A stretch of DNA of 64,000 nt from NCBI GenBank assembly GCA_012519205.1, contig JAAYQR010000011.1, positions 1 through 64,000 on the forward strand. The letters are read 5' to 3'. Position numbers and translations under genes: made by a program. Shown here piece after piece: positions 1 through 64,000 of this stretch. The notes beneath the pieces were generated by a model, which saw only the letters and a program-made list of their open reading frames with translations, searched no databases and was not told the origin of the DNA. Position 1 is the stretch's first letter; every line of letters starts with the position of its first letter. The stretch comes from Candidatus Epulonipiscium sp. (GTDB taxonomy: Bacteria > Bacillota > Clostridia > Lachnospirales > Defluviitaleaceae).

Positions 1-108
1 CTTGCACGTATCTTTTTTTCGTGTTATCTTACACATAGTCGTTTCCATTTGTAGGTTTTTTTCCTTTTTTAAACCTACCAGAGGCCTTTCAGATCTCATT
101 TCTTTCAT
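1..108 (-). CDS. possible 5' end of a gene cut by the left edge
   Basis: A minus-strand frame is open from an ATG at 108 to the window edge (36 codons, rich in Lys, Glu and Arg). No clear Shine-Dalgarno sequence precedes this ATG. Internal ATGs at about 99, 48 and 36 are alternative starts. I do not recognise the protein and the frame may be chance; only sequence to the left could decide. Confidence 0.2.
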   Translation of the reverse strand, partial: MKEMRSERPLVGLKKEKNLQMETTMCKITRKKDTCK

Positions 109-404
109 ACTAAGTTAACAGAGCCAATTATATATAGTACTATATATAATATTTAATTATTCGTCAATTTGAACTTTTATCTTCTAGGATTCTTCACCGC
201 CCTTAGAATGACAAGCAAATAAGTATCCCCCCAGTATTTATAATTTTATATTGTTAATGTATAATATTATTGATTGATATCAGTACCAACCGTATATACT
301 ATATAGATTATTTATAAGCATTTTAAAAACCATCTAAGCATTACTTACGACATTGCTATAATCAAAAAGTTTATTATTAATGCTCAGTAAAAAGGAGTAC
401 TGCT
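109..404. other. AT-rich intergenic region before the exporter genes
   Basis: No convincing gene lies here. The region holds runs of TA-rich sequence around 130-160 and a half copy of a dispersed repeat at about 187-212 (ending in TTAGAATGAC). It also holds the promoter of the exporter pair near 354-362. It probably separates two divergently transcribed units, the left one lying outside the window. Confidence 0.5.
354..362 (+). promoter_or_regulatory. extended -10 sigma-A promoter for the exporter pair
   Basis: TGC followed by TATAAT (357-362) is an extended -10 element. It lies about 40 bases upstream of the ATG at 405, which has its own ribosome site (AAGGAG at 392-397). No good -35 hexamer is visible at the usual spacing, which is tolerated for extended -10 promoters. 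Confidence 0.45.
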
Positions 405-1175
405 ATGAAACATAAAATGTTGCTAAGATTTGCCATGCAGGCAGGGGAAATTATGTTAAGAAGTGGTGCGGAGACTTACCGGGTAGAAGATACTATTCAT
501 AGGATTCTTTCTGTTTATAATTTAGATGTTATAGAAGCATTTGTAACCCCTACAGGTATCTTTGCTACCATTGACGACAAATCTATAGAAATGACAACCC
601 TCGTTAAAAGAATCAAATACCGCTCTATCCGCCTTGATAAAGTAACTTTAGTAAATGATTTATCTAGAAAATTTGTAGAAGGGAAAATTTCCCTTACCCA
701 TGCAATAAATGAACTAAATGTAATAGATAAAACCCCTCCCTACCCATCCCATATTATTATCGGAGCAACCGGGCTTGCTTCTTCATTTTTTACTCTTGTA
801 TTTGGAGGAACTCTAATAGATTTTCTTGTTTCATTTGCCATAGGGATTTGTTTAGGAATTATGCAGTTATATTTTAACAAGGCAAAGGCCTCTAGATTCT
901 TAGTTGATTTAATAGGCGGATGCCTAATCGGAGTATTAGCTCTTATATCAACCTTATTTATCTTTCAGGTAAATTTAGATCAAATTATTATAGGCTCTAT
1001 CATGCCCCTCGTTCCCGGAGTAGCCATTACTAATGCTATACGGGATACTATTGAGGGAGATTTGCTATCTGGCGTTTCTAGAGGTGTAGAAGCTTTCTTT
1101 ATTGCCGTATCCATAGCAGTAGGGGTTGGGGTAGCTCTTAAAATATGGTTTGTATTACAAGGAGGTGTTATATGA
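405..1175 (+). CDS. threonine/serine exporter, YjjP-type (ThrE N-terminal half)
   Basis: Integral membrane protein of 256 residues matching the ThrE/YjjP (DUF1212) half of the split threonine/serine exporters. A soluble N-terminal portion (about residues 1-110) carries the family-typical GEIMLRSGAETYRVEDT stretch. Roughly five hydrophobic segments follow, with a glycine/proline-rich PLVPGVAITNAIRD motif near residue 205 that is shared by this superfamily. The start ATG has a good ribosome site. Its stop overlaps the ATG of the next gene by four bases (ATGA at 1172), so the two halves are translationally coupled, as expected for partners of one transporter. The substrate is inferred from the family and is not proven. 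Confidence 0.85.
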   Translation: MKHKMLLRFAMQAGEIMLRSGAETYRVEDTIHRILSVYNLDVIEAFVTPTGIFATIDDKSIEMTTLVKRIKYRSIRLDKVTLVNDLSRKFVEGKISLTHAINELNVIDKTPPYPSHIIIGATGLASSFFTLVFGGTLIDFLVSFAIGICLGIMQLYFNKAKASRFLVDLIGGCLIGVLALISTLFIFQVNLDQIIIGSIMPLVPGVAITNAIRDTIEGDLLSGVSRGVEAFFIAVSIAVGVGVALKIWFVLQGGVI

Positions 1176-1588
1176 TTGTCCAAACTATAAGCACATTCTT
1201 TGCCACCTTTTTCTTTGGAATATTATTTAATATCTCGAAAAAAGAACTTTTATACTGTGGGGTCATCGGAGCTATAGGATGGGTTATATATCTTAGTTTT
1301 TTAGGATTTAGCAGTTCTGTAGTATTATCTAGCTTCATTAGCTCTCTTACAATAAGTATATTATCTAAATTTTTTTCTAAGGTAAGAAAAGTTCCCGTTA
1401 CTATCTTTTTAATATCAGGAATCATTCCCCTTGTCCCTGGAGCAGGGATGTATAGAACAGTTTATTCTATGCTTTCTCAAAATTTCGAGGATGCGGCATT
1501 TTATGGGGCACAGACATTACAGGTGGCTGGAGTTATTGCTATTGCTATTATATTTACTTCATCGTTTCCATCAATATCAAAAAAATAA
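1172..1588 (+). CDS. threonine/serine exporter, YjjB-type small subunit
   Basis: Hydrophobic protein of about 138 residues of the YjjB (DUF3815) family, the partner of YjjP-type proteins. The whole length is membrane-spanning segments, with a conserved IPLVPGAGMYRTVYSML motif around residue 88 echoing the PLVPG motif of its partner. I chose the ATG at 1172, not an in-frame upstream GTG or ATG near 1145, because GGAGG at 1161-1165 sits correctly before it and it overlaps the previous stop codon. Together the pair resembles a split version of ThrE, an exporter of threonine and serine in Corynebacterium. Function here is by family only. Confidence 0.85.
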   Translation: MIVQTISTFFATFFFGILFNISKKELLYCGVIGAIGWVIYLSFLGFSSSVVLSSFISSLTISILSKFFSKVRKVPVTIFLISGIIPLVPGAGMYRTVYSMLSQNFEDAAFYGAQTLQVAGVIAIAIIFTSSFPSISKK

Positions 1589-1611
1589 TGGGCGGGTATA
1601 AAAACCCGCCC
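1580..1611 (-). terminator. rho-independent terminator of the iorA-iorB-ACT operon
   Basis: A GC-rich hairpin (GGGCGGGT ... ACCCGCCC, 1590-1611) is followed on the minus strand by a T-rich run at 1589-1580. It lies just after the ACT gene stop. On the plus strand the following bases are not U-rich, so it mainly serves the minus strand. Confidence 0.7.
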
Positions 1612-1624
1612 TACTTTAGCTTAA

Positions 1625-2053
1625 CTAGGAAAAAACTTCTTCTTGATTTAGTACTTTGATTCCTTTTTCCTGCAATACTTCTATTGCCTTCTTTGGATCA
1701 TCCACACAAAATAAAATCAATGCCTCGTGGATGGTTTTGTGGGTAAAGGAATATAGATATTCTATTCCTATGTCTTCTTCATCTAAAAAGTTTAATACTT
1801 CATTTAATCCGCCGGGGGTATGGGGTACAGCTACTGCAAATATTTCCGTAGTATTGACTGTAAATCCGGCTTCTTTTATTACTTCTAGGGCTTTGTTCGG
1901 TTTATCCACTACCATCCTAAGTATTCCAAATTCAGTAGTGTCAGCTAGACATGTTCCACTTATATTTACTCCATTTTCTGTAAGTATTCTAGTAATCTTC
2001 GCCAGCCTGCCTTTTTGGTTTTGAACAAATACAGAGATTTGTTTCATTAACAT
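1625..2053 (-). CDS. ACT domain protein (two ACT repeats)
   Basis: Small protein of 142 residues made of two ACT modules (about 5-68 and 73-140). ACT modules bind amino acids and typically act as allosteric sensors. The N-terminus (KQISVFVQNQKGRLAKI) and the second repeat beginning near ALEVIKEAGF are typical of stand-alone ACT proteins that follow indolepyruvate oxidoreductase or phenylacetate-CoA ligase genes. The start at 2053 is preceded by GGAGGG at a good distance. It is the last gene of the minus-strand operon, 17 bases after iorB, and probably senses an aromatic or branched amino acid. The ligand cannot be read from sequence. Confidence 0.85.
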   Translation of the reverse strand: MLMKQISVFVQNQKGRLAKITRILTENGVNISGTCLADTTEFGILRMVVDKPNKALEVIKEAGFTVNTTEIFAVAVPHTPGGLNEVLNFLDEEDIGIEYLYSFTHKTIHEALILFCVDDPKKAIEVLQEKGIKVLNQEEVFS

Positions 2054-2070
2054 AGAAAGCCCTCCATTCT

Positions 2071-2643
2071 TTATAATTGGTAGCCAGTTAAAAATGCCTT
2101 TTTATTTATTTCTATGGTTTTAGGGGGCACAGTTCTTTCGATTGCTGCATTCCATTCTTCTTCTGGAAGTCCTAGGTGCTTTGCTAGCATTCCAAGAAGC
2201 ACCGTATTTAATACCCTCATATTGCCTAATTCTTTTGCTATCTTAAGGGCATCAACAACATAGGTGTCTTTACAAGCCTCTTTTATTCTTTCTATGGTAT
2301 TATCAGGGTATTTTGCTGCTCCCGTAATAACTGGCATGGGGTTTATTTCCTGCTCATTTACTATGGCAATCCCATCTTCTTTTAGATAATGAATCCACCG
2401 TAGAGCCTCTAATTTTTCAAAAGCTAAGAGTATATCAGCACAGCCTTCTTCAACTAAAGGTGAATATACCTCATTTCCATATTTCACATGGGTGACAACA
2501 CTGCCTCCTCTTTGGGCCATTCCATGGACTTCAGACATTTTAACATCATAGCCTTTGTTTATTGCTACATCCCCTATTATTCTGCTGGTCAAAAGGGTAC
2601 CTTGTCCCCCAACCCCCACGATTAGTATATTTCTTGTGTTCAT
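2071..2643 (-). CDS. iorB: indolepyruvate:ferredoxin oxidoreductase, beta subunit
   Basis: Beta (gamma-domain) subunit of indolepyruvate:ferredoxin oxidoreductase, about 190 residues. It opens with the conserved NILIVGVGGQGTLLTSRIIG segment and carries the HGMAQRGGSVVTHV motif near residue 45. With IorA it oxidatively decarboxylates aryl-pyruvates formed by transamination of Trp, Phe and Tyr to aryl-acetyl-CoA, reducing ferredoxin in the cytoplasm. I place the start at the ATG at 2643, one base after the iorA stop codon, because the GGAAGGTG ribosome site fits it better than the upstream in-frame GTG at 2652. The overlap-like spacing implies coupled translation of the two subunits. Confidence 0.93.
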   Translation of the reverse strand: MNTRNILIVGVGGQGTLLTSRIIGDVAINKGYDVKMSEVHGMAQRGGSVVTHVKYGNEVYSPLVEEGCADILLAFEKLEALRWIHYLKEDGIAIVNEQEINPMPVITGAAKYPDNTIERIKEACKDTYVVDALKIAKELGNMRVLNTVLLGMLAKHLGLPEEEWNAAIERTVPPKTIEINKKAFLTGYQL

Positions 2644-2644
2644 T

Positions 2645-4369
2645 CTACTCACCTTCCTTTACGATTGCAGCAGTTTTACAAACTCTTGTACAAAGCCCAC
2701 ATCCATTACAAAGAGCATCGTTTATAACAATCTTACCATCCTGTTTTTCAATTGCAGGGCAACCTAATCTTAAACATAATCCACATTGTATACAATTATC
2801 GTTAATCTTATATGCTGGTTCCCTTGTTTTGATTAATAATGCACAGGGCCTACTAGCAATTATAACAGATGGTTCATCTCTATTTGTTTCTTCTTTTAAT
2901 ACGGTTTCTACTTCTTTTAAGTCAAATGGATCCACTACCCTTACATTTTTGATTCCTACAGCTCTAGATAATTCTACTAAGTTTAGAATAGGCGCTGCTT
3001 CCCCTTTGATAGTTCTTCCCGTCGCTGGATTATCTTGGTGCCCTGTCATTCCTGTGGTTGAGTTATCTAAAATGATAACTGTGGACATTCCCTTGTTATA
3101 TACTATATCAATCAATCCTGTGATTCCTGAATGAATAAATGTGGAATCTCCAATAATTCCAACCCAATTCTTAGAGAATTCTCTTCCTCTTGCTTTTTCC
3201 ATCCCATGGGCCATACCTATACTAGCCCCCATACAAACACAGGTATCAATTCCTTCTAGTGGTGGAAGGGCCCCCAAGGTATAACAGCCAATATCTCCTG
3301 TAGCATTAAGTTTTAGTTTTTTTAGAACATAATACATTCCTCTGTGGGGGCATCCTGGACATAGTACAGGTGGACGTCCCGGAAGTTTTTCTGGGGCTTT
3401 GATATTTTTTTCTGTGTTTAAAACTGCTTTTTGTATTTTTCTTGGGGACAATTCTCCCTGAACTGAGAACACTTCTTTTCCTATGATAGATATTCCCCAG
3501 CTTTTTACTTGATCTTCTATGATTGGTTCTAATTCCTCTACAATATAAAGGGTTTCTACTTCCTTAGCAAAATCTTTAATTAACTTTTTGGGTAAGGGAT
3601 GTACCAGCCCCAGTTTTAGTACCGAAGCTTCTGGTAGAGCTTCTTTTGTATACTGATAAGCTATACCACTGGTAATAACCCCAATTTTTTTGTCAGCCCA
3701 TTCCACTTTATTAATATCAAATTCATTAGCATCTGCAGCCATCTTATTCATTCTATTTTCAACTACTACATGTCTTTTTATTGCCATTCCCGGCATCATA
3801 ACATTCTTTTGTATGTTTTTTTCATATGGCTTTAATTCTATGTTTTGTCTTTCACCAAATTCCACAATGCTTTGCGCATGGGAAATGCGGGTTGTCATAC
3901 GAACAAAAATAGGTGTATCATATTGTTCACTAAGTTCAAATGCTAGCTTGACATAGTCCTTTGCTTCCTGACTATTAGAAGGCTCAAGCATCGGAATATG
4001 GGCAGCTCTTGCATAATGGCGGCTATCTTGCTCATTTTGGGAACTATGCATTCCCGGATCATCAGCTACTAAAACTACTAATCCCCCATTTACCCCCGTA
4101 TAAGCTACAGTAAATAGGGGGTCTGCAGCCACATTTACTCCTACGTGCTTCATGGAAACCATGGCCCTGGCTCCCCCCATGGAGGCCCCTATGGCTACTT
4201 CCATTGCCACCTTTTCATTGGGAGACCATTCTGCATAAATTTCATCGTATTTGGCAATAAATTCGGTTATTTCAGTACTAGGGGTTCCCGGATATGCTGT
4301 TGCTACTTTTACCCCGGCTTCATAGGCCCCCCTGGCTATGGCCTCATTTCCTAATATTAGTTTTTTCAT
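2645..4369 (-). CDS. iorA: indolepyruvate:ferredoxin oxidoreductase, alpha subunit
   Basis: Thiamine-diphosphate-dependent alpha subunit of 574 residues. It has an N-terminal pyrimidine-binding domain (starting LILGNEAIARGAYEAG), a central domain, and a TPP-binding domain with the GDSTFIHSG motif near residue 405. The C-terminus carries a ferredoxin-like region with two cysteine clusters (CIQCGLCLRLGC near 526 and CNGCGLCTRVC near 554) for [4Fe-4S] centres. It has the length usual for IorA. GGAGGG lies just upstream of the ATG. It is followed directly by iorB, and paaK lies upstream on the same strand, which supports a role in aromatic amino acid fermentation coupled to ferredoxin reduction. 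Confidence 0.95.
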   Translation of the reverse strand: MKKLILGNEAIARGAYEAGVKVATAYPGTPSTEITEFIAKYDEIYAEWSPNEKVAMEVAIGASMGGARAMVSMKHVGVNVAADPLFTVAYTGVNGGLVVLVADDPGMHSSQNEQDSRHYARAAHIPMLEPSNSQEAKDYVKLAFELSEQYDTPIFVRMTTRISHAQSIVEFGERQNIELKPYEKNIQKNVMMPGMAIKRHVVVENRMNKMAADANEFDINKVEWADKKIGVITSGIAYQYTKEALPEASVLKLGLVHPLPKKLIKDFAKEVETLYIVEELEPIIEDQVKSWGISIIGKEVFSVQGELSPRKIQKAVLNTEKNIKAPEKLPGRPPVLCPGCPHRGMYYVLKKLKLNATGDIGCYTLGALPPLEGIDTCVCMGASIGMAHGMEKARGREFSKNWVGIIGDSTFIHSGITGLIDIVYNKGMSTVIILDNSTTGMTGHQDNPATGRTIKGEAAPILNLVELSRAVGIKNVRVVDPFDLKEVETVLKEETNRDEPSVIIASRPCALLIKTREPAYKINDNCIQCGLCLRLGCPAIEKQDGKIVINDALCNGCGLCTRVCKTAAIVKEGE

Positions 4370-4477
4370 ATAATCCCTCCGTAAAGTTGTCGCTTTTTAT
4401 AGTATTACACTAGTGAGAATATAGGCTCACATATCATATAAGCCAAGACATGTCATTTCGAATGAAACAAAGTGCAT

Positions 4478-5770
4478 CTAACGCAGGTCTATAACTCTCT
4501 TTGCTTTACCCTCGAATCTTTTTAGGGTTTTTGGTTCTACAAGATTTATTTTGGCATCAATTCCTAAGACCGTCCTAAGGTTATGGCTGATTTTATCTTT
4601 AAGTGCCTGTAATTTGCTGTATCTTTCTAAAAGTCGTCCATCAATTAGCTCAACATTTAACTCTAAGGTATCCATATATCCTTTTTTCTTTACAATTATT
4701 TCATAATGAGGACCTATTTCTTCCATACCCACCAAAACGCTTTCTATTTGCGACGGAAAAATATTTACTCCTCTTATGATTAACATGTCATCACTTCTAC
4801 CTTGAACCTTTGCCATCCTAATAAGGGTTCTTCCGCATTCACATTTTTCTTCAATCAGATATGTAATATCCTTTGTCCTATATCTAAGAAGGGGAAGGGC
4901 TTCTTTTGTAATTGTGGTTATAACCAGTTCCCCTTTCTTTCCTAAGGGTAATACTTCCTCAGTAACAGGATCTATTATTTCGGCAATGAAATGGTCTTCT
5001 GCAATATGCATTCCGCATTTGTATTGACATTCTCCCGAAACCCCAGGGCCTATTAGCTCACTCATTCCATAATTTTCTGTAGCTATCATTCCCCATTTTT
5101 TTTCTAATTGTCTTCTCATTTCTTCCGTATGACCTTCTCCACCAAATAGGCCCAATCCTATTTTCAAATCAGTAACTGGGTCAATTCCCATTTGCTCAGC
5201 TACTTCTGCTATATGAAGTGCATAGGATGGGGTACTGACAAGAAGTGTTGTTTCAAAATCTTTCATAAGCATAATCTGTTTTTCGGTATTTCCGGAAGAC
5301 ATAGGTACAACCATGGCTCCTATTTTTTCAAGTCCATAATGAAGCCCAAAAGCCCCAGTAAACAATCCATATCCAAAGGCAATTTGTGCTACATCTTCAT
5401 CGGTTGCCCCTGCAGTAGCTGCCATTCGGGCCGTAAGTTCTGTCCACATATTCAAATCATTTCTTGTATAGCCTACAACAGTGGGCTTTCCCGTCGTACC
5501 CGAAGAACCATGGACTCTTACCAATTCTTTTTTTGGTACGGCAAACAATCCAAAAGGATAATGTTCCCTTAAATCTTCTTTCTCCGTAAAAGGTATTTTT
5601 TTAAGCTCTTCTAAAGAATGAATATCTTCAGGGGTAATTCCTATTTCATCCAGCCTTTGTCTATAAAAAGGAACCTTATCATATACTCTTTTTATGGTAT
5701 TTTTAAGTCTTTTTATCTGGATTTCTTCCATCTTCTCTCTTCCTAGCGTTTCTTCCCTAGACCAAATCAT
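4478..5770 (-). CDS. paaK: phenylacetate-CoA ligase family protein
   Basis: AMP-forming aryl-CoA ligase of 430 residues, the usual length for PaaK. The adenylate-forming P-loop [18 protein letters not shown] lies near residue 88. [25 protein letters not shown] and the C-terminal hinge [19 protein letters not shown] are all present. It would activate phenylacetate, hydroxyphenylacetate or indoleacetate to CoA thioesters, or work in the reverse direction to conserve energy. Beside iorAB the reverse role is attractive but is inference. The ATG at 5770 lies inside the last codons of the upstream symporter gene, so the genes overlap by 14 bases and are cotranscribed. The gap of 108 bases to iorA could hold a second promoter; none is obvious. 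Confidence 0.92.
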
Positions 5771-7271
5771 CTGTTGCCATCCTTTCTTTTTTCAAGAGAT
5801 TTATTTTATTCTTATTAAAAATAAGATTTAAATGGCTTTCTTCATATTTTTTCGTTACAAGACTTACGACGGGAACTATCACCAAGGGAACTATAATCCC
5901 TAAGCAGCTGAGTAGCGGAGTAAGACTAGGATCCATATTAGTTATAAGCGCCCCTCCAACTACCAACACAATAGCTGTTATAATTCCTGCCCAAACTCCT
6001 GTTTTCGTTACCTTTTCCCAATACAATCCTAATAAGTACGGAGCAAGCAAACACCCCGATACAACTCCCCAAGAAAGAGCAGCTAAAGATAAGACATGAT
6101 TTGGTGTAATGGCTATAATAAAAGAAAGTACTACAAAAAGAACGCATAAGAATTTCATAATAATCATTAACTTGTTTTTATTAATCTTAGGAAATAAGGC
6201 TCCCTCTATTAAATCCAAAGCTACCGCAGAGCTGGATGCTAGAACCAAAGAGGCTAAGGTAGACATAGAAGCCGATAAAATCAAAATCAATATAATAGCA
6301 GATACAAAATTCGGTAGGGTATTAGCAAATACTTGCGGAATAATCATATCTGGATTTGCAACCCCATCTACCATAGGCATAACATTGGGGAAGAATAATC
6401 TACTCAAGACCCCTGTAAAATATGCCCCAAAGGCAACAAGTAGAGCAAATCCCGTGGAAACCCATTTTGCCGATACAATGGATTTTTCGTCCTTTATAGT
6501 ATAAAACTTATGTACCATCTGTGGAAGTCCCCAACTACCTAAACTGGTAAGAATAACTAGGGACAGTATTGTTCCTATTCCTCCCGGGGGATTAATAGGA
6601 TTCATAAGATTAGAATCAATACTTCTTAATTTTTCAAAAGCATTAGCAACTCCCCCAACTGTCGGATTGTTAATTATGAAAAATAACATTAATATAACAC
6701 CAATTATCATAATAATTCCTTGAATAAAATCGGCAATCGTAGCTGCCACAAATCCTCCAAGAAACAAATATATAGCTGTTAAAATGCTCATAATAAGAAT
6801 AGCTGTAACTGTTGACATTCCAAATAATTCTTCGAACAAATAACTTAATCCTTTATAAACAGAAGCAGAATAAGGAACTAGAAATATAAAGACAATGGCA
6901 GCAGTCACTATTTTTAAAGCCTTGCTTTGGTAGCGTACTTCAATAAACTGGGGCATTGTAGACACATTAAGCCGCTGGGTCATTTCTCTTGTTTTTCTAC
7001 CTAATATTTGCCACGCTAAAAAGCTTCCTACTACGGTATTTCCAACCACAATCCATAAGGTTGAGATACCCGAACTCCATCCTATCTTTCCCGCATATCC
7101 TATGAATATAACTGCTGAAAAATAGGCTGTCCCGTATGAAAATGCACTCATCCATGGGGGAACATTCCTATTACCCAGAAAAAAACCATCAATCCCTTTT
7201 ACCTTTTTTCGACTCATTATGCCTATTCCTATAATTGTCATTATATACAACACTAAAAATATAATATGCAT
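5757..7271 (-). CDS. sodium:solute symporter (SSS family)
   Basis: Polytopic membrane protein of about 504 residues with the SSS/SLC5 pattern of about 13 hydrophobic segments. [19 protein letters not shown] near the N-terminus and [20 protein letters not shown] near residue 175 are typical of the family. It imports an organic solute with Na+. As first gene of the operon with paaK and iorAB it may take up an aromatic acid or amino acid, but the substrate is inference. The start is the ATG at 7271, which follows AAGGAGGA. An upstream in-frame TTG (7292) would place the ribosome site inside the gene. The 3' end overlaps paaK. Confidence 0.88.
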
Positions 7272-7536
7272 ACCCGTCCTCCTTGGTAACAAAATTCTTA
7301 TTTATATTTATACACTAAGTGAAATAAATATTCAATCTACAATTTACACTCTTATAATATCATTTATTTAATTGCATAATCAATCATTATCAACACTTTT
7401 CAATAAAAATATGATTTATGAGAAGATTCATGCATTAATTTTAAACTTTTTTATGCATATTGGAATACTTTTGAAAGAATCTATTCATAATAAAGAAATA
7501 AGTGGTATTTTTGCTAACTTATTATAGGAGGATATT

Positions 7537-8265
7537 ATGAAAAAGCTAAGTCGATTAAAGACAAATGGTCTTCTTGCCCTTTTGATGGTATTATTTCTAA
7601 ATTACCCCCTGTTACATGCAAAACCCCATGACCCTAATTCCTATATGCGATTTACCTGGGGAATGGTAACCCAAGATGGAATTAATATCAGACAATATCC
7701 CGATACATATTCTAATATCTTAGGAAGAGTTAATTACCATGATATTCTAATAATCACGGGAAAATGCGGCAAATGGTATCAAATAAGACATAGAAATGAA
7801 AATGCATGGATCTATTCAATGTACATAGAAGGATACAAACTTGAACTATTGCCTGAGACAATCTCTCCCACTAGTGAAGATCTACTAAGAAGAGAAATTG
7901 TAAGTTATGCAAAACAATTTATAGGTACCCCCTATCGCTATGGGGGACAAAGTCTAAGAGATGGTGTGGATTGTTCTGGCTTTACTCAGGCCATTATGGA
8001 TAACTTTGATATCTCTTTACATCGAAATTCCCACGATCAAATAAAAGATGGAAAATCCATCGAGAAAGGAGATTTAAGTCCTGCAGATTTGATTTTCTTT
8101 GATACTTCTGGCAAAAATAGCGGTAAGATTTCCCATGTTGGTCTGTATATAGGCAATAATCGCTTCATCCATGCCACTACATCAAAGGGAGTAAAAATTG
8201 ATAACCTATCGCAGGCATATTATCAAAAATGCTATGTAAAGGCAGTATCGGTAGTCAATCACTAA
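7537..8265 (+). CDS. secreted SH3b - NlpC/P60 cell-wall hydrolase
   Basis: Protein of 242 residues with a Lys/Arg-rich start, a hydrophobic core (about 10-26) and an HAK cleavage-like site, so it is exported. A bacterial SH3 domain (about 42-98, with GINIRQYPD) binds peptidoglycan. An NlpC/P60 domain (about 118-242) has the catalytic Cys146 in DGVDCSGF and His200 in SHVGLYIG, with His213 as the likely third residue. Such enzymes cut the gamma-D-Glu to diamino acid bond of wall peptides. GGAGGATATT precedes the ATG. It is monocistronic, ending in a strong bidirectional terminator. A role in growth, germination or sporulation cannot be told apart. Confidence 0.92.
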   Translation: MKKLSRLKTNGLLALLMVLFLNYPLLHAKPHDPNSYMRFTWGMVTQDGINIRQYPDTYSNILGRVNYHDILIITGKCGKWYQIRHRNENAWIYSMYIEGYKLELLPETISPTSEDLLRREIVSYAKQFIGTPYRYGGQSLRDGVDCSGFTQAIMDNFDISLHRNSHDQIKDGKSIEKGDLSPADLIFFDTSGKNSGKISHVGLYIGNNRFIHATTSKGVKIDNLSQAYYQKCYVKAVSVVNH

Positions 8266-8291
8266 AAGGAACGGTATAACCCGTTCCTTTT
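8264..8291. terminator. bidirectional terminator
   Basis: A perfect stem (AAAAGGAACGG ... CCGTTCCTTTT) around a six-base loop is flanked by A and T runs. It serves the NlpC/P60 gene on the plus strand and the convergent cysteine-rich gene on the minus strand. Confidence 0.8.
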
Positions 8292-8296
8292 CTTAT

Positions 8297-9231
8297 TTAG
8301 CATCTTTTCTTCGCACAATCTTCTGATGGGGTTGGATCATCTACCCCTTTAAAGCCAGGTTTAAAAGATTGAGGTTTGCAGCAAACTTCAAGAGGTTGAA
8401 TGCTTTGTTCAAGAAGATTTCCTTCAACAAAGTCAAGGCAAGCATTTTCTGCTTCAACTTCAACAGGAATACATTTCGGTGGAACACATAGGCCCTTATG
8501 AGGTATTTTATATTGTACATAATAGATAGCCTTAAGATAAATAGTAAGCCCTATGGCTGCAGTTAGAGAATCAATATCAAGATTAACCACTTTACCTAGC
8601 GCCTGAGCAACAAGACCTTGACGAAGTGCATTATTGCCATCATCTCCATTTTCCATGAATCCTAAGAAATTAACCACTGGTACACAGTCTCCATTTTGCC
8701 CATAGGAAACTCCATAAGGGGTATACATGTCAACAGCAACAGAGATTGGGTTAGTATCATCATCGAAATAAGGATCTTGGTCATCACCGGGTAGATATTG
8801 TATGGTAAAGCATTGATTATCAATTATCTGACAGTTATTTCCTATTAGCTTAGCTTCAAAGGTAACATCTATTTCTGTCAAGAAAACCCTTGCACAATTT
8901 GGTCTTCTTGCTAATGGTGTTACGCTAGAGCCATCTTCTTCATCAAAGTTGAAATCAATATCGATAACCCGAAGTTCGATACCTGATACACCTTCAAAGT
9001 TTACATCGGGGAATAAGTCTTCTAGGTTGTCAACAACTCTACAAATATTAATTCCACATTCGTCAAATACAACCGGCGCTGCAACAGTTAATAGTCTAGG
9101 TTCTCCGAGTGGTGGCATACACAAGCATCTTCTGCCGGATTAATATCTATCGGCTTACATACCGGGCATTCCCCTGCTGTAGGTCTTTGCAATATTTTAC
9201 CTTTTGTTTGATTTTTACCACAACATGCCAT
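8297..9231 (-). CDS. cysteine-rich probable spore-surface protein, frame interrupted near 9115
   Basis: No known family is recognised. The longest frame (about 275 codons, first possible starts TTG 9124 or ATG 9118) has no ribosome site. In another frame, an ATG at 9231 with a strong AGGAGGG gives MACCGKNQTKGK, then GECPVCKP, and runs past the start of the long frame before stopping at 9088. A net gain of one base between about 9140 and 9090 would join the two into a protein of about 311 residues. It is acidic, with cysteine pairs at both ends (ACC, CPVC, VCCKP, KRC as last residues) and no signal peptide. A sigma-K-like promoter lies upstream. Cysteine-rich, acidic, late-sporulation proteins are often coat components, so that role is inferred. 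The break may be a real mutation or an assembly error. Confidence 0.6.
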
Positions 9232-9266
9232 AAACTTTCCCTCCTAATTAAATTTAATTTCAATAA

Positions 9267-9294
9267 TATACTATGTGAAAATTGTCGATTTGGT
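9267..9294 (-). promoter_or_regulatory. sigma-K-like sporulation promoter
   Basis: On the minus strand, AC (9294-9293), a 17-base spacer and CATAGTATA (9275-9267) match the sigma-K consensus AC-N16/17-CATANNNTA. The element is about 25 bases upstream of the AGGAGGG ribosome site of the cysteine-rich gene starting at 9231. It was found by eye only. Confidence 0.45.
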
Positions 9295-9385
9295 TACTAT
9301 TAACATTATATTTTTTCTTCTTATATCATAAATAGACTTCTTTAGAATATATATTACTTGATAAGGAATTTTTAGGAGGTCACTT

Positions 9386-10768
9386 ATGTCTTGTTTTTTG
9401 AAACTTTCAAATCAAGGTTTAGTGGTAGTCGATTATAGCCCAAGAAATGGCTTATATTATCAAACTTTCATGGAGGAAAAAGTATCCCGGCCAAATCTTT
9501 TACTATCAAATGGTTCCTATGAATATACCGCGCTTTTTGACGAAAATGATGACTTTCATGTTATAGCCAAAAATAATAGAAATCAGATTCTACATCTTAG
9601 ACAATCCTCTGACAAGATACTAAAGGATATTGTTTTAGATGATTCCAATAATGAATTTAAAATAAGCAACCTATCAGCCTTAGCTCTAAATAATCAGATT
9701 CATTTATTTTATTACGCGGATCATCCTTCTGAGCAAACTCCTGAACTTATTCATCATGTAATAAAGGAACCGCTTTCCACTCCCCAAACCCTAGGAACTC
9801 TTTATAGCCGTAATCTTAATTATGATTTAATCAAACATAAAAAGACCCTCATCCTGACCATGATTAATAAGGATGAGCAGGATTTTAGTATCAACGTTAA
9901 TTCCCTAGGCAATAACAAAGGACAATGGGAACATCTTTTTACTCCCGTTACTTCAGCATTTCCTATTACTTATTGTAAATTAACTGTTGATGCAAAAGGT
10001 CTATATCACTTAATCTATATCCAAGAACAATATGGTCAGTATCAGTTACTATATAAGTATATGAACAGAGAATGGTCTAAATCGGAGCTGTTATATTCCT
10101 GTGGTTACCCCTTTCAACCTGTTTTTTTAGTATACCGAGATTCGCTATGGATAAACTGGATTGAAAATAATATATGCAAGGCTATCTTATCAGTAGACGG
10201 AGGTGTTAGCTTTTCGGCACCTATTCATACCTCCATGCAGGACTCTGATATATCACTGCATTCCCTTAGCATCTGCCATGGACTAGAATCATCCCTTATT
10301 TGCAATCAGCTTTATGGTATAAGCAGTCCCATTCCTAAGTTTGCTGTTTTAAATAGTATGGATATGGATGGAATTCATTCTAATATATCTCCTAATACGG
10401 AACTTAAACTATACCTTAATAATATTAAAAATCAATTAAAGATTTCAGTTTCAAAAACAAAATTGGAGGAAGAAAACGCAACCCTTAAAGAACAATTGGA
10501 ATATCTAAATCAGATTCAATTAGAAATTACAGATAAATATAATGAACTGGCAGACCTTGCTACAAAAATACAGGATGAAGGAAAGAAATGGAGGAATTTA
10601 TACAATCAGTCCAAAAGTGAGATAGAATTCTATAAGAAAAGAGCCAAACAGCTAGAAAAGTCCATCGAGCTAAAAAAAGAAGTGGATACAACTGAAATAA
10701 TAGATGAAGAAGAAATGTCCCCTATGCCTACAAAAGATGAAGATACTAAGCTTGATAAAAAAATATAA
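9386..10768 (+). CDS. Asp-box (beta-propeller type) protein with C-terminal coiled coil, copy 1
   Basis: Uncharacterised protein of 460 residues without signal peptide. Residues 1-330 show repeated beta-strand patterns and one Asp-box (SVDGGVSFS, about 269-277). Asp-boxes are the sialidase/BNR hairpin that marks six- or seven-bladed propellers. From about 336 to 435 it is a highly charged coiled coil, ending in a Glu/Asp/Lys-rich tail. TAGGAGGTC provides the ribosome site. The next gene downstream is a paralogue with the same architecture and the Asp-box at the same place (about 279). It is divergent from the cysteine-rich gene, sharing a 154-base intergenic region. A structural or binding role is inferred and no catalytic residues are evident. 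Confidence 0.75.
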   Translation: MSCFLKLSNQGLVVVDYSPRNGLYYQTFMEEKVSRPNLLLSNGSYEYTALFDENDDFHVIAKNNRNQILHLRQSSDKILKDIVLDDSNNEFKISNLSALALNNQIHLFYYADHPSEQTPELIHHVIKEPLSTPQTLGTLYSRNLNYDLIKHKKTLILTMINKDEQDFSINVNSLGNNKGQWEHLFTPVTSAFPITYCKLTVDAKGLYHLIYIQEQYGQYQLLYKYMNREWSKSELLYSCGYPFQPVFLVYRDSLWINWIENNICKAILSVDGGVSFSAPIHTSMQDSDISLHSLSICHGLESSLICNQLYGISSPIPKFAVLNSMDMDGIHSNISPNTELKLYLNNIKNQLKISVSKTKLEEENATLKEQLEYLNQIQLEITDKYNELADLATKIQDEGKKWRNLYNQSKSEIEFYKKRAKQLEKSIELKKEVDTTEIIDEEEMSPMPTKDEDTKLDKKI

Positions 10769-10842
10769 CTGTCAAAGAATAGGTTGTACTATTATTCCAG
10801 TAAACAGAATATAATTAAATATCAAAGTATATTTGGGGAAGC

Positions 10843-10861
10843 GGGCGAACTCTGTTCGCCC
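10843..10861. repeat. palindrome GGGCGAAC-TCT-GTTCGCCC
   Basis: A perfect 8-bp inverted repeat lies between the two paralogous genes. A near copy occurs at 14081-14099 (GGGCGAAC-AAT-GTCCGCCC). Both lie between genes in AT-rich surroundings, which suggests a small dispersed palindromic repeat rather than an operator specific to this operon. No T-run follows, so it is not a good terminator. Confidence 0.6.
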
Positions 10862-10912
10862 TAAATAAAAATAGTTCGAACAGGCCCCGCTACCTAGGAA
10901 GGAAGATACAAA

Positions 10913-12421
10913 ATGATTAAAGAAAGAGTAAATTACTATGTTGTAAAACAAAATAAGGGTATCCTTTGGGCTTTTTTCCATGATTTTATCGATGGCATAT
11001 GTTGTATGACTTATACCTACGATAGTTGGTCTAAAAAACAAATAATTTTCAAGGAAGGAACCAAAAATTTTTCGGTATATCTAGATAATAAAGATATGAT
11101 TTACTTGTTTTGTCAAGATACTTCAGGAAATATCCTTTTATATCAGCATTCTCCAGATAAATGGGTATCTCAGATACTTTTATATAGTAAAACCGGCTTT
11201 TTAGATTCCCTTCATTTTGATGCTATTATTCAAGGAGATAATCTTTCTTTGTTTTATAATCTAAAAGACCCCAATAATCCCTCCCGCCATGCCTTAGTAC
11301 AGCAGGTATCCATTAAAAACGCCCAATGGAATGCACCTTCCCTTATAGACTACATTAAACCCCTCGAAAATCGACCTTTCTCGGTATATAAGGATTCTGT
11401 CGACAATATATTTCTTTTTTATCAAAAAGGTCAAAATAATTGCCAATTAGGATATAAAAAGCAACCTATAGAAACTGGGAGTTGGAGCGAATTTTATTCC
11501 TTTGCTATTAGTAGTATTTCCTATACTGATAACTCAATATTATTAAATAACAATACTATCCATAGCCTTTATATAAAACAGGAAAAACATTATTCTACTT
11601 TATTTTATAGACCTCAGCATGGGTTGGAATGGAAAGAACCCCAAAGGTTATTTGAAAAGCCAAATATCTCTTCCTGCTCCTTATTTATGATGGATAATCA
11701 TTTATGGGCTGCTTGGGTATGGGATGGAAAACTATATAGCAGTTATTCAACGGATTTTGGTAATAGCTTTTCGAGCCCTTCTATTCACCTTAGTGATTCT
11801 CAAGAAATACCTATTAAAACCCACTATCAAAGTAATTTTCATAATGAAAAAAAACACCTGTGTGCAAATGAAATATATATTTATTCACAAGACCAGATAA
11901 AATTCCTCATTATTCCTGATATTTTCCCAGCCTTAAGAGGAAATTCGATGCAATTTGAAGAAACCTTTGTTCCCGTTACTGAAAAGGTTGATACTTATCT
12001 AAATGAAATAAAATTTCATCTTAGCCAAGTTTACGAAGAGGTTTATCTATGTAAAAAACAATTAAGGGAAAAAGATAGCCAAATAGCCCAGTTAAAGTAT
12101 ACTCTTAAAGTAAAAAATCAAGATTTTTCGCAAACTACATATGAATTTCGCAAATCTGAAGAAGGTCAAAAAAATGAGCTTTTAGCCTTAAAGGAAAGAA
12201 CCAAAAGCTTAGAGAAAAAACTTAAAGAAAGAGATGATGATATAAAAGTATTAGAAGAAAAAATTGTTGCCCAAAAAAAGGGTATAAATATATTAAAACA
12301 AGAACTAGAGCTTAGAAAAGCCCCGCTTATTATTACAACCGATGAAAACAATGAAACCAAGCGAAATAAGACATCACTTTTAAAAAGATTGTTCAATTTC
12401 GAAGAAGAACATACTAATTAA
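10913..12421 (+). CDS. Asp-box (beta-propeller type) protein with C-terminal coiled coil, copy 2
   Basis: Uncharacterised protein of 502 residues, paralogous to the upstream gene. It has a beta-rich region of about 350 residues with one Asp-box (STDFGNSF, from about 279) and frequent aromatic repeats such as LFYRPQHGLEW. A long charged coiled coil follows (about 358-480) and a basic tail (KRNKTSLLKRLF). There is no signal peptide. AGGAAGG precedes the ATG. The 144-base gap to copy 1 holds a palindrome but no clear terminator, so cotranscription is possible. Its last eight bases overlap tail-to-tail with the convergent C_GCAxxG_C_C gene. The two copies diverge strongly in sequence but keep the same layout, pointing to an old duplication. 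Confidence 0.75.
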   Translation: MIKERVNYYVVKQNKGILWAFFHDFIDGICCMTYTYDSWSKKQIIFKEGTKNFSVYLDNKDMIYLFCQDTSGNILLYQHSPDKWVSQILLYSKTGFLDSLHFDAIIQGDNLSLFYNLKDPNNPSRHALVQQVSIKNAQWNAPSLIDYIKPLENRPFSVYKDSVDNIFLFYQKGQNNCQLGYKKQPIETGSWSEFYSFAISSISYTDNSILLNNNTIHSLYIKQEKHYSTLFYRPQHGLEWKEPQRLFEKPNISSCSLFMMDNHLWAAWVWDGKLYSSYSTDFGNSFSSPSIHLSDSQEIPIKTHYQSNFHNEKKHLCANEIYIYSQDQIKFLIIPDIFPALRGNSMQFEETFVPVTEKVDTYLNEIKFHLSQVYEEVYLCKKQLREKDSQIAQLKYTLKVKNQDFSQTTYEFRKSEEGQKNELLALKERTKSLEKKLKERDDDIKVLEEKIVAQKKGINILKQELELRKAPLIITTDENNETKRNKTSLLKRLFNFEEEHTN

Positions 12422-12797
12422 GAGCCTTTTCTTCATTTTCAATAAGTTTTTCTATTAGGTATGCCGCCTCACCTATTATATAACTGCAGTTATTTTGACA
12501 ATCTCTTAGTTTTCTTAGCTGGCTGCAATTAACTGCCTTATAATTACTTTGAAATGTGTCAATAAAGCGAATCCTCAACCTCCTTACAGTTCTTTCATCA
12601 AAGAGCAATCCAAAAACCATGGTAGCGGCAGAAATAAGGTTACAAGTGCCGCCAATGCCTAATCCAACATTTAAACCTTTGCATAAATCATAACACTCCT
12701 TAGGGATGTCCAAATTATAACGTTCTTCTGCAGCCTTTATAATGCATTGGGTACAATTATATCCTCTTAAATAGTAATATACCGATCTTTTTCTCAT
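12414..12797 (-). CDS. C_GCAxxG_C_C family probable redox protein
   Basis: Protein of 127 residues matching the C_GCAxxG_C_C family of putative redox-active or iron-sulfur-binding small proteins. The family cysteines appear in order: GYNCTQCIIKAAEE (about 12-25), CYDLC (about 37), GTCNLISAATMVFGLL (about 50-65) and NCSQLR (about 89), with extra cysteines in DCQNNCSY. The central glycine-rich stretch is GLNVGLGIGGTC. AAAGGAGGT precedes the ATG. In some family members the domain follows a membrane or oxidoreductase partner; here it stands alone and its partner is unknown. It ends convergently with copy 2 of the Asp-box proteins. Confidence 0.8.
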   Translation of the reverse strand: MRKRSVYYYLRGYNCTQCIIKAAEERYNLDIPKECYDLCKGLNVGLGIGGTCNLISAATMVFGLLFDERTVRRLRIRFIDTFQSNYKAVNCSQLRKLRDCQNNCSYIIGEAAYLIEKLIENEEKALN

Positions 12798-12855
12798 AAA
12801 TACAACCTCCTTTCTTCATTATATGAAAAAAAAGGAGGTTTGCTTACTTTTCATA

Positions 12856-13296
12856 TTATTTTTTTACAATTTTCACTGCTGCCGGACGATAATTTTGGCT
12901 TTGCCATCTTTTTTCTCTTAAACGAATCCATAGATAAGAAATAGCCATAAATATAAAACCACTGACTATCCCTGCGGGTTCTTGTATGTTTTCGTAACCC
13001 AAATATATGGAACCATAATACCCTAGGAAAAAGCCAATAAACAATGACATCAAAGGTATTCCATACATAATAAATGTAGCCTTAAGAAAGTCCGAATACT
13101 CCAAATCAATTTCTACCCAATCCCCTATCTTTGCACTACACAAATTATCAGCCTCTAATATCATTTCCTCGGCTTTATATCCATGGGTGCAGGCACCACA
13201 TTTTTGGCAAGCCTCATTTCTTATCATGCTTACACTAATGAACTTTTCCCGTACATCAATTACTTTTCCGATTTCTCCTTTTTCTAATTCTTTCAT
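12856..13296 (-). CDS. RseC/SoxR-reducing system family protein
   Basis: Protein of 146 residues of the RseC (SoxR-reducing system) family. The N-terminal part is a small beta domain (GEIGKVIDVREKFISV) with a conserved cysteine set (CQKCGAC, about 30-36, and a later Cys near 52). Two membrane segments follow (about 73-92 and 105-123) and a basic C-terminus. In other bacteria such proteins act with the Rnf electron-transport complex. In Clostridia they are common, but their role is not settled. The gene is 16 bases downstream of tcdA on the same strand, so they are probably cotranscribed. Confidence 0.85.
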   Translation of the reverse strand: MKELEKGEIGKVIDVREKFISVSMIRNEACQKCGACTHGYKAEEMILEADNLCSAKIGDWVEIDLEYSDFLKATFIMYGIPLMSLFIGFFLGYYGSIYLGYENIQEPAGIVSGFIFMAISYLWIRLREKRWQSQNYRPAAVKIVKK

Positions 13297-13311
13297 ACCA
13301 TACCGCCTTTA

Positions 13312-14049
13312 CTATCTATTAGAAATCAAATCTTTAAGGACTTCACCGGCAATAATCAACCCCGCAACAGACGGGACAAAAGAAACACTTCCTGGAATTC
13401 GCCTTTTACTTATAGGATTTTGATGTGAATCCCTAAGGGCTAATTCATCGTCTTCTTTCGGCATGATAGGAGATTCCTTTGAATATACCACCTTTAAAGT
13501 ATCGATTCCCCTGCCTCTTAATTCTTTTCGCATTATCTTTGCCAAGGGACAGATAGAGGTATTATATATATCATCCACTTCAAATCTTGTGGGGTCTAGC
13601 TTATTTCCTGCTCCCAAACAACTTATAATCGGTATATTTCTTTTTTTTGCCTGAAGTACCAATTCTATTTTCCCGGTTACTGTATCGATGGCATCTACTA
13701 TATAATCACAATCTTCATCGATAATCTTATCAGAAGTTTCCGGGAGAAAAAAGGTTTGATGAGTTATTACTTCTACTTTAGGATTTATTTCTAATATACG
13801 ATTTTTCATTACTTCTACCTTAGGTTGACCCACGGTTTTAGTAGTGGCATGGAGTTGACGGTTGATATTAGTAATACAAACCGTATCGTTGTCTACTAGA
13901 ATAAATTTACCAATACCCGAACGGGCTAAACCTTCTACTACGTAACTTCCTACTCCCCCTACACCAAATACGGCAACCTTACTCTTATACAATTTTTCCA
14001 TTGCTCCCTGTCCTAAAAGAAGCTCGGTTCTTGAAAATGGATGTAGCAT
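13312..14049 (-). CDS. tcdA: tRNA threonylcarbamoyladenosine dehydratase
   Basis: E1-like (ThiF/MoeB/HesA superfamily) enzyme of 245 residues. The nucleotide-binding loop AVFGVGGVGSYVVEGLARSG lies near residue 27, followed by DNDTVCITNINRQ and DAIDTVTGKIELV. TcdA uses ATP to convert t6A at position 37 of ANN-decoding tRNAs to the cyclic form ct6A. The N-terminus (HPFSRTELLLGQGAMEKL) and the internal CLGAGNKLDPTRFEVDDI stretch are diagnostic of TcdA rather than ThiF or MoeB. AAGGAGACAAGAT precedes the ATG. As in Bacillus, it lies near the aspS-hisS block. Confidence 0.93.
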   Translation of the reverse strand: MLHPFSRTELLLGQGAMEKLYKSKVAVFGVGGVGSYVVEGLARSGIGKFILVDNDTVCITNINRQLHATTKTVGQPKVEVMKNRILEINPKVEVITHQTFFLPETSDKIIDEDCDYIVDAIDTVTGKIELVLQAKKRNIPIISCLGAGNKLDPTRFEVDDIYNTSICPLAKIMRKELRGRGIDTLKVVYSKESPIMPKEDDELALRDSHQNPISKRRIPGSVSFVPSVAGLIIAGEVLKDLISNR

Positions 14050-14080
14050 ATCTTGTCTCCTTACTCATTAAAAAAATTAT

Positions 14081-14100
14081 GGGCGAACAATGTCCGCCCC
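14081..14100. repeat. palindromic repeat related to 10843-10861
   Basis: GGGCGAAC-AAT-GTCCGCCC, an imperfect palindrome just upstream of tcdA, closely matches the one at 10843-10861. It is flanked by an A-run on its left. It probably belongs to a dispersed intergenic repeat family; only a genome-wide count would confirm that. Confidence 0.5.
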
Positions 14101-14144
14101 TAATTTTATTCTACTATTTCAATGTTTCTTTGTCAATTATAGAC

Positions 14145-14786
14145 TTATTGAGATTTTCTACCTTTTACCACTATGAAAAGACCGATAAATATTAAGATAA
14201 CGGGGATTAATTTTGGCATAAATCTTACAATAAAACCTGCAGAAACACCGGCAAAAAACATAAAACCAAATAAGAGCAATATTCCTCCAGGAATAAGAGG
14301 CCATTTTCCTATTTTAGGATATCCTAAAATATACATTGATACAAATGATGCCCCCATACTTCCAAAAAATACTGCAGGAACCATCATTCCACGCGCTATT
14401 CCACTTATTATTAAAAAGACAAATATGCCAAACCAAATCAAAATCGAAGCAGGAACCAAAAGCCCTATATTCCTTTTTGAAAAATACAAGACCATAAAAA
14501 TGATTCCCGGCATAATAAAGACTGAAGGTGCTATAAATGTAGCTGTATTAATGTGAATGTTAGGAAAGACCCCTAAGATGCCAAAAAAACCAGTGATTGT
14601 TCCTACTACCAATGCCCAAGTTTCTTTTTTTGTGTAATAGAGCAAAATCAATGCCGTGGCCACAAATAATAGCAATAAGTTATTTGCATTAATAAATGGC
14701 AGACGAATCCACTGATTTACTAAAGAAAACAACCCTATCACCACTATAATAATTCCGATTAATGTCCTATTCTTTTTATTACTCAT
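14145..14786 (-). CDS. multi-spanning membrane protein of unknown function
   Basis: Protein of 213 residues made almost entirely of hydrophobic segments (about seven) with short basic loops. It starts with SNKKNRTLIGIIIVVIGL and ends in GLFIVVKGRKSQ. Several segments share a pattern of Gly/Pro-Phe pairs (IPGGILLLFGFMFF, MPKLIPVILIFIGL), as in small membrane proteins related to LiaF-type or DUF5668-like sensors, but I cannot assign a family. ATAGGAGGAGTAAAGT is a strong ribosome site. The gene lies between aspS and tcdA on the same strand but after the aspS terminator, so it is its own unit. Confidence 0.7.
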   Translation of the reverse strand: MSNKKNRTLIGIIIVVIGLFSLVNQWIRLPFINANNLLLLFVATALILLYYTKKETWALVVGTITGFFGILGVFPNIHINTATFIAPSVFIMPGIIFMVLYFSKRNIGLLVPASILIWFGIFVFLIISGIARGMMVPAVFFGSMGASFVSMYILGYPKIGKWPLIPGGILLLFGFMFFAGVSAGFIVRFMPKLIPVILIFIGLFIVVKGRKSQ

Positions 14787-14890
14787 ACTTTACTCCTCCT
14801 ATATTGCCACACTTTTTTGTTGTCGTGTAATCCTTTATCTATATATACTTCATTCCAATGAAAAAGTCTGCTTCATATAAAAAAATATAA

Positions 14891-14921
14891 AAATGATTCT
14901 CTCTATGAGAGAATCATTTTT
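14891..14921 (-). terminator. terminator of the hisS-aspS operon
   Basis: The inverted repeat AAATGATTCTCTC / GAGAGAATCATTT, with T- and A-rich flanks, overlaps the aspS stop codon. It ends the hisS-aspS transcript. Confidence 0.75.
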
Positions 14922-16701
14922 ATTTCAAATCAACCTTTAATCCCAATTCATCCAATTGTTTCTCGGAAACCTTTCCCGGCGCTTCTGTCATTGGACAAGA
15001 GGCATCCTTTACCTTAGGGAAGGCTATTACATCTCTGATACTGTCTTCCTCAGCCATAAGCATAACCATTCTATCAAGGCCGTAGGCTAATCCTCCATGA
15101 GGTGGTACTCCGTATTTGAATGCATTAAGTAAGAATCCGAAGTTCTTATAAGCCGCCTCTTTAGTAAATCCTAGGACAGAAAACATCTTCTCCTGAATAT
15201 CTGTTTGATTGATGCGGATACTTCCTCCACCTAATTCCACCCCGTTAAGGCAGATATCATAGGCCTTTGCCCGTACCTTGCCTGGGTCTGTATCTAAAAG
15301 TTTAATATCTTCATCCATTGGCATTGTAAATGGATGATGCTTAGCCACAAATCTTTTTTCTTCTTCATCCCACTCAAGAAGTGGGAACTCAGTTATCCAT
15401 ACAAAGTTAAAATCACCTTTTTCCGTAAGTTCCAAGCGTTTTGCTACTTCTAAACGAAGATTTCCCAAGGCATCATATACAACTGAATTTTTATCTGCAC
15501 AAAACAATAAGAGATCTCCATTTTCTGCATCCATAATCTCTAAAATAGCCTTGGTAGTATCTTCTGACAGAAATTTTGTAAAACTTGACTTAAGGTTTCC
15601 ATCTTCTCCAAGGGAAATCCATGCTATTCCCTTTGCTCCATAGGTTTTCCCTACCTCAACTAAGGAATCTACCTGCTTTCTTGGGAAGTTTCCACAACCC
15701 TTGGCATTTATTCCCCTCACGCTCCCGCCATTTTGGATTGCTCCTTCAAATACTTTAAAACCGCTATCTTTAACCACTTCAGAAATATCCGTAAGCTCAA
15801 TACCAAAACGGATATCAGGTTTATCACTACCAAATCTATCCATAGCTTTTTGATAAGTCAACCTTGGAATGGGCAATGGAATGTCTATCCCTATAGCATC
15901 CTTAAATACCTTTTTGAGAAGTCTTTCATTAATATCTATAACATCCTCCACTTGCACAAAGGATAATTCCATATCAATTTGTGTAAACTCAGGCTGTCTA
16001 TCAGCTCTTAAGTCCTCATCCCTAAAACATTTTACAATTTGGAAATACCTATCAAAACCTGACACCATTAAAAGTTGCTTAAAAGTTTGTGGAGATTGTG
16101 GAAGGGCGTAGAAATCTCCTTGATGAATACGGCTTGGTACTAAGTAATCCCTTGCTCCTTCCGGAGTGCTCCTAGCAAGCATAGGGGTTTCTATTTCTAG
16201 AAAACCTTCATTGTCTAAAAAAGTCCTTACAGATTGTGCGACCCTATGCCTAAGCATAAGATTTTTTTGTAAATCGGGTCTCCTAAGGTCCAGATACCGA
16301 TATCTAAGACGAAGATCCTCTTTTACTGAGCTATTTTCTTCTATGGCAAAGGGTGGAGTTTCTGCTTCGGAAAGTATAAGAAGTTCTGTTGCTATAATTT
16401 CTACATATCCCGTTTCTATATTAGGATTAATGCTCTCCCTTTTACGAACCTTCCCCCTTACTCCTATTACAAATTCACTTCTTAGGGTTTCTGCCTTTCT
16501 AAAGCCCTCTTCGTTTATATCGTTTTCATCAAAAACAACTTGTAAAATTCCACTTCTATCTCTTAAATCTATAAATATTAAACTGCCTAAATTTCTTCTT
16601 TTTTGTACCCACCCCATTACTACTACTTCTTCGCCAATAAAATTTTCTTTTACTTGGGTACAGTAGTGGGTTCTCTTTAGACCTACCATTGATTCTCCCA
16701 T
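14920..16701 (-). CDS. aspS: aspartyl-tRNA synthetase
   Basis: Class II aminoacyl-tRNA synthetase of 593 residues, the normal bacterial length. An N-terminal OB-fold anticodon-binding domain (about 1-110, VVVMGWVQKRRNLGSLIF) is followed by motif 2 (FRDEDLRADRQPEFTQID), a GAD insertion domain (about 280-420) and motif 3 (GGLAYGLDRMVMLM). It charges tRNA-Asp in the cytoplasm. I place the start at ATG 16701, six bases after AGGAGG. An in-frame TTG at 16719 would put the ribosome site inside the gene. It is the second gene of the T-box-controlled operon, 94 bases after hisS. Confidence 0.96.
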   Translation of the reverse strand: MGESMVGLKRTHYCTQVKENFIGEEVVVMGWVQKRRNLGSLIFIDLRDRSGILQVVFDENDINEEGFRKAETLRSEFVIGVRGKVRKRESINPNIETGYVEIIATELLILSEAETPPFAIEENSSVKEDLRLRYRYLDLRRPDLQKNLMLRHRVAQSVRTFLDNEGFLEIETPMLARSTPEGARDYLVPSRIHQGDFYALPQSPQTFKQLLMVSGFDRYFQIVKCFRDEDLRADRQPEFTQIDMELSFVQVEDVIDINERLLKKVFKDAIGIDIPLPIPRLTYQKAMDRFGSDKPDIRFGIELTDISEVVKDSGFKVFEGAIQNGGSVRGINAKGCGNFPRKQVDSLVEVGKTYGAKGIAWISLGEDGNLKSSFTKFLSEDTTKAILEIMDAENGDLLLFCADKNSVVYDALGNLRLEVAKRLELTEKGDFNFVWITEFPLLEWDEEEKRFVAKHHPFTMPMDEDIKLLDTDPGKVRAKAYDICLNGVELGGGSIRINQTDIQEKMFSVLGFTKEAAYKNFGFLLNAFKYGVPPHGGLAYGLDRMVMLMAEEDSIRDVIAFPKVKDASCPMTEAPGKVSEKQLDELGLKVDLK

Positions 16702-16795
16702 ACATATCCTCCTAATCAATTCAATATTACAGGTTAGCGTGAAAATCGCTCCTACTTAAAATATTCACATCTCTATAACACAACCGCTATTGTTT

Positions 16796-18055
16796 TCATA
16801 GCAATGATACAAGAATGCTTACTATATTCGAAATCTCTACTTCTATTTGTTCTTTTGTTTGCATGTTTTTAATAACTGCTTTCCCCGTATTTATCTCATC
16901 ATCCCCAAGAATCATAGAGTATTTTGCTCCTATTTTATCCGCATATTTCATTTGGGCCTTAACACTTTTATTAAAATGATCTGCTTCAGCTGAGATTCCC
17001 TCTTTTCGAAGTTTATACACTAAGCTGTGGGCTTTAAGTTTAGCCACATCACCTATGGAACCTATAAATATATCTTTTTTCTGTAGGTAATCCTTTTTTC
17101 CGTTTTCAGCTTCAATAACCATCATAAGTCTTTCAAGTCCCACAGCAAATCCAACTGCCGGGGTGGGAGAGCCTCCTAGTTCTTCTACTAGATTGTTGTA
17201 TCTCCCTCCCCCACAGATTGTCCCTTGCGCCCCTATATCTGTAGAAATAAACTCAAATACCGTTCTTGTATAATAGTCTAGCCCTCTTACAATACCAGGA
17301 TCTACGGTATATTCGATACCTATTTCATGAAGTAGGCTTTTAACCGTTTCAAAATGGCCTCTGCATTCTTCTCCTAAAGTCTCTAATACTGTTGGAGCTT
17401 TAGATACTATTTGTTTACAGGTTTCATTTTTGCAATCTAGAACCCTTAGGGGGTTTTTTTCAAATCTTTCTTGGCAGGTACTACAAAGGGTATTTAGATT
17501 TTCCCCAAGATATGTCCTTAATTTTTCATTATAGTTCTTACGACAACTTGGGCCTCCTAAACTGTTTATATGGAGTTTTACTTTAGATATACCCATACGG
17601 GCTAAGAGTTCTGCAGCAACAGTAATAACCTCGACATCAGCGGTCGGAGATTCTGCTCCCAACATTTCAATCCCGAATTGGTGGAACTGTCTCATTCGTC
17701 CCGCTTGGGGTTTTTCGTACCTAAAAGCTGGGGTAATATAATACAGTCTTGTAGGTTGGGCATTCGCATACATCTTCTGCTCTAGGTATGACCTTACCGC
17801 CCCTGCTGTTCCTTCAGGCTTTAGGGTAATGTTGCGACCCTTTTTATCCTGAAAACTGTACATTTCTTTTTGTACTATATCCGTTGTTTCTCCTACACCC
17901 CTTTGGAAAAGCTCTGTATGTTCAAATATAGGGGTTCTGATTTCTTGATATCCGAAATCACTGCATAAATTTCTAATATTGTTTTCTGCTTCCTGCCATG
18001 CCTTTATTTCATCGCCGAAAAAGTCTTTGGTTCCTCTGGGAGCCTTTGTTAACAT
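16796..18055 (-). CDS. hisS: histidyl-tRNA synthetase
   Basis: Class II synthetase of 419 residues. Motif 1 is in the N-terminal APRGTKDFFGDE region. Motif 2 is RYEKPQAGRMRQFHQFGIE, and the histidine-specific signatures are GLDYYTRTVFE and GGGRYNNLVEELGG. A C-terminal anticodon-binding domain covers about 330-415. It charges tRNA-His. AGGAGGAAGGAT precedes the ATG. It is the first gene of the operon behind the T-box leader, so its expression should follow the charging state of the tRNA read by that leader. Confidence 0.96.
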   Translation of the reverse strand: MLTKAPRGTKDFFGDEIKAWQEAENNIRNLCSDFGYQEIRTPIFEHTELFQRGVGETTDIVQKEMYSFQDKKGRNITLKPEGTAGAVRSYLEQKMYANAQPTRLYYITPAFRYEKPQAGRMRQFHQFGIEMLGAESPTADVEVITVAAELLARMGISKVKLHINSLGGPSCRKNYNEKLRTYLGENLNTLCSTCQERFEKNPLRVLDCKNETCKQIVSKAPTVLETLGEECRGHFETVKSLLHEIGIEYTVDPGIVRGLDYYTRTVFEFISTDIGAQGTICGGGRYNNLVEELGGSPTPAVGFAVGLERLMMVIEAENGKKDYLQKKDIFIGSIGDVAKLKAHSLVYKLRKEGISAEADHFNKSVKAQMKYADKIGAKYSMILGDDEINTGKAVIKNMQTKEQIEVEISNIVSILVSLL

Positions 18056-18104
18056 ATCCTTCCTCCTTTTGCCTTATAAATTTAGCTATACTGCATTGTT
18101 TGCA

Positions 18105-18364
18105 ATAAAAAGCTTCCGTCCATGACAATAGTTGTCAGGGACGGAAGCTTTTCCGCGGTGCCACCCTGTTTGAATGATAATTCCTCTTTTTCGTTTTATA
18201 ACGGGAACGAGCCGTTCAATCCTACTATAGTTCAGATTGTCACTTAAGGATGTCTTTCAAATATACCTTCTTTTAAAGACTCTCAGCCTAGGTCTTTTTT
18301 TCTGTAAAAGAAATAAATATTCTACTTTTCCTCTTAACGTTTTATAATTATTCTATTTATGATT
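18105..18364 (-). promoter_or_regulatory. T-box leader of hisS-aspS, probable tRNA-Asp sensor
   Basis: The minus-strand leader contains the conserved T-box GGGTGGCACCGCGG (18166-18153). A strong terminator follows (GCTTCCGTCC ... GGACGGAAGC, then a T-run, 18152-18107). In the upstream stem I, an AGTAGA bulge strand and GAA-A-GAC-A (18258-18251) form a plausible specifier loop, reading GAC (Asp). The bulge UGGC would pair with a GCCA 3' end, that is discriminator G73, as in tRNA-Asp. tRNA-His has C73. Both reading sites therefore agree on aspartate. When uncharged tRNA binds, the antiterminator forms and the operon is read through. The stem I fold was judged by eye. Confidence 0.88.
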
Positions 18365-18370
18365 ATTAAT

Positions 18371-18399
18371 ATTTTATTCATTATAAAATTTATTGTCAA
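18371..18399 (-). promoter_or_regulatory. sigma-A promoter of the T-box operon
   Basis: On the minus strand TTGACA (18399-18394), a 17-base spacer and TAAAAT (18376-18371) form a near-consensus promoter that overlaps the end of hemZ. Transcription would start near 18364, just before the first strand of T-box stem I. Confidence 0.75.
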
Positions 18400-19801
18400 G
18401 GTTTTTAAATCCAGCTTTCTTCCTAATAATCATTTCCTCTACCCTGTTTATATATTCTTCTACATTCTTAACATTAGGTATCCGTTCTATTTTGTTTGTT
18501 TTATTATTTACTACCTTTGTTATCGCTCCTGCCCCTAGTGCAAGAATAGTTTGCTTTTCTTCCATGATTTCTACATTATAAACTGACTCTTTCCCCATTC
18601 TTGAATAACCTACATTTTCAAAGTTCCCCAGCATGTTTTTTTGTCTATAGAGGTAATAAGGGCTCATATTCATATCTCTGACCCCCTTACTCGTTACGGC
18701 TATCATTTTTTCTATTTCCTCGGCAGCTGTAAGATTATAAGAGTCTAGGGTTTCTCTTAACCTAGATGCCCTTTTGATAGCCATCGTATGAACTGTAATG
18801 CTGTCGGGATTTAATTTTTTAATTTCTTCAATAGTTGTGGATACCTCGCCAATTTTTTCACCAGGAAGACCTATAATAAGATCCATATTAATATTATTAT
18901 GTCCCATTTTTCTTGCTAAATGAAATGTTTCTATTATATCATCGGTAGTATGGTTTCTACCAATTCGCTTTAATGTAGCATTATGCATCGTTTGAGGATT
19001 AATTGAAATTCGATTTACATTGTACTCCTTTAGTAGTTCTAACTTTTTTTTAGTAATCGTGTCTGGTCTTCCGGCCTCTACCGTGAATTCCTCGATATTT
19101 TTAATATCAAAATTATTATTAACCATTCTTAAGAGCCTTTCAAATTGCACCTCATTTAGCGATGTCGGAGTTCCCCCACCGATATAAATACTTCTTACAG
19201 GCTTTTGCCTACTGTATTTTCCTCCAAAAATTATTTCTTTTTCCAAGGTATCAATGTACCCTTCAACTTGATTTGTTCTATTTTCAATGGCATAGGAGGT
19301 AAAGGAACAATAAAGACATTTAGAGGGACAAAAAGGAATACCTATATATATACTTATTTCTCCTTCTTTGTTTTTTTCCAAAATTCCTTTTTCTTTTTTT
19401 GCTACTTCTATCATAAGATCAACTTTATCTTCTCTAATGTTATAAAACTCTAACAACCGATTCTCAATATCTTCCCAGGGCATTTTTTGTTTTAACATTT
19501 CATGAATAATCTTTGTTGGCCTTATACCTATTAAAATACCCCAGGGCATTTCTTGTTTAGTGAAATCCCGAAGGGTGTGATAAAGTACACGGATTAAGTA
19601 CTGTTTTTGCTCTTTTCTATTGGTTGAAATTTTGTATTCCTTAAAGGTCAGTAGTTTATTACTACGATAAATCTCAGCTCTACATATGTTATCTTTTAAA
19701 ATACTTCTGATACGGACATCCTTTATATGGGGTTCATAAGATTTTATTATATGCTCTATTTCATATCCATAATTATGACCTATTAATTCAAATCTAATCA
19801 T
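18374..19801 (-). CDS. hemZ: HemZ-type coproporphyrinogen dehydrogenase / radical SAM protein
   Basis: Radical SAM protein of 475 residues of the HemZ branch of the HemN/HemW superfamily. The cluster-binding cysteines are Cys158, Cys162 and Cys165 (FCPSKCLYC), and YIGGGTPTSLNE (near 205) contacts SAM. An N-terminal domain of about 150 residues precedes them, as is typical of HemZ and absent in HemW. Family annotation is oxygen-independent coproporphyrinogen III oxidase activity, but several HemZ/HemW proteins lack it, so the reaction is uncertain. The ATG lies two bases after the stop of the MBL gene upstream, so they are cotranscribed. Confidence 0.9.
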   Translation of the reverse strand: MIRFELIGHNYGYEIEHIIKSYEPHIKDVRIRSILKDNICRAEIYRSNKLLTFKEYKISTNRKEQKQYLIRVLYHTLRDFTKQEMPWGILIGIRPTKIIHEMLKQKMPWEDIENRLLEFYNIREDKVDLMIEVAKKEKGILEKNKEGEISIYIGIPFCPSKCLYCSFTSYAIENRTNQVEGYIDTLEKEIIFGGKYSRQKPVRSIYIGGGTPTSLNEVQFERLLRMVNNNFDIKNIEEFTVEAGRPDTITKKKLELLKEYNVNRISINPQTMHNATLKRIGRNHTTDDIIETFHLARKMGHNNINMDLIIGLPGEKIGEVSTTIEEIKKLNPDSITVHTMAIKRASRLRETLDSYNLTAAEEIEKMIAVTSKGVRDMNMSPYYLYRQKNMLGNFENVGYSRMGKESVYNVEIMEEKQTILALGAGAITKVVNNKTNKIERIPNVKNVEEYINRVEEMIIRKKAGFKNLDNKFYNE

Positions 19802-19803
19802 TA

Positions 19804-20448
19804 CTATTCATCCCATCCACTTCCACTAGTATATGGATTGTATGATTTTTCATATCCGATAGTAGTCATTTCTCCATGTCCCGGATAAACGACTACATCT
19901 TCAGGCAGATTAAAAAGTCTTTCTTTAATGGTGGTAATCAAAGAGTGCATATCCCCTTTGGGAAAATCAGTTCTTCCAATAGATTCTCTAAATAAATTAT
20001 CTCCCGAAAATAAAACCCTATTGTTTTTTTCGTAATAATTTAACCCATCTAAAGTATGACCCGGTGTATGGATTATTTCAAATTCTAGGTTCCCAATATT
20101 TATCTTTTCTCCGTTAATTACGGTTTCATCGGCCTCTTCAGTAAAGCCCTTATGGGCAATTACTCCTGAAAGATTAAGGTCTGGGTTATTTAAATAAGCT
20201 TTCCCTTCCTCATGAATAATCACTTTAGCTTTAGTAAATTCCTTCACCTTCTTTACTGCTCCTATATGGTCAAAATGCCCATGGGTTAAGAGGATATATT
20301 CTACATTTATATCTTCCTTTTTTATTTCTTCTATTATTTTACTGCCTTCTGCTCCAGGGTCTATTACTGCTCCTTTTTTTGTAAGTTTATCTCCCACAAT
20401 ATAGCAGTTAACCCCCATCATTCCTACGGGTATCATTTTTATAATCAT
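19804..20448 (-). CDS. MBL-fold hydrolase, glyoxalase II-like
   Basis: Metallo-beta-lactamase fold protein of 214 residues. The metal-binding THGHFDHIG motif lies near residue 55. Further ligands are in HTPGHTLDGL (near 131), SGDNLF and the C-terminal YPGHGEMT. It belongs to the YqgX/YcbL type of small glyoxalase II-like hydrolases. The substrate is unknown; S-lactoylglutathione is unlikely in an organism without glutathione. AAGGAGAAAAAAT precedes the ATG. It sits between relA and hemZ, as in many Clostridia. Confidence 0.88.
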   Translation of the reverse strand: MIIKMIPVGMMGVNCYIVGDKLTKKGAVIDPGAEGSKIIEEIKKEDINVEYILLTHGHFDHIGAVKKVKEFTKAKVIIHEEGKAYLNNPDLNLSGVIAHKGFTEEADETVINGEKINIGNLEFEIIHTPGHTLDGLNYYEKNNRVLFSGDNLFRESIGRTDFPKGDMHSLITTIKERLFNLPEDVVVYPGHGEMTTIGYEKSYNPYTSGSGWDE

Positions 20449-20491
20449 ATTTTTTCTCCTTACTAGAAGATTTTATCACTCTTTAAAAGGA

Positions 20492-22729
20492 TTAGGTAGT
20501 TACCCTAATAATATCATTTACTCCAGGGATGTTTCTGATTTTTTTGGTAACAATCTCAAGTTGCTGTACCCCTCTTATTTCCATAGTTATATTAAAGACT
20601 GCCTCATGTTCTTTATTTGTTCTTGCATTTAAAGCTTTAACGGGTATTTTTTCTTCTGTAAGGATTTTAGAAATATCTATTATCATCCCCATCCTATCTT
20701 CCCCGATAATTTTAACTTCGGTTTGATAAGTCCTGTTTTTAGTATCCTGTTCCGACGCATACCACTCGGCATCTATTAAGCGGTTTCTTTCTTCATCATC
20801 TAGGTTAATCATATTAATACAGTCTGTCCTATGGATAGAGACCCCTCTTCCTCTTGTTACAAAACCAATTATCTCATCCCCGGGCACGGGATTACAGCAT
20901 TTAGAAAACCGAACGGCAACATCCCCTACACCTCTTACTATTATGCCGCTCTTTGATTTTTTGTATGTTTTTTTATTATCTTCTTGAGGTACTAAAATAT
21001 TTTCTTCAGTTATATTCTTTCTTTGTTCTTTTTGATATTCCTCATTTATTCTATGGATAATTTGACCCTCTTTAATTCCTCCATGACCTACTGCCGCACA
21101 GACAGCATCCCAATCTTGAAAGCCATATTTTCTTAGTACGGGTGCTATCCATTCAGGCTTCAATAAATCATTTAAATTAAGTCCCTTTTTCTTTGCATCT
21201 TTTTCAAGCATATCTTTGCCTCGGACAATGTTTTCATCCTTGAATTGCTTCTTAAACCATTGATTAATCTTGTTCCTTGCTTGAGAGCTTTTTACAAGTT
21301 TTAACCAATCTCTACTGGGACCTCTAGAATTTTGAGAGGTTATGATTTCTATTCTATCTCCATTTTTAACTTGATAATCGAATGTAACTATTTTTCCATT
21401 TATCTTTGCTCCCACCATTTTATTTCCTACAGCACTATGAATGGAATAAGCAAAGTCTATTGGTGTAGAACCTAGGGGAAGGCTCATTACATCTCCCTTA
21501 GGTGTAAAGGCATAAACTTGATCATTAAATACATCTAAGTCCATCCTAAGGGCATCCATGAATTCTTTGTTATCGGACATTTCCCTTTGCCACTCTAAAA
21601 TTTGCCTAAGCCAAGCTAATTTTTCTTCGGTTTTATCTTGGGGTTTATCTTGATTTTTTATTCCCTTTTTACCTTCTTTGTATTTCCAATGGGCTGCTAT
21701 ACCATATTCTGCTATACGGTGCATTTCCAATGTTCTAATCTGTACTTCGAAAGGTTCACCCTCCGGTCCTATAAGACTGGTATGGAGGGATTGGTACATA
21801 TTAGGCTTAGGCATGGCTATATAATCCTTAAACCTACCGGGTATAGGCTTGTACATCTCATGAACTGTTCCTAAAACCCCATAACAATCCTTTACAGATT
21901 CAACAATAGCACGGATTGCGAACAAGTCAAAAATCTGGTCTAAGGTCTTATTTTGGCCTACCATTTTTTTATAAATACTAAAAAAGTGCTTAGGTCTTCC
22001 TTCAACTGATGCCTTTATCCCTACTTCATTTAGCTTCTTTTTTACCTCTTCAATAATTCTTTCTACATATTCTATTCGTTCTATTCTACGTCTTGCTATT
22101 TTTTCTACTAAATCGTAGTAAGCATCCGGTTCCATATACCTAAGGGCCAAATCATCTAATTCGACTTTTACTTTAGAAATTCCCAGCCTATGGGCTAGGG
22201 GGGCATAGATATGAAGGGTTTCATTGGCCTTTTCCTTTTGTTTTTCTGGGGTCATAAAGCGAAGAGTCCTCATATTATGAAGTCTATCAGCGAGCTTTAT
22301 TAATATAACCCTAATGTCCTGAGCCATTGCAAGAAACATTTTTCTATAGTTTTCTGCCTGGATTTCTTCCTTTTGCAGTTCCTTATTATTAGTAGTAAAA
22401 TTTATCTTTCCTAACTTAGTTACCCCTTCTACTAATCTTGCAATTTCTTCACTAAAAAGTTTTGTTATCTCTTCGAAGGTATATTCCGTATCTTCTATAA
22501 TATCATGAAGGATACCCGCAGTTATGGATTCTATGTCTAACTCTAGTTCAGCTAGGATAACTGCCACTTCTAAAGGATGGATGATATATGGTTCCCCTGA
22601 TTTACGATATTGATTTTTGTGTGCTTCTTTAGCAAACAAATAAGCCCGCTCAACCATAGAAAAATCATCTGAGGGGTGATAAGACTTAACTGTAGATATT
22701 AACTTTTGATAAATAGCTTGATCGGGCAT
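20492..22729 (-). CDS. relA: bifunctional (p)ppGpp synthetase/hydrolase
   Basis: Rel protein of 745 residues. It has an HD hydrolase domain (about 45-150, with the intact GILHDIIEDTEYTFEEI), a synthetase domain (about 240-350, with KDYIAMPKPNMYQSLHTS and the EVQIRTLEMH segment), a TGS domain (about 400-460), a helical/zinc-finger region with RFSKCCNPVPGD (near 615) and a C-terminal ACT domain (about 670-745). Intact HD residues indicate both synthesis and breakdown of (p)ppGpp. GGGGGAG is the ribosome site. It has its own promoter at 22767-22795, separate from recJ-apt. It is the first gene of relA-MBL-hemZ. Confidence 0.96.
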   Translation of the reverse strand: MPDQAIYQKLISTVKSYHPSDDFSMVERAYLFAKEAHKNQYRKSGEPYIIHPLEVAVILAELELDIESITAGILHDIIEDTEYTFEEITKLFSEEIARLVEGVTKLGKINFTTNNKELQKEEIQAENYRKMFLAMAQDIRVILIKLADRLHNMRTLRFMTPEKQKEKANETLHIYAPLAHRLGISKVKVELDDLALRYMEPDAYYDLVEKIARRRIERIEYVERIIEEVKKKLNEVGIKASVEGRPKHFFSIYKKMVGQNKTLDQIFDLFAIRAIVESVKDCYGVLGTVHEMYKPIPGRFKDYIAMPKPNMYQSLHTSLIGPEGEPFEVQIRTLEMHRIAEYGIAAHWKYKEGKKGIKNQDKPQDKTEEKLAWLRQILEWQREMSDNKEFMDALRMDLDVFNDQVYAFTPKGDVMSLPLGSTPIDFAYSIHSAVGNKMVGAKINGKIVTFDYQVKNGDRIEIITSQNSRGPSRDWLKLVKSSQARNKINQWFKKQFKDENIVRGKDMLEKDAKKKGLNLNDLLKPEWIAPVLRKYGFQDWDAVCAAVGHGGIKEGQIIHRINEEYQKEQRKNITEENILVPQEDNKKTYKKSKSGIIVRGVGDVAVRFSKCCNPVPGDEIIGFVTRGRGVSIHRTDCINMINLDDEERNRLIDAEWYASEQDTKNRTYQTEVKIIGEDRMGMIIDISKILTEEKIPVKALNARTNKEHEAVFNITMEIRGVQQLEIVTKKIRNIPGVNDIIRVTT

Positions 22730-22766
22730 AATGCTCCCCCATTCATAATCTAAAACTTTTTACTTT

Positions 22767-22795
22767 ATTATAATCATTATCAATTACAAATGCAA
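22767..22795 (-). promoter_or_regulatory. sigma-A promoter of relA
   Basis: On the minus strand TTGCAT (22795-22790), a 17-base spacer and TATAAT (22772-22767) form a good promoter about 38 bases upstream of the relA ATG. It lies after a terminator-like hairpin, so relA is transcribed independently of apt. Confidence 0.7.
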
Positions 22796-22802
22796 GAATA
22801 TC

Positions 22803-22870
22803 ACAAAAAGGGTGTGATTTTTCTTGTTAATCCTGTTCTTTAAAACAGAATTGCAAAAGAGTACACCCTT
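22803..22870 (-). terminator. terminator-like hairpin upstream of relA, probably of a lost gene
   Basis: AAGGGTGT (22870-22863) pairs with ACACCCTT (22815-22808 region) across a loop that contains a second small hairpin (CTGTT/AACAG). A T5 run follows on the minus strand. It lies just after the chemoreceptor remnant and before the relA promoter, so it is probably the old terminator of that gene. A structured leader RNA is a less likely alternative. Confidence 0.5.
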
Positions 22871-22894
22871 AAAAGTACTTAAATAAATAAGTTA

Positions 22895-22980
22895 TTATCC
22901 TGTAAAAATCTCTATACTTTTTTGAAGTTCCTTAGAAATTTCTTTTAGTTGTTCCATACTATTTTCCACTTGATTATTAT
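22895..22980 (-). pseudogene. 3' remnant of a methyl-accepting chemotaxis protein gene
   Basis: A minus-strand frame of about 28 codons ends in a TAA at 22895 and reads MEQLKEISKELQKSIEIF near its end. This matches the C-terminal helix of methyl-accepting chemotaxis proteins, where a pattern S-x-E-Q-L-x-x-x-x-x-E-L-Q precedes the last residues. It lacks a start codon with ribosome site. Upstream it runs directly into the apt terminator, so the rest of the gene is gone. It is too short for a firm homology call. Confidence 0.5.
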
Positions 22981-22983
22981 TGC

Positions 22984-23019
22984 AAAAACACTTTCTACTT
23001 AATAAGCAGAAAGTGTTTT
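22984..23019. terminator. terminator after apt
   Basis: The inverted repeat AAAACACTTTCT / AGAAAGTGTTTT, with A/T runs on both sides, lies a few bases after the apt stop codon and ends the recJ-apt transcript. Confidence 0.75.
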
Positions 23020-23023
23020 AATT

Positions 23024-23536
23024 TTAATATTTTATTATTGATTCCACATTATAACCCTCTAAGATTTGACGGCCCTTTAGGGATTCTAATTCTATTAGGT
23101 ATACAAGTTTTACTATTTCTCCTCCAACGCCTTCGATTAAATCAATAATAGCCCTAGAGGTTCCCCCAGTTGCTAATAAGTCATCTACTATAACTACCTT
23201 TTGTCCAGGCTTAATAGCATCAATATGCATTTCTATGGTTGCAGTGCCATATTCTAAGGCATATTCTTTTCCTATGGTTTTATAAGGTAATTTACCTTTT
23301 TTGCGAATAGGGATGAACCCCTTATCCATATTATATGCTAAGGGTACCCCGAAAATAAATCCCCTTGACTCTGGGCCGATAATTAAATCAAAATCAACCC
23401 CCTTAAGCCTGTCCCCCATCTGGTCAATGGAATCTTTTAGTCCCGCAGAGTCTTGTAAAACAGTCGTGATATCTTTAAATAAAATCCCTTCCTTTGGAAA
23501 ATCGAGTACATCTCTAACTAAAAATTTTAAATCCAT
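23024..23536 (-). CDS. apt: adenine phosphoribosyltransferase
   Basis: Purine salvage enzyme of 170 residues that makes AMP from adenine and PRPP. The PRPP-binding motif VVIVDDLLATGGTS lies at about 117-130. The type I PRTase features ESRGFIFGVPLA and RKKGKLPYKT are present. The N-terminal DVLDFPKEGILFKDIT stretch is diagnostic for Apt. Length is normal. GGGGGAAG precedes the ATG. It follows recJ by 13 bases and is cotranscribed with it; the operon ends at the terminator right after apt. Confidence 0.96.
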   Translation of the reverse strand: MDLKFLVRDVLDFPKEGILFKDITTVLQDSAGLKDSIDQMGDRLKGVDFDLIIGPESRGFIFGVPLAYNMDKGFIPIRKKGKLPYKTIGKEYALEYGTATIEMHIDAIKPGQKVVIVDDLLATGGTSRAIIDLIEGVGGEIVKLVYLIELESLKGRQILEGYNVESIIKY

Positions 23537-23549
23537 CTTACTTCCCCCT

Positions 23550-25667
23550 CTACCCTTTAGGTATATTACTTAGCTTGATAATTTCCTGTAATATTTTTGA
23601 TTCTTCTAAATGTACCTTTTCATTGGAAAGGTTTTTAAAAATAATCCTATCATCCTTAAATCTATACTGCAGCAAATCCAACTCCATAAAGATGTCCATA
23701 CATATGAGTATCTTAAATGCATTAGTATTTATCGTCTTACCGCATTCCCTTATAAGGGTATCTAGATAGACTGCGTTAAGATTCAAACTCTCTAAGAGCC
23801 TTAGATATCTATATAAAGCTGCAAAATCCGCTCTTATTGGAATGTTTTCTTTTATAGTATAGCAAATTTTAGAGGTTTTGTTAAATGTGTCTTCGGGGTT
23901 TCCTCCATCTAGATTCTTTATAGAATTATACAATGAGATATAGTTCTTAAAGGCTATTTCCTCTTCCTTTGGGCTTTTTAAATCTCTAATATATAATTGG
24001 GGTTTTATAGTATTGTTCCATTCGTTTTTTTCGAGGGAAACTGCTGTAGATATTCTTTGTCCACTAGATAGCCTATCTATATAATTTCCAAATCCAAAAC
24101 CTATGGCATCTATATGTTTATTCGAATCCCCAAAAGTTATCTTTAAATGTTTATTTTCTTTTCCCACAGGCCGTGTATTGTAAATAGTGCTTTCAAAAGA
24201 AAATAAGGGCTGTGGATTGCCCGCTCCAAAGGGTTCCATCTTTTCTAGCTCCGAAATAACACCCAAATCAATATCAGATATATTTATAATCTCATCCAAG
24301 TATAATTTAGGTGTTAAGGTCTTTTTATCCATTTTATCGTTTGCATATTGATTAATAAAAATTCTAAAGTTATCTATATTTTCTTCTTCCATAGATAGTC
24401 CCGATGCCATCTCATGACCACCAAATTTTGTTAGAAACTTACTGCTTTCACTTAAGGCCTCAAATATATTAAATCCTTCTATACTTCTAGCAGAACCTTT
24501 TGCAACACCATCTTCTATACACATTAAGATAGTAGGTCTGTAGTATTTTTCCATAATCCTAGAGGCTGATATGCCTATTACCCCATGGTGCCAGTTTTTT
24601 GAGGCAATGACTATCACCCTAGTCTTATCCATATCCAAGTCCCTTTCAATAAGTTCTATTGCCTCTTCTATAATACCTTGCTCCATTAGTTGCCTATTCT
24701 TATTTTCCTCATTTAACTCCTCTGCAATAGCTATTGCCCTTTCTTCATTTTCCGTTATAAAAAGCTCTATCCCCCTTTTTGCATCTCCCATTCTCCCTGC
24801 GGCATTAAGTCTTGGGGCTACCCCAAAACCTATAAGTCCTGTGGTTATAACTCCAGTTTTATACCCAGCTATCTTTAGAAGAGCCCTAAGCCCAACATTC
24901 CATGTATTAGGTATATTTTCAAATCCTTTTTTTACAAATATACGATTTTCATCGATTAAAGGTACTACATCGGCTACAGTTCCTAAGGCAACAATCTCCA
25001 TGTACTTCCATATGCTTTCTTCAATCCTAAGAGCTGTTGCTAAGGCTTGTATTAATTTAAAAGCTACTCCTACCCCAGCTAAGGATTTAAAAGGATAATT
25101 GCATTTGCTTTGCTTTGGGTCAATAACTGCATAGGCTTCTGGAATTTTCTCCTGACATTCATGGTGGTCAGTGATAATAATATCTAGTCCTATTTTTTTT
25201 GCAAACTCTACTTCATTGGCTGCGGCAATTCCCGTATCAACCGTAATAACCAAGTCCGTCCCTGTATTCCTTATTTTCTTAAGCGCCTCTATATTAAGTC
25301 CATATCCTTCTTCAATACGATCAGGTATATAGTAATCTACATTGCCATTATTTTCTTTTAGGAATAAAAAAAGAATCGATGTACTGGTGATTCCATCTAC
25401 ATCGTAATCTCCATAGATGGTTATCCTTTGATTTGTTTCTATCGCATTTAAAATCCTTTTTACAGCCATTTCCATATCTTTTAATAAAAAAGAATCGTGT
25501 AGCCCGGAATAATCTGGATTCAAAAAAGAAATCATATCATGGGGATTCTTAATTCCCCTATTCATCAAAATTTTAGCTATCAACTGTGATACCGGAAGAT
25601 TATCTGCTACATGGATTTTTCCTTTAAAATCAGGTTTATGTATCCATAACTTTTTCGGTTTAATCAT
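23550..25667 (-). CDS. recJ: single-stranded-DNA-specific exonuclease RecJ
   Basis: 5'-3' single-strand exonuclease of 705 residues used in recombination and repair. DHH-domain motifs are present: TIYGDYDVDGITSTSILF near 80, VITVDTGIA and DHHECQEKIP near 165. GVAPRLNAAGRMGDAKRGIE follows near 285. The DHHA1 domain has SARSIEGFNIFEAL and FGGHEMASG near 415. An OB-like domain and a C-terminal region typical of Gram-positive RecJ complete the protein. GGAGGGATAAA is the ribosome site. First gene of recJ-apt. Confidence 0.95.
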   Translation of the reverse strand: MIKPKKLWIHKPDFKGKIHVADNLPVSQLIAKILMNRGIKNPHDMISFLNPDYSGLHDSFLLKDMEMAVKRILNAIETNQRITIYGDYDVDGITSTSILFLFLKENNGNVDYYIPDRIEEGYGLNIEALKKIRNTGTDLVITVDTGIAAANEVEFAKKIGLDIIITDHHECQEKIPEAYAVIDPKQSKCNYPFKSLAGVGVAFKLIQALATALRIEESIWKYMEIVALGTVADVVPLIDENRIFVKKGFENIPNTWNVGLRALLKIAGYKTGVITTGLIGFGVAPRLNAAGRMGDAKRGIELFITENEERAIAIAEELNEENKNRQLMEQGIIEEAIELIERDLDMDKTRVIVIASKNWHHGVIGISASRIMEKYYRPTILMCIEDGVAKGSARSIEGFNIFEALSESSKFLTKFGGHEMASGLSMEEENIDNFRIFINQYANDKMDKKTLTPKLYLDEIINISDIDLGVISELEKMEPFGAGNPQPLFSFESTIYNTRPVGKENKHLKITFGDSNKHIDAIGFGFGNYIDRLSSGQRISTAVSLEKNEWNNTIKPQLYIRDLKSPKEEEIAFKNYISLYNSIKNLDGGNPEDTFNKTSKICYTIKENIPIRADFAALYRYLRLLESLNLNAVYLDTLIRECGKTINTNAFKILICMDIFMELDLLQYRFKDDRIIFKNLSNEKVHLEESKILQEIIKLSNIPKG

Positions 25668-25755
25668 TTTATCCCTCCATGATTATAATTTTTATTATAA
25701 CGAAGTACTAAAAGAAAGTCTATTAGATTTTGTTGTACCAAAACCACGGAGTATA

Positions 25756-25764
25756 TGCTATAAT
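25756..25764 (+). promoter_or_regulatory. extended -10 promoter of the S1-domain gene
   Basis: TGC-TATAAT is an extended -10 element about 30 bases upstream of the ATG at 25795. A TTGTTG or TTGTAC further upstream is a poorly spaced -35 candidate. Confidence 0.5.
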
Positions 25765-25794
25765 GGTATAGCAATATAATATAGGAGTGTTGAT

Positions 25795-26181
25795 ATGTCA
25801 GAAAAATATCAGGTTGGTCAAATTGTAGAAGGTACTGTAAACAGTATCAAACCCTTCGGAGCCTTTATAACTTTAGATGATTCAACTCAGGGCCTTGTCC
25901 ATATCTCCCAGGTTACCCACGGTTTCCTAAAGGATATTAATGAAGCAGTATCCCTTGGGGATAAGGTAAAGGTTAAAATTGTGTCTATAGATACGGAGAG
26001 TGGAAAAATATCTCTTTCTATGAAAGATGCTATGCCAAATTCGGATTCTAGACCAGCAAGAAAACCCGTTGAATCTAATCCGCCTTCCTCCGATAAAGAT
26101 TGTCTAGAGGATATGTTGAAAGAATTCTTAAAAAGTTCAAATGAAAGACAGGCTGCCTTGAACAAAAGAAATAATCGTTAA
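25795..26181 (+). CDS. S1 RNA-binding domain protein
   Basis: Protein of 128 residues with one S1 domain at about 3-75 (GQIVEGTVNSIKPFGAFITL and GLVHISQVTHGF). A hydrophilic tail rich in Ser, Pro and charged residues follows, with a short basic end. It resembles the YugI/general stress protein 13 group of ribosome-associated S1 proteins. It probably binds RNA or ribosomes in the cytoplasm. It is a single gene on the plus strand between recJ and secF, and its terminator is shared with secF. Confidence 0.88.
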   Translation: MSEKYQVGQIVEGTVNSIKPFGAFITLDDSTQGLVHISQVTHGFLKDINEAVSLGDKVKVKIVSIDTESGKISLSMKDAMPNSDSRPARKPVESNPPSSDKDCLEDMLKEFLKSSNERQAALNKRNNR

Positions 26182-26212
26182 AAAACCTTCGGTCTAGACC
26201 GAAGGTTTTTTT
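26181..26212. terminator. bidirectional terminator between S1 gene and secF
   Basis: A perfect GC-rich stem (AACCTTCGGTC / GACCGAAGGTT) with A-run on the left and T-run on the right serves both convergent genes. Confidence 0.88.
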
Positions 26213-27104
26213 ATGCTTGCTTTTTAACTGGTTTTTTACTAAATACATACCATAGTGGACTTGCTATAAATATAGAAGAATATGTTCCTGCAACAATTCC
26301 TATTATAAGAGGAAGGGCAAATTCTTTTATGGAAGACACCCCTAGGAAATATAACACAATTACAGTAATTGATGTTGTTACCGATGTATTGATTGAACGA
26401 ACAATACTTTGGCTAATACTCTTATTAACTAATCCTTCTAAATCCCCTCTTTTTATAACCTTCCTATTTTCACGGATTCTATCAAATATTACAATCGTAT
26501 CATTAATGGAATATCCTACAATGGTTAAAATAGCTGCAATAAAGGAATTATTAACTGGAACCCTTCCTATAGAGTATACGGTAAAGACAATTAAAACATC
26601 ATGTATTAATGGTATTACCGCTGCAAGACCGAATTTCCAATCCTTAAATCTAAAAGTAATATAAATAAGCATTAATATAGAAGCTAAAAGCAAGGCCTGC
26701 ATAGCCCTTACCTGCATTTCGGAACTAATAGTCGGAGATACGTCGGATACATTTAACAAATCATCTTTTTCATGCAAATTAAACTTATTCTTTAGAGCAT
26801 TGTATAACTCTTTTCTTGTATTTGCATCTATAGACTTTGTTTTAATAGCAACCCCCTGAGCACCTAATTTAGTAATCTGTGGATTATCTTCTCCGGTAAT
26901 TTCAACAACAATAGGCTTGATATCCTTATTAATATCAAAAGTTTGCCCAATATTTATTTCCATCACTGTTCCACCAATAAATTCCACATCAAAGTTTAAG
27001 ATTCCAACACCTCTTAATGCATTGATTGGCATTGCCAATAACCCAGCTATAATAATCACTGCTGATAATATAAACCATCTATTTCTACTTTTTATTATAT
27101 CCAT
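26211..27104 (-). CDS. secF: protein translocase subunit SecF
   Basis: Membrane protein of 297 residues with six transmembrane segments. The SecF signature FDVEFIGGTVMEINIG lies after the first segment (near 38), and YSINDTIVIFDRIRENRK (near 193) is the RND-like motif. With SecD it uses the proton or sodium motive force to aid late steps of Sec-dependent export. It is 13 bases downstream of secD and ends in the shared terminator. Here secD and secF are separate genes, unlike the fused secDF of Bacillus. Confidence 0.96.
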   Translation of the reverse strand: MDIIKSRNRWFILSAVIIIAGLLAMPINALRGVGILNFDVEFIGGTVMEINIGQTFDINKDIKPIVVEITGEDNPQITKLGAQGVAIKTKSIDANTRKELYNALKNKFNLHEKDDLLNVSDVSPTISSEMQVRAMQALLLASILMLIYITFRFKDWKFGLAAVIPLIHDVLIVFTVYSIGRVPVNNSFIAAILTIVGYSINDTIVIFDRIRENRKVIKRGDLEGLVNKSISQSIVRSINTSVTTSITVIVLYFLGVSSIKEFALPLIIGIVAGTYSSIFIASPLWYVFSKKPVKKQA

Positions 27105-27117
27105 TTCTTAGGCCTCC

Positions 27118-28344
27118 TTATTTCGCACCATATAATTTTGGATTTTTTCTTCCCAGTTCAATAAATTGTTTTAGGATAATCCTTGTTACAACTAATGATG
27201 TAAACATGGACACAAGAATTCCTATTCCTAACGTTTGTGCGAAACTTTTAATTAGCCCTGTTCCAATCCAATACAGAACAAATGCTGCTATAAGGGTTGT
27301 TATATTACCATCCAAAATTGCAGTAAATGCCTTGCTAAAACCTGAGTCAACCGCTGCCCTTAAGGTTTTCTCTGCCCTTAATTCTTCTTGGATTCTGGAG
27401 AATATTATAACATTGGCATCTACTGCCATACCAACAGAAAGAATAATCCCCGCAATACCCGGAAGGGTTAAGGTTGATTGTAATAGGCTTAGGATAATTA
27501 TTACCACTGCACAGTAAAAAATCAATGCTAAATCTGCAGCTAGTCCGGGAATCCTGTATACAATTAACATAAATAATAAAACAAGAATGATTCCTATGAT
27601 GCCGGCTTTGACACTGCTATCTAGAGCCGTTGCTCCTAGTGTCGCTCCTATATTTTCACTTTGTAATACCTCTAGCTTAAAGGGAAGAGCTCCTGCTTTT
27701 ATCCTTGCAGCCAATTCTTCTGCTTCTTCTATGGTACCTACTCCTTCTATCATAGCGGAACCTTCAGTGATAACGGAACTTACCTTTGGAGCACTGATAA
27801 TATTTTCATCAAGAGCAATCATAATGACTTGATTAAGGTATTTTCCAGTAGCTTCTGCAAAGGCTTCCTTACCTTTCGAATTAAATTCGAGGGCAACTAC
27901 TGCCTTTGTAATACCTTTATCATTAATGATTCCTTTTCTTGCATCTTTTACCTCTTTACCGGTTAGGATAACTTCTCCCTCTGGGCTTAAAAACATTAGT
28001 TGCGCTGTTGCTCCAATATCTTTTATAGCTTCTTCCGCATCTTCAACCCCAGGTATATCTACACGAAGTCTTTTTCCCCCTTCTTGGGCTACCTGCGCTT
28101 CTGTATAATTACCACGGTCTAATCTTCCTTGAATCATTGCTATTGCCGCATTCATTTCTTCTTGGGTAGGGTTGTCCTTATCGGCTTCGTATACAATATT
28201 TACTCCACCCTTTAGGTCAAGCCCCTGTCTAATATTTTGTACACCTAAAATATTGTCTTCGCCAATCCCAAAATATGCTGTCGCTGATGTTAATCCAATA
28301 AGAACGACAACCAAAAATAAAATAAATCCGCTCTTAATTTTCAT
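27118..28344 (-). CDS. secD: protein translocase subunit SecD
   Basis: Membrane protein of 408 residues. The first transmembrane segment is followed by LGLDLKGGVNIVYE-like sequence (RQGLDLKGGVNIVYEAD) near 40. A shorter periplasmic-type domain has PGVEDAEEAI. The last five segments include GMAVDANVIIFSRIQEELR, the SecD signature. The P1 domain is reduced compared with E. coli SecD, as usual in Gram-positives. AAGGGAGATAAAAAAG precedes the ATG. Operon secD-secF. Confidence 0.96.
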   Translation of the reverse strand: MKIKSGFILFLVVVLIGLTSATAYFGIGEDNILGVQNIRQGLDLKGGVNIVYEADKDNPTQEEMNAAIAMIQGRLDRGNYTEAQVAQEGGKRLRVDIPGVEDAEEAIKDIGATAQLMFLSPEGEVILTGKEVKDARKGIINDKGITKAVVALEFNSKGKEAFAEATGKYLNQVIMIALDENIISAPKVSSVITEGSAMIEGVGTIEEAEELAARIKAGALPFKLEVLQSENIGATLGATALDSSVKAGIIGIILVLLFMLIVYRIPGLAADLALIFYCAVVIIILSLLQSTLTLPGIAGIILSVGMAVDANVIIFSRIQEELRAEKTLRAAVDSGFSKAFTAILDGNITTLIAAFVLYWIGTGLIKSFAQTLGIGILVSMFTSLVVTRIILKQFIELGRKNPKLYGAK

Positions 28345-28468
28345 CTTTTTTATCTCCCTTCATACAAAATACACAAAGTTAATTATATGCTTTATACTAG
28401 GAAACGTCAATATTTTTGCATTAATATATTCTGTTTCCATGGATTCCCTAGGATATTGCAACAGTTCA

Positions 28469-28531
28469 TGTCATCCTGAACGTAAGAGGAGGATATCATA
28501 CCTTAGACTCTTTGCTGCGTTCAGAATGACA
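28469..28531. repeat. intergenic inverted repeat with GTCATCCTGAACG arms
   Basis: The arms GTCATCCTGAACG (28470-28482) and CGTTCAGAATGAC (28518-28530) flank about 35 bases. The sequence type (GTCATTCTGAAC...) is a common dispersed intergenic repeat in Clostridia. Degenerate half copies occur at about 187-212 and 4451-4475. It lies between secD and scfB. Confidence 0.6.
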
Positions 28532-28554
28532 TAAATGGCCATTGGCTGCTAAAA

Positions 28555-29907
28555 TTATTGCGCTAATTTTGCCTTGATGTATAGGGCACATTCAACTCTC
28601 TTTTTTTCCAGTTCACACCCGATTTTATAAGGTATATGTATATCTCCATGAAATTGATATGCATTGGCTGCACAGCCTCCGCTGCAATAAAACTTTGCCC
28701 AGCAATTTTTACACTCTTCCTTTGCATAGACATTGCAGGATTGGAATTTCTTTTGCATTTTAAAGTTTTCTATTCCTTCAAAAACCGTCCCCATTTTAAA
28801 TTCATCCATGCCTACGAACTGATGGCAAGGATATAAATCTCCCTCCGGTGTAACAGCTAGGTATTCAGAACCCGAGCCACAACCCGCTAATCTTTTTGCT
28901 ACACAAGGGCCCTGAGATAAATCAATCATAAAGTGAAAAAAGTTAAAAGCTTGCCCTTTCTTTTCACGATTTACCATTTCTCTAGCTAATTCTTCATATT
29001 GTTCATATAGGATAGGAAGATCTTCCTCCCTTAGGGCATAGGACATTTCACTAGATGCCACCACGGGTTCTACAGATACCTGTTTGAATCCCAAATCAGC
29101 TAGATGAAGAACATCTTTTGCAAAATCTAAATTTTCCCTTGTAAAGGTACCCCTTACATAATAATTATCTTGATTTCTACTTTCTGCAACTTTTTTAAAC
29201 TTAGGAAGTATTATGTCATAACTTCCCTTATGGTTTATGGTATATCTCATTCTATCATGGACTTCTTTTCTTCCATCAATGCTTAACACCACATTATGCA
29301 TATTTTCGTTTATATATGATTGTATATCATTATCCAGTAGAACCCCATTGGTTGTAATGGTAAAACGAAAGTTTTTATTATGTTCCTTTTCTATACCTCT
29401 ACCATATTCTACAATTTCTCTTACGACATCAAAATTCATAAGGGGTTCTCCCCCGAAAAAATCCACTTCTAGGTTACGGCGATTTTTTGAGGCGTGAACT
29501 AAATAATCAATGGCCTTCTTCCCTACTTCAGCACTCATTAAAGACCGTTGTCCTCTATATTCCCCTTCCCCTGCAAAGCAATACTTGCACCTTAAATTAC
29601 AGTCGTGGGCAATATGGAGGCAAAGAGCTTTTACTATAGGGTCCCTTTTTTGAAATTGATTCAAATAATCTACATACACATCCTCCGTATATAATAGTCC
29701 TTCTTTTTCTAATGTTTCTATTTCTTTTATAGCCTCATCAATTTGATTTAACCCATACTTTTTACCTAACAGCTTCTTAAGTTCTTCTTTTTCATGTCCT
29801 TTATATATATCAATTAAATCGTAAATTATATTATCCACCACATGGACGGCCCCACTGTATATATCTAGAACAATATTAACCCCATCCATAGAAAATTTAT
29901 GAATCAT
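28555..29907 (-). CDS. scfB: thioether cross-link-forming SCIFF peptide maturase
   Basis: Radical SAM-SPASM enzyme of 450 residues. The radical SAM cysteines are Cys103, Cys107 and Cys110 (CNLRCKYC), and FFGGEPLMNF follows. The C-terminal SPASM region holds clustered cysteines (CGSGSEY, YPCHQFVG, CKNCWAKFYCSGGCAAN) for auxiliary [4Fe-4S] clusters. It also has the N-terminal peptide-binding domain. It makes thioether bonds between Cys and Thr or other residues in the SCIFF peptide, encoded just upstream. I place the start at ATG 29907, behind GGAGTG, not at the upstream in-frame ATG at 29928. A terminator lies between the peptide gene and this gene. Confidence 0.93.
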   Translation of the reverse strand: MIHKFSMDGVNIVLDIYSGAVHVVDNIIYDLIDIYKGHEKEELKKLLGKKYGLNQIDEAIKEIETLEKEGLLYTEDVYVDYLNQFQKRDPIVKALCLHIAHDCNLRCKYCFAGEGEYRGQRSLMSAEVGKKAIDYLVHASKNRRNLEVDFFGGEPLMNFDVVREIVEYGRGIEKEHNKNFRFTITTNGVLLDNDIQSYINENMHNVVLSIDGRKEVHDRMRYTINHKGSYDIILPKFKKVAESRNQDNYYVRGTFTRENLDFAKDVLHLADLGFKQVSVEPVVASSEMSYALREEDLPILYEQYEELAREMVNREKKGQAFNFFHFMIDLSQGPCVAKRLAGCGSGSEYLAVTPEGDLYPCHQFVGMDEFKMGTVFEGIENFKMQKKFQSCNVYAKEECKNCWAKFYCSGGCAANAYQFHGDIHIPYKIGCELEKKRVECALYIKAKLAQ

Positions 29908-30050
29908 TTTATTCACTCCAATTTTCATACATAATTACAAATTATACAGTCATAAAAGATTAATAAAAAAGCTCAAAAGTGATTAAACACTCATCTTAAA
30001 CCTTGTATAATAATTGTGTTATGTATCTATTTGTTTTATAATTTGCATTT

Positions 30051-30076
30051 AAAAAGCAGTGACATAATGCCACTGC
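30051..30076 (-). terminator. terminator or attenuator between scfA and scfB
   Basis: GCAGTG-GC-ATTATG-TCACTGC-type hairpin (30056-30076) followed on the minus strand by a T-run (30055-30051). It lies seven bases after the scfA stop. Partial read-through would give much more peptide transcript than maturase transcript. Confidence 0.7.
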
Positions 30077-30082
30077 CAGCGA

Positions 30083-30223
30083 CTATTTGTTTTCACAGGA
30101 TTGATTTGCAACGGTACAAGATGTTTTACAAGCAGATTGACAAGATGTTTGACATTCTCCACAACCGCCTTTTGCCATACTTTTCTTTAATGTAGCCGTA
30201 TTCAATGTTTTTACATGCTTCAT
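30083..30223 (-). CDS. scfA: six-cysteine SCIFF ribosomal peptide precursor
   Basis: Small gene of 46 codons with a strong AAGGAGG ribosome site. The peptide begins MKHVKTLNTATLKKSMAKGG and its second half carries six cysteines: GGCGEC, TSCQSACKTSC and QSC. This fits the SCIFF (six Cys in forty-five) family exactly, which is near-universal in Clostridia and of unknown biological role. The Thr/Ser residues between the cysteines are the known partners of thioether bonds made by the radical SAM maturase encoded downstream. The upstream TIGR04086 membrane protein gene is a constant neighbour of this family. Confidence 0.93.
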   Translation of the reverse strand: MKHVKTLNTATLKKSMAKGGCGECQTSCQSACKTSCTVANQSCENK

Positions 30224-30291
30224 AGCTAAGCCTCCTTAATTTAAACTCCCATAATTATAGCATAACTTACCAATTTTGAAAAGAGTGCTGA

Positions 30292-30704
30292 TTACTTTTT
30301 AACATTGATTCCTACCATTCCCCCTAAGGCTCCTCCCCCCCTGCCATTATAAAAAGAGTTAAGGTATTTCCTGTAAGAGCTAGGTCTTTAATAATGATAC
30401 CATTTATCAAAACCAAAACTAATCCATATGCAATACCTGCACACATACCCCAAAACCACCCTCTAGATTTTGCCCCCTTAGCTGTATCATATCCAGCCAC
30501 TAGGGTTGAAATAATTGTAGTAATAATTACGATAACACGGATACTGCTTTCTGGCATAGATGTATAAGTTAAAAGCAGTGCCAGCCCGATAAAAAGAATA
30601 GCAGTAATTGCATAGGCCACTACAATTGCTTTCAAAATTCCAATAACTCGCCATTCACTTTCCTTTTTGGTTGTTTGTGTAGACCTTTTACTCATTTCCA
30701 TCAT
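30292..30704 (-). CDS. TIGR04086 family membrane protein, frame broken in a G7 tract
   Basis: Membrane protein with four hydrophobic segments, matching the TIGR04086 (YrzE-like) family found next to SCIFF genes. The uninterrupted frame stops at 30324 after LFIMAGGEEP (126 residues). If the run of seven G (minus strand; C at 30335-30341) were eight, translation would continue with GALGGMVGINVKK and stop at 30292. That gives the glycine-rich ending expected of the family. The break is therefore a one-base deletion in a homopolymer, either sequencing error, mutation or phase variation. The start ATG at 30704 follows GAGGGG. Function is unknown. Confidence 0.8.
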
Positions 30705-30820
30705 CTTAAAGCACCCCTCTTATTTACTTGTAATTGCCTTTGTACTATTGTACGATTATTAATTATCATTTATGATAATATATAAGAGAAAGGATTGTTT
30801 TTTGAAAGGTGGTTATTTAA

Positions 30821-31669
30821 GTGGGTTATATTGACCTTCATGTCCATTCTAGCCTATCAGATGGGACCCTGTCCCCTTCGGAATTGGTTTTTTATGCTAA
30901 AGAGAAAAATCTTTTAGCCTTTGCCCTAACGGATCATGATATGATAGACGGCATAGAAGAGGCCGTTAAAACAGGTAAAGAACAAAATATTGAAGTTATT
31001 CCCGGTATAGAGCTAGCAGCTGAATACAAAGACCGCGAAATCCATATATTAGGCCTTTTTATTGATTATACAGACCCCTATTTTATTAATAAACTCAAGT
31101 TTATTCAAAATGGTAGAAAAGAACGAAATAAAAAGATACTAGATAAACTAAAAAATATGGGGATGAATATTACACAGAAAGATTTAGATATGATATCTGG
31201 AAAAGATTTAATTACAAGGGCCCATTTCGGGAAAATAATATATGAAAAAGGTTATGCAAGAACCCTCGATGAGGCTTTTAAATTATATCTAACCCCTGGT
31301 AAACCAGGCTATGTCAAAAGAGAAGTTTACTCCCCTAAAAAATGTATAGAGCTCATCCATAAGGCTAAGGGGGTAGCTGTTTTAGCACATCCTACGTTAT
31401 ATAACCTGTCTAATGATGAATTGGAATATTTGATTAGACTCCTATCCCAAGAAGGTTTAGATGGGATTGAGGGGATTTATTCCCTCTTTTCCAAGGAGCA
31501 AGAAAATAAAATTCGCTCTCTAGCTCATAAATTTAACCTATTGATAACAGGCGGGAGTGATTTTCACGGAAGTAATAAAAAAAATCTTGATTTGGGAGTA
31601 GGAAGGGGAAATCTCAAAATTCCCTATGAAATATTGGATGAAATTAAAAAATATATTAAAAACAAATAA
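30821..31669 (+). CDS. PHP domain phosphoesterase (3',5'-nucleoside bisphosphate phosphatase-like)
   Basis: PHP-domain hydrolase of 282 residues. Metal ligands appear in HVHSSLSDGTLSP (near 7), TDHDMIDG (near 38), the Glu in PGIELAAE, AHPTLYN (near 189) and GGSDFHG (near 245). This is the RNase AM/YciV group, which removes 3' phosphates from pAp-like nucleotides or acts as a 5'-3' RNA exonuclease. The start is GTG at 30821 behind AAAGGTGG. It is on the plus strand, divergent from the TIGR04086 gene and convergent with yajC, and so interrupts the minus-strand block. Confidence 0.88.
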   Translation: MGYIDLHVHSSLSDGTLSPSELVFYAKEKNLLAFALTDHDMIDGIEEAVKTGKEQNIEVIPGIELAAEYKDREIHILGLFIDYTDPYFINKLKFIQNGRKERNKKILDKLKNMGMNITQKDLDMISGKDLITRAHFGKIIYEKGYARTLDEAFKLYLTPGKPGYVKREVYSPKKCIELIHKAKGVAVLAHPTLYNLSNDELEYLIRLLSQEGLDGIEGIYSLFSKEQENKIRSLAHKFNLLITGGSDFHGSNKKNLDLGVGRGNLKIPYEILDEIKKYIKNK

Positions 31670-31697
31670 AAGAGGCAGGTTTATACCCGCCTCTTTT
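31668..31697. terminator. bidirectional terminator between PHP gene and yajC
   Basis: The stem AAAAGAGGC / GCCTCTTTT with inner pairs serves the two convergent genes. Confidence 0.8.
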
Positions 31698-31698
31698 A

Positions 31699-32085
31699 TT
31701 ACTTAGCATCTTCTTTTTTATCCTCAATTATTTCTTCTTTTTTAATCGTCATATCAGGTTCTTTTATAGTAGCTATATAACTTCTTTCGATTGGAATTCT
31801 AATGCCTTTGTTTAAACCAAATTCAACAATGCATACATCATTTACAATATCTACAATTTTGCCATAAAGCCCCCCGGTAGTCATTATAGAATCCCCTATT
31901 TTTGCACTATACTGCATGCTTTGGATTTCTTTTTCTCTTTTTCTTTGAGGGCGTATAATAAGAAGCCACATAATTCCAAATAACACCCCTAAATAAATAA
32001 CCATACCAAAGACTCCTCCAAACAACCCTCCTGCCGGCGCTTCCTGACTAGAAGCTGCTTCTGCCAATAAAATAATTTGATTCAT
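31699..32085 (-). CDS. yajC: preprotein translocase subunit YajC
   Basis: Protein of 128 residues. A single transmembrane segment (about 28-48) is followed by the YajC signature LLIIRPQRKREKEIQSM, then a small SH3-like soluble domain (GDSIMTTGGLYGKIVDI) and a charged tail rich in Lys and Glu. It associates with SecDF in the membrane. I chose ATG 32085, preceded by AGGAGG. An ATG ten codons upstream would put that site inside the reading frame and overlaps the end of tgt. Directly downstream of tgt, as in most bacteria. Confidence 0.94.
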   Translation of the reverse strand: MNQIILLAEAASSQEAPAGGLFGGVFGMVIYLGVLFGIMWLLIIRPQRKREKEIQSMQYSAKIGDSIMTTGGLYGKIVDIVNDVCIVEFGLNKGIRIPIERSYIATIKEPDMTIKKEEIIEDKKEDAK

Positions 32086-32086
32086 A

Positions 32087-34470
<2,384 letters not shown>

Positions 34471-34472
<2 letters not shown>

Positions 34473-34498
34473 AAATCCGTAGACTCTACGGATTTTTA
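34471..34498. terminator. bidirectional terminator between aroC and queA
   Basis: The perfect stem AAAAATCCGTAGA / TCTACGGATTTTT lies between the convergent ends of aroC and queA. Confidence 0.85.
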
Positions 34499-34518
34499 TA
34501 ATCTTTTTTTACATATCT

Positions 34519-35565
34519 TTATAAACTTCTTTGTTCTAAGTCTGTAATAAACATGGCATCCCCGAAACTAAAAAATCTATATTTCCTATCTACAGCTGTT
34601 TTATAGGCATTAAGTATAATATCCCTATTCACTAGGGCAGATACCAACATAATAAGGGTGGATTCGGGGAGATGAAAATTAGTAATTAATTCATCAACCA
34701 CTTTAAACCTATACCCTGGATAAATAAAAATATCTGTCCATCCATTTTTTGCACATACTACTCCTTTTTCATCGGCGCAGGATTCCAGGGTTCTGCAGCT
34801 AGTAGTTCCTACGGCTATAACCCTTCCTCCATTCTTTTTGCATTGGTTTATTTTATCGGCTTCTTCTTTATCCACCCAAAAAAATTCCGAGTGCATTTTA
34901 TGCTCCAAGACATTTTCAACCTTAACAGGTCTAAAGGTACCCAGTCCCACATGAAGGGTTACATGGGCAATCATTACCCCTTTATTTTTTATTTTTTCTA
35001 ATAACTCACTTGTAAAATGAAGACCTGCAGTAGGAGCTGCGGCAGAGCCCTCATACTTTGCATAAACGGTCTGATATCTTTCTTTGTCCTCAAGCTGATG
35101 GGTAATGTAAGGTGGCAGAGGCATCTCTCCCAATTTATCTAGGACCTCCTCAAAGATTCCCTCATAAATTAGATGGATGATTCTTTTGCCGTCTTCTGTA
35201 ACCTTTTCAATTTCGGCCTTAAGTTCTCCATTACCAAATACAATTACATCTCCGGGACGGGCCTTTTTCCCCGGTTTTACTAAAGCCTCCCATCTATCAT
35301 TTTCTTTTCTTGTAAGAAGAAGTATCTCAACCTTAGCCCCGGTATTTTCCCTAGTTCCTATAAGTCTTGCCGGAATAACCTTTGTATTATTGATTACAAG
35401 GCAATCTCCTTCCTCCAAATACAATAAAACATCCTTAAAATGCCCATGTTCCATTTTTCCCGTATTTTTGTCTAATACTAGAAGCCTTGAGGCACTTCTA
35501 TCATCTAATGGATCCTGGGCAATTAGCCCCCCCGGCAAATCAAAATAAAAGTCACGCAAATTCAT
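34519..35565 (-). CDS. queA: S-adenosylmethionine:tRNA ribosyltransferase-isomerase
   Basis: Enzyme of 348 residues that transfers the ribosyl part of SAM to preQ1 in tRNA, forming epoxyqueuosine. Characteristic segments are the N-terminal [15 protein letters not shown] and [27 protein letters not shown] near 96, [17 protein letters not shown] near 172, [14 protein letters not shown] and [16 protein letters not shown] near the end. The length is normal. It belongs to the same pathway as tgt. The two genes are usually adjacent; here aroC has been placed between them on the opposite strand. Confidence 0.96.
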
Positions 35566-35645
35566 AGCAGTTCTCCGTTCTTGATAAATTATAAATTTCC
35601 ATAGTATTTTCCCCTAATTATAAAGAAAAATTTCTTTTCTTTCAA

Positions 35646-35675
35646 CAAAAAAGGTGCCTATTTTAACGGCACCTT
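35646..35675 (-). terminator. terminator of the SpoIID-like gene
   Basis: AAGGTGCC / GGCACCTT stem (35651-35675) followed by a T-run on the minus strand. It lies between the SpoIID-like gene stop and queA start. Confidence 0.8.
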
Positions 35676-35706
35676 AACATAACTTTCGAAAAAGTTTAAG
35701 ATTTAA

Positions 35707-37311
35707 CTATCTTACCGATGTTCCGGTAAAATAATGGGATAAGATTTGCCTATAGTTATATCCATTATCTGCCATGCCTTTTGCTCCCCATTGACTCATC
35801 CCAACTCCATGTCCTTGACCTTTTCCCCTAAAGACAAAATCTCCATCTACCCTGATTGGTAAGGATATAAAAGAAATATCCTTTGTTCCATCTTTACCCT
35901 GAACCTTTATGGAAGAATTGGTTAGGGACATTTTTTCTATTCCACCATCGGCGCTGATTGTATATATTCCATCAAAATTTATATTCTGGATTGCTATCTG
36001 GTTTTCCCCAATTATTGATAGAGAAGGGGTTTCACTTGTGCTTGCTCCCTCTTTTATTATTTCAAACATTCTGCTTTCTAAGCTGATTCCATTGGTCTTA
36101 AAAAATGTTCTTGTACTCTCCTTTGTAAGCCTTTCACTTCCTCCTGTTCCTATTATGGTTAATTCCTCTACCCTTCCTCCCGGGGTATAACTATTGATTT
36201 GGATATCCATTACACTTCCTATGTCTTTTCCATTATTTCGTAAAAGTTCCCCCACTTGTTCTTTATCAAAAGCCCTAGTCCAAGTATAGGATTCGTCTTC
36301 ATAGGGGTCCATAACTGCTCTTAAATAAGGAAGGGGAGCTACCCAAACATTCTCTGAGTCCTCCGTATACCCTCCGCTTCTTGCAAAGTAAAATGCTTCT
36401 ACTATTTCATTATCATAATATAGCAGTTCCTTATATGTTTCATCTACAGCCCTATTGGTGTTTGGATTTTCATTATCATATCCTTTGTACACTTGGCAGT
36501 GTTCTCCATCGCACATATACCCACTATTTTGATGTTTCTTCATATTAAGTATAGCATAGTTTCTAGCAACCACCGCCTGTGCCTTTAATGCTTCCATATT
36601 CCAGGAGGGCGGCATCTCTGAAGGCACCACACCATAAAGATATTCCTCTAGTAAAATCACATTAACTGCTGTAATACCGCTGCCATTATCCCTTCTAAAT
36701 TCTACTCTACCACGATATTTTCTATCTCCTAACTCTACTATTTCCTCTGAATACTTGGAGCCCACCCCTGAAATTTGTGGATAAGTATCCCTGCTTTCAA
36801 AAACTGCTATAATCTCATTATTATTTTTCATAAGCATACGAGTTGAATCTGGTTCCTTTATAACACTCTCCATATTAACTATATGTTTTATGGCTTCTGC
36901 CTCCTTATAAGAGCTAAAACCCCCTATGTACACATACCAAGTAGAATAGGATAACCCCACGGGAAAGGCTTCTAATCCATGGCCTCTTAATCCTTCCGCT
37001 AATAAGACAGCCTCCTCATATGTATTAAATTCCTGATTAATTGATATGAAATAATCTTGTGTAGGAACCATCGAAAATCCCCTGTCAGATTTAAGGATAG
37101 TTACAGGAATGAATTCCTCTTTTATATCATATCCCAATAAGATTTCTTGGTTTTTTATATTAATGCTATTTGCATTCTTGTATTTATATTCTAGACCTAC
37201 CCTTATCCATTTAGGCATATCCAATAATGCCTGTGTTTTTGTAGGAAAGTAAAAACCAAGTACAATAAAAATGAAAAATACTACGATTCCCTGTCGGGTT
37301 ACCCTTCTCAC
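35707..37311 (-). CDS. SpoIID/LytB domain protein with SPOR-like domain
   Basis: Exported protein of 534 residues. It has an N-terminal hydrophobic anchor or signal (about 9-29), a SPOR-like repeat (about 88-150, with TWYVYIGGFSSYKEAEAI) and a SpoIID catalytic domain. In that domain EEYLYGVVPSEMPPSWNM and LKAQAVVARNYAILNM (near 225-250) and GQGHGVGMSQWGAKGMADNG (near the end) are hallmarks. SpoIID proteins are lytic transglycosylases acting on denuded glycan. An insertion of about 110 residues separates the two conserved parts. It is larger than SpoIID proper, so it is probably a paralogue of the LytB type. The start is GTG behind AGGGGGA. Confidence 0.9.
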   Translation of the reverse strand: MRRVTRQGIVVFFIFIVLGFYFPTKTQALLDMPKWIRVGLEYKYKNANSINIKNQEILLGYDIKEEFIPVTILKSDRGFSMVPTQDYFISINQEFNTYEEAVLLAEGLRGHGLEAFPVGLSYSTWYVYIGGFSSYKEAEAIKHIVNMESVIKEPDSTRMLMKNNNEIIAVFESRDTYPQISGVGSKYSEEIVELGDRKYRGRVEFRRDNGSGITAVNVILLEEYLYGVVPSEMPPSWNMEALKAQAVVARNYAILNMKKHQNSGYMCDGEHCQVYKGYDNENPNTNRAVDETYKELLYYDNEIVEAFYFARSGGYTEDSENVWVAPLPYLRAVMDPYEDESYTWTRAFDKEQVGELLRNNGKDIGSVMDIQINSYTPGGRVEELTIIGTGGSERLTKESTRTFFKTNGISLESRMFEIIKEGASTSETPSLSIIGENQIAIQNINFDGIYTISADGGIEKMSLTNSSIKVQGKDGTKDISFISLPIRVDGDFVFRGKGQGHGVGMSQWGAKGMADNGYNYRQILSHYFTGTSVR

Positions 37312-37389
37312 AAAAATCCCCCTTAAATAGTTATTAAAGACTATTATAAGGGGAATAATGACAAAAATCCATAGTTTCTTATATCTATT

Positions 37390-39696
37390 TTATATTTTTC
37401 CCAATAAGTATCTGAATATAAAGAACTTAAGTTTTCCCTTCCTTTCTTTTATATCCTTTAACAATTTTCTGTAAAACAAATGCATTATTTTCTTTTCTTC
37501 TTCATTTAAATCATACTGACTATATCTAGCCTTAATAAATAATTGGGTAATCGTTTTATCCCCAAATATCTTATCCATTCGGTCTGAATATTGAAGTGGG
37601 GTTTCCGTATCCTTCATCGGATATTTTAAGAGTTTTCCTATTTTAAGGTATTCATCATATATCATGATAGCAGTTCTTTTTCCGTTCATCCTAAGGATAC
37701 TCAGTCTTTTCCAATAATATTTAATCCTATTAAATAAAATTATAAAGGAAATACCTATTCCAATGAAGCCATAAAAGTTAATATAATTTCTTTTTTCATT
37801 TTCTTCTTTTTTAAAATCATCAATTTCAATATCTGTATTACTATGCTGACCCATTAGATATTCAATATACTCCTTCGGATAATACAAATCATAAAGAGCA
37901 TCGTTAATAGGCAAACTGTATTCCATTTGGAGTGAAGGGGTGGGTTCAAAAATTATCCATCCGATTCCTTCAAAATATACTTCTGTCCATGCATGGGCCT
38001 GTTTGTTCGTAATCAAGTATGTATCTCCTTCTTTTTCATTATCCTCGGATACAATATATCCTTCTACATACCTAGCAGGAATACCTAAAGCCCTAACTAG
38101 CACAGTCATTGCCGTGGCATAATAGGTACAATAACCCCTCCTTGATTCAAATAAAAAATAATCAACGAAATCCCATCCTTCAGGGTTTTCCCCCGGGGTA
38201 AGAGTATACACATAGCCTTTCGCAAAGTATTTTTCAATCGCCTTTACCTTGTCATAATTATTTTTTTCTCCTTTTGTAATTTCTTTAGCAGTATCTTTCA
38301 CCCTTTTGGGTAGAGTGTCAGGTAAAAAAAGATATCGTTCGTTGACTTCTTCCGCCCTATCTATAAGTCTACGAAGAATTTCCTTTCTGTTTTTATCTCC
38401 TTCTCTACTTTTAATAATTTCCCTATAGTTATCTTTATATAGATTTTTTTTACTTTTTCTCATTAATTTTATAAAATCTTCGTCTTTTTGTTTGGATTTA
38501 TACAAATCTACAGAATAACTAAATCCTTTGGTCTCAGCCTCATTTAATGAAAGAACTCCTCCCTTATCCGTCATTATCTTTGGATGCCTGATAGAATTAA
38601 AACCCAGTTTATATGCTCTTTGCGGCATAAATAAACTCTTCGTAATGATGTTATTGTACTTTATTGTTATCTTCTGATTGTCAAAATACTTATATATATC
38701 ATAATCACCGCCAACAAGTTCATAAATTCCTTCTTTTGTTTCAAAACTATCGAAATAAATCCTTTCCCAGCTTCTTCCTGTGGTTGCTTCATTATCTAAA
38801 TTAATCCAACTATGCCCCGTGTATATCTCTTTTACTGCTGCCGTAAGATATGTCTTTTCTGGGGCTGTAACCTTCAAAACCAATAAATCACTGAGATTTA
38901 TATCTCCCCCTAAATAGCCGTCATCTTCCCCTAGCCCCGCAGAGGCAACGGAAAAATAATCTTCTGCATAGTAATAAACTGTTTTAGCTGCTATTTTTCC
39001 TATTATTCTATCTACCCATTCCATATTCACAATATGATTATTAGAATAGTAAAATGAAATAGAAAAAATTACAATACTTAAAATCCACCCCCAAGACATA
39101 AACTTTAAAAAATACATTGGATCATTTTCATCAATATATTTATTAAATTTATAAAAGCTATGCTTAAAATAATATAACAAACAAGAAAATAAAAATAAAT
39201 ATAAGGTCCATTGAGATTTCATATAATCTCTATACCATAGAAATAAGAAATACCCACTGCCAATAGATGCAATCCATAGATAATTCCAGTTCTTTTTAGT
39301 GAATATGTATATTAAAAAAGTTATGGCAATACATATAATGATTGTTATTACCTTGGCGTAAGTCCAATTTACAGGTACAAAACCATCTTTGTAATCATTT
39401 AGCCATATAAAAAATCTCCGGGTTCCTTCTATTATTATTTCTATTTTTTGTCCCTTGTAAATATAAAACATGCCCGCTACTAGTGATAATAACAAAACCA
39501 ACAAGCTAAGATAAAAACTTTTTTTATTTATGCAAATTATGGAACAAACAAGATAAACTATGATTATTATTTTAATTAAAGAGATGGCAATGGGAGAAAA
39601 ACCCATATCAGCTACTACCATATAGACAATAGAAAAGCTCATGATGGCTATTAACAAAAAATTAATTAGAATTTCACTTATCTTTTTTTGCACCAT
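37390..39696 (-). CDS. transglutaminase-like membrane protein (TgpA type)
   Basis: Protein of 768 residues. The N-terminal quarter holds about seven membrane segments (1-230). An extracytoplasmic region follows with a transglutaminase-like domain (about 455-590): the catalytic Cys lies in RRGYCTYYATAMTVL, His in QAHAWTEVYFEG and Asp-equivalent in IIFEPTPS. Another membrane segment (about 640) and a cytoplasmic DUF4129-like tail follow. It is the third gene of a MoxR-DUF58-TgpA unit, whose members are widely co-conserved and thought to act together in envelope or protein maturation. It starts four bases after the DUF58 stop codon. Confidence 0.9.
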   Translation of the reverse strand: MVQKKISEILINFLLIAIMSFSIVYMVVADMGFSPIAISLIKIIIIVYLVCSIICINKKSFYLSLLVLLLSLVAGMFYIYKGQKIEIIIEGTRRFFIWLNDYKDGFVPVNWTYAKVITIIICIAITFLIYIFTKKNWNYLWIASIGSGYFLFLWYRDYMKSQWTLYLFLFSCLLYYFKHSFYKFNKYIDENDPMYFLKFMSWGWILSIVIFSISFYYSNNHIVNMEWVDRIIGKIAAKTVYYYAEDYFSVASAGLGEDDGYLGGDINLSDLLVLKVTAPEKTYLTAAVKEIYTGHSWINLDNEATTGRSWERIYFDSFETKEGIYELVGGDYDIYKYFDNQKITIKYNNIITKSLFMPQRAYKLGFNSIRHPKIMTDKGGVLSLNEAETKGFSYSVDLYKSKQKDEDFIKLMRKSKKNLYKDNYREIIKSREGDKNRKEILRRLIDRAEEVNERYLFLPDTLPKRVKDTAKEITKGEKNNYDKVKAIEKYFAKGYVYTLTPGENPEGWDFVDYFLFESRRGYCTYYATAMTVLVRALGIPARYVEGYIVSEDNEKEGDTYLITNKQAHAWTEVYFEGIGWIIFEPTPSLQMEYSLPINDALYDLYYPKEYIEYLMGQHSNTDIEIDDFKKEENEKRNYINFYGFIGIGISFIILFNRIKYYWKRLSILRMNGKRTAIMIYDEYLKIGKLLKYPMKDTETPLQYSDRMDKIFGDKTITQLFIKARYSQYDLNEEEKKIMHLFYRKLLKDIKERKGKLKFFIFRYLLGKI

Positions 39697-39699
39697 AGG

Positions 39700-40899
39700 C
39701 TAACACCCCAAAATTTGTTTTATATCATCACTAATCTGCACCTCATAAACAACAACCCCTATTTCCCTTAATCCTTTTAAGATGCTTTTTTCTTCTTCAT
39801 TCCCCTTTTTCCTTATTTCCTTAGGGGAGATATAAATCAATATAATATCATAGCCTACAAATCTAGCCTCATAAATCTGTTCGTATAGCTTATATTCTAG
39901 ATTGGATGTAAACAATATTATATTAGTTTTCGGGATATCTTTTCTTAAATACATACTCATCATATCTGTCAAACTAATGTCTTGGTTAAATTTAACCCCC
40001 CTCATAAAATCATAAAAGGTTTTAAAGTCTAGCGAATTCCTTCCCTTTAGCATCCGTATCCCTTCATTGTAATAAACCAATTCTACGGGAATCCAGTTCC
40101 TAAGACAGTAATAGACAATGGTAACAATGCATTCAACCACTTGATCTTCTAAAATTAAATTTTGTTCTGCATAATATGAGTTTTTCTTTAAATCTATAAA
40201 CATAACTACAAAGAGTTGGGCGGTATTATCATAGTTTTTTACCATCCATTCATTTTTCTTAGCTGTTAATTTCCAATGAACTTTCCTAAGTGTATCCCCA
40301 TAAGCATATCCCCTTATATCTGATATGCTACTCATATCCTCTACATCACTTTTTATGATGGTATCTGACTCATGTATGTATGATGTGTTCATAGGAAATT
40401 GGGTAAGAAAATTTATTCGGGGATACACCTTTATTTCCCTTGGCTCCCTTATATAATAGTAAAAAGAAAATATCCCTAGGATGTCTTTTATTTCAATATA
40501 CTCTATTCCAATTGGATAATCTCCTCTATACTTACATTCCCACTGGCAATTCACTTCTTTATGGCTAAAAGGACCCAATGTAAAAGTTATTTTTTTGGCC
40601 TGTCTATTAAAAGTATAATCCTCACCATAAAATCCTATCTTTATGCAAGGATATAAGAGAAGCCATTCATTATGAATGCTAAATTTAAAATTGATTTGTT
40701 CCCCTTTCATGATACTTTTTTTATCAACTGTTTGCGTATATTTAAAACAGTAATAAAGCAATGCCCCATAAGCAAAAGATACTAGCACTAAAAATAACAC
40801 AGTATAAAAAAACATTGAGGGTATTTTCCCAGGAAAAAAATATATAAAAGTTATTATCATAGGGAAAATAAGTAAATAAATAGGCTTAGTTCTTATCAT
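39700..40899 (-). CDS. DUF58 domain protein (vWA-like)
   Basis: Protein of 399 residues. Two hydrophobic segments lie at the N-terminus (about 6-45), followed by a beta-rich part and the DUF58 signature near 195-215 (DIRGYAYGDTLRKVHWKLTA). A von Willebrand A-like fold comes after it (VVMFIDLKKNS). It is always found with MoxR ATPases and transglutaminase-like proteins and is probably the substrate-facing partner of the ATPase. It lies 31 bases after moxR and is coupled to the next gene. GAAGGTTAGT precedes its ATG. Confidence 0.9.
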   Translation of the reverse strand: MIRTKPIYLLIFPMIITFIYFFPGKIPSMFFYTVLFLVLVSFAYGALLYYCFKYTQTVDKKSIMKGEQINFKFSIHNEWLLLYPCIKIGFYGEDYTFNRQAKKITFTLGPFSHKEVNCQWECKYRGDYPIGIEYIEIKDILGIFSFYYYIREPREIKVYPRINFLTQFPMNTSYIHESDTIIKSDVEDMSSISDIRGYAYGDTLRKVHWKLTAKKNEWMVKNYDNTAQLFVVMFIDLKKNSYYAEQNLILEDQVVECIVTIVYYCLRNWIPVELVYYNEGIRMLKGRNSLDFKTFYDFMRGVKFNQDISLTDMMSMYLRKDIPKTNIILFTSNLEYKLYEQIYEARFVGYDIILIYISPKEIRKKGNEEEKSILKGLREIGVVVYEVQISDDIKQILGC

Positions 40900-40930
40900 A
40901 CTAACCTTCTTTCCTCCCCCATGGCAAATA

Positions 40931-41875
40931 CTAATTGATTACGGGGACTTTTACTTTTTTATGAATAATAAATTCAATAATTTCCCTAGAAGATATGTTT
41001 CTAAGCTTCGCTTCTTGTTTTATAGTGACTCTATGGGATAATACTGGGACTGCCATCTTAATAATATCATCAGGTATTACATAATCTCTTCCTTTATAAA
41101 AAGCCCATGCCTGGGCAGCCCTAAATAAAGATAGGGACCCCCTAGGGCTTGCCCCTAAAGTGACATCAGGATGTCTTCTTGTTTCGCTAACAATATTAAC
41201 TATATAATTAACTAGTGCGGAATCTACATAAACTTGTTTTACTGCTTCCTGTATTTTTGAAATTTCCTCATGACTTGCTACATCCTCCAAACTTTTTAAA
41301 GGATTTTTATGTTGAAAGTTAATTAATATTTCTACTTCTTCCCCAGCTGTAGGATAACCTATATCAAACTTCATAAAAAATCTATCTAGCTCAGCTTCGG
41401 GTAAGGGATATGTACCCAAATATTCTACTGGATTTTGGGTTGCTAATACCATGAATGGTTTAGGAAGGGGATAGGTTGTTCCATCGACAGTTACTTGGTT
41501 TTCCTCCATGACCTCTAAGAGACTTGCCTGAGTCTTTGGGGAAGTACGATTAATTTCATCAGCTAAAATAATATGACTCATTATAGCCCCAGGCCTAAAT
41601 TCGAATTCCCCTGTTTTTTGATTATAAATTGAAAATCCTGTGATATCTGATGGAAGCACATCGGGGGTAAATTGGATTCTCTTAAAAGAGGCATTAAGGC
41701 TTTTTGCAATAGATGATACAAGGCTAGTTTTTCCCACCCCCGGAACATCTTCAATTAGGACATGCCCATTACACATTAATGCTACTAAGGTTAATTCTAT
41801 TGCATTTTTCTTACCAACAATAACCTTTTCAATATTGTTAATAACTTTTTCTAATACTTCTTGTCCATTATTCAT
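40931..41875 (-). CDS. MoxR family AAA+ ATPase
   Basis: AAA+ ATPase of 314 residues. Walker A is EDVPGVGKTSLVSS (near 40), Walker B is ILADEINRTSPKTQASLLE (near 105), sensor 1 is VLATQNPVEYLGTYPLPEAE and sensor 2 is GASPRGSLSLFRAAQ. MoxR proteins act as chaperones that activate metal-binding or vWA-domain partners, here the DUF58 protein downstream. I use ATG 41875, which follows GGAGGT. Upstream in-frame ATGs at 41887, 41938 and 41947 lack ribosome sites and would add a spurious hydrophobic start. Confidence 0.93.
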   Translation of the reverse strand: MNNGQEVLEKVINNIEKVIVGKKNAIELTLVALMCNGHVLIEDVPGVGKTSLVSSIAKSLNASFKRIQFTPDVLPSDITGFSIYNQKTGEFEFRPGAIMSHIILADEINRTSPKTQASLLEVMEENQVTVDGTTYPLPKPFMVLATQNPVEYLGTYPLPEAELDRFFMKFDIGYPTAGEEVEILINFQHKNPLKSLEDVASHEEISKIQEAVKQVYVDSALVNYIVNIVSETRRHPDVTLGASPRGSLSLFRAAQAWAFYKGRDYVIPDDIIKMAVPVLSHRVTIKQEAKLRNISSREIIEFIIHKKVKVPVIN

Positions 41876-42302
41876 ATTAACCTCCATTCCGCCGCCTAGG
41901 CATAAATTAGGAATTAAGATTAGTACTAAAGATTTCATGATAAACACTTGTTGTCTATTTTCCGAATTAATTATATATTATATTATATCAGAAAATGTTG
42001 TAATTTAATACTATATATTTACTAAACAATGTATCAAATATTAAAATATTAGCACATTCAGTATATATAACTTGTTATCCACTTAATATAAATTGTGCAT
42101 AATTATAACACCCAAAACCTAGCAATATATATGCAAAATGACAAATTCACTTATATTTATGTGTAAGTTTTTAATATCTATTTGAATTTTTTTACATTTA
42201 TGGTATAATTCATTACTGTACTGATTCTTATTTATGATATGTTTTTATAGCAGATATTGTATTAAAAAACTCAAAATAACAAAAAATAAGGGGGATTTTA
42301 TT
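41876..42302. other. divergent control region between moxR operon and spo0A
   Basis: This stretch of 427 bases is very AT-rich and holds no convincing gene. It contains the spo0A promoter (42182-42209) and must contain the promoter of the moxR operon, which I could not place with confidence. TGACAAA near 42139 is one mismatch from the Spo0A box TGNCGAA, too weak to call. No spoIVB gene is present. Confidence 0.5.
42182..42209 (+). promoter_or_regulatory. sigma-A-type promoter of spo0A
   Basis: TTGAAT (42182-42187), a 16-base spacer and TATAAT (42204-42209) lie about 95 bases upstream of the GTG start. Additional sporulation control by sigma-H is usual for this gene, but no clear sigma-H site was found. 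Confidence 0.6.
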
Positions 42303-43109
42303 GTGAAAAACCGTATTAGTGTATTACTTGCAGACGATAATAAGGAATTTTGTGAGATTCTCGAGGACTACTTCGAAAAACAAAATGACATGGAGGTTAT
42401 TGGGGTTGCTAAGGACGGAGTAGAAGCTTATGATATGATAATGGAAAAAGTACCTGATGTTGTAATATTGGATACGATTATGCCTCGATTAGATGGATTG
42501 GGGGTGCTAGAAAAGCTTCATTCTTCCGCCATAAAAAAATCACCCGTATGCATTATGCTATCGGCAGTCAATCAAGATAAAGTCACACAAAAAGCTATGC
42601 GATTGGGGGCAGAATACTATATTGCTAAACCTTTTGATATGGAAACTCTTATGCTAAGAATTAGGCAACTTACAGATCTTGTTCCAGTACCCAAAGTAGA
42701 TATAAATTGTTCCCATACTATTGACCTTGACAATAGATTCCAAGTACCTTCCTCCCATCAATTAGAAGCTGAAGTTACATATATTCTTAGGGAAATAGGT
42801 GTTCCCGCAAATATAAGAGGATATCACTATCTACGCCACGCCATTACTATGGCAGTTAATAATATGGATATACTAAATAGTATTACAAAGGAATTATATC
42901 CCTCTATAGCTAAAAGGTTTAATACAACCTCAAGCCGAGTTGAAAGGGCTATTCGTCATGCCATAGAAGTAGCCTGTAATCGTGGTAGTATCGATACCAT
43001 GCATAAATTATTTAGCTATACTATAAATAACAATAAAGGGAAACCTACCAATAGTGAGTTCATAGCTCTTATCGCCGACAGATTAAGACTTAATTTAAAG
43101 ATTGGATAA
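42303..43109 (+). CDS. spo0A: sporulation transcription factor Spo0A
   Basis: Master response regulator of sporulation, 268 residues. The receiver domain (about 5-120) has the acidic pair Asp11/Asp12, phospho-acceptor Asp57 in [13 protein letters not shown] and Lys109 in YIAKPF. The C-terminal DNA-binding domain holds the near-invariant Spo0A helix [17 protein letters not shown] and the end [17 protein letters not shown]. The start is the GTG at 42303, which fits the family length; an in-frame ATG 23 codons upstream adds unrelated sequence. AAGGGGGATT lies upstream. In Clostridia the phosphate is usually donated directly by orphan kinases. spoIVB, its common upstream neighbour, is missing here. 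Confidence 0.97.
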
Positions 43110-43111
43110 TT

Positions 43112-43144
43112 AAATCCTAGAGTTCCATGGACTCTAGGATTTTT
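43112..43144 (+). terminator. terminator of spo0A
   Basis: AAATCCTAGAGT / ACTCTAGGATTT stem with a short loop and a T-run, directly after the spo0A stop. Confidence 0.85.
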
Positions 43145-43211
43145 CAACTTCATATTGCCCTTATAGATTTCATATAATATACCATTATATGTTTATTTGG
43201 GAGGAAAGGCT

Positions 43212-44309
43212 ATGAATCAAAAAGGAAAAATTAAACATGTTTTCCCTGGCGGAAATACAACTAGGGGATTTGTATCCTTCTATGACAATATCTTATTCCA
43301 AGAAGAAGCTAATAGGATTATTGTAATCAAAGGTGGTCCGGGAGTAGGGAAATCATTTTTTATGAAAAAAATAAGTGATAGTTTTCTTAACCTTGGCTAT
43401 CACCTTGAACACCATCACTGCTCCTCCGACAGTAATTCCTTAGACGGAATCGTTATCCCCGATATTAAGATAGCTTTTTTAGATGGGACTGCCCCCCATA
43501 TGGTAGACCCCTTAACCCCCGGTGCCGTAGACGAAATCCTTAACTTAGGGGACTTTTGGGATGAGGAGGGAATTAGAAAAAATAAAGATAATATATTAAA
43601 GGCAAATAAAGAAGTAAGCAGATTATTTAAAAAAGCATATTCTTATCTTGAGGCCGCATTTGTAATATATGAATCCTGGCGTGATACCGAAAGTTTAGCC
43701 TTTAATAATGCTAAGGCTAATCTCAAGGTTGAAGAACTTATAAAATCCTTATTTGAAAACTACCCTGTTACTGAAGATATCGGCAGAGATAGGCATTTAT
43801 TTGGTACTGCCATAACCCCTAATGGACTAATAGAATACCTTCACACAATAATCGGGGGTAGTAAAAATGTATATGTCATTAAGGATTCCCCCGGGGCATC
43901 TTCCAAGAACATGATGGAAAAGATCTATAAAGAAGCCGTTATGAGGGGTTTAGACGTAGAATGTTACCACTCCCCTATTGATGTAGATAAAGTGGAAGAT
44001 ATCATAATTCCTTCCCTTGATAGTGCAGTTACGGTTGTTAACAGTTATCATAGAGCTAAGATAATCCCAACCAATATAACCGATTTTACTTCCTACTTAA
44101 ATGAGGAAAAACTTAGATATATTCAAGCTGAAATTGATAAGGATAAAAAACTCTTTGAAGATTTAGTACAAAAAAGTGTGGTTTTTATCCAAAAGGCTAA
44201 AGAAGCCCATGATAAGGTGGAAAATTATTATATTTCTAATATGGATTTTAATAAAGTAGATGGGATTATAAAAGCTACCATAGAAAGGATATTGCCCACT
44301 GAAATGTGA
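43212..44309 (+). CDS. P-loop ATPase, PRK06851-like
   Basis: Protein of 365 residues with two related halves. The first has an intact Walker A (IVIKGGPGVGKSFFMKKIS, near 38). The second has a degenerate loop in the same context (VYVIKDSPGASSKNMMEKI, near 218). This is the pattern of the PRK06851 family of uncharacterised ATPases common in spore-forming Firmicutes. No membrane segments or helicase motifs are seen. It is cytoplasmic. The start is ATG 43212 behind GGGAGG; an upstream in-frame TTG at 43197 contains the ribosome site. It is transcribed separately from spo0A. Confidence 0.8.
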   Translation: MNQKGKIKHVFPGGNTTRGFVSFYDNILFQEEANRIIVIKGGPGVGKSFFMKKISDSFLNLGYHLEHHHCSSDSNSLDGIVIPDIKIAFLDGTAPHMVDPLTPGAVDEILNLGDFWDEEGIRKNKDNILKANKEVSRLFKKAYSYLEAAFVIYESWRDTESLAFNNAKANLKVEELIKSLFENYPVTEDIGRDRHLFGTAITPNGLIEYLHTIIGGSKNVYVIKDSPGASSKNMMEKIYKEAVMRGLDVECYHSPIDVDKVEDIIIPSLDSAVTVVNSYHRAKIIPTNITDFTSYLNEEKLRYIQAEIDKDKKLFEDLVQKSVVFIQKAKEAHDKVENYYISNMDFNKVDGIIKATIERILPTEM

Positions 44310-44339
44310 AATTAGTAAATATATGAATTTAATACTTAT

Positions 44340-44370
44340 GAGTCGATATAAAATCGACTCTTCTTTTTTC
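44340..44370 (+). terminator. terminator after the PRK06851-like gene
   Basis: GAGTCGAT / ATCGACTC hairpin followed by TTCTTTTTTC. Confidence 0.75.
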
Positions 44371-44384
44371 GACATACCTTTCTA

Positions 44385-44413
44385 TTGAACTTACTGTAAA
44401 TATATGGTAAAAT
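44385..44413 (+). promoter_or_regulatory. sigma-A promoter of the 61-residue gene
   Basis: TTGAAC (44385-44390), 17 bases, TAAAAT (44408-44413), about 33 bases before the ATG. Confidence 0.6.
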
Positions 44414-44445
44414 CTTCAAGGAATTAAAAAGAAAGGAGCTCATAA

Positions 44446-44631
44446 ATGACTAAGTATATTAAAATCAAATCAGACACGAAATCACAAACTTTTCTATATC
44501 TCCTAGAAAAACAGGCAGAAAAAAATTATATAATTTTTAAGAAGGCTTTATATCCTTGGCAGAAAAATATTTATCTTTTTTTTAATGATTTAAAAGGCGC
44601 GGAATTACAATTTAACAAATTGGTTTCATAG
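44446..44631 (+). CDS. small basic protein of unknown function
   Basis: Gene of 61 codons with a strong AAAGGAGCT ribosome site and its own promoter. The protein is basic and aromatic-rich (KNYIIFKKALYPWQKNIYLF), probably folded as alpha/beta, with no signal or membrane segment. I do not recognise a family. The good promoter and ribosome site make a real gene likely. Its product might be a small DNA- or RNA-binding protein by charge, which is only a guess. Confidence 0.55.
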   Translation: MTKYIKIKSDTKSQTFLYLLEKQAEKNYIIFKKALYPWQKNIYLFFNDLKGAELQFNKLVS

Positions 44632-44701
44632 ATAAAGACATATTTTGAGTCTTCCTTCATATATATAAATTGTAAATACTTTATATGTAAGGAGGCTTTA
44701 T

Positions 44702-45112
44702 ATGTCTTCCACGAAAATAATTGTTCTCAGGCTAAAAGAGGTAATTTATACATCTTTATTTGCTATTGTAGGATTAATACTCCTACTCATTCTTATCTTT
44801 AAGTTTATTCCTCAAAAAAGGCAATCCTCTGCCCTCTATGAAGCCGGAATCTATACCGTTCCAATAGAATTAGAATATGCCAACTTCGATATTTCAGTTA
44901 CAATTGAAAAAGATAAAATCACATCAGTTGAGCTAATTAACTTTGATGAAGATATGGCTATGATGTATCCCCTTATGGAGCCTACAATGGCTTACTTAAA
45001 TAAAGAAATCACTAAAAAACAAATGCTTGATGTAGGTTCTCCTAAGGAATCACCCGAAACTGCTAAGTTTCTTCTCGAAGGAATAAAAGAAGCCTTAAAT
45101 AAACCTAATTAA
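44702..45112 (+). CDS. membrane-anchored FMN-binding-like domain protein
   Basis: Protein of 136 residues. One transmembrane segment (about 15-34) is followed by a small extracytoplasmic domain that begins LYEAGIYTVPIELEYANFDI and continues VTIEKDKITSVELINFDEDM. This resembles the start of FMN-binding (RnfG/NqrC-like) domains, where a YxDGxY...V.I..GKI..V pattern occurs. No threonine flavinylation motif is seen, so the domain may be non-flavin. AAGGAGGCTTTAT precedes the ATG. Its end overlaps the convergent next gene by four bases. Confidence 0.65.
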   Translation: MSSTKIIVLRLKEVIYTSLFAIVGLILLLILIFKFIPQKRQSSALYEAGIYTVPIELEYANFDISVTIEKDKITSVELINFDEDMAMMYPLMEPTMAYLNKEITKKQMLDVGSPKESPETAKFLLEGIKEALNKPN

Positions 45113-45381
45113 CGCCAATTTTCCCAGTAATCCTTTTCCTCACCGCTATCTACCGCAGCTAGATACATATCTGCTATTTTAAATAATTCAGATTCATCCT
45201 TTAGGATATAGTACTTTTTACCATCTTTTTCTTCTATATTTTGCTCTAATTTTCTACTCTTTTTTGACAGAGATAAGAAGTCTTTTTCCCATTGTAAAGC
45301 CTTTTCCTCACCTAATTCTTCATAACCGACTATTTCAGCCTTTATTTCTTCAATGAAGTCTTCTAGCAACATTTTAATCAT
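45109..45381 (-). CDS. small acidic protein of unknown function
   Basis: Protein of 90 residues, acidic and mostly helical by composition (ends EEKDYWENWR), with a strong TAGGAGGAAAAATA ribosome site. No family recognised; no signal or membrane segment. Convergent with the FMN-binding-like gene, overlapping by four bases at the stops. Confidence 0.6.
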   Translation of the reverse strand: MIKMLLEDFIEEIKAEIVGYEELGEEKALQWEKDFLSLSKKSRKLEQNIEEKDGKKYYILKDESELFKIADMYLAAVDSGEEKDYWENWR

Positions 45382-45422
45382 TATTTTTCCTCCTAAGTGA
45401 TAATTTATTATTATTATATCAC

Positions 45423-45462
45423 AAAAAACAACCCATTATAAAAATTTATAATGGGTTGTTTT
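45423..45462. terminator. terminator of the small membrane protein gene
   Basis: AAAACAACCCATTATAAA / TTTATAATGGGTTGTTTT perfect stem followed by a T-run on the minus strand (45428-45423). Confidence 0.85.
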
Positions 45463-45463
45463 C

Positions 45464-45691
45464 TTAGAAACTAGCTAATCCCGCAATAACAAATACTGAT
45501 ATGTAACAAATACAAATTACAACTGGAACAGCTATTCCTATGATTAGTAAGGTCTTTCCAAATCTTCTTTTTTCTTCAGAACCGTTTTTATCAGTCATCC
45601 ATATGATTCCTACTATAATCCCCACTATTGGGAATAATAGTGATGCAATAATAAGTAATGCTTTCAATCCCCCACCTAACTCTTGTTCCAT
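45464..45691 (-). CDS. small two-span membrane protein
   Basis: Protein of 75 residues with two hydrophobic segments (about 10-32 and 46-72) joined by a charged loop TDKNGSEEKRRFGK. Small proteins of this shape are frequent in Firmicutes and some belong to DUF4190-like groups; I cannot assign one. CAGGAGGGAAAAC is a strong ribosome site. It is a single gene with a strong terminator. Confidence 0.65.
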   Translation of the reverse strand: MEQELGGGLKALLIIASLLFPIVGIIVGIIWMTDKNGSEEKRRFGKTLLIIGIAVPVVICICYISVFVIAGLASF

Positions 45692-45926
45692 GTTTTCCCT
45701 CCTGATTGTTTGTTTTATCCATTGACATTTTATATTATATTCTAATGTATTTTAAAAATCAATAGAATTCCTTAGATTGAACTGGAATATATCAAAATGT
45801 TTTGGTTATTATAGACATCTATTGATTTTTAATCTAAAAACAGTAAATTTTAATTGTGTATTTTTTATTCGTCTGCAAATAGTAATATAAAGCACGATAT
45901 TTTAGCTACTAGAAAGAAGGGATAAT

Positions 45927-46361
45927 ATGACAGAAGTTTTAACTAGTGAACAACTTATATATGAGCTTAATAATTTAAAATGCCTGATAAATGATTTTGA
46001 TTACTCTGAATTAAATAATGTTACTTTCTTAAATCTTGAATCACTTTATACTTATATTGCAGAATTTGATGGTAATCCTTTTCAGAGGCAGTATGAGGCC
46101 CTACAAGCTGCTTTAGATGTGGTACAACCTTTTATTCCCTTTGCAACAGGCGATAAGGCAAAGGAATTTTTATTACAAGTGAGTAAAGCTGAATCTGATG
46201 ATGAAATCCAATGGTTAAAACAAGAATATACAGATAGAATGCGATTGGATTTTGTAAATGCCATTAGGCTGACCTCTTCTGATGATGAATGGGATGGTTT
46301 AATCCAAATATGCGAGAGTATAAGGCAAAGTAGAGAGGATAATTTTTCTTATAATAATTGA
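45927..46361 (+). CDS. acidic protein of unknown function
   Basis: Protein of 144 residues, acidic, predicted mainly helical, with no signal or membrane segment. GAAAGAAGGGATAAT precedes the ATG. It contains a stretch FQRQYEALQAALDVVQPFIPF in mid-protein (quoted in part: EALQAALDVVQPF). No family is recognised. It is convergent with the glycosyltransferase gene. The spacing and ribosome site support a real gene. Confidence 0.6.
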   Translation: MTEVLTSEQLIYELNNLKCLINDFDYSELNNVTFLNLESLYTYIAEFDGNPFQRQYEALQAALDVVQPFIPFATGDKAKEFLLQVSKAESDDEIQWLKQEYTDRMRLDFVNAIRLTSSDDEWDGLIQICESIRQSREDNFSYNN

Positions 46362-46365
46362 ATAT

Positions 46366-47040
46366 TTATGAACTATATCTATAAAGCCTTCTGATCCATC
46401 TTGGTAATAAATATAATTCAAAAAAAGTAAATAATATGTTTCTATACATTATATGCTTTTCGATTTTACCCTTTATCCACCCTCTTTTTACTTCTTTAGG
46501 CACATGGTACACATGGGGCATATATACTTTTTTAACCTTACCCTTTATTTTATTAATATGCTCAGTTATTACAAGCTCCACCCCATACCTGTTATCCTCC
46601 CATATAGGTATTTGTTCTAAAACAATCCGTTTCACCAATCTTTGCCCCGATAAAAAAGGGGCAATTTTGTGAGAAATATCGGTAATAAGCCTACCTTTAG
46701 TAAAAAGACCCAATACCATATCTACATCTTTCTTTAGTGTATATTCAATCATTGTAACAATATGTTCTTTTTTTAATCCACATAAATCTGCATCTAAAAA
46801 TAGTATCCATTCTCCCGTACTTTCTATTATGCCTCTTTTCATGGCTGCTGCTTTCCCATAATTCTTTTGAAAATCTATAACAGTAACAGGATATCTTCTC
46901 GCTTCTCTAGAGGTTTCGTCCACCGAACCATCATTAATTACTATAATCTCTTTAATAAGGTCTAAATCCATTAGTGGAGCTAGTACCCCTCCTATTCTTC
47001 CTTCTTCGTTATATGCAGGAATAACAATAGAAATATCCAT
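46366..47040 (-). CDS. family 2 glycosyltransferase
   Basis: GT-A fold glycosyltransferase of 224 residues. The nucleotide-binding start is DISIVIPAYNEEGRIGGV, followed by VINDGSVDET and the metal-binding DAD in WILFLDADLCGL (near 82). The length is that of a soluble catalytic domain, close to the GpgS/polyprenyl-phosphate sugar transferase type. There is no membrane anchor, though the C-terminal part has a hydrophobic patch (ILFTFFELYLLP). Acceptor and sugar are unknown. GAAAGGAGC precedes the ATG. Confidence 0.88.
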   Translation of the reverse strand: MDISIVIPAYNEEGRIGGVLAPLMDLDLIKEIIVINDGSVDETSREARRYPVTVIDFQKNYGKAAAMKRGIIESTGEWILFLDADLCGLKKEHIVTMIEYTLKKDVDMVLGLFTKGRLITDISHKIAPFLSGQRLVKRIVLEQIPIWEDNRYGVELVITEHINKIKGKVKKVYMPHVYHVPKEVKRGWIKGKIEKHIMYRNILFTFFELYLLPRWIRRLYRYSS

Positions 47041-47119
47041 AAAAATGCTCCTTTCTATCCATATAGTATTCTTAGTATAATCATATTTATTTATGCAAAA
47101 TTATAATCATAATTATGCA

Positions 47120-47148
47120 TTGACGTTTTTAATTTATAGGTTTACCAT
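47120..47148 (+). promoter_or_regulatory. sigma-A promoter of the DUF4364 gene
   Basis: TTGACG (47120-47125), a 17-base spacer and TACCAT (47143-47148) lie about 70 bases before the GTG start. Confidence 0.55.
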
Positions 47149-47217
47149 AATACTATAGGTTCTTGTAAGAAGAAGCTTTTTGGTATACAATGAAATAAAA
47201 CCATAGGAGGGGTGCTG

Positions 47218-47754
47218 GTGTTTCAATCAACTAGTGAATTAGCTATAAACAAATTGATACTGCTATATCTTATATCTAAAATAAAAATGCCTTTATCCCA
47301 TGCACAGATTACTCAGTTTATTATGGATAAGACCTACACCGATTATTTTTCTCTTCAACAGTACCTAACAGAACTATCAGAATCAAATTTAATTATAAAG
47401 GAATATCAAAATCATACTACCCGTTACACCATTGCCAATAAGGGCCTTAATGCCTTAGAATATTTTAACACTCGTATTCCTGGTAATATAAAATTAGAAA
47501 TTGATCGTTATGTACAAAAAAATCGCCAGCACCTAAAAAAGGAGCTGGAGATTATTGCTGAGTACACTCCTGAAAAACACAATGAGTATATTGTACACTG
47601 CAAGGTAAAGGAAAATGATACCACCCTTATTAATTTGGAAGTTAATGTTGCGTCAAAGGAACAAGCAAGGCTAATATGTGCTAATTGGAAAACAAATGCC
47701 CAACATTTGTTTGGCTCTATTCTATCAAGTCTGGTCAACACGCCTTCTAATTAA
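47218..47754 (+). CDS. DUF4364 family protein, likely winged-helix regulator
   Basis: Protein of 178 residues of the DUF4364 family. The N-terminal part (SELAINKLILLYLISKIKMP, then HAQITQFIMDKTYTDYFSLQ) looks like a winged-helix domain, and the second half is beta-rich. The family is common in Clostridia and is thought to contain DNA-binding regulators, without known target. The start is GTG 47218, seven bases after AGGAGG; the GTG at 47212 is too close to it. A single-gene unit. Confidence 0.85.
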   Translation: MFQSTSELAINKLILLYLISKIKMPLSHAQITQFIMDKTYTDYFSLQQYLTELSESNLIIKEYQNHTTRYTIANKGLNALEYFNTRIPGNIKLEIDRYVQKNRQHLKKELEIIAEYTPEKHNEYIVHCKVKENDTTLINLEVNVASKEQARLICANWKTNAQHLFGSILSSLVNTPSN

Positions 47755-47760
47755 CTGCTC

Positions 47761-48003
47761 TTAATTAAAAATTTCTCTTTTTTTAGCTTCTTTTAGGAGC
47801 AGTTCGTATTTTTCACGAGCAAACGCCAAGGCAAGCCTTGCTAATTTTATATTGGTATACTCCACTGTTTTACCTTTATCTTCTAATTCATCAACTAGCC
47901 TTTTTGTATCTTCTACATCTTTTTTTAATCTCTCTATCTCACTTATTAATCTTTCGTCATCTAAGCTAAAATAATCAGTTGTCCACTCTTGTATTAGTTT
48001 CAT
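47761..48003 (-). CDS. small coiled-coil protein of unknown function
   Basis: Protein of 80 residues, strongly charged and helical (heptad-like ERLKKDVEDTKRLVDELED from about residue 24). GGGGGGAATTCC precedes the ATG. Convergent with the DUF4364 gene. No family recognised. Confidence 0.6.
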   Translation of the reverse strand: MKLIQEWTTDYFSLDDERLISEIERLKKDVEDTKRLVDELEDKGKTVEYTNIKLARLALAFAREKYELLLKEAKKREIFN

Positions 48004-48148
48004 GGAATTCCCCCCTTAACAACTAAAAACCTAGAATCAGCGATAAAAAACCTATCCTTAGGATTCTGCGCATAAGTAAAAATCTTAAACGTCTAAATAT
48101 ATAATATTCCATCAGAACCATTTTAACACAAAATTAAATTTATGTTAC

Positions 48149-48179
48149 AAAAAAGGAGTGCAAAAAATGCACTCCTTTT
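48149..48179 (-). terminator. terminator of the PRC-barrel protein gene
   Basis: AAAAGGAGTGCA / TGCACTCCTTTT stem with T-run on the minus strand, just after the stop at 48191. Confidence 0.85.
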
Positions 48180-48190
48180 AATCAGTCTAT

Positions 48191-49078
48191 TTACTTACAA
48201 TTCATAATAAGTTCAATTAACTTCCCTTGTTCCTTGGCAGCTTTAATCATATCCGCATTAATCAGACTTCCCGTCTTGGCTATTAGTATTCCCCCATTAC
48301 CCACAATATCTTTTAGAACAATTTTACCAGTCAAAAACTCCATTTGCTTTTGTTCGAATGCTTCATTTTTCTTATCTTCTTCTGGCTCTTCTTGGGAAAA
48401 TCCTGCTTGAGCATTCTGGAAGTCTTTTAATACTCTATCAATCAAATCCTGATCGCTATTTTTTATGGTATTGCTATAATCTTGGTTTAATCCCTTATTG
48501 CCTTTTTTTAATTTAAAAGATAGTTCATCATTTGCTTTTTTATTTGGTCCAGAGTCGAAATAAATTTCTAGTGGCCCTTCCCTATCATTTTCCCCATCAA
48601 AGCTAATTTCAAAACCTTTGTCTTCAAAATCGAGAATATCTTCCTTGGAATTAATAGTTGCTTCTTCCTCCATTATTCCCTCATCAATATCTATAAAAAA
48701 GAATTCTTGATTGTTTAGTCCTTTATTATTGCCCATTAATACTTCTTCTGACATTTCTAAAGCTGCAGCAATTTCTGATGGTTCTATGGGGTCTTCAAAT
48801 TGTAAGATCGAAGGACATTCTATTTCTTCTACTTCTTCTACTTCTTCTACTTCTTCTACTTCTTCTACTTCTTCTGCTTCTTCTACTTCTTCTACTTCTT
48901 CTACTTCTTCTGCTTCTTCTGCTTCTTCTGCTTCTTCTACTTTCTCCGTTTCTTTTTCATTTTCCTCAAAAGACATTGTTATAACTTCTTCCTGCTGATC
49001 TTCTAAAGTATAATCTATAGTTTCTGCAGAATCCTTATTATATCCTACAATGCCTTCTTCATCGGATTGCTGAAAAAA
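48191..49078 (-). CDS. C-terminal part of the PRC-barrel protein, acidic repeat region (frame-shifted)
   Basis: The frame is open from before 49078 to the stop at 48191. Its first ATG (48976) has no ribosome site, and the codons before it read sensibly from the T6 run at 49078-49073. It is most likely the second half of the gene starting at 49602. Its content is an acidic linker, 13 three-residue repeats (VEE/AEE), a long acidic region, and a C-terminal module VGNGGILIAKTGSLINADMI that recurs in clostridial PRC-barrel proteins. No signal or membrane segment. It ends with a strong terminator. Confidence 0.65.
   Translation of the reverse strand, partial: FFQQSDEEGIVGYNKDSAETIDYTLEDQQEEVITMSFEENEKETEKVEEAEEAEEAEEVEEVEEVEEAEEVEEVEEVEEVEEVEEIECPSILQFEDPIEPSEIAAALEMSEEVLMGNNKGLNNQEFFFIDIDEGIMEEEATINSKEDILDFEDKGFEISFDGENDREGPLEIYFDSGPNKKANDELSFKLKKGNKGLNQDYSNTIKNSDQDLIDRVLKDFQNAQAGFSQEEPEEDKKNEAFEQKQMEFLTGKIVLKDIVGNGGILIAKTGSLINADMIKAAKEQGKLIELIMNCK
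48824..48940 (-). repeat. tandem 9-bp repeat coding for VEE/AEE
   Basis: Thirteen units of nine bases (GTAGAAGAA or GCAGAAGAA on the minus strand) encode Val-Glu-Glu or Ala-Glu-Glu. Changes in copy number keep the frame. The opposite strand reads as poly-Ser/Thr and poly-Leu frames, which are artefacts. Confidence 0.9.
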
Positions 49079-49602
49079 TTTGATGGTTCATCCGTTGTTA
49101 ATTCCTTTTCTGATTCAAGCAGATTATTAGCAAAGTTTTCTTCAAGAATAATTAAGTCTTTACCAAAGGTGATTACATCTCCCCTAGGTACAATCTTAAT
49201 TCCTAAATCATCGTTCTGCTTTTGTATAAATTCTAACCCCGCAATATTAAAATCTTCATCAACATAAAAATCTCCGCTTTGTCCAATTAAATTCCCTTTT
49301 TGGGTCAATATATCTGTATTTTTAATCTGGACATTTTTTTGTAATAATTCTATTGCCTCTGGCACATTGCTTATATCTATCATTACCTGTTCATTTGGAA
49401 TAGTTGCAGCATATTCTCCCACACCAATAATGTCTTTAGTTGAAATAACTAAGGAGCTTATTGTCTTTTCACCCGTTTCCACTAATACATAATCAATAGA
49501 ACCATTCTTTCCGTTTACAATTAGGTTGTTCACCTTACCAACATTTTCTGCACTGGAAATGCTTATGATTGGAAGGCCCAAAATTGATTTTGTTTTCCTC
49601 AT
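49045..49602 (-). CDS. PRC-barrel domain protein (N-terminal part, frame broken near 49073)
   Basis: Uninterrupted frame of 185 residues with two PRC-barrel modules (about 5-80, SILGLPIISISSAENVGKV, and about 90-160, TDILTQKGNLIGQSGDFYVD). PRC barrels are small beta domains found in RimM and in many uncharacterised proteins. The frame ends in a short tail SNPMKKAL. If the T6 run were T7, it would continue as FFQQSDEEGIVGYNKD into the frame of the next segment, giving about 470 residues. So I regard 48191-49602 as one gene with a one-base deletion. AGGGGTAGGA precedes the ATG. Confidence 0.75.
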   Translation of the reverse strand: MRKTKSILGLPIISISSAENVGKVNNLIVNGKNGSIDYVLVETGEKTISSLVISTKDIIGVGEYAATIPNEQVMIDISNVPEAIELLQKNVQIKNTDILTQKGNLIGQSGDFYVDEDFNIAGLEFIQKQNDDLGIKIVPRGDVITFGKDLIILEENFANNLLESEKELTTDEPSNFFSNPMKKAL

Positions 49603-49679
49603 ATTCCTACCCCTTTACTAAAATATTTATCAATACCTCTATTTTACCCTTATTATGACAAGTATTCAATAGTTTTTAC

Positions 49680-49704
49680 AAAAAAAAGTCCGATACTTCG
49701 GACT
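49680..49704 (-). terminator. terminator of the PspC gene
   Basis: AAGTCCGA / TTCGGACTT stem followed by a T-run on the minus strand (49684-49680). Confidence 0.8.
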
Positions 49705-49713
49705 TCTTCGATT

Positions 49714-49923
49714 CTACCTTAAATCTCGATATTCATCATCCATTGGCATTACCGCCCAACAGATTATATAAAGTAAAACTCCCGGAAAACCTGTACTCAT
49801 AACACTAAGCAGGGCCCATAGTATTCTAATTAATGTAGGGTCAAAATCAAAATACTCCGCTATTCCTCCGCAAACTCCTGCTATCTTTTTATCTCTGCTA
49901 GATAAATGCAGTTTTCTTTGCAT
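49714..49923 (-). CDS. PspC domain protein
   Basis: Small PspC protein of about 69 residues. DKKIAGVCGGIAEYFDFDPT is the family signature (about 11-30), followed by one or two membrane segments (LIRILWALLSVMS and GVLLYIICWAVMP). PspC proteins sense or buffer membrane stress. I prefer ATG 49923, seven bases after AGGAGG; the ATG at 49926 is also possible. A longer frame from 49974 contains the ribosome site. Confidence 0.88.
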   Translation of the reverse strand: MQRKLHLSSRDKKIAGVCGGIAEYFDFDPTLIRILWALLSVMSTGFPGVLLYIICWAVMPMDDEYRDLR

Positions 49924-50041
49924 CATACTCCCTCCTTCTTTCAATGACTTCCCAAAGTATAACCTTTTATCCATAACTTTTCTTCATCAATATATACGTT
50001 TTACTATAACAAAAGTTTATTATCTCTGATAAATTTTATAT

Positions 50042-50629
50042 TTAATCTACCACCCATTTATCAAAAACATTCCATATTTCCTCTGTTCCTTGTTTCGTCT
50101 GGGCAGAAAAGGGAATGAGTTTATGGTTAGGGTCCATGTTAAGACCTTTTTTAATAATTGCAAGTTGTTTTTGAAGTTGGCTTCTTTTAATTTTATCCAT
50201 TTTAGTGGCTATTACTAATACATTGTTTTGATAATGACAAAGCCAATCATACATCATTTTATCATTTTGCCCTGGTTCATGTCTTATATCAATGAGCAGA
50301 ACCACTTGCTTTAATTGTTCCCTATTGATTAAATAGCTCTCTATAAACTTTCCCCATCGTTCCCTTTCTGTTTTGGAAACCTTAGCAAAACCATAGCCTG
50401 GAAGATCTACAAAATATAATTTTTCTTCAACATTATAGAAGTTAATGGTTTGGGTCTTCCCCGGTTGGGCACTGGTTCTAGCTAGGGCCTTTCGATTAAT
50501 CAATGAATTGATTAAAGATGATTTTCCTACATTAGATTTTCCAGCAAATGCAATTTCATTTAAATCAGTATCAGGAATTTGACTCTCGCTTCCACATACA
50601 AATTCTAATTCCACATTGTTCACTAACAT
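50042..50629 (-). CDS. engB: ribosome biogenesis GTPase (EngB/YsxC)
   Basis: GTPase of 195 residues. G1 is AGKSNVGKSSLINSLI (near 30), G2/G3 is in the TINFYNVEEKLYFVDLPGYG segment (near 65-80, DLPGYG), and G4 is ATKMDK (near 137). It is needed for assembly of the 50S subunit. AAGGAGAAATTTATT precedes the ATG. It lies 27 bases after lonA on the same strand, an arrangement conserved in Firmicutes (lonA-ysxC). Confidence 0.95.
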   Translation of the reverse strand: MLVNNVELEFVCGSESQIPDTDLNEIAFAGKSNVGKSSLINSLINRKALARTSAQPGKTQTINFYNVEEKLYFVDLPGYGFAKVSKTERERWGKFIESYLINREQLKQVVLLIDIRHEPGQNDKMMYDWLCHYQNNVLVIATKMDKIKRSQLQKQLAIIKKGLNMDPNHKLIPFSAQTKQGTEEIWNVFDKWVVD

Positions 50630-50656
50630 AATAAATTTCTCCTTAGTGTGATTATA

Positions 50657-53056
50657 CTATTTTATCGACTTTTTTATATCTAGAAGGTCTCCGGAAACAT
50701 TTACGGAATCCTTGTTTTCTGATTTGGTAGAATTAATAAGGGCGTGATGTAAAACTTCTTCCATAGATTTTACTAGGACAAATTCCATATCTTCCTTCGC
50801 CGAATTAGGAATTTCATTAAGCTCATTCTCATTTTCTAAAGGAAGGAGTACCTTTTTAATCCCTGCTGCCTTTGCGGCTAATACCTTTTCTTTTAACCCT
50901 CCAATAGGCAATACCCTTCCTCTTAGAGTTATTTCCCCCGTCATACCCACATCGTTTCTTATCGGGATATCGGTAAGGGTAGAAATCATAGCCGTTGCCA
51001 TGGTAATACCTGCTGAAGGTCCATCCTTTGGAACAGCTCCCTCAGGTATATGAATATGAATATCCTTATCCTTATAAAAATCTCGATTTATCCCTAAATC
51101 TTCTGCTTTAGATCGGATATAACTTATTGCTGCCTTAGCAGATTCTTTCATTACATCTCCAAGCTGTCCTGTCAATTCGAATTTTCCACTTCCACCCATG
51201 ATGTTAACTTCAACTAAAAGGGTATCTCCCCCAACAGGAGTCCATGCAAGTCCCCTTGCAATGCCGATTTCTGCTTCTCCAGTTATCCTATTTAATCTGT
51301 ATTTTTTTACTCCTAGGTATTTTTCTAGATTGGATTCTGTAACCCGAATTAACTTTTTATCTTCTTTTATTATTATTTTGGCTGCCTTCCTGCACAGTTC
51401 CCCTATGACTCTTTCTAGTTTACGTACCCCTGCCTCTTTTGTATAATAAGTGATGATGTCTTTTAGAGCCTTTTTACTAATCTGAAGTTGTGATTTAGTC
51501 ATTCCATGTTTTTGTAGTTGTTTCTTAATTAAATGATTATAGGCTATATGGAATTTCTCTTCCTCTGTGTAGCTGGGTATACTGATTATTTCCATCCTAT
51601 CTAAAAGGGGCCTTGGAATAGTATCTAAGGTGTTTGCCGTAGCTATAAATATAACATCTGATAAATCCACCGGCAGTTCTATATAATGATCTATAAAGGC
51701 AGTGTTTTGTTCTGCGTCTAAAACTTCTAACAGTGCTGCTGAAGGGTCTCCCCTAAAATCTGTGCTCATCTTATCAATTTCATCTAAAAGCATAAGTGGG
51801 TTTTTTGTTTTTGCCTGTTTAAGTCCTTGAATAATCCTTCCAGGCATAGAGCCCACATAGGTTCTTCTATGGCCTCTTATTTCCGCCTCGTCCCTAACAC
51901 CTCCTAAGGATATCCTTATATATTTACGATTAAGTGCCTTTGCTATGGAGTTGGCTATAGATGTTTTCCCAACCCCTGGCGGTCCTACTAGACATATTAT
52001 TGGGCTATTAAGTTTAGGGGCTATTTCTCTTATGGATAGGAATTCTAGTATTCTTTCCTTTACCTTCCCTAAACCATAATGATCTTCATCTAAAACCTTC
52101 TCTGCTTTTCTTAAGCTATGGGATTCTTTGGTTAGTTTAGTCCATGGAATATTCAATATCCATTCTATATAGTTTCTAATTACAACACTTTCTGGTGAAG
52201 AAGATGGGACCTTTAACATCCTTTGAAACTCCTTTTCCAGGCTTTTCCTAACCTCTAATGGGGGTTCTATTTTATCCAGCCTTTCTTTATATTGATTAAC
52301 TTCCCCTTGTATTCCCTCCTTATCCCCTAATTCTTTTTGAATAATTTTAAGTTGTTCCCTAAGATAATATTCTCTTTGGGACTTATCTATATTCTTCTTT
52401 ACCTTTTCTAATATTTCTTTTTGAACTTTAAGGACTTCCACTTCGGATTTTAATATTTCAATAAGTACAACCAGTCTTTGTTCTTCATCAAAAGTGCCTA
52501 GAATTCTTTGCTTATCTTCTAATTTTAACTGTATATTGGAAGCAATGGCATCTGCCATAGCCCCTGGTTTATCCATAGATATAATATTCCTAGTGGTCTC
52601 GGCAGAAATCCTATTATTTGCCCCTGCATATTCCTCAAAAATTTCTGCCCCCGCCCTGATAAGTGCATGGGTTTTAAGATCATCGTTTTCTTCTTTATAA
52701 AGTTGTTTTTCTACGTTTACTATAAAGTAAGGACTTTCTTGTTCAAAGGAAATTATTTTCCCCCTTTTATCTCCCTCAACTAAAACACGGATGGTATTGG
52801 TAGGAAGTTTTAAAATCTGTTTGATTGAAGCAATAGTTCCTACAGTATATAAATCACCAATTTCAGGTTCTTCTATAGCTATTTCTTTTTGTGCTACTAG
52901 GAATATGGGTTTATCACTAATCATAGCTTCTTCTAAAGCTTTGATGGATTTTTTACGGGCTACATCAAAATGTAAAATCATATTTGGAAATACAGTAAGC
53001 CCTCTTAAAGCAACCAAAGGCAACTGTAATATGTGTTTTTTATCTTTTTTTGCCAT
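50657..53056 (-). CDS. lon: ATP-dependent protease Lon (LonA)
   Basis: Protease of 799 residues. It has an N-terminal LAN domain (about 10-200, [15 protein letters not shown]), a coiled middle, and an AAA+ domain with Walker [18 protein letters not shown] (near 350) and Walker [12 protein letters not shown]. The serine-lysine protease domain carries catalytic Ser in [14 protein letters not shown] (near 670) and a Lys in [13 protein letters not shown]. It degrades misfolded and regulatory proteins. I use ATG 53056 behind GAGGTG; the GTG three codons upstream is too close to that site. It is cotranscribed with engB. Confidence 0.96.
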
Positions 53057-53211
53057 GTCTTTCACCTCATAAATTATGTCTATATGTAATTATGCTTATT
53101 TAGTTGAAACTTGTCAAATTCAAATTATTTCCTAGCTTTTTCTTTGAATAAAATTTACCCTTTCAATCGGTAGTTTCCCCAGATAATTTGATTTTAGATT
53201 TTATTAAATAA

Positions 53212-53238
53212 AAAAGAGACGTTTAGTGTTTACGACTC
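53212..53238 (-). terminator. probable terminator of the GNAT gene
   Basis: Imperfect stem (GAGTCG / CGTCTC with a mismatch) followed by a T6 run on the minus strand, close to the stop at 53243. Confidence 0.4.
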
Positions 53239-53242
53239 TCCT

Positions 53243-53722
53243 TTAAATAATGTTATTTATTATCTTATCTTTTTTTATCTTTTCCATATAAATATGTCGA
53301 AGGCTTGGGGAAATTTCTTTTTCTTTATATTGATTATAACCTAGTTTTTTATATAAACTTATATTTCTTTGACTTTTATGCCCCGTAAAGATTTCAAATC
53401 TGCTGCAATCTTCAAAGATTGCTTCGATTTTATTAATAAGCTGAGTCCCTGTCCTTTGATTTTGAAACTTAGGATGTACCACAAGCCTCCCGATATGACA
53501 AGTTTCTCCTTCTCGATAAGCTCTTACCGAACCGATAATAACTCCATTAATAATAGCTTTTAAAAAAAAACATGTTGAAAATTCCTTTTCTATTTCATCT
53601 AAAGTCTCAATTAGTGGTAACATCTGGTAATCTCTATAAATTTCGGCTTCACTTAAATAAGCTTGCTTTTGTAATAAAAGAATTTCGGCTAAGTCCTTAA
53701 CTTGTGCCTGCTTAATAATCAC
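53243..53722 (-). CDS. GNAT family N-acetyltransferase
   Basis: Protein of 159 residues with the GNAT fold. GSVRAYREGETCHIGRLVVH is followed by the acetyl-CoA loop PKFQNQRTGTQLINKIE (near 88-104) and the C-terminal NISLYKKLGYNQYKEKE typical of motif B. The substrate is unknown. It is inserted between lonB and lonA on the same strand, with its own ribosome site (GGAGGTTG before the ATG) and a weak terminator. Confidence 0.85.
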   Translation of the reverse strand: MIIKQAQVKDLAEILLLQKQAYLSEAEIYRDYQMLPLIETLDEIEKEFSTCFFLKAIINGVIIGSVRAYREGETCHIGRLVVHPKFQNQRTGTQLINKIEAIFEDCSRFEIFTGHKSQRNISLYKKLGYNQYKEKEISPSLRHIYMEKIKKDKIINNII

Positions 53723-53932
53723 TCTACAACCTCCATTCTATTACTCGTTCCTATTTAAAAACCAATGACAGTATTTTCATTGCTTGTATGTTAAGAATTA
53801 TACCATATCTAAATCAATATTCTCAAGGTATATTCAAAAAATACTTAAATCAATATTTATTTACATACTCTGCACTTTAGTAATTGATTCTATTGCATCT
53901 GATATCCACAGAGGTTTATCCTAAGATGCAAG

Positions 53933-53961
53933 AAGGGCCTTATGTAATCATAAGGTCCTTT
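53933..53961. terminator. hairpin after lonB
   Basis: The stem AAGGGCCTTATG / CATAAGGTCCTT with a short loop lies about 55 bases after the lonB stop. The T-run is better on the plus strand (TTTT after the stem), where no gene ends. It is probably the lonB terminator with a weak tail. Confidence 0.5.
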
Positions 53962-54017
53962 TAAAACTACTAATATATTATTACTATGAAAATAGTAATG
54001 GTTGTATCATCAAAGTC

Positions 54018-55685
54018 CTATATCCCTTGAGCCGTTAGTACCTCGGATGTGGCATTGGTCTTTGAAATAGTTTCTTCTATCACTTCCTCAAACACTTCTT
54101 TTAAGACTTGATTTATGGTTTTAACAGGTATCACTTTTACATTATAATCGCCAAAAGTTTCTTGCCAATTATCTGCCGGAATAAATACTTTTTCGATTCC
54201 TGCAGCCTTAGCCGCATTAATTTTGGCATGCACTCCTCCTACAGGATGAATGTTTCCTCTTATGGATATCTCCCCTGTCATAGCTATTTTGTTGGATATT
54301 GGCTTTTTAAGTATTGCCGAATATACCGAAACAAATATTGCAATCCCCGCTGAGGGACCATCTACAGGCATCCCTCCTGGAAAATTAATATGGATATCGT
54401 AATCTTTATATTGAATATTTAATATATTTTTCATTGCTGTTAGAACATTTTCAATTGAGCCTTTTGCAGTACTCCTCCTTTTCATTTTGCTATTACCTTT
54501 ATTTAGTTCTTCTTCAATGATTCCTGTTACTGTTAAAGTACCTTTAGACTTTTCTTCTGCTATCTCTGCTATTACCTCAATTTCAAGCAATGCCCCCATC
54601 CTAATACCATAAACAGCAAGACCATTAACACAGCCGATAGTTTTTTCTGAGGAAATCTTTTTGTCTAATCTCCTACTATACTGCCCAAACTCAATTACCC
54701 ATTCTATATCTTTAATTGTAACTTCTTTTCTATTTTCAATAGTAGCTATACATCCCGCAGTTTGGAGAATATTTACCGCGTCTCTCCCATTGCTTGCATA
54801 ATGGGTGACTAAGTCAGCCACTCCATTATCTAATGTCAATGCTCCTTTTTTAGCTGCATTTTCAACAATCTTGGCTACATCGTCTTTAGTGAGGGCCTCA
54901 AAAAATATCTCTGTACATCTTGAGCGAATAGCGGGGGGTATTTCATCCGGTGTTCTTGTAGTAGCCCCAATTAAGCGAAAATCTGCCGGAAGACCATTTT
55001 GGAAAACATCATGAATATGATTAGGGATATTAGAATTCTCTGAAGAATAATAGGCACTTTCTAAAAAAACCTTTCTATCTTCTAGGACTTTTAAGAGCTT
55101 ATTCATTTGTATGGGGTGAAGTTCACCTATCTCATCTAAAAAAAGCACTCCACCATGAGCTTTGGTTACTGCTCCTGGTTTTGGCTGAGGTATTCCTGCA
55201 CTTCCATAAGCCCCCGCCCCTTGATAAATCGGGTCGTGAACTGAACCAATTAAAGGATCTGCAATCCCTCTTTCGTCAAACCTGAGGGTGGTTGCATCCA
55301 TTTCGATAAAATGTGCATCTTCCTTAAAAGGTGATATAGCCATCTTCTTGGCTTCTTCTAATGCAACCCTAGCAGCAGCGGTTTTCCCAATTCCTGGGGG
55401 ACCGTAGATTATTACATGCTGTGGATTTGGGCCACACAAAGCAGCTTTAAGGGCCCTTAGACCCTCATCTTGTCCAATTATCTCTTTAAAAGAAATAGGA
55501 CGGGTCTTTTCTGATAATGGTTCTGATAGATGGATTGACCTTAATTTTTTTAGCTTCTCTAGTTCCTTTTTTGACTCTTTTCCTATAGAAATTTTGGTGG
55601 TTTGCTGAGTTTTAAGAAGTGTAAAAAAATAAATCCCTATAGTAACTGTAAATACAAATTGGATAATGATTAAAATATTGCCCAC
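54018..55685 (-). CDS. lonB: ATP-dependent protease LonB (sporulation type)
   Basis: Membrane-anchored Lon homologue of 555 residues. A single N-terminal segment (about 4-22) replaces the LonA N-domain. The AAA+ part has Walker A VIIYGPPGIGKTAAARV (near 92) and Walker B GGVLFLDEIGELHP. The protease part has catalytic Ser in VDGPSAGIAIFVS and Lys in KINAAKAAGIEKV. In Bacillus lonB is made in the forespore. The start is a GTG behind TAGGAGGATATTAA. It lies between clpX and lonA, the conserved clpX-lonB-lonA order, interrupted by the GNAT gene. Confidence 0.95.
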   Translation of the reverse strand: MGNILIIIQFVFTVTIGIYFFTLLKTQQTTKISIGKESKKELEKLKKLRSIHLSEPLSEKTRPISFKEIIGQDEGLRALKAALCGPNPQHVIIYGPPGIGKTAAARVALEEAKKMAISPFKEDAHFIEMDATTLRFDERGIADPLIGSVHDPIYQGAGAYGSAGIPQPKPGAVTKAHGGVLFLDEIGELHPIQMNKLLKVLEDRKVFLESAYYSSENSNIPNHIHDVFQNGLPADFRLIGATTRTPDEIPPAIRSRCTEIFFEALTKDDVAKIVENAAKKGALTLDNGVADLVTHYASNGRDAVNILQTAGCIATIENRKEVTIKDIEWVIEFGQYSRRLDKKISSEKTIGCVNGLAVYGIRMGALLEIEVIAEIAEEKSKGTLTVTGIIEEELNKGNSKMKRRSTAKGSIENVLTAMKNILNIQYKDYDIHINFPGGMPVDGPSAGIAIFVSVYSAILKKPISNKIAMTGEISIRGNIHPVGGVHAKINAAKAAGIEKVFIPADNWQETFGDYNVKVIPVKTINQVLKEVFEEVIEETISKTNATSEVLTAQGI

Positions 55686-55774
55686 TTAATATCCTCCTAT
55701 CTCACTCTGATGCTAATTTACCTTTAGTATGCACAATCATAAGGTTTTTATTACAATAAACTAAATTCGGACAT

Positions 55775-55810
55775 AATAAAAGAATGCATCTTACGATGCA
55801 TTCTTTTATT
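55775..55810. terminator. terminator after clpX
   Basis: AATAAAAGAATGCATC / GATGCATTCTTTTATT perfect stem, ending the tig-clpP-clpX operon on the minus strand. Confidence 0.8.
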
Positions 55811-55816
55811 ATTTAT

Positions 55817-57109
55817 TTAGGCTGTTTCGCCTCTTTTAGTTTTTTTCTTCCTTGCCTTTTTAATAGGTTGCTTATTTTCATTAATAACAAGCTCAGGCAT
55901 TTCTTTAGTCTCAACTGTATTTTTTGTAATAATACATTTTTCTACATTCTTAGTGGTGGGTACCTCATACATTACCTCTATCATCATTTCTTCAAGGATT
56001 GCTCGAAGTCCCCTAGCTCCTGTTTCTCGTTCAATAGCCTTTTTAGCTATTAACTCAAGGGCTTCCTGCTCAAATTCAATAATAACATCATCCATTTCAA
56101 ACAATTTGATGTATTGTTTAATAAGTGCATTCTTAGGTTCAGTTAAAATCTTTATAAGAGCATCCTCATCTAAACTATTTAATGATACAACGACAGGAAC
56201 ACGGCCAATAAATTCTGGAATGAGGCCAAATTTAAGCAAATCCTGTGGCAAGAGGGTGTCTAGTATTGCACCAATATCTTTATCCTTTTTTCCCTTTACC
56301 TCAGCCCCAAAGCCTATACCTTTTTTACCAACTCTTTTTTCGATAATCTTATCAATTCCATCGAAAGCCCCGCCACAAATAAATAGTATATTAGTGGTGT
56401 CAATTTGAATAAATTCCTGATGGGGATGCTTCCTTCCCCCTTGGGGCGGAACAGAGGCTACAGTTCCTTCTAAGATTTTAAGGAGGGCCTGTTGAACCCC
56501 CTCACCACTTACATCCCGAGTGATGGATGGATTATCGGATTTTCTTGCAATCTTATCAATTTCATCGATATATATGATGCCCTGTTCTGCTCTTTCTATA
56601 TCATAGTCTGCTGCTTGAATAAGTTTAAGTAAAATATTTTCTACATCTTCTCCTACATATCCTGCTTCAGTCAAGGAAGTGGCATCTGCTATAGCAAAGG
56701 GAACATTCAACATCCTTGCCAAAGTCTGTGCAAGCAATGTTTTCCCTGATCCCGTGGGCCCAAGCATTAATATATTACTTTTTTGAAGTTCCACATCATC
56801 ATATCTATTATCTGAAAATATCCTTTTATAATGATTGTATACTGCCACTGCAAGAGACTTTTTTGCTTTTTCTTGGCCAATTACGTATTCATCCAATGTA
56901 GCTTTTATTTCTCTTGGCTTGGGAATATCAGAAACTTCGCTACTCACTGGAATTTCATCGAATTCTTCATCGATAATTTCAGAGCATAAATCTATACATT
57001 CATCGCATATATAAACTCCAGGCCCAGCAATCAATCTTCTTACTTGTTCTTGGGTTTTTCCACAGAATGAACATTTAAGCTGTTTTTTTTCTTCATATCT
57101 GCCAGCCAT
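55817..57109 (-). CDS. clpX: ClpX ATPase subunit of ClpXP
   Basis: AAA+ unfoldase of 430 residues. The N-terminal zinc-binding domain has four cysteines (CSFCGKTQ and [10 protein letters not shown], about 13-38). Walker A is [16 protein letters not shown] (near 118), Walker B is [12 protein letters not shown], and the IGF-type loop for ClpP docking is [13 protein letters not shown] near 270. Sensor 2 is [13 protein letters not shown]. It delivers substrates to ClpP. GAGGTGAGTCA precedes the ATG. It follows clpP by 19 bases. The C-terminal tail is Lys/Arg-rich. Confidence 0.96.
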
Positions 57110-57128
57110 TGACTCACCTCTTATTTAT

Positions 57129-57713
57129 TTACTTTCTTGCTGCAATAACTTCATCGATTATACCATACTCTTTAGCTTCAGAAGCCAACATGAAATAATC
57201 CCTTTCCACATCTCTTTCAATTTTGTCCAAAGGTTGCCCTGTATTTTCACTTAGCATTTCATTCATTCGTTTTTTGATTTTAATGATATGCTCAGCATGG
57301 ATCTGAATATCCGTAGCCTGACCCCTTGTACCCCCTAGAGGTTGATGGATCATTACTTCAGCATTAGGAACTGCAAATCTTTTTCCTTTTGCCCCCCCAC
57401 TTAGAAGAAAAGCTCCCATGCTAGCAGCCATTCCTATACAAATAGTTGATACATCAGGTTTAATGTAATGCATGGTATCGTAAATTGCCATTCCCGCTGT
57501 AATCGAACCCCCAGGGCTATTGATGTATAGATGTATATCCTTATCGGGATCTTCTGCTTCTAAAAATAAAAGTTGCGCTACAACTAGGTTAGCGGTAATA
57601 TCGTTTACTTCTTCTCCTAAAAAAATTATTCTATCTTTAAGAAGTCTAGAAAAGATATCATAGGATCTTTCGCCTCTATTAGTCTGCTCCACTACTACTG
57701 GTACTAAACTCAT
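57129..57713 (-). CDS. clpP: ClpP proteolytic subunit
   Basis: Serine protease of 194 residues forming the double heptameric chamber used by ClpX. The catalytic triad is Ser98 (GMAASMGAF), His123 (MIHQPLGG) and Asp172 (RDYFML). The mature N-terminus is probably near [24 protein letters not shown] precedes the ATG. No CtsR operator is seen upstream. The gene order tig-clpP-clpX is conserved. Confidence 0.97.
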
Positions 57714-57759
57714 AGATATTCCTCCTTACACTTTAATAATTGACTCTCTTGATTTTCTT

Positions 57760-59046
57760 TTATATTTCTTTTGCATTATTAACTACTAAATCAACGGCTT
57801 TCCTTATTTTGATATCTTCTCTTACTGTTTCCTTTTCTGCATCTCCCACTGTACTCTTTAATTTATCTAATTCCATTTGATATTGTTCAGCCATTTTCTT
57901 AAATTCATCTTCTAATTCTTCATCACTAACTTCTATAGTTTCTTCTTTAACAATTTCTTCAAGCACTAGTCTTGCCTTAACTTGGAATTCTGCATCAGAA
58001 CGGAAGTTTGCTTTGAAAGTCTCCATGGTCTGTCCTGTAAACTGGAGGTATTGTTCTAAAGGAAGCCCTTGATATTTCATTCTCATGCTAAAATCCTCTG
58101 CCATTTGTTCAACCTGATTATTGACCATAACTTCAGGCACATCCATAGTAGCATTTTCAATAATCTTTTCAAGCACAGCTTTTTCTTTCTCTGATTGGGC
58201 AGCTTTTTCTTTCTGTTCTAACAGTTTTGCCTTAATATCTTGTTTATATTCATCTAGACTTTCAAACTCCGAAACATCTTTGGCAAATTCATCATCTAAA
58301 GCTGGGAGCTCTTTTTCTTTAATTTCTTTTATTTCTACCTTAAATAAAGCTGGTTTGCCAGCTAATGATTTTTGTTGGTAGTCCTCTGGAAAAACTACAT
58401 TAACATCTAGGTCATCCCCAGGGTTACTGCCAATTAGTTGTTCTTCAAAATTATCAATAAAACTATGGGAACCTATCTTTAAGGAATAATCTGTACCCTT
58501 CCCTCCCTCGAAAGCCTCATTGTCTATAAAGCCTTCAAAATCAATAACAACTTCATCTCCATCTTCTACAGCCCTATCTGTTCTAGTAATAATACGGGCA
58601 TTTTTATCTTGAATTTGTTTTAACTCTTCTTCAATTTCCTCTTCTTTCACTTCTATATCGGTTTTGGATACTTCTACTTCCTTGTACTGACCTAATGTTA
58701 CCTCTGGTTTAGTCGTCACAATTGCAGTAATTATTAATTCTTCATCTTTTTCAATCTTTTCTACATCAAATTCTGGTTTTGATACAACTTCTAAGTTATG
58801 TTCTTTTATAGCATCTTCATATGCATCGGGAATTACAAAGTTAACAGCATCTTCGTAAAAAATACCTGCTCCGTATGTTTTCTCTATAAGAGTTCTAGGG
58901 GCCTTCCCCTTACGGAATCCTGGAATAGTAATATGATTTTTATTTTTACTATAAGCGTATTTCATACCTTCTTCAAATCTCTCTACAGGCACTTCAATTG
59001 TTAACTTAACTTGGTTATTTTCTAATTTCTCTAATTGTGAACCCAT
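57760..59046 (-). CDS. tig: trigger factor, ribosome-bound chaperone and peptidyl-prolyl isomerase
   Basis: Protein of 428 residues. The N-terminal ribosome-binding domain has the signature ITIPGFRKGKAPRTLIEK (near 38). The FKBP-type isomerase domain lies at about 160-245 (GDEVVIDFEGFIDNEAFEGG). The C-terminal domain is helical and acidic. It binds nascent chains at the ribosome exit. AAGGAGGATAAATGTA precedes the ATG. First gene of the tig-clpP-clpX unit. Confidence 0.96.
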   Translation of the reverse strand: MGSQLEKLENNQVKLTIEVPVERFEEGMKYAYSKNKNHITIPGFRKGKAPRTLIEKTYGAGIFYEDAVNFVIPDAYEDAIKEHNLEVVSKPEFDVEKIEKDEELIITAIVTTKPEVTLGQYKEVEVSKTDIEVKEEEIEEELKQIQDKNARIITRTDRAVEDGDEVVIDFEGFIDNEAFEGGKGTDYSLKIGSHSFIDNFEEQLIGSNPGDDLDVNVVFPEDYQQKSLAGKPALFKVEIKEIKEKELPALDDEFAKDVSEFESLDEYKQDIKAKLLEQKEKAAQSEKEKAVLEKIIENATMDVPEVMVNNQVEQMAEDFSMRMKYQGLPLEQYLQFTGQTMETFKANFRSDAEFQVKARLVLEEIVKEETIEVSDEELEDEFKKMAEQYQMELDKLKSTVGDAEKETVREDIKIRKAVDLVVNNAKEI

Positions 59047-59245
59047 TACATTTATCCTCCTTGAACAATATTATAATCTATGCACACCATATGTAAGGCA
59101 AACATAGTACTTCTAAATTCATATATACACATCTAGGTATTATACCATATACCGGGGTATAATTCTACTTATATAATAAGTTTTTCCCATTTTTATCTCA
59201 GTTTCCAAGCCATTATATCTAATTAAAAAAGTATCGTCAAGGTAC

Positions 59246-59527
59246 TCATATTATTTCTATTTGAATATCATAAATTTCCGCCTCAATATTGTTTTCAATG
59301 TAATCGATAACATTTTGTACTATTTGATTTGCATGAATCATACTACCGGTTACGCAAGCAAAACCAATCACTCCATTTTGATGTGAATCCTGCATTTCTA
59401 TTTCGGCAACGGATACGTTAAACCTGTGCTTGACCTTACTAATGATACTCTTTAAAATCGCTCTTTTTTCTTTTAAGGAATTCACCCAGGGGGCACGGAA
59501 ATAGACTTTGCATGTTCCTACAATCAT
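59246..59527 (-). CDS. DUF503 family protein (YlxP-like)
   Basis: Protein of about 93 residues of the DUF503/YlxP family. The family pattern MIVGTCKVYFRAP and NSLKEKRAILKSIISKVKHR is followed by FNVSVAEIEMQDSHQNGVIG. YlxP lies in the nusA-infB operon in other Firmicutes, and its role (possibly linked to ribosome maturation) is unclear. I use ATG 59527, preceded by GAGGG, rather than the ATG four codons upstream. It stands alone here. Confidence 0.9.
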   Translation of the reverse strand: MIVGTCKVYFRAPWVNSLKEKRAILKSIISKVKHRFNVSVAEIEMQDSHQNGVIGFACVTGSMIHANQIVQNVIDYIENNIEAEIYDIQIEII

Positions 59528-59615
59528 ATTAACCCTCATCTCATAATCAATCTAAGATTTTATATTATCATATTCCCTAAAAATAACAAGGTGCTCATTG
59601 CACAAAAACAGAAAT

Positions 59616-59670
59616 AATACAATAATAAAAAAGATGACATATAAGATGCCATCTTTTTTATTATTGTATT
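59616..59670 (-). terminator. long terminator hairpin after the SASP gene
   Basis: A 20-base arm (AATACAATAATAAAAAAGAT and its complement) frames a small loop; the core is AAAAAAGATG / CATCTTTTTT. It is followed by a short T-rich tract and an 8-bp tandem repeat (ATTATTGT) near 59660-59685. It ends the SASP gene on the minus strand. Confidence 0.7.
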
Positions 59671-59676
59671 ATTGTA

Positions 59677-59898
59677 TTATTGTAATTGATTTGTGCTTCC
59701 AGCCATTTGTCTTTCTTGAGCTTCAATCATTTTTTTAACCATGTATCCACCAACATAACCAGCTTGAGCGGATGTTAAATCTCCATTATAACCTTGTTTC
59801 AAAGGTACTCCAAGTTCATTAGCAACTTCAAATTTAAATTGGTCTAAAGCTGCTCTTGCTTCTGGAACTGCTTTTCTATTTGTGTTGTTATTAGCCAT
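59677..59898 (-). CDS. alpha/beta-type small acid-soluble spore protein
   Basis: SASP of 73 residues that coats and protects DNA in the spore. The germination protease site is the FKFEVANELGV stretch (about 22-32), and DLTSAQAGYVGGYMVKKMIE (near 40-59) is the second conserved block. I place the start at ATG 59898, six bases after GGAGGTG; a GTG/ATG codon further upstream would include the ribosome site. A CATAATA sigma-G-like -10 lies at 59925-59919, close to the ribosome site, without a convincing -35. It is a single gene. Confidence 0.95.
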   Translation of the reverse strand: MANNNTNRKAVPEARAALDQFKFEVANELGVPLKQGYNGDLTSAQAGYVGGYMVKKMIEAQERQMAGSTNQLQ

Positions 59899-60077
59899 TT
59901 TTTTCACCTCCATGGTAGTATTATGTCTCTTTTTGAAAAATATATTATCTTTTTCTGTTGGAATTTAGAACCATTTTCAAGTTTTTGTAGTTCCAAGTAT
60001 TGCATATGAAAAACAAGGCGAATTTTGATATAATGATACCACAATAATTGTTTTTATATACAAGGAGGAAATTTCAT

Positions 60078-60518
60078 ATGGCTTCATCCTACGCTCATCA
60101 ATTCTACGAACATTCATTTCTAAGTATTTATCAAAGTAACATTGAAAAGAAACTTCAGCAAATCGATTTATTTCTTAAAACTTCCCCTGAAAAACTAAAT
60201 ATAATCACAACTTCCCAGTTACTAAACATTAGTGAAAAAGAGGTTATTAGCATTATGTCAAATAACAATATAGACAAAATAACCCCTGCCTCTTTTTTTA
60301 TGATTATGGTTCAAGGGGGCAGCTACATATGTGGTCTTTTAAAGCGTCAACTACAGAGAGGAACAAAAACAGTCTATACGAAAGAAGATATTTCCTATAT
60401 ATATCAACTTAATCCCGAGAAAATTGAATTTGCCCTGGAAAAATCCAACATAAAGCAAATTACCTCTGAAAATATTAAGACATTATTTGAATACATACCT
60501 ATTCAGATTTGGCAATAA
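60078..60518 (+). CDS. protein of unknown function
   Basis: Protein of 146 residues, mixed helical and beta, with no signal or membrane segment. Two similar stretches occur: TTSQLLNISEKEVISIM (about 45-61) and YTKEDISYIYQLNPEKIEFAL (in part, about 103-123). They suggest two small helix-turn-helix-like repeats. AAGGAGGAAATTTCAT precedes the ATG, and an extended -10 (TGATATAAT, 60026-60034) lies upstream. No family is recognised. It is alone on the plus strand between SASP and the opp operon. Confidence 0.6.
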   Translation: MASSYAHQFYEHSFLSIYQSNIEKKLQQIDLFLKTSPEKLNIITTSQLLNISEKEVISIMSNNNIDKITPASFFMIMVQGGSYICGLLKRQLQRGTKTVYTKEDISYIYQLNPEKIEFALEKSNIKQITSENIKTLFEYIPIQIWQ

Positions 60519-60545
60519 ATAAAATAGATTTTATTTTATAATCTA

Positions 60546-60590
60546 AAAAAGTGCTATAATGTTATTTCAAATATAACTTTATAGCACTTT
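60546..60590 (-). terminator. terminator of the opp operon
   Basis: Long stem (AAGTGCTATAA / TTATAGCACTT with inner pairing GTTAT / ATAAC) and a T-run on the minus strand, just after the oppF stop at 60595. Confidence 0.8.
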
Positions 60591-60594
60591 CTTA

Positions 60595-61581
60595 TTAATT
60601 TTGTTTTTCATTATTCTCCCAGTGATGACAGGCTACAAAATGTCCCGGTTTTACTTCTACGAGAGCAGGTCTTTGGGTCCTGCATCTTTCCGTCGCTCTA
60701 GGACATCTATCTACAAACTTACAGCCCTTTGGAGGATTAATGGGACTTGGCACATCTCCTTGAATAGCAATTCTTTCCCTGTTTCTTTGTACCTTTGGAT
60801 CCGGTATCGGTATAGCGGAAAGCAAAGCCTTAGTATAGGGATGAAGGGGATTTTCGTATAATTCGTCACTATCTGCCAACTCCACTATAGAGCCTAAATA
60901 CATCACAGCCACCCTATCCGATATATGCCTTACCATCGAAAGGTCATGGGCAATAAAAAGATAGGTAAGTCCTATTTTTTTCTGGAGTTCTTCTAATAAA
61001 TTAACAACCTGCGCTTGTATGGATACGTCAAGAGCAGATATAGGCTCATCACAAACTATAAAATCAGGATTTACCGCCAAAGCTCTTGCAATACCGATTC
61101 TTTGCCTTTGCCCCCCACTAAATTCGTGGGGAAAACGATTCGCATGTTCCCTATTTAATCCCACAAGCTCTAGGAGTTCATGAATTCTTCTTGTTCTTTC
61201 ATTTCCTTTTAAGAGTCTATGAACATCTATTCCTTCGCCTATAATATTAGACACTAACATTCTAGGATTTAAAGATGCGTATGGATCTTGGAAAATCATT
61301 TGGGATCGTCTCCTGAATTCTTTTCTATCCTTTCCCTTAAGGTCATATATATTTGCTCCGTTAAACTCCACACTTCCTGAAGTAGGATTATAAATATTAA
61401 GTATGGTACGACCGGTTGTTGATTTACCACACCCTGATTCTCCTACTAATCCGAGGGTTTCTCCTTTATATATATCAAAAGAGACATCATCCACAGCTTT
61501 TAAATATACCTTTTTATCAATTTCAAAGTATTTTTTAAGATTCCTAACTTTGAGTAGGACTTCTTTATTTTTGCTTTCCAT
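60595..61581 (-). CDS. oppF: oligopeptide ABC transporter, ATP-binding protein OppF
   Basis: ATPase of 328 residues. Walker A is [15 protein letters not shown] (near 45), the ABC signature is [17 protein letters not shown] (near 158), Walker B is [14 protein letters not shown] and the H-loop lies in [15 protein letters not shown]-terminal cysteine cluster ([18 protein letters not shown]) is typical of the OppD/OppF subfamily. With OppD it powers oligopeptide import. It is the last gene of the operon, two bases after oppD. Confidence 0.95.
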
Positions 61582-61583
61582 GA

Positions 61584-62609
61584 CTAGTTTGCACCCCCTT
61601 TATCCTTGGTTACAGGATTATCTACTTTAGGTGCTAACTCATGGTTAAGCCAACATGCCGAATGGTGGTTTTCCCCTATCTTAAATTGTGGGGGCATTTG
61701 CCTTCTACAAATATCCATAGCATGTTCACATCTATCTGCAAAGGGACAACCTTTGGGAGGAGCAAATAAATCCGGTGGCGTCCCTTCTATAGAATCTAAT
61801 TTTTTGTTTTCTTTTTTTATGTCTAATCTAGGGACAGATTTCAATAAACCCCAGGTGTAGGGATGCCTAGAGTTATAGAAAATTTCGTCCGTTGGTCCAC
61901 TCTCTACTACCTTACCACCGTACATTACAATAATTCTTTGAGCTGAGTGGGCCACAACTCCTAGATCATGGGTGATTAATATGATTGAAGTTTTAATTTT
62001 TTTCTGCAAATCCCCCATTAGGTCTAAAATCTGTGCCTGAATGGTTACATCTAATGCCGTTGTCGGTTCATCGGCTATCAGTATCTGTGGATTACATACT
62101 AAGGAAATAGCTATCATTGCCCTTTGTCTCATCCCTCCTGAGAATTGATGGGGGTACTCGTTAAATCTATTTTCAGGATTGGGAATCTGAACCATACGAA
62201 GCATATTCAATGCCTTATTCTTTGCCTCGTCCCCTCGTATATTTTGGTGTTTTTTTAATCCTTCCATAATCTGTTTTCCCACAGTCATCGTCGGATTTAA
62301 GGAGGTCATCGGATCTTGGAAAATCATACCTATTCGACTTCCCCTTATTCCTTGCATTTCTTTATCCCTTTTCTTTAATATATCTTCACCATTAAATAAT
62401 ATTTGTCCGCCTTTATACCTTGCAGGGGGCTCCGGATTGAGTCTCATCAATGACTTTGCCGTAACAGATTTACCAGAGCCCGATTCTCCTACAATAGCTA
62501 ATGTTTCACCCTCATAAAGGTCAAAGGATACATCTCTTACTGCCTGAACTTCCCCGGCGTAGGTATCAAAAGATACCTCTAAGTTTTTAACCTCTAGTAT
62601 TTTTTTCAT
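61584..62609 (-). CDS. oppD: oligopeptide ABC transporter, ATP-binding protein OppD
   Basis: ATPase of 341 residues. Walker A is [15 protein letters not shown] (near 40), the signature is [17 protein letters not shown] (near 155), Walker B is [14 protein letters not shown] and the H-loop is [13 protein letters not shown]. The C-terminal [20 protein letters not shown] stretch carries the family cysteines. ATAGGAGGTGAGTCA precedes the ATG. Lies between oppC and oppF. Confidence 0.95.
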
Positions 62610-62620
62610 TGACTCACCTC

Positions 62621-63907
62621 CTATTTTCTAAGTCTTGGGTCTAGGGCATCCCTTAGACCATCGCCTAATAAGTTAAATGCAAGCATCGTTAAGCTAATAG
62701 CTATAGCCGGAATAATAAGCTGATGAGGGAATTGTCTAAATATCTTTGCCCCTTGATTTGCCAGTACGCCCCAAGAAGCAAAAGGAACCGGAACACCTAA
62801 TCCAATAAAACTTAAGAACGCTTCTGCAAAAATCATTTTAGGAATCATCATAGTCATATCAACAATAATAGGACCCATGGCATTGGGAATGAGATGTTTC
62901 AAAATAATTCTTTTTGAGTCGGCACCTAAAGTTTTAGATGCAACAACATATTCTGAATGTTTAAGTCTCATAACTTCACCCCGAACAATACGGGCTGTTC
63001 CCATCCATCCTGTTACAATCAGTACAATACTTATGGGTTTAATACCCGGGTTCATCACTGTTAATAATAATATTGTATAAAGCATGTCAGGTACTGTCAT
63101 CAATATTTCAACGATACGCATTAAAATATCATCGACCCTACCACCGATATATCCGGAAATTCCTCCATAAACTATTCCAAAAATAGATGTTATAAATACT
63201 GAAATGAATGCAATAAAGAAAGAAATTCTTCCGCCTTCCCATAGACGGGTAAATAAATCTCTGCCAAATTCATCTGTACCAAACCAATGTTTAGAATTAA
63301 ACCATTTTACTCCTTTGGTTTCTATGATTAAGTTTGAACCTTTCTTTTCAAAGGTAATTCCTCTAAAATCCGAATCTTTAGCTAAAATTTCTTCTGATTC
63401 TTTATTTAACTTGTCTACGATACTACCCCATGTATCAGTATCAACTATATCAACTACTATTTGGTATTCCTTTTTATCTCCTTGCCAAGATTCTTCGGCC
63501 TGGTTGCCTATCTTAAATCCTACTTGCCCCGCAGATTGTAGTTGAACCTTTCTTAGAATAACCTTGCTTTTTCGATAATTAGGAATGTATTTTTCATATT
63601 TAAAAACTTCATTTGACAGGAGGGAAATACTCCTAGCATTGCTCATAATAGGAGTCTGATTTTGCTCGGCCAAATTTTGTTTTTCGTAGGTGTGGCCATA
63701 TAAAGACTTTGTTATTATGGGTCCTACTAAAGACATAAGAATTAAAAAAATTAAAATCAAAAAAGAAGTTATTGCTATTTTATTTTTCTTTAATCTCCTA
63801 TAGGCATCTTTCCAATAAGATAAACTTGGTCTTTTTATTTCCCCTGCGGCCTTTAGATTTTTGCCTATGTGTCTAAAATCGTCCTTATCCAACTGCGTAT
63901 TAATCAT
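62621..63907 (-). CDS. oppC: oligopeptide ABC transporter, permease OppC with a large extracytoplasmic insertion
   Basis: Permease of 428 residues, much longer than the usual 290-310. The first membrane segment (about 47-67) is followed by about 150 residues predicted outside, including PNYRKSKVILRKVQLQ and VGFKIGNQAEESWQGD. The normal core then resumes at HWFGTDEFGRDLFTRLWEGG (near 206) with five further segments. The coupling loop is EVMRLKHSEYVVASKTLGAD (near 315), and the end is LLGDGLRDALDPRLRK. It forms the channel with OppB. The extra domain may contact the peptide-binding lipoprotein, which is not in the window. Confidence 0.93.
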   Translation of the reverse strand: MINTQLDKDDFRHIGKNLKAAGEIKRPSLSYWKDAYRRLKKNKIAITSFLILIFLILMSLVGPIITKSLYGHTYEKQNLAEQNQTPIMSNARSISLLSNEVFKYEKYIPNYRKSKVILRKVQLQSAGQVGFKIGNQAEESWQGDKKEYQIVVDIVDTDTWGSIVDKLNKESEEILAKDSDFRGITFEKKGSNLIIETKGVKWFNSKHWFGTDEFGRDLFTRLWEGGRISFFIAFISVFITSIFGIVYGGISGYIGGRVDDILMRIVEILMTVPDMLYTILLLTVMNPGIKPISIVLIVTGWMGTARIVRGEVMRLKHSEYVVASKTLGADSKRIILKHLIPNAMGPIIVDMTMMIPKMIFAEAFLSFIGLGVPVPFASWGVLANQGAKIFRQFPHQLIIPAIAISLTMLAFNLLGDGLRDALDPRLRK

Positions 63908-64000
63908 CTATTTCCCTCCCTCCCCTGAAATTTTAAGTCTAGGATCTATTAATCCATAGATAATATCTACTGCTAGCATGGAAGTAATAATAAGCGTAGC
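63908..64000 (-). CDS. oppB: oligopeptide ABC transporter, permease OppB (3' end only)
   Basis: Only the last 30 codons and the stop lie in the window. They read ATLIITSMLAVDIIYGLIDP and continue RLKISGEGGK, which matches the C-terminal end of OppB-type permeases (last membrane segment, then Y-x-x-I/L-D-P-R). The stop at 63908 directly precedes the oppC ATG (63907). The gene and any peptide-binding protein gene continue to the right. Confidence 0.85.
   Translation of the reverse strand, partial: ATLIITSMLAVDIIYGLIDPRLKISGEGGK

Follow-up and report, generated by a model that had tools for sequence, protein, structure and literature searches.

A terminator-like hairpin recurs between the SCIFF precursor gene and its maturase gene, alongside natural variation in the peptide core

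Introduction

In lantibiotic operons such as nisA-nisB, a leaky terminator lies between the gene for a RiPP precursor and the gene for its maturase. SCIFF loci likewise consist of a short precursor gene, a hairpin and then a modifying enzyme, but differ from the lantibiotic operons in having a core that is nearly invariant across a bacterial class. The SCIFF peptide ScfA and its radical SAM maturase ScfB make up a standard, already known ranthipeptide system of the Clostridia (TIGR03973, TIGR03974), represented by thermocellin (CteA/CteB) and Tte1186a/Tte1186. Ranthipeptides are defined by a thioether that joins Cys to a non-alpha carbon. Cys32 is the published cross-link donor of the peptide. 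The acceptor, according to two reviews, was Thr37 in vitro and Thr34 upon co-expression in E. coli, a difference that they leave unsettled. Reviews further cite Chen et al. 2020 for a phenotype in C. beijerinckii, where disruption lowered expression of sporulation genes and raised that of agr; in the light of this work, the statement in a preliminary description of the locus that the function of the peptide is unknown is somewhat out of date.

Here we describe a SCIFF locus and its counterparts across the class. A literature search for SCIFF or ranthipeptide together with terminator or stem-loop returned no account of a promoter-scfA-hairpin-scfB layout among the matches listed, subscription papers lying mostly outside its reach. 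What is new is the comparative description of this layout, together with a set of natural variants of the peptide.

Results

The window, by which we mean the whole 64,000-nt stretch that was analyzed (contig JAAYQR010000011.1), carries on its minus strand a TIGR04086 gene, scfA, a terminator-like hairpin and scfB, in that order. The wider neighborhood reads tgt, yajC, a PHP-domain gene on the other strand, TIGR04086, scfA, scfB, secD and secF. The preliminary description had recognized the peptide, its radical SAM maturase and the TIGR04086 protein, and this assignment held: all three score above their NCBIfam cut-offs, and Pfam is concordant (SCIFF, Radical_SAM, SPASM and DUF3792). ScfA (30083-30223, minus strand; 46 aa) is assigned as the precursor by its score (TIGR03973, 85.7 bits, cut-off 50; PF13165) and by six cysteines in about 45 residues, and its leader resembles the piece of CteA in chain B of structure 5wgg (E 0.00047). 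The TIGR04086/DUF3792 membrane protein gene (30324-30704, minus strand; 126 aa; 74.7 bits, cut-off 30; PF12670) lies directly 5' of scfA.

ScfB (28555-29907, minus strand, in a reading frame that opens at 29928) adjoins scfA and is a radical SAM/SPASM maturase of the SCIFF type, predicted to form thioethers. It scores 747.9 bits with TIGR03974 (cut-off 425), matches PF04055 and PF13186, carries the CxxxCxxC motif as CNLRCKYC, and stays below the cut-off of the exception model NF040492 (not_ScfB; 610.9 against 855). The closest solved relative is 5wgg/5why; chain A of 5wgg, a structure that also contains CteA, aligns over residues 7-454 (448 residues; E 2.1e-213). Translation probably starts at the eighth codon, at 29907 (MIHKFSM...), rather than at the ATG that opens the frame, because a ribosome-binding site, GGAGTG, can be read just 5' of it (29914-29919, minus strand) and because the 5wgg alignment begins one residue before this codon. 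Peptide, maturase and core residues are those of the described ScfAB ranthipeptide system, and we saw no difference from it in the window proteins.

To the 3' side of scfB lie secD and secF (26211-28344, minus strand; TIGR01129 and TIGR00966, both over cut-off), which have a promoter-like site of their own (28410-28382, 11 of 12) and are neighbors outside the peptide system. Among 57 related loci picked by similarity, with at least 4 kb on each side, secD and secF each lie 3' of scfA in 39, a TIGR04086 gene lies 5' of it in 30 (on the opposite strand in 6) and yajC lies 5' in 16. A search of the literature for a role of the TIGR04086 neighbor found none. The PHP-domain gene between yajC and TIGR04086 (30821-31669, plus strand) encodes a relative of 3',5'-nucleoside bisphosphate phosphatase that falls under the model cut-off (227.2 of 400 bits), and a PHP gene is found on the other strand in 3 of the 57 loci. 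Between scfB and secD (28455-28540) there is a repeat with inverted ends, perhaps a small mobile palindrome; contig C2 of this genome carries two partial copies of it, separated by about 50 nt (1905-2007).

The hairpin begins 5 nt past the scfA stop codon (30055-30077, minus strand) and has 10 pairs, 5 of them G-C, and a 3-nt loop, followed by TTTTAAAT. A 39-nt piece containing it folds at -14.2 kcal/mol (z = -3.46), a value equalled by 1 of 200 shuffles, so that it combines a G+C-rich stem and a T tract beyond chance, as an intrinsic terminator does.

To ask how general this arrangement is, we assembled 135 loci, one per genome, of which 47 come from relatives of the window genome and 88 from a draw across the class; of the latter, 28 were returned by the class search and 60 were hand-chosen, non-randomly, among the matches listed for spread over families, and several are from the order to which the window belongs. 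Because every locus was detected with the TIGR03973 model, peptides too distant from that model are missing. scfB was found 3' of scfA in 125 of the 135, the other 10 having only 586-694 nt behind scfA. Promoter counts use 124 loci, 115 of them with scfB; the 11 left out, which have an unusual start codon or core and were missed by the pattern, are included in the hairpin and peptide counts. A first sample comprised 106 gaps from 110 loci, 80 of which had been selected for their resemblance to the query and two pairs of which are the same contig; it left out L017 and L054, missed by the pattern, and L022 and L069, with no scfB in reach.

The window genome has a single scfA. The gene is present in 47 of 57 relatives (this genome included) and in 250 of 293 genomes sampled from the class, and is absent from all 14 well-known control genomes. 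Among the genomes listed, it is absent from five genomes of one family (f29; 0.8-1.1 Mb) and three of another (f74); outside that listing, 23 more had no match. Loss of the SCIFF system may have occurred in the smallest genomes.

Of the 125 scfA-scfB gaps, 86 contain a T-tract hairpin whose stem energy is at most -7 kcal/mol (1.4 expected from dinucleotide shuffles), and 45 of 59 families have one. With the T tract disregarded and the limit set at -9 kcal/mol, 94 of 125 gaps have a hairpin (3.5 expected), and the first sample, with a looser threshold, gave 72 of 106 (5.5 expected). In loci picked by similarity, T-tract hairpins are rare within 110 nt 3' of scfB (7 of 73; 0.3 expected), and a piece of the scfB coding sequence of the same length has none (0 of 74); the hairpin is thus chiefly a feature of the scfA end. 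The device is not universal, since 39 of the 125 gaps have no such hairpin and 11 gaps, spread over five families, measure less than 35 nt. Family means of the T-tract score behind scfA are 2.96 in the window's order and 3.05 outside it, the HU and S20 controls coming from within the order in both comparisons; both lie below the HU mean of 4.00 (p = 0.024 and 0.005) and not significantly below the S20 mean of 3.59 (p = 0.20 and 0.39). The window itself has an intermediate score of 3.8. The shortfall relative to HU is what one would expect of a leaky terminator, and supports leakiness weakly.

A promoter-like site stands 30 nt 5' of the scfA start in the window (30254-30282, minus strand), with TTTTCA, 17 nt, TATAAT and an extended -10 TG. 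With a scan for sigma-70-type sites, 107 of 124 loci have a site scoring at least 10 within 150 nt 5' of scfA, against 16.5 expected, and among the 47 order members listed the best scfA site is of the extended -10 type in 42, as it is in the window. The same scan found a site in 28 of 30 loci for the S20 gene (4.8 expected) and in 4 of 30 for the HU gene (2.6 expected); the low HU count means that the sensitivity of the scan is uneven. Over the first 110 nt of scfB, taken as a control, it gave 11 of 115 (17.2 expected).

We propose that the hairpin is probably a leaky intrinsic terminator, a reading drawn from sequence comparison, with scfA transcribed from its own promoter, scfB reached by read-through and the peptide made in excess. 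scfA would be transcribed from a strong SigA-type promoter of its own; most transcripts would stop at the hairpin just 3' of it, and a minority would read through and carry scfB, perhaps more. The leaky terminator would keep the peptide well above its modifying enzyme, and ScfB would form a Cys-to-Thr thioether in the conserved SACKTSC core.

If the hairpin instead terminated scfA transcripts fully, scfB would need its own promoter in the gap, and the window offers a candidate: the 147-nt stretch from hairpin to scfB holds a TATAAT with a weak -35 (TTTTTA, 17 nt; 29941-29969, minus strand; 9 of 12), 33 nt 5' of the scfB start. Its -35 is poor, it is without an extended -10 and it is absent from a stricter scan; it could be a weak scfB promoter, of doubtful function. 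In the wider sample, promoter-like sites in the scfA-scfB gap are at chance (9 of 104; 7.5 expected), as they are behind the hairpin (5 of 61; 3.4 expected), and hairpin and scfB lie a median of 44 nt apart, with 49 of 87 loci under 50 nt, which leaves no room there for a whole promoter plus a ribosome-binding site. The excess of promoter-like sites before scfA and the chance level before scfB suggest that scfB usually relies on transcripts that extend through the hairpin. The scfA-scfB gap of the window, at 175 nt, is long: it is 67-78 nt in five of seven relatives from the same family and 206 and 213 nt in the others, and the short-gap relatives suggest that an scfB promoter is not needed in general. 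A separate scfB promoter behind a complete terminator is accordingly unlikely. Two loci (L005 and L011) have about 130 nt extra between hairpin and scfB compared with close relatives, with an inverted repeat inside.

Alternatively, the transcript could be cut behind scfA, with the hairpin acting as a 3' stabilizer that shields the scfA piece and the ratio being set through RNA decay. Poor T tracts in some hairpins, such as the TTATTA type in the window's order, and several strong stems without a T tract would suit such a role, but the prevalence of T-tract hairpins described above speaks for termination, and we regard stabilization as rather improbable. A regulated attenuator, in which a protein or the mature peptide would read the conserved stem and thereby control scfB, finds its support in the stem itself. 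The pattern GCAGYG...CRCTG occurs in 22 of 115 gaps, in 8 families of the window's order, and a like pattern in 34 of the 106 gaps of the first sample, with 6 same-strand matches in the rest of those loci. Among 33 aligned hairpins of one sequence type, six pairs show substitutions at both positions and pairing holds in 93% of cells, from which it follows that the hairpin acts as RNA, a point in favor of the leaky terminator; these are 33 of the 36 listed and were picked by a GCAGYG-type pattern, so their invariant columns are partly there by construction. Against attenuation, other families have different stems, an Rfam search of the hairpin found nothing, and ordinary terminators can also keep stem 7-mers. 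Among families with a hairpin, the commonest scfA stem 7-mer, AGCAGTG, is found in 5 of 14, and TCTACAC recurs in the HU terminator (L169-L198) in 5 of 10; no S20 7-mer occurs in more than 3 of 12. A site with no relation to scfA (G038) also reaches up to 38.5 bits with a model built from the scfA hairpins. The HU control and this unrelated match led us to demote a conserved regulatory RNA motif to a minor rival: since the HU stem is also conserved, we read the scfA hairpin as an old, slowly changing terminator rather than a special regulatory RNA, and an attenuator is very improbable.

We also considered whether the hairpin masks the ribosome-binding site of scfB and rejected this, as 18 nt or more separate the end of the best hairpin from the scfB start in each of the 87 loci measured.

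We then compared 147 peptides, one per genome (the 135 plus 12 more from family f9). Positions C21, C24, C28, S30, A31, K33, T34, S35 and C43 are invariant in all 147, the anchor cysteines C21, C24 and C28 being partly fixed by the alignment procedure. Several synonymous codons are used at each invariant position (124 loci), which indicates selection at the peptide level. T37 is present in 117 of 147 peptides; the rest have Gly (23), Ser (6) or Ala (1) there. The window peptide has C32, T34 and T37. Seven peptides have Ser in place of Cys32, and position 37 is Ser or Ala in each; they come from two genera of family f9, namely from both genomes of g12 and from 5 of the 6 g32 genomes in which a peptide occurs. 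These seven loci, in seven genomes (L200, L204, L279, L281, L283, L288 and L289), all have scfB 3' of scfA, and the alignment covers 415 or more of its 450 residues every time; scfB is likewise 3' of scfA in all 15 Gly37 loci first checked. The CxxxCxxC motif of ScfB is kept in all six loci checked for it, four of them Ser32 loci. Cys36 is replaced by Val, Leu or Ser in four peptides (L212 and L213 of family f24, L215 of f14 and L290 of f9), and no scfB was found within 586 nt 3' of scfA in L215.

As glycine has no bridging side chain, Thr37 cannot be required in the Gly37 lineages, and Thr34 is the better acceptor candidate. The fixation of Thr34 may have another origin, as it stays where Cys32 is lost and the flanking residues are equally fixed. 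We therefore suggest only tentatively that Thr37 may be dispensable and Thr34 essential class-wide, and that the Ser32 lineage, with Ser or Ala at position 37 and ScfB kept, may have to use another cysteine or a different bond.

Discussion

Our computations establish the gene identities in the window, the recurrent promoter-scfA-hairpin-scfB order and the lack of an excess of promoter-like sites before scfB. The preliminary description had proposed that partial termination at the hairpin gives a high peptide-to-enzyme ratio, and had named a strong independent scfB promoter as the case against it. The architecture behind this proposal recurs class-wide and agrees with what partial termination would predict, and for the sample as a whole the opposing case loses ground, gap sites being at chance; the window keeps a weak candidate site in its long gap. 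From this pattern we infer partial termination and an excess of peptide over enzyme. The thioether chemistry would, by likeness to the described systems, hold in the window organism too.

The natural variants at positions 32, 36 and 37 offer ready tests of the disputed cross-link without mutagenesis. The near-invariant SCIFF core would fit poorly with a species-specific quorum signal. A conserved leaky terminator, if that is what the hairpin is, would mean that the peptide is needed in bulk, which would favor a structural, redox or carrier role over that of a trace signal.
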